From positions 1 to 14,205 of the forward strand of contig JAUWXV010000075.1 of NCBI GenBank assembly GCA_030616165.1: a stretch of DNA of 14,205 nucleotides, written 5' to 3'. Below are positions 1 through 14,205 of the stretch, in pieces. The notes under the pieces are model-generated. The model made no database searches. It was not told where the DNA came from and saw only the letters and a list, made by a program, of their open reading frames with translations. The translations under genes and the position numbers were made by a program. Position 1 is the stretch's first letter. Every line of letters starts with the position of its first letter. The DNA is from a bacterium. Its GTDB lineage: Bacteria > SM23-31 > JAUVVT01.

Positions 1-1
1 A

Positions 2-196
2 GATTTTAAAGCAGCTAAAGCTAATAATGCATTATTTTTCCCTGTTAATCCCGGTCATGAAGAAGAATCGTGGGAGTTCTTCTATAAAGAAGCACTTGAT
101 GTATTTTTGTCTGGAGAATATGACGGAAGTTATGAAAATGAGCTAATCCAGAAATTCGAGGAGCTCCTTCCTGATACTCCCAATTGGAAATTGTGA
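2..196 (+). CDS. C-terminal end of probable HAD-family hydrolase (5' end outside window)
   Basis: The reading frame is open from base 2 to a TGA at 194-196 and gives the last 64 residues of a protein whose start lies upstream. The fragment contains the stretch NPGHEEESWEFFYKEALD, then a Gly-Glu-Tyr-rich segment, and ends in LLPDTPNWKL. From memory this tail resembles HAD-superfamily phosphatase-like proteins often found near exported Gfo/Idh/MocA and enolase-superfamily genes in Planctomycetes-like genomes. None of the HAD catalytic motifs (DxD, Lys, DD) falls inside the window, so the call rests on tail similarity and neighbourhood only. A T-run begins directly after the stop codon, but I see no convincing stem before it. 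Confidence 0.5.
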   Translation, partial: DFKAAKANNALFFPVNPGHEEESWEFFYKEALDVFLSGEYDGSYENELIQKFEELLPDTPNWKL

Positions 197-275
197 TTTT
201 TTTTAAATATAATTACCTGAAAATTATGATAGGATAATTAATCCGTAAATAAATAAGAAATTATATGAAATTGTG

Positions 276-354
276 AACAGACAGGAATGTCTGTTTTACC
301 GACAGACAAGAATGTCTGTCCTACTTATTTTTGGGTGGATAAATCCACCCCTAC
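276..354 (+). repeat. Composite palindrome cluster, copy 1
   Basis: Three hairpins lie in a row. Arms 276-283/288-295 (AACAGACA, loop GGAA) are followed by 301-308/313-320 (GACAGACA, loop AGAA) and 333-340/343-350 (GGGTGGAT, loop AA), then CCCCTAC ending at 354. The core CAGACAGGAATGTCTG at 278-293 recurs exactly at 6645-6660. The third hairpin has an inverted relative at 6607-6630 with a shared GATAAATC centre and CCCCTAC flank but different arm bases that remain paired. This looks like a dispersed REP-like element. Confidence 0.8.
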
Positions 355-550
355 AATTTGTATTGCAATTTTCGTTTAATTATTTGATGACTTTTTTTAA
401 TGTTTTTTATAAAAATATTTTTGTATTATTGTACATCATTTTAAGAGCAGTTCATTAGTTATCAATCCGAAATTGAAATCAAGATTTATTATAGCTGGTT
501 AAGAAAATCATTTTTATAAATTTGTTTTAGAAAGAGAATTAGTAGAAAAT

Positions 551-763
551 GGATTCCCACTTTCGTGAATGTTGCAGAACTACCTTTTTTATCATTCCAA
601 GCAAAGCCCGAGGGTAGAAGGTGAAGAACACCTTCTACAGCAAGCGTTATGAGATTTCTCTCCGCCAAAGGCGGATACACCTCTGGCGGAAAATAACACA
701 GAGGTGTTCTGCAACAATCACTTTCGCGGGAATGACAATTAGGGGGGTATGGGAATGACAATT
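551..763. repeat. Nested inverted-repeat island (MITE-like or structured RNA)
   Basis: An outer 11-bp inverted repeat, TGTTGCAGAAC at 570-580 and its complement at 706-716, encloses three further perfect hairpins: 614-623/629-638 (GTAGAAGGTG, 5-base loop), 661-666/670-675 (TCCGCC) and 677-685/699-707 (ACACCTCTG). Outside the 11-bp arms both ends carry ATTCCC-type sequence in inverted orientation (552-557 and 728-733). The 13-mer GGGAATGACAATT occurs twice, at 728-740 and 751-763. It resembles dispersed noncoding repeats that give CHSRES-like peptides when translated. No transposase is present, so it would be non-autonomous. Confidence 0.6.
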
Positions 764-816
764 TTTTTATTATTTAGAAAATAATTTTCATGAAATCCTA
801 AGAAAGAGGTAAAAAA

Positions 817-2172
817 ATGAGAAGAAGAGATGTCTTGAAATATATTTTAACAGGAGCAGCGGTAGAGTGTATAAATCCGTTTTTCAATTCTAAAGTTCTC
901 GGAGAAGGATTAAAACAAGAGGATACACAATCTTATTCTAAAGGTCTTCCTCAGTTGAAGATTACCGATGTTAAAACTATTCTCACTGCACCTAACAGAA
1001 TTAGATTAGTAGTTGTAAAGGTTATGACAAGTGAGCCCGGATTATACGGTCTTGGCTGTGCTACATTTACTCAGAGACCGCTGGCGGTTGCAACGGCGAT
1101 TGAGAAGTATTTGAAGCCTTTTGTTATTGGAAAGGATGCGGATCAGATTGAAGATATATGGCAGACTTCTTTTGTTAGTTCATACTGGAGAAATGGGCCT
1201 GTTCTTAATAATGCGATGAGCGGGATTGATATGGCATTGTGGGATATTAAAGGGAAACGTGCCAATATGCCTGTATATCAGCTTCTTGGGGGGAAATGCA
1301 GGTTTGCCGCTGATACATACGCCCATGCTTCAGGAAGAGATTTTCAGGAAGTTGAAGATAATGTCAGAAGATATATGGAAGATGGTTATCGGCATGTGCG
1401 TGCTCAGGTTTCGGTGTCTGGATATTCCACTTATGGTGCCGGTTCCAGGAAAGCCATCAGGCAAAAGGAACAAGGAGAAATAAAAAGAATTTTTGACCCT
1501 TCTCCTTATGTGAGGATTGTTCCAAAACTTTTTGAACACTTAAGGAATAAACTGGGTGATGAAGTGGAATTGCTTCATGATATTCATGAAAGAATTCCTC
1601 CGATAATGGCTATTAATCTTGCTAAGAGACTTGAACAGTACAGGCTATTTTTTCTGGAAGACCCATTTGCCCCTGAAGATATTGGATATTTTAAGATTCT
1701 TCGTCAGCAGACAAGTATTCCTATAGCAATGGGTGAATTATTCAATAATCCTAATGAATGGATTGATTTAATAAGCAATCGTTTGATTGATTTTATTCGT
1801 GTTCACTTATCACAAGTTGGTGGGATAAGTATGGGGCGGAAGATAGCTGCTTTATCTGAATTTTTTGGAATAAGAACAGCATGGCATGGTCCGGGTGATG
1901 TATCGCCTGTGGGGCATGCAGCAAATCTTGCACTTGACCTTGCCTGTTATAATTTTGGCATTCAGGAAAGAGTTATCTTTCAAGAGGAAACACAGGATGT
2001 GTTTTCCGGGTGTCCTGTGATAAAAAATGGGTATATGTATGCTAATGAAAAGCCCGGTCTCGGTATCGATGTTAATGAAAAACTCGCAGCTAAGTATCCG
2101 TTTCCTCCCGATGAATTAGAAGGCAGCTGGAGACCTATCAGAAAAAGTGACGGAACCGTTATCAGACCATAA
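817..2172 (+). CDS. Tat-exported enolase-superfamily dehydratase, mannonate/gluconate dehydratase (ManD/RspA) type
   Basis: Predicted to dehydrate a sugar acid (mannonate or gluconate class) through a Mg-stabilised enolate. The 451-residue product is about 45 residues longer than usual ManD proteins. The extra N-terminus holds RRRDVLK and a short hydrophobic stretch, a Tat-type signal. Three metal ligands are visible and evenly spaced: D255 in HDIHERI, E281 in FFLEDPF and E307 in MGELF. H257 follows the D-x-H pattern of ManD; H357 in AWHGPGD and E384 in FGIQE complete the expected site. R195 and Y206 (VRAQ to TYG) match the other ManD acid/base region. GAGG at 806-809, seven bases before the ATG, supports the start. 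It precedes a Tat-exported Gfo/Idh/MocA gene. The exact substrate is not shown. An intact active site with an export signal implies periplasmic or membrane-anchored action, which is unusual for this fold. Confidence 0.88.
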   Translation: MRRRDVLKYILTGAAVECINPFFNSKVLGEGLKQEDTQSYSKGLPQLKITDVKTILTAPNRIRLVVVKVMTSEPGLYGLGCATFTQRPLAVATAIEKYLKPFVIGKDADQIEDIWQTSFVSSYWRNGPVLNNAMSGIDMALWDIKGKRANMPVYQLLGGKCRFAADTYAHASGRDFQEVEDNVRRYMEDGYRHVRAQVSVSGYSTYGAGSRKAIRQKEQGEIKRIFDPSPYVRIVPKLFEHLRNKLGDEVELLHDIHERIPPIMAINLAKRLEQYRLFFLEDPFAPEDIGYFKILRQQTSIPIAMGELFNNPNEWIDLISNRLIDFIRVHLSQVGGISMGRKIAALSEFFGIRTAWHGPGDVSPVGHAANLALDLACYNFGIQERVIFQEETQDVFSGCPVIKNGYMYANEKPGLGIDVNEKLAAKYPFPPDELEGSWRPIRKSDGTVIRP

Positions 2173-2364
2173 TCCTATTGTATAAAAAATCATCAAAAAA
2201 ATTTTTATTTATTTTTTGTTTTACTTGAAATTTTATTTTATATTTCATATGATATTTAGAAATTATTGACTTTGATAAGGCTTTGTTATTTATACAAAAA
2301 ATGTCTTTAGTAGTTTATTATTTTAACAAAATAACAAAAATTAAATAAAAGGAGGGATAGTCTT

Positions 2365-3726
2365 ATGGCAAGAAAAAGAGGTATAAATAGGAGAGAGTTT
2401 CTCCGTCGCAGTACGTATGGAGGAGCAATAGCCAGTATGGGGTTATCATCTAAAACCCTTTCATTTTCTAATATTAAAAAGGCGATGGCTCCAAACGACA
2501 AAATAACGGTGGGTATGATAGGCATTGGTTCCAGAGCGCATCAACTAATAGAAGCTATCAAACAAGTGGAGGGAACTGAAATTGTTGCAGTATGCGATGC
2601 ATATAAAGGAAGACTTGAACGGGCAGTCGAGAGAACTAATGGAAGAGCCGCTGTTTATAGTGATTATAAGGAGATTCTTGCAAAACCTGATATAGATGTT
2701 GTTGTTATAGCTACTCCTGACCACTGGCATAAGGTTATGATTATTGATGCTCTTGAATCTGGAAAAAATGTTTACGTTGAAAAACCTATGACATATACCG
2801 TTGAAGAGGGCGTGGAGATAATCAAGGCAGTCAAAGGAACTGGAAGAATACTTCAAGTAGGCAGTCAGGGCATGAGTTCTAAAATACAGGGTAAAGCAAG
2901 GGAGATGATTCAGTCAGGTAAATTGGGCGATGTTACGATGATACGTGCTTCTTATAATCGAAATACGGCAAGTGGTGCCTGGATTTATCCGATACCTCCG
3001 GATGCTTCGGCAAAAACTGTAAATTGGAATATGTTTCTTGGACCAGCACCCAAACGTCCGTTTAGTTTGAATAGATTTTTCAGGTGGAGGAGTTACTGGG
3101 AGTATTCAGGTGGAATTGCAACAGACCTTTTTGTTCATCTCTGCACCACTATCCATTTTGTTATGGGTGCAAAGATGCCTTCTATGGTAGTGGGTGCTGG
3201 ACAGCTTTATAGGTGGAAAGAAAGCAGGAATGTTCCTGATAGCATTAATGGTATTCTGGAGTATCCTGAAGGATTTGTTGTGAGTTTGAGTTCAACTTTT
3301 AATAATCAAATGGCGGGTGGTGCAGGATTTCAGATTCTTGGAACGGAAGGAAGCATTCAAATTGGCGGAAACAGCCTTGTTTTTAATGCTGAGCATCCTG
3401 TTGAAAATAATGATTGGATTGTTTCGGGCTGGCCGAGAAAATTGGAAGAGGACTATTATAAAGACCCAAAAGTGAGAGAATTAGAAATCCCATCGAGTAG
3501 GAAGTCAAATGTATATCCAGTTACGGAAGCACATAGTGAGGAAGGACCAGATGCGACGGTTCTGCATTTTCAGAATTTCTTTGATTGTGTCAGGAAAAGA
3601 AGACAACCTATGGAAAATGCAGCAGCAGGACATCATGCCGCTTCTTGTGCTCATTTAGTGAATATTTCCGCTCGTGAAAGACGGTTTGTTTACTGGGATT
3701 TTAATAGGGATAGTATAAAGTCCTGA
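2365..3726 (+). CDS. Tat-exported Gfo/Idh/MocA-family oxidoreductase
   Basis: A 453-residue NAD(P)-dependent oxidoreductase of the glucose-fructose oxidoreductase family. The N-terminus carries NRREFLRRS, a near-consensus Tat motif, followed by a small-residue segment. A Rossmann fold begins near residue 49, with GIGSRAH at 53-59. The family EKP motif is at 139-141, where K140 is the usual catalytic lysine. The C-terminal substrate domain shows GGIATDLFVH with D254 and H258. A strong ribosome site, GGAGGG at 2351-2356, sits eight bases before the ATG. Exported members normally fold around their cofactor before Tat transport, which fits this signal. The 192-base gap after the ManD-like gene holds only a weak promoter-like TTGACT at 2266, so co-transcription is possible but unproven. 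Likely acts on extracytoplasmic sugar; the substrate is unknown. Confidence 0.9.
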   Translation: MARKRGINRREFLRRSTYGGAIASMGLSSKTLSFSNIKKAMAPNDKITVGMIGIGSRAHQLIEAIKQVEGTEIVAVCDAYKGRLERAVERTNGRAAVYSDYKEILAKPDIDVVVIATPDHWHKVMIIDALESGKNVYVEKPMTYTVEEGVEIIKAVKGTGRILQVGSQGMSSKIQGKAREMIQSGKLGDVTMIRASYNRNTASGAWIYPIPPDASAKTVNWNMFLGPAPKRPFSLNRFFRWRSYWEYSGGIATDLFVHLCTTIHFVMGAKMPSMVVGAGQLYRWKESRNVPDSINGILEYPEGFVVSLSSTFNNQMAGGAGFQILGTEGSIQIGGNSLVFNAEHPVENNDWIVSGWPRKLEEDYYKDPKVRELEIPSSRKSNVYPVTEAHSEEGPDATVLHFQNFFDCVRKRRQPMENAAAGHHAASCAHLVNISARERRFVYWDFNRDSIKS

Positions 3727-3811
3727 TATAATATAGTTGACTAATTATATGAACTTTGAAACAAAACTTTGATAAATGAGTAAATTTCTGATTGTAAAAA
3801 GAGAAAGATAG

Positions 3812-3840
3812 TTTAAAATTTATTAAGGTTTTGTTATAAA
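3812..3840 (+). promoter_or_regulatory. Candidate promoter for the archaemetzincin-DUF72 pair
   Basis: TTTAAA at 3812-3817 and TATAAA at 3835-3840 are separated by 17 bases. TG two bases upstream of the -10 box gives an extended -10. Transcription would start about a dozen bases before the ATG at 3859, leaving a short leader with no Shine-Dalgarno. The surrounding A+T richness makes chance matches likely. Confidence 0.4.
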
Positions 3841-3858
3841 ATTGTAGAATGACTTTTT

Positions 3859-4395
3859 ATGAAAGTCAATTCAAAAGCATACATAATTCATCTCGGGAAT
3901 GTAGAAAGGGATGTTTTATTATTTTTGAGCAAAGAACTTTATGAAATATTCGGGATTGAGTTTAAAATTTCAAGTTCATTAAATATTCCAAAGTCTTCTT
4001 ACAATTCAGAAAGGGAGCAGTATTATTCATCACCACTGCTAAGTTATTTAAAAAGGACTGCAGGAAGAGGGTCCGGTTTAATTTTAGGTGTAATAGATAA
4101 AGACCTCTATGTTCCGCAATTAAACTTTGTTTTTGGAGAGGCAGAACTGAATGGCGAGGCAGCAATTATTTCTTTAACAAGGTTGAGTCAAGAATTTTAC
4201 GGTCTTCTTGGAAATGAGAATATATTTTATCAGAGAGCCATTAAGGAAGCAGTTCATGAAATTGGTCATGTTTTTGGACTCCATCACTGCAGCAATCCAA
4301 AGTGTGTTATGTTTTTTTCGAATAGTCTTTCCGATACCGACATAAAGAGGAAACGTTTTTGTAAAAACTGTTCAAAAAAATTATTAATAAAATGA
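3859..4395 (+). CDS. Archaemetzincin-family zinc metalloprotease
   Basis: The 178-residue length is usual for archaemetzincins. The catalytic zinc site is complete: H133-E134-x-x-H137-x-x-G140-x-x-H143. C144 and C149 and then M151 match the family HExxHxxGxxHCx4CxM pattern. A second zinc-binding pair, C168-x-x-C171, closes the C-terminus. Sixteen residues separate M151 from C168, where the published family pattern has seventeen. No signal peptide is visible, so it is probably cytoplasmic. The start has no clear Shine-Dalgarno but fits the expected N-terminal strand (IIHLGNVERDVL). The stop overlaps the next start as ATGA at 4392-4395, so the two proteins are probably translationally coupled. 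Natural substrates of bacterial archaemetzincins are unknown. Confidence 0.9.
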   Translation: MKVNSKAYIIHLGNVERDVLLFLSKELYEIFGIEFKISSSLNIPKSSYNSEREQYYSSPLLSYLKRTAGRGSGLILGVIDKDLYVPQLNFVFGEAELNGEAAIISLTRLSQEFYGLLGNENIFYQRAIKEAVHEIGHVFGLHHCSNPKCVMFFSNSLSDTDIKRKRFCKNCSKKLLIK

Positions 4396-5135
4396 GTGGG
4401 AAAGTATTTATCGGGACAAGTGGATGGAATTATCTTCACTGGTGGGATGGAGTTTTTTATCCAAATGAAGTAAAGCAGAATAAGTGGCTTGAATATTACG
4501 CTAATTATTTCGATACTGTTGAAATTAACAGTACATTTTACAGAATTCCTAAAGAGAAGACAGTTGAAAACTGGAGAAAAAGGGTCCCGGATGAGTTTAC
4601 ATTTATTGTAAAAGCGAACAGGATAATTACACATCTGAAAAGACTTAAGAGTATTGAAGAAATTTTAAGAAACTTCCTTGATATATGCAGTGGATTTCAG
4701 GAAAAACTGGGTCCGATTCTTTTTCAGACACCCCCTTCACTAAAGATTAGCAAGGATGACTTAATGGATTTACTTGATAATATAAATCTCCATCCTCTTT
4801 CTAAAAATTTAGGGATAGTGTTCGAATTCAGAAATAAAACCTGGTTCTGCGAGGAGATATTTGACATACTTAAAAAGGCGAATTGTTCTCTATGCTTTTC
4901 GGATATGCCTGAATTTGAAATTGGTGAACCTGTTACAGCAAACTTTGTTTATATTAGAAGACACGGCGCACATGAAAGATACTCATCTTCATATTCAAAT
5001 AAGCAGTTAAAAGCCGAGGCAGAGAAAATCAAAAAGTGGGTGAAGGAAGATAAGGATGTTTACGTTTATTTTAATAACGATGCGTATGGATATGCTGTAA
5101 AAAATGCGCTCAAACTGATTGAGTTTGTTAAGTAG
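4392..5135 (+). CDS. DUF72 (YecE-like) TIM-barrel protein
   Basis: This 247-residue protein matches DUF72 along its whole length. It shows IGTSGWNYLHWWDGVFYP at the N-terminus, EINSTFYRIP near residue 45, GPILFQTPPS in the middle, FEFRNKTW, then YIRRHG and YVYFNNDAYGYAVKNA at the end. The fold is a TIM-barrel-like protein of undetermined activity. There is no signal peptide. The ATG lies inside the stop of the archaemetzincin gene (ATGA overlap) with no separate ribosome site, which supports coupled expression. Function cannot be derived from sequence alone. Confidence 0.92.
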   Translation: MSGKVFIGTSGWNYLHWWDGVFYPNEVKQNKWLEYYANYFDTVEINSTFYRIPKEKTVENWRKRVPDEFTFIVKANRIITHLKRLKSIEEILRNFLDICSGFQEKLGPILFQTPPSLKISKDDLMDLLDNINLHPLSKNLGIVFEFRNKTWFCEEIFDILKKANCSLCFSDMPEFEIGEPVTANFVYIRRHGAHERYSSSYSNKQLKAEAEKIKKWVKEDKDVYVYFNNDAYGYAVKNALKLIEFVK

Positions 5136-5259
5136 TTTCCTTATATTCTTTGAAATGAAAGTAATCTCCACCTGAGTGGAACCGCATTTAGCAGAAAAGA
5201 AACTTCATACATATTTGTAATTTATGCCGATGATTCGAGATGAATACGAAATTGAGAAA

Positions 5260-5292
5260 TTTTTAATTCTTTATGAAATAAGGAATTAAAAA
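5260..5292. repeat. A+T-rich hairpin downstream of DUF72
   Basis: Arms 5260-5273 and 5279-5292 pair over 14 positions with one G-U pair and a five-base loop. A T-run (5303-5309) lies about ten bases downstream, so it could act as a weak terminator for the archaemetzincin-DUF72 transcript, although the distance is longer than usual. Confidence 0.45.
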
Positions 5293-5310
5293 TAAGTCAA
5301 AATTTTTTTG

Positions 5311-5338
5311 TGCAACTTTTTTTTCAAAAAAAGTTGCA
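5311..5338. repeat. Perfect 13-bp hairpin with T-rich left arm and A-rich right arm
   Basis: TGCAACTTTTTTT at 5311-5323 pairs with 5326-5338 around a two-base TC loop. It ends 27 bases before the P1 peptidase ATG. The design resembles 10251-10274, upstream of the radical SAM gene. It may be a terminator for upstream transcription, a leader structure, or a dispersed palindrome. Confidence 0.65.
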
Positions 5339-5365
5339 AATCTAAAAAAATTAATCGATAAAGCA

Positions 5366-6535
5366 ATGTCTGAAAGAATTAATATTTTAACTTTATTATT
5401 AGCATTCCTTGTGTTAATGGTTGTGGTTCAAAAATCATATGGAGAAGAAAAAAGAATACGGGCAAGGGAACTTGGAATAGAAGTAGGTGTTTTAAATACT
5501 GGAAATTATAATGCAATCACAGATGTTGAGGGAGTTCTTGTCGGACATAAAACCTTGATAAAGGGAGAGAATATTCGGACAGGTGTAACGATAATAATGC
5601 CGCATAATGGAAATGTTTTCAAAGAGAAGGTTCCGGCAGCGGTTTTTGTTGGGAATGCTTTCGGTAAGGCTGTGGGATTCACGCAGATTGAAGAGTTAGG
5701 CAATATTGAAACCCCTATTGCTCTTACTAATACTTTAAATACATTTATAGTCGCAGATGCTTTGATAGAATATACAATAAATCTTAAGGGGAATGAGAAT
5801 GTCCGTTCAGTAAATCCTGTCGTCGGTGAAACGAATGATGGAGGGCTTAACGATATAAGAAGCAGACCTGTAGGTAAAGAGGATGTTTTCGACGCTATTA
5901 AAAATGCTCATTCAGGTAAAGTGGTAGAAGGTTCGATCGGGGCTGGAACTGGTACTCGATGTCTTGGATTTAAGGGTGGGATAGGCACTTCATCAAGGGT
6001 TCTGGATAAAAAAGATGACGGTTTTACGGTGGGTGTTCTTGTGCAGACAAACTTTGGCGGGAATCTTACAATTAACGGTGCCCCTGTTGGTAGAGAGTTG
6101 AGAAAGTATTACAATATTGAAAGAAAAAGGGGGGATGCTGAAGGGTCGTGTATGATAGTAGTTGCGACTGATGCGCCATTGAGTCCGAGGAACCTTAAAA
6201 GACTCGCTAAAAGAGCATTCCTTGCATTCGGAAAGGTTGGCTCATATTCAGGAAATGGAAGTGGAGATTATATTATTGCATTTTCAACTTATAAAGATAA
6301 CAGGATTATTGGTACTGACAGATTAAGAAAGATTGATGTCCTTCCCAATAGAATGATGAACTCCCTTTTTATGGCTGTGGTAGAAGCGACAGAAGAAGCA
6401 ATTTACAATTCCTTATTTATGGCTACTACCGTGAAAGGAATAAACAACCGTATATCAGAAGCCATCCCTATCGAGAAGACTCTCGAAATACTTAAGAAAT
6501 ATAATTCGCTTAATTGGAGTGAGAGATTTAAGTGA
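5366..6535 (+). CDS. Secreted P1-family (DmpA/BapA-type) aminopeptidase
   Basis: An N-terminal-nucleophile hydrolase predicted to remove N-terminal residues from peptides, possibly D-amino acids or beta-amino acids. Residues 1-26 are a Sec signal peptide: a long hydrophobic core (LLLAFLVLMVVV) and likely cleavage after SYG. Family motifs are complete: DVEGVLVGH, VVGETNDGGLND, and GAGTGTRCLGFKGGIGTSSR. The autoprocessing site is G260-S261 in AEGSCMIVVATDAPL; S261 should become the N-terminus of the beta chain. S299 in NGSGD is 38 residues later, the same spacing as S250 to S288 in BapA/DmpA. D301 holds the nearby acidic position. There is no clear Shine-Dalgarno; a strong hairpin lies just upstream. 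Acts in the periplasm or outside the cell. It converges on the membrane SpeE-like gene. Confidence 0.9.
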   Translation: MSERINILTLLLAFLVLMVVVQKSYGEEKRIRARELGIEVGVLNTGNYNAITDVEGVLVGHKTLIKGENIRTGVTIIMPHNGNVFKEKVPAAVFVGNAFGKAVGFTQIEELGNIETPIALTNTLNTFIVADALIEYTINLKGNENVRSVNPVVGETNDGGLNDIRSRPVGKEDVFDAIKNAHSGKVVEGSIGAGTGTRCLGFKGGIGTSSRVLDKKDDGFTVGVLVQTNFGGNLTINGAPVGRELRKYYNIERKRGDAEGSCMIVVATDAPLSPRNLKRLAKRAFLAFGKVGSYSGNGSGDYIIAFSTYKDNRIIGTDRLRKIDVLPNRMMNSLFMAVVEATEEAIYNSLFMATTVKGINNRISEAIPIEKTLEILKKYNSLNWSERFK

Positions 6536-6606
6536 TAATTTTATTCATTTGTATATAATATGAGTATTCTCTCTCCTGTCGTTCATATTTAAAAAACATT
6601 TTTTAT

Positions 6607-6664
6607 GTAGGGGCTTGATTTATCAAGCCCGCTGTTATTTTGGTCAGACAGGAATGTCTGACCA
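6607..6664 (-). repeat. Composite palindrome cluster, copy 2, between convergent genes
   Basis: A hairpin with arms 6611-6619/6622-6630 (GGGCTTGAT, preceded by GTA) is followed after ten bases by one with arms 6641-6650/6655-6664 (TGGTCAGACA, loop GGAA). The first is the inverted counterpart of 333-354: both share GATAAATC at the centre and CCCCTAC on one side. The second contains the same 16-mer as 278-293. It lies in the 136-base gap where the peptidase and the SpeE-like gene converge, so it may also act as a two-way terminator. Confidence 0.8.
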
Positions 6665-6671
6665 ACTGTTA

Positions 6672-8921
6672 TTATTTAATTTTCATAAGAAGCAGGGCAG
6701 TAAAAGCAATTAGGTTCATTACAGTCAAATATACACAACTGACAAAAATTCCTGTAATAGGAATGATAAACGAGGATATTAAAAGGGCACCGATACAGGA
6801 GCCTAACAGGTCAGCAGAATATATCACTCCCAGGTCTTTTTTTGAATCACCTTCCATATACAGGGCGTTAGCAAACTGAAAATGACATCCGCCAAGAAAT
6901 CCAGAAATGATAATTAAAATTGATAAATAAATTTCAGTTATCTGAAATATGATGATGCTTTCAATTTTTGAAAGGGCAAAAAATGAGATTACCATTATTA
7001 TCGGCAGGAGTGAAACAAGTAATTGAATTTTCTTAAGCCATTCAAAGGTATTTGCTTTTTTATCGATTTTTTTTAATGAGAACCAACCGCCTAATGCAAG
7101 CCCACCCATAAAACCTGCTATTATGACTGAAACTTTGCTGTAAATATATCCATAAAGTATTTGAAATCCCAAAATTATCATAACTTCAAAACATATCATC
7201 GAAAATCCTGCAATATATACCGCAAAAACAACGTTTTTCTTTTTCTTTAACAATAAAAAAGGAAGAATAAGGAACATTAAAATTATAAATATAAATATTT
7301 CTTTAAATTTCAGATTATAGATAAAATTAAACGCATTTCGGAATTTGTCCGAGAAATATGTGCTCCATAAAACTATATTATAATAATAACCAACTGGTTT
7401 AAAATCTCTGTTGATTTCACTTGTTGGGGCTGAAGATATAGTAGATACTGCATAATCTATCCTCTCTTTTGACATCCTGAAAGGAAGATAAAATTCGCTT
7501 GTATAGAGCGCATCTATCCCTCTTTCTTTAAGCCTTTTAATGAGTATATCCGGGTCACTGGTAATTATTCCCTTTTGGCTGCATGCTATGAAATTTAAAG
7601 TACTGCCGGGAATTATGACAATATCATCAAAAACCTTTTTCAGCGTGCTGTCGATACTTTTAAAGAATTGGGCGAGTGTGGTATTTATATAGTTTTCGGA
7701 TGAAGTAAGTCTGAAAGAGAAAATCCCACCTTTGTTCAGTATATTTGATATTTCTTTGAAGAATTCAATAGTATAAAATCTGTTAATGAGAGCATTTGAT
7801 GGGTCTGGAAGGTTAGAGATGACAACATCATACTTTTTTTTACTTCTTTTAACGAAAAATCTTCCATCAACATTATAAATATTTACATTTTTTTGCGATG
7901 GTGAAGGGAGGTCAACTTCAGACAGGTATTTTTTCCCCAGTTCAATGACCGCTGGGTCAAGTTCAACATAGTCAATCTCTTTGATACTTTTATGTTTCGC
8001 TGCCTGCTTTATCCCTCCGCTAATGCCTCCTCCTATTAATAAAATACTTTCAGGATTAGGGTGTTCTAAAAGCGCAAAATGAACCGACTCTTCAGCAGTC
8101 ATTATATCAGATGAAGAAAAAAGTATTATTCCATTCTCATAAAGACTTCTCTGAAAAGATTCTTCCAATACAACTATGTTGCCGTAAACTGTATTTTTTG
8201 ATTCTAAAATTTTATATCCCTTCCATAAAAAATTCTGCGATACTTCCTCTAAGATACTTAAATTGGAAAAAAGGTAAAAAAAGTAAATGAATGAAAAAAT
8301 GACTATGCTGGATATTGAGAATAGGATTCGTTTTTCGAGTAGGATTATAAATATAACTGCAAGCAGGCAGAGAAAACTAATTATAAAACAGATTTGAAAA
8401 TTCAGAAAATATTTTATAAAAAAGAAGTTTAACAGGAGCCCTCCCAGCAGTGCACCGATTCCTTCGAAGATGTAAACCCGCCCAACCGACCTTTTTGCTT
8501 CATTTCGGGTAATATAATGGCAGAGTCTGCTGACTGCAGGAAATAGTGAACCGGAAAAAAAGCAGAATGGAAAGAGAATCAGAAAAGATAGACCTACTAT
8601 GGGAAATATCCCGATAAGTTCTCCTGTTTCTACATTGAGAATGTTTCTGATTAGTCTGATTAATAAAAGTGTTAAAGGAAGAATAATGGATAAAAGTGTA
8701 AAAAGAAAAGAAACGGTTAATTTTATCTTTTTTTCTGATGTGAATACTTTGCTGAATACGAAGCTTCCAGCAGCAGTTCCTAACAGCCAACTGCAGAATG
8801 TGATTCCGATTGAAAGTTCGTTACCACCAAAGATTATCATTAACTCCCGTATAAATATAATCTGTGCTGATATTAAAATTACTCCATATTGTATAAATAT
8901 TATATCGATTATCTTTTTCAT
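6672..8921 (-). CDS. Polytopic membrane protein with central spermidine-synthase-like domain
   Basis: A 749-residue three-part protein. About residues 1-220 hold several hydrophobic membrane segments. A SpeE-like Rossmann methyltransferase-fold domain follows at roughly 235-470. Further membrane segments fill about 525-749, including GGLALGGW. The nucleotide loop is G297-G-G-x-S-G-G303, with E320 and D322 in VELDPAVIELG and D352 in NVDGRFF, as in aminopropyltransferases. At the catalytic motif, canonical D-S-x-D-P reads N370-L-P-D373-P, so the general-base Asp is Asn. It may bind decarboxylated SAM or a related nucleoside without making spermidine. It is divergent from the DUF362 gene, with a good minus-strand promoter at 8982-8954. 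No Shine-Dalgarno is seen. True polyamine synthesis looks unlikely; related membrane proteins are annotated only as spermidine-synthase-like. Confidence 0.88.
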   Translation of the reverse strand: MKKIIDIIFIQYGVILISAQIIFIRELMIIFGGNELSIGITFCSWLLGTAAGSFVFSKVFTSEKKIKLTVSFLFTLLSIILPLTLLLIRLIRNILNVETGELIGIFPIVGLSFLILFPFCFFSGSLFPAVSRLCHYITRNEAKRSVGRVYIFEGIGALLGGLLLNFFFIKYFLNFQICFIISFLCLLAVIFIILLEKRILFSISSIVIFSFIYFFYLFSNLSILEEVSQNFLWKGYKILESKNTVYGNIVVLEESFQRSLYENGIILFSSSDIMTAEESVHFALLEHPNPESILLIGGGISGGIKQAAKHKSIKEIDYVELDPAVIELGKKYLSEVDLPSPSQKNVNIYNVDGRFFVKRSKKKYDVVISNLPDPSNALINRFYTIEFFKEISNILNKGGIFSFRLTSSENYINTTLAQFFKSIDSTLKKVFDDIVIIPGSTLNFIACSQKGIITSDPDILIKRLKERGIDALYTSEFYLPFRMSKERIDYAVSTISSAPTSEINRDFKPVGYYYNIVLWSTYFSDKFRNAFNFIYNLKFKEIFIFIILMFLILPFLLLKKKKNVVFAVYIAGFSMICFEVMIILGFQILYGYIYSKVSVIIAGFMGGLALGGWFSLKKIDKKANTFEWLKKIQLLVSLLPIIMVISFFALSKIESIIIFQITEIYLSILIIISGFLGGCHFQFANALYMEGDSKKDLGVIYSADLLGSCIGALLISSFIIPITGIFVSCVYLTVMNLIAFTALLLMKIK

Positions 8922-8953
8922 ATAGAAAATTGCATTATATTGATTTTTTTATA

Positions 8954-8982
8954 ATAATAAATTTAAAAAATTTAAAAATCAA
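8954..8982 (-). promoter_or_regulatory. Promoter for the membrane SpeE-like gene
   Basis: Read on the minus strand, TTGATT (8982-8977) and TATTAT (8959-8954) are exactly 17 bases apart. The -10 box differs from consensus at one base. The start codon at 8921 lies about 30 bases below the -10 box. It faces away from the DUF362 promoter. Confidence 0.55.
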
Positions 8983-9040
8983 GGGAAATGAAACTTTTTC
9001 AATAATAATTTGTATTTAAATGTAATGAAATCAAATTGAC

Positions 9041-9069
9041 TTGACAAACATAATATGAAATAGTATATT
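9041..9069 (+). promoter_or_regulatory. Strong sigma-70-type promoter for the DUF362 gene
   Basis: A perfect -35 TTGACA at 9041-9046, a 17-base spacer and TATATT at 9064-9069 (one mismatch) make this the best promoter in the window. The predicted start near 9076 leaves a leader of about 46 bases before the ATG at 9122. It may drive the DUF362 gene and possibly the downstream radical SAM and Memo-AMMECR1 genes, if transcription passes the hairpins at 10192-10274. Confidence 0.75.
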
Positions 9070-9121
9070 TAAAATTAAAGAATAGAAATGTGATTAAAAT
9101 TAAGTATTTAATGTATTCTCG

Positions 9122-10105
9122 ATGAACCGAAGGGAATTTATTAAAAAAAATATATATGCAGGTTATTTATTATACTCGGGCATAAGACTTTCGGATAATA
9201 ATGTTTCTTCTCCTGTGAAAAATTCAAAAATAGTTATATCTAATGATGATTCAGTGAGAATAAAAGACTTCAGGTATAACGCGAATATACTATCTTCAAT
9301 GCTCGATAAATCAATGAACAATCTATTTGGGACAAAAAGTGCGGTTGATGCCTGGAAAATGGTTGTTAATGCTTCTGATATTGTAGGTTTGAAGGTAAAT
9401 TGTCTTTCCGGGAAAAGGATGTCCACTTCTGTTGAACTTGTAAATGCCATTATTTCAAAACTTCTGAAAGCAGGAGTAAAAAAGAGGAATATTATAATCT
9501 GGGATAGAATGAATATTGATTTAGAGAGGGCTGGATTTAAGATAAATACCAAAGGAAGCGATGTAAAATGTATTGGGAATGATACTGCTGGTTTTAAAAA
9601 TGAATTAGCAATTTATGGTGAGATAGGAAGTCTTTTATCGAGGACGCTGACAGATTATTGCAGTGTTGTTATTAATCTTCCTGTTTTGAAAGACCATGGT
9701 ATAGTGGGTATAACTTTGAGTCTCAAGAATTTTTTTGGCGCTATACACAATCCTAATAAGTACCACAAAAAAATTGGTGACCCATACATTGCAGATTTAT
9801 GGCTGATTCCAGATATAAGAAATAAGACAAAATTAATTATTTGTGATGCTCTGACTGCCCAGTATGAAGGCGGACCGCCGTATAAACCACAGTGGGTATG
9901 GGATTTTAATGGTATAATTGTTGGACAGGACCCTGTAGCACTTGACTATGTGGGATGGAAGATTATAGAAAAAAAGAGAAAAGAAAAGGGGATAAAATCT
10001 CTCAAAGAAGTCGGAAGAGAGCCAAATTATATTAATACGGCGGCAGACATTAATCACGGGATTGGCAATAACAATCCTGACAGGATAGAAGTTATTAATA
10101 TTTAG
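9122..10105 (+). CDS. Tat-exported DUF362 protein
   Basis: A 327-residue DUF362 protein of unknown reaction. It begins with MNRREFIKK, a Tat motif, and a short moderately hydrophobic segment (YAGYLLYSGI). The domain shows the expected blocks: ASDIVGLKVNCLSG, a segment ending NIIIWDR, VVINLPVLKDHG (K190-D191-H192), SLKNFFGAIHNP, and GIIVGQDPVALDYVGW with D270 and D275 near the end. No CxxC iron-sulfur cluster motif is present, unlike the ferredoxin-fused DUF362 proteins. There is no Shine-Dalgarno, but the strong promoter just upstream and the Tat motif at the very start support this ATG. It is divergent from the membrane SpeE-like gene and followed by AmmeMemoRadiSam genes, so it may be an accessory part of that system; that link is inference. 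Confidence 0.88.
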   Translation: MNRREFIKKNIYAGYLLYSGIRLSDNNVSSPVKNSKIVISNDDSVRIKDFRYNANILSSMLDKSMNNLFGTKSAVDAWKMVVNASDIVGLKVNCLSGKRMSTSVELVNAIISKLLKAGVKKRNIIIWDRMNIDLERAGFKINTKGSDVKCIGNDTAGFKNELAIYGEIGSLLSRTLTDYCSVVINLPVLKDHGIVGITLSLKNFFGAIHNPNKYHKKIGDPYIADLWLIPDIRNKTKLIICDALTAQYEGGPPYKPQWVWDFNGIIVGQDPVALDYVGWKIIEKKRKEKGIKSLKEVGREPNYINTAADINHGIGNNNPDRIEVINI

Positions 10106-10191
10106 TGACTATACAATACTATGAGATATTTAAGATAATTTACAAAGAACATTAAAAAAATCTTTTTTTATCTGTAATTAAGAATTTAACC

Positions 10192-10231
10192 ATTTCTAAT
10201 TCATCCCGAGCATTCGGGATGAATTAGAAAT
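10192..10231. repeat. Perfect 18-bp hairpin between DUF362 and radical SAM genes
   Basis: Arms 10192-10209 and 10214-10231 pair without mismatch around the loop GCAT; the core is CATCCCGA/TCGGGATG. No T-run follows directly, so it is not a standard intrinsic terminator. It may be a REP-like element, an mRNA-stabilising stem or a processing site within the operon. Confidence 0.75.
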
Positions 10232-10250
10232 AATTTTAAGTTTTCTTTGT

Positions 10251-10274
10251 TACTTTCTTTTTTAAAAGAAAGTA
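10251..10274. repeat. 11-bp T/A-rich hairpin upstream of radical SAM gene
   Basis: TACTTTCTTTT at 10251-10261 pairs with 10264-10274 around a two-base loop. It starts about 20 bases after the 18-bp hairpin and ends 54 bases before the radical SAM start. The layout resembles 5311-5338 upstream of the P1 peptidase, although the sequences differ. Confidence 0.6.
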
Positions 10275-10328
10275 GAAGAATCTAATAAAAATTCAAAAAC
10301 AAAAAGGGAAAATAATCAAATCAATATT

Positions 10329-11456
10329 ATGAAAACAAAGATAACAAGGCGGGAAGCACTGAAAAGGTCAGCACTTTTGTGTTCTTCATTGGTTTTAGGA
10401 AATTTTAATGGATTTCCAAATTTTCAATCAGGAGACTACGACGATTTTAAGGTAGAAGCAAAGTATTATGAGAAACTTCCGAACAAAAGAATAAGGTGCA
10501 AACTCTGTCCAAAGGAATGTGAGATAGATGATATGGAGAGGGGTTTCTGCGGAGTAAAGGAGAACATAGATGGAAAGTATTACACATTTGTGCATTCAAA
10601 GCCCTGTACGGTTCATGTAGACCCAATTGAAAAGAAGCCGTTTTCTCATTTTCTTCCCGGTACTACTGCATTATCAATAGCGACAGTCGGCTGTAATATG
10701 GATTGTAAGTACTGTCAGAACTGGCAGATTTCTCAACTAAGACCTGAGCAGTGTCAATATTATTTTATACCGCCTGATGAAATGGTTGATATTTCTTTAA
10801 AGAATAAATCTCCTTCTATTGCTCATACATATACTGAACCTGTGATATTTTATGAATATATGTATGACATTGGTGTTGAGGCGAAGAAAAAGGGTATAAA
10901 AAATGTAATGATATCTAACGGTTATATAAATCCGGAGCCTATGAGGGAATTGTGTAAATATCTTGATGCGGTGAAGATAGACCTCAAAGCATTTACTGAA
11001 GAATTTTACGAAGATATCTGTGTCGGTGAGTTAAAATCAGTGCTCGATACATTCGAATTGCTAAAAAAAGAGGGGATTTGGTTTGAGATTGTTTACCTTG
11101 TTGTACCAACCTTAAATGACAGCAAAGATGAAATATCTCAAATGAGCAGATGGATAATGGATAAGTTAGGTCCTGATGTTCCAGTTCATTTCAGTCGATT
11201 TCATCCCCAGTATAAATTAAAGAATTTGCCGCCTACTCCTTTAAAAACCCTTGAATTGTTAAGAGATACTGCTATGAATGAAGGATTGAATTATGTTTAT
11301 ATCGGGAATGTGCCAGGACATGAAGCGGAAAATACTTTCTGTCCAAAATGTAAAAATATAGTTGTGGAAAGAAGAGGATATTTAATTACATCACTTAAAA
11401 TAAAAAATGGAAAATGCGAGTATTGTGGAAATAAAATTCCAGGAGTATGGTCATGA
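10329..11456 (+). CDS. amrS: AmmeMemoRadiSam system radical SAM enzyme with Tat signal
   Basis: A 375-residue radical SAM enzyme. The 4Fe-4S/SAM site is C122-x3-C126-x2-C129 in VGCNMDCKYC. The N-terminal cysteine cluster typical of this family is present: C57, C60, C64 and C74 in RCKLCPKEC and GFCG. Conserved blocks follow, such as AHTYTEPVIFYEY, VKIDLKAF and FSRFHPQYK. A C-terminal zinc-ribbon-like set, C338-x2-C341 and C363-x2-C366, closes the chain. Before the domain stand about 45 extra residues starting MKTKITRREALKRSALL, a Tat-type signal with a short hydrophobic core. An oxygen-sensitive radical SAM enzyme needs an electron donor, so export is unusual. The stop overlaps the next start as ATGA. 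The pathway and substrate are unknown in the family. No clear Shine-Dalgarno is seen. Confidence 0.92.
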   Translation: MKTKITRREALKRSALLCSSLVLGNFNGFPNFQSGDYDDFKVEAKYYEKLPNKRIRCKLCPKECEIDDMERGFCGVKENIDGKYYTFVHSKPCTVHVDPIEKKPFSHFLPGTTALSIATVGCNMDCKYCQNWQISQLRPEQCQYYFIPPDEMVDISLKNKSPSIAHTYTEPVIFYEYMYDIGVEAKKKGIKNVMISNGYINPEPMRELCKYLDAVKIDLKAFTEEFYEDICVGELKSVLDTFELLKKEGIWFEIVYLVVPTLNDSKDEISQMSRWIMDKLGPDVPVHFSRFHPQYKLKNLPPTPLKTLELLRDTAMNEGLNYVYIGNVPGHEAENTFCPKCKNIVVERRGYLITSLKIKNGKCEYCGNKIPGVWS

Positions 11457-12898
11457 AGATTATTGTTAGTATTTCCAATATATTATTTTTATCGTTATTT
11501 ACAGTATCAATAAGTTGTGCTCAAAATATTCGTCCACCTGTTGTTGCAGGAAGTTTTTATCCGGGGAACGCAGATGAATTAAGAGCATATATAAATGACG
11601 CATTTAAAAAAGCCCCTGATGTTGAAATTGACGGGAGAATAGTTGGAGTTATTTCTCCGCATGCCGGGTATATATATTCGGGTCAGGTCGCTGCAGATAT
11701 GTATAAGTTTCTTTTAGGCAAAAAATTTGATGTGGTTTGTATAGTTGCACCTTCCCATCAGGAGGCTTTTAGAGGTGTCTCTATTTATTCAGGAGATGGT
11801 TATCAGACTCCATTAGGAGTTCTCAAGGTTGATAAAGAACTTGCAAAAAAACTTACTAAAGCGTCCTCTGTTATAAGAACTTCAATTGAGGGACATAGAA
11901 ACGAGCATTCTCTTGAGGTTCAGCTCCCTTTTCTTCAAGCCGCTGTCGGAAATTTTAAACTTCTTCCCCTGGTTATGGGTGACCAAAATTTTAATACTTG
12001 TACATCTTTAGGAAAAGCATTAGGAGAAGTGTTAAAAAATGAGAATGCATTGATTGTAGCCAGTTCTGACCTTTCCCACTTCCATAATTACGATGACGCT
12101 GTTGAACTTGATAACAATCTCATCAGTGCGGTTAAATACTACGATTATCTTCTGTTATCAAGGTCTCTGGGTGTTGGAAAGTGCGAAGCCTGCGGAGGGG
12201 GTCCGATTATCGCGGTGATGATTGCCTCTCAAACTCTCGGTGCTAATAAGGCTCGGATAATTAAATATGCAAATTCTGGGGACGTGACCAGAGATAAATC
12301 AAGTGTTGTGGGATATATGAGTGGTGTTCTTATTAAGTCGGATAATGTGGGTGATATGCTGAACAGAGAAGATAGAGAGAAACTTATCGAGATAGCAAAG
12401 ACTTCAGTCTTCAATAAAATTAGTGGTAAAAAAATACCGGAATTTAAAGTTGAATCAGAATATTTGAAACAGAACTGCGGTGCATTTGTGACGCTGAATG
12501 AAAATGGGAATTTGAGGGGGTGTATTGGATATATAGTTGCTGAAAAACCTCTTTATAAGACAATAGAGGAAGTTGCTGTTTCTGCAGCACTTAATGACCC
12601 AAGATTCCCTCCAGTTTCAAAGAATGAATTAAATAAGTTGGAATTCGAGATTTCTGTGTTAACCCCTTTTAGATTGATTAATGATATAAACGAAATTGAG
12701 GTTGGAAAGCATGGATTATTTATTGTAAAAGGAAGAAATCAAGGGGTCCTTCTTCCTCAAGTCGCTGTTTCAAATAAATGGGACAGGAATACATTTCTTG
12801 AACAGGTATGTATTAAAGCCGCTTTGCCTCCTAATTCTTGGAAAGAAAAGGATGCAGACATTTACATATTCTCAGCAGAAGTATTTGGGGAACATTAG
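11453..12898 (+). CDS. Secreted or lipid-anchored Memo-AMMECR1 fusion (AmmeMemoRadiSam proteins B and A)
   Basis: Two AmmeMemoRadiSam parts are fused, giving 481 residues from the ATG at 11453. An upstream in-frame ATG at 11447 is one base from AGGAG (11441-11445), whereas 11453 is seven bases away and overlaps the previous stop as ATGA, so I prefer it. The N-terminus is a signal peptide ending SISCAQ; the Cys could be lipidated, though Ser at -3 is a poor lipobox. The Memo half (about 25-290) keeps the metal ligands H70 (SPHAGYIYSG), H102 (APSHQE) and C247 (EACGGGP). H70 to H102 is 32 residues, as H49 to H81 in human MEMO1. The AMMECR1 half (about 303-481) has its signature LRGCIG at 354-359. 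The substrate is unknown. The two symbols would be amrB and amrA. Confidence 0.9.
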   Translation: MKIIVSISNILFLSLFTVSISCAQNIRPPVVAGSFYPGNADELRAYINDAFKKAPDVEIDGRIVGVISPHAGYIYSGQVAADMYKFLLGKKFDVVCIVAPSHQEAFRGVSIYSGDGYQTPLGVLKVDKELAKKLTKASSVIRTSIEGHRNEHSLEVQLPFLQAAVGNFKLLPLVMGDQNFNTCTSLGKALGEVLKNENALIVASSDLSHFHNYDDAVELDNNLISAVKYYDYLLLSRSLGVGKCEACGGGPIIAVMIASQTLGANKARIIKYANSGDVTRDKSSVVGYMSGVLIKSDNVGDMLNREDREKLIEIAKTSVFNKISGKKIPEFKVESEYLKQNCGAFVTLNENGNLRGCIGYIVAEKPLYKTIEEVAVSAALNDPRFPPVSKNELNKLEFEISVLTPFRLINDINEIEVGKHGLFIVKGRNQGVLLPQVAVSNKWDRNTFLEQVCIKAALPPNSWKEKDADIYIFSAEVFGEH

Positions 12899-13056
12899 GC
12901 TTTAAAATTGTTTATTAAAACTGATTAAAAAAGATATTGAGATAAATATTTGCCTTTTTCCCAAACATATGTATTATCTCATTAAAAAATTTTTCGATTT
13001 TACCTCCAATCCCAAAATCCTGTTGTAAAAAAATTAAAATATAAAAAAATAAATTG

Positions 13057-13085
13057 TTGATTTTTAAAAATGTACATTTTATATT
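13057..13085 (+). promoter_or_regulatory. Candidate promoter for the small lipoprotein gene
   Basis: TTGATT at 13057-13062 and TATATT at 13080-13085 are 17 bases apart. The -10 box matches that of the DUF362 promoter. The predicted leader of roughly 90 bases contains a seven-codon frame (MNRKNL, 13110-13130) preceded by AAAGG at 13099-13103, a better ribosome site than that of the lipoprotein gene itself. Confidence 0.45.
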
Positions 13086-13179
13086 AAAATAGAATTATAA
13101 AGGTAAATTATGAATCGAAAAAATCTTTGAAATTGAAAAAATGTTGTAAATATTGTCATATAAATGAGACAATTATAAA

Positions 13180-13846
13180 ATGCGAATAAGAAAAACATTA
13201 GGGCAGGTTGCACTTGCTTCAGTAATTGGATTAGCTAGTTGTTCTGATATAGAAATTTCTAAACCAGAAGATTTTGAAAAACAAGTAATTGAGGAAGTTG
13301 GAAATATATCAAGAAGTGTTGAATCAAGCAATGCATTATCTAAAAGTATCTGTAAAGGGGATAGAGAGATCTTTCAATATATCTGTAGAATATCTTAATC
13401 CAGTAGCATATAATGAGGAAAATATACCAGTCTTTTTAATTAATTGTCCATTTAATTATCAATTTTCAATCAATAATATCAGTGCTGAACATAATAATGT
13501 TAGTGCAAGACCATTTAGAAACCTCGAGATAACAATCATTCAAAAATATGGAGCAGCAGGAACCTGTAATAGATATTGGTATCCTTATCCATTGGTTGTT
13601 GACTTCACTAAAGGAGAATCTTTACCTGGCAATTCTGTACAAGTATGGGAAAATATTTACCTCATTTCTGGAGACACTCTACTTGGTTCATATACAATTC
13701 CACTTGAGGCTTGTTCTGCATTAGGTCAAACACACGTCATTATAAAACAGAGGGGTGGGGGACTTTCTTCAGTTGAAAGAGTTATTTACGATAAGAATGA
13801 TACTGGTGTGTTCTATCTTAAGGCTCCAGGTCGACGTAGAAGATAA
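13180..13846 (+). pseudogene. Small lipoprotein gene split by a one-base frameshift
   Basis: Two overlapping frames look like one broken gene. The first (13180-13398) encodes a signal peptide ending in the lipobox GLASC, with Ser then Asp after the Cys, followed by a hydrophilic helix-like linker; it then stops. The second frame continues to 13846 with a beta-rich domain. Removing one G from the GGGG run at 13357-13360 joins them as SICKGIERSFNISVEYLNP, giving about 221 residues. The C-terminal part alternates hydrophobic strands (LEITIIQKYG, VWENIYLISGDTLLGSY) in the manner of an Ig-like or adhesion domain and ends in a basic GRRRR tail. I do not recognise a family. It could be a sequencing or assembly error, a true pseudogene, or recoding at AAAGGGG. 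A separate start of the second part at 13289 is less likely because it has no signal or ribosome site. Confidence 0.6.
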
Positions 13847-13858
13847 ATTTTTTTGTAG

Positions 13859-13887
13859 TTGATTTCTTCATTTTTTCCACTCATAAA
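13859..13887 (+). promoter_or_regulatory. Weak candidate promoter for the FapA/DUF342-type gene
   Basis: TTGATT at 13859-13864 and CATAAA at 13882-13887 are 17 bases apart. Each box has two mismatches to consensus. The predicted transcript would begin just before or at the ribosome site of the next gene. Confidence 0.3.
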
Positions 13888-13904
13888 TAAAAAAAGGATA
13901 AAAA

Positions 13905-14205
13905 ATGCTTAAATCCCTTTTTAAAAAGAAAGAAATTCAAGATGAAGATGGGGAGGTAATTGTAAAGGTTTCTGAGAATGAACTTAAAGCATCGATTTAT
14001 GTGAAGGGACCAACCGGAGTTGGTTATGAGCCGACTATGTATGATGCTTATAATGTTATTAAGAAAAAAGGGATTACATTTGGTCTTGACGATAATTTGC
14101 TTTTAAAGATATTTGAGAATAAAGCGTTTAACAGAGAATTTTTTATAGCAAAGGGTAAAAAGTTTATTCCAACGAAACAGGGGAAAATAAAATACTATTT
14201 TAAGA
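13905..14205 (+). CDS. N-terminal part of FapA/DUF342-family protein (3' end outside window)
   Basis: An open frame runs from the ATG at 13905 to the window end, giving 100 residues. AGGA at 13895-13898, six bases before the ATG, supports this start. After a short basic leader (MLKSLFKKKE) come features of the FapA N-terminal domain: VIVKVSENELKASIYVKGP, a helix with MYDAYNVIKKKGITFGLDD, then FFIAKGKKFIP and GKIKYYF. Full-length family members continue into a right-handed beta-helix that is outside the window. FapA-type proteins are linked to flagellar assembly in some bacteria but occur widely in non-flagellated ones, and no flagellar gene is seen here, so the role is open. Confidence 0.75.
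   Translation, partial: MLKSLFKKKEIQDEDGEVIVKVSENELKASIYVKGPTGVGYEPTMYDAYNVIKKKGITFGLDDNLLLKIFENKAFNREFFIAKGKKFIPTKQGKIKYYFK

Follow-up and report, generated by a model that had tools for sequence, protein, structure and literature searches.

The window, a stretch of 14,205 nucleotides of bacterial DNA, carries what we read as a duplicated, extracytoplasmic copy of the AmmeMemoRadiSam system that would work at the membrane's outer face, and we put the probability of this reading, with the whole of the mechanism proposed below, at roughly 0.58. Judging by the N-terminal signals, it is very probable that the components do reside outside the cytoplasm. A cytoplasmic location is the usual assumption for AmmeMemoRadiSam rather than a defining feature; in the parts of the literature that we searched, the system received passing mentions, those that we examined being silent on its location, and our literature search found no paper on export of such an enzyme. 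From archaea to humans Memo and AMMECR1 are conserved, and the search for their function is narrowed by an exported, fused form that repeatedly keeps the same two partners.

Genes of the window and their N-terminal signals

The open reading frame map places all four genes where the sequence-only reading had seen them (Table 1; start codons are those of the longest ORF). The radical SAM enzyme scored 382 bits against TIGR04337 (cut-off 220), and the Memo-AMMECR1 fusion, encoded by a single fused gene that overlaps the radical SAM gene, scored 282 bits against TIGR04336 (cut-off 26) and 182 bits against TIGR04335 (cut-off 99). The DUF362 protein matched PF04015 (75 bits, cut-off 24), and the membrane protein matched PF01564 (98 bits, cut-off 22.9) and NF037959, 'fused MFS/spermidine synthase' (86 bits, cut-off 40).

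Table 1. Features of the window, with positions counted from its first nucleotide.
Feature	Position	Strand	Basis and remarks
MFS/SpeE-like membrane protein	6672..8921	-	749 aa; PF01564 and NF037959 above cut-off; predicted N-in, 14 TM helices
SpeE-like SAM-binding domain, residues 237-505	7407..8213	-	Between TM helices 7 and 8, predicted outside; aminopropyltransferase fold match
Intergenic region between divergent SpeE-like and DUF362 genes	8922..9121	.	ORF map; putative shared promoter region
DUF362 protein, LarA-like fold, N-terminal RR motif NRREFIKK	9122..10105	+	PF04015
Tat-type AmmeMemoRadiSam radical SAM enzyme (AmrS-like)	10329..11456	+	TIGR04337; alignment A1; Tat signal
Predicted Tat signal and linker of radical SAM enzyme	10329..10445	+	Not in cytosolic paralogue
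Radical SAM CX3CX2C motif, C122/C126/C129	10692..10715	+	Invariant in A1
Memo-AMMECR1 fusion (AmrB-AmrA fusion), N-terminal signal or lipobox	11447..12898	+	TIGR04336 and TIGR04335 above cut-off
Predicted Sec signal / lipobox FTVSISCAQ of Memo-AMMECR1 fusion	11447..11524	+	Motif/hydropathy rules
Memo domain with metal ligands H72, H104, C249	11537..12325	+	Alignment to human MEMO1 ligands
AMMECR1 domain	12389..12886	+	PF01871, 191 bits

Export signals were called with rules based on motifs and hydropathy. By these rules the radical SAM enzyme carries a good Tat signal at its N-terminus, MKTKITRREALKRSALLCSSLVLG, as had been proposed from its TRREALKR motif, and the N-terminus of the Memo-AMMECR1 fusion, MVMKIIVSISNILFLSLFTVSISCAQ, in which a hydrophobic signal ending in SISCAQ had been noticed, classifies as a Sec signal and contains a PROSITE-type lipobox. 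The Tat motif claimed for the DUF362 protein stood in part: at its N-terminus, MNRREFIKKNIYAGYLLYSGI, the RR motif is clear, but the hydrophobic stretch is weak and lies under the scoring threshold, and of the three predicted export signals this one carries the least certainty. The same genome encodes TatC and carries signal-less paralogues of the radical SAM enzyme, of Memo and of AMMECR1 (contigs C244, C253 and C43, respectively); the cytosolic radical SAM paralogue, L053, has just 15 residues ahead of the first conserved Cys. Other genomes with the exported set likewise have signal-less paralogues at separate places.

Recurrence of the gene set and of its signals

Among 121 loci, the radical SAM enzyme is found in 118, Memo/AMMECR1 in 54, the SpeE-MFS protein in 48 and DUF362 in 34, while the next commonest family reaches 10; that only these four recur rules out an accidental neighbourhood. 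All four lie together within 6 kb in 13 loci from several phyla, and the gene set was found in KSB1, Latescibacterota, Acidobacteria, Zixibacteria, Aminicenantes, Planctomycetota, Omnitrophota and others. The sequence-only reading had left three points for checking, and within the reach of the rules used here none spoke against it: the set recurs across many phyla, homologues in the same gene order retain their signals though the letters diverge, and the N-termini pass as export signals, by motif rules, far above background.

Among 120 radical SAM enzymes, 87 bear an export signal or anchor, which is of Tat type in 66, Sec/TM in 16 and KR-type in 5, and 25 are plainly signal-less. The Tat rule is satisfied by 66 of the 87 members of the exported class and by 66 of all 120, the latter being the fairer figure to set against the background of 27 in 853 unrelated genes of the same loci since the class is defined by having a signal; this background rules out chance signals. 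For two apparent signal-less exceptions (L143 and L061) the anchor is encoded immediately upstream in a different frame, and three members of the exported group lack a signal (L124, L136 and L139), the first two of which adjoin lipoprotein Memo fusions. DUF362 lies near 34 of the 87 exported radical SAM enzymes compared to none of the remaining 33, and SpeE-MFS near 45 of the 87 compared to 3 of the 33. A signal is present in 47 of 48 intact Memo-AMMECR1 fusions, and standalone Memo proteins comprise three without a signal and one with. On the radical SAM tree, 89 of the 96 rows of a single group (SH-aLRT 86) are exported, and the exported label requires 3 changes by a two-state count, compared to about 25 when shuffled.

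The exported copies are not degenerate, as the CX3CX2C cysteines are kept in 87 of 87 exported radical SAM sequences and the Memo metal ligands in 51-52 of 54 aligned rows, the remainder being gaps except for one. Radical SAM core residues are likewise kept across a large divergence (alignment A1). H72, H104 and C249 of the window's Memo domain correspond to the ligands H49, H81 and C244 of human MEMO1 (PMC11081632).

The SpeE-like membrane protein and the other partners

The divergent neighbour, described beforehand as a polytopic membrane protein with a SpeE-like domain, proved to be just that, with its predicted helices and both family matches joined by an MFS fold. In its AlphaFold model (pLDDT 89) this fold extends across the whole protein (residues 1-747; SV2A, Z 27.4, rmsd 3.7, 347 aligned), with a SpeE fold match inside it (Z 30). 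The density of K+R is higher inside than outside in 41 of 41 sequences, and by this positive-inside rule the SpeE-like domain, inserted in the MFS fold, probably faces outside. At 112 bits the protein stays below the SpeE equivalog cut-off of 250. The domain keeps the SAM-binding motifs GGG, ExDP and DGR, but the acidic residue with which GxG(D/E)G binds decarboxylated SAM is replaced by Ile300 in the window (GGGIS; V, L, A or I in most relatives) and the catalytic Asp of the DxxDP motif by Asn370 (among 45 aligned rows, 24 have N and 10 have D). As the two acids that define aminopropyltransferases are both lost, a polyamine synthase is unsupported, and with the SAM motifs kept, SAM is a better guess for the ligand than decarboxylated SAM. 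The sequence-only suggestion that this protein may supply or consume a SAM-derived small molecule stays an inference.

These substitutions also bear on another reading, in which the domain faces outward and works as a SAM methyltransferase, comparable to fungal NHMT, a seven-TM protein whose substrates are secreted LPMOs, methylated by it on their N-terminal histidine (PMC10349129). It would share an exported protein target with AmmeMemoRadiSam, the MFS part serving as an anchor or bringing SAM to its own domain. In NHMT, too, Ile replaces the GxG(D/E)G acid, the feature by which its authors separate it from spermidine synthases (PMC10349129), at the same place as in the window, and the Asn in place of the spermidine synthase catalytic Asp is in keeping with this. 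We nevertheless consider this reading unlikely: the NHMT domain is C-terminal after the seven helices, not within an MFS fold, and a search among the neighbours of the loci found no recurrent substrate gene.

The model of the DUF362 protein (pLDDT 92.5) matched 12 entries at Z of at least 14, all of LarA type, with the next at Z 4.9; for malate racemase 6d6z, Z was 16.3 (rmsd 3.0, 205 aligned). DUF362 belongs to the same Pfam clan as LarA/DUF2088, CL0471 (PMC11770544), and a sequence search of the PDB gave no match. LarC was detected in 6 of 11 genomes checked, including that of the window, but not in G050, which is 97% complete and carries this DUF362 gene; since LarC is needed for the pincer cofactor, that cofactor is doubtful here, and with it a nickel-pincer racemase, although the fold fits. 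DUF362 partners lack a signal in 8 of 34 clusters, so the supposition that the whole set sits on the outer face would not apply to every cluster; the radical SAM enzyme and the Memo fusion point outside by their signals and the SpeE-like domain by its predicted side.

Further recurrent neighbours, absent from the window, are polyferredoxins with an internal twin-arginine motif (NapGH-like) and DsbD_2 proteins (DsbD/CcdA), in 8 to 10 loci for each family. Peptidases of differing families were seen in single clusters (M3-like in L040, M6 in L044).

Proposed mechanism and comparison with known systems

We propose that Tat carries the radical SAM enzyme across the membrane, presumably in folded form and with its [4Fe-4S] cluster in place, some lineages having a Sec signal or TM anchor instead of Tat, and that the enzyme would act at the outer face of the inner membrane together with the Memo-AMMECR1 fusion, exported by Sec and often a lipoprotein, on a putative substrate that is itself exported or membrane-embedded, with the LarA-fold DUF362 protein as a frequent partner. 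That substrate would have to be accessible on the outer side of the membrane. Active radical chemistry outside is reasonably probable, and if it runs in the envelope it requires a supply of SAM across the membrane. The SpeE-like partner points to SAM: its SAM-binding-like domain would be placed on the outer face too, and the most likely role of the MFS part would be to serve the radical SAM enzyme by moving SAM, or SAM and spent product, from one side of the membrane to the other, an assignment that we make tentatively. Membrane carriers similar to NapGH or to DsbD/CcdA would be the most likely route for reducing power, and we offer them as electron donor with equal reserve. That an active radical SAM enzyme outside, SAM fed by the MFS-SpeE protein and electrons from a membrane polyferredoxin all hold jointly is possible, on balance doubtful. 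We know of no SAM outside the bacterial cytoplasm and of no SAM supply across the membrane in bacteria; if true, the present case would to our knowledge be without precedent in bacteria, both for a SAM pool and for a radical SAM enzyme outside the cytoplasm.

The lack of a known outside pool, together with the ability of Tat to export pre-folded Fe-S proteins, lends some appeal to the notion that radical SAM chemistry, if any, is done in the cytoplasm, ahead of export or in its course, and that only an Fe-S protein operates outside, without SAM, as an electron carrier or as a metal chaperone for Memo, whose ligands are kept and which binds iron or copper (PMC11081632). The retention of the CX3CX2C and core residues over such divergence, and the SAM-binding-like protein that travels with the enzyme, make this improbable. 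Weighing against the main proposal, beside the signal-less DUF362 partners, the three signal-less radical SAM enzymes and the small number of loci with electron carriers, are the Sec-type signals of some radical SAM enzymes, which are difficult to reconcile with insertion of the Fe-S cluster in the cytoplasm. Very improbable is that the N-terminal stretches are anchors only, with the catalytic domains in the cytoplasm as an ordinary membrane-bound system: uncleaved-looking TM anchors on three radical SAM enzymes (L062, L051 and L151) would suit it, but positive N-termini ahead of the hydrophobic stretch place the remainder outside, most stretches are of Tat type, lipoboxes occur in many Memo fusions and nearly all standalone paralogues are signal-less.

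Several known systems resemble parts of the set described here. With NF037959 and SpeE aminopropyltransferases the membrane protein has in common the MFS fold with a SpeE fold and the SAM-binding motifs, but it differs by the loss of the GGG(D/E) acid and the catalytic Asp and by the insertion of its SpeE domain between TM 7 and 8, on the predicted outside. NHMT is likewise a membrane protein with a SpeE-like domain and the Ile substitution and modifies a secreted protein, but it is eukaryotic, and radical SAM or Memo partners are not reported for it (PMC10349129). The DUF362 partner has the fold of the LarA/DUF2088 nickel-pincer racemases (Z 14-16). Polyferredoxins of the NapG/NapH type consist of a membrane Fer4_5 part, then an internal twin-arginine stretch and several Fer4 clusters, as do the neighbours, which adjoin the exported set in some loci and in the window's genome lie, like the DsbD_2 family, on other contigs. 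Of AmmeMemoRadiSam itself (TIGR04337, TIGR04336 and TIGR04335; amrS, amrB and amrA), all three components are here, above cut-offs and with active-site residues kept. In contrast to its usual form, the present set has export signals, with Tat on the radical SAM enzyme, a fusion of Memo to AMMECR1, two frequent extra partners in DUF362 and MFS-SpeE, and a separate signal-less set in the same genome.

Positions, families and signals in the window and its genome

The four genes of the set have the positions and families proposed in the sequence-only reading (Table). By the motif and hydropathy rules used here, the radical SAM enzyme carries a good Tat signal, and the hydrophobic N-terminus noted on the Memo-AMMECR1 fusion is a Sec signal with a lipobox. 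The second Tat motif claimed, that of the DUF362 protein, stood in part: the RR motif is present, with only a weak hydrophobic stretch. Judging from two more Tat-like N-termini in the window, export by Tat may be common in its genome, a draft of 3.74 Mb (90% complete) that encodes TatC. The Peptidase S58 gene did not recur across related loci.

Genes of the window and of the signal-less set on other contigs (C) of its genome
Feature	Location	Strand	Size	Remarks
ManD-like enolase-family protein	817-2172			N-terminal twin-basic motif, Tat-signal-like
Gfo/Idh/MocA oxidoreductase	2365-3726			N-terminal twin-basic motif, Tat-signal-like
Archaemetzincin-family zinc metalloprotease	3859-4395			followed by DUF72 gene
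Peptidase S58 family protein	5366-6535			Sec-type signal; adjoins 3' end of SpeE-like gene
SpeE-like membrane protein	6672-8921	minus, divergent		family score well above curated cut-off
DUF362 protein	9122-10105			family score well above curated cut-off
AmmeMemoRadiSam radical SAM enzyme	10329-11456			family score well above curated cut-off
Memo-AMMECR1 fusion	11447-12898			start overlaps radical SAM stop; family score well above curated cut-off
Signal-less radical SAM	C244		332 aa	N-terminus MKEALFWEGL
Signal-less Memo	C253		280 aa	
Signal-less AMMECR1	C43		185 aa	

The genome also holds a second AmmeMemoRadiSam set, without signals and dispersed on other contigs. As most relatives with the long, exported radical SAM enzyme likewise have a short one (clear in genomes G000, G001, G003, G006, G050, G059, G047 and G039), the exported set adds to the usual set and does not replace it.

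Recurrence of the gene set and of its export signals

Neighbourhoods were drawn from a search of 60 relatives and from 80 named loci of GTDB genomes, and all neighbouring genes were clustered. Only four families recurred widely, namely radical SAM (118 loci), Memo/AMMECR1 (54), SpeE-MFS (48) and DUF362 (34), the next commonest being found at 10; these counts are lower bounds because many contigs are short. The gene set is conserved, as had been suggested for checking: all four families fall inside a 6-kb stretch at 13 loci, which come from several phyla (Acidobacteria, Zixibacteria, Planctomycetota, Deltaproteobacteria and others), and the partner genes stood outside the query by which the 80 loci were picked. 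No recurrent substrate candidate appeared among the genes of the sampled neighbourhoods.

Co-occurrence of export signals held for the radical SAM enzymes (87/120, a share biased by design, since the 80 loci were picked for likeness to exported enzymes; Tat 66, Sec signal or TM anchor 16, KR-type Tat motif 5) and for the intact Memo-AMMECR1 fusions (47/48), and failed in part for DUF362 adjoining radical SAM, 8 of 34 having no signal and 26 an RR motif (22 by the full rule; 4, the window's included, accepted by eye). The eight may be carried by a Tat partner or kept inside. Three of four standalone Memo proteins lack a signal; the exception, at locus L039, looks like a broken fusion, with an overlapping AMMECR1 ORF coming next.

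Of the 33 radical SAM enzymes without a signal by rule, 25 begin right at the core, among them those of loci L143 (near 5430) and L061 (near 2812), where an anchor lies just upstream in another frame, pointing to a signal hidden by a frameshift or assembly error that splits the gene. Those of L124, L136 and L139 look like genuine exceptions. At L124 and L136, from two Thermodesulfovibrionales MAGs, the signal-less enzyme adjoins a lipobox Memo-AMMECR1 fusion, and export of one partner has possibly been lost.

In a quick tree of the core region only, which does not settle the root or a single origin, one group of 96 rows (SH-aLRT 86) held 89 exported enzymes, 5 without a signal and 2 of undetermined state, and the export label requires 3 changes by a two-state count, compared with about 25 in shuffles. 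CX3CX2C is intact in all 87 exported enzymes, as are the Cys cluster near the N-terminus and the Cys pairs near the C-terminus. The iron/copper-binding residues of human MEMO1, H49, H81 and C244 (PMC11081632), correspond to H72, H104 and C249 of the window Memo, kept in nearly all aligned rows. We put the probability that the exported set is located outside the membrane at about 0.9, and we lean towards active radical chemistry there.

Membrane partners and known systems

The model of the SpeE-like protein (pLDDT 89) has an MFS fold from end to end (SV2A, Z 27.4 over 347 aligned residues), and its middle holds an aminopropyltransferase-type domain (Z 30). In 41/41 sequences the predicted-inside loops are richer in K+R than the predicted-outside ones, which places both termini inside; the SpeE domain, lying between helices 7 and 8, falls on the predicted outside. 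This domain retains the motifs for SAM binding (GGG, ExDP and DGR), but Ile/Val/Leu/Ala mostly replaces the acid of GGG(D/E), and Asn mostly replaces the catalytic Asp. We tentatively suggest that this protein handles SAM. The window's genome encodes another MFS/SpeE-like protein, of 1166 aa and ending in a TPR-like tail, whose gene does not adjoin AmmeMemoRadiSam genes (L179, C40, 3840-7340).

Electron carriers of the membrane account for two more recurrent neighbours: polyferredoxins of NapGH-like type, in which an internal twin-arginine stretch precedes the second half, and DsbD_2/CcdA proteins. Such carriers may supply the electrons. The polyferredoxin group (n=10) is mixed, six members having several CX2CX2C motifs and four one or none. 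In the window's genome, a second Tat DUF362 adjoins a polyferredoxin of this kind, internal twin-arginine stretch included (L178, C293, 6616-9340), and a DsbD_2 protein is encoded on C171. A similar DUF362/polyferredoxin pair, plus DUF6599, lies close to the exported set at L111, L123 and L125. Four Omnitrophota loci (L120, L131, L133, L137) share an identical order of exported radical SAM and Memo fusion, then DsbD_2, RNA methyltransferase and MiaB-like radical SAM.

Memo was reportedly linked to nucleotide-base and isoprenoid modification in a 2019 survey; for an outward-facing membrane set, a lipid or quinone of the envelope would be a fitting type of substrate. The DUF362 model (pLDDT 92.5) matches solely LarA-type nickel-pincer enzymes (Z 14-16; next match 4.9), and DUF362 belongs with DUF2088 to Pfam clan CL0471 (PMC11770544). 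Akin to the window's SpeE-like protein, NHMT, a fungal seven-TM methyltransferase acting on secreted LPMOs, has Ile in place of the GGG(D/E) acid (PMC10349129). We found no description of an exported AmmeMemoRadiSam system, or of any exported radical SAM enzyme, in the openly accessible literature.
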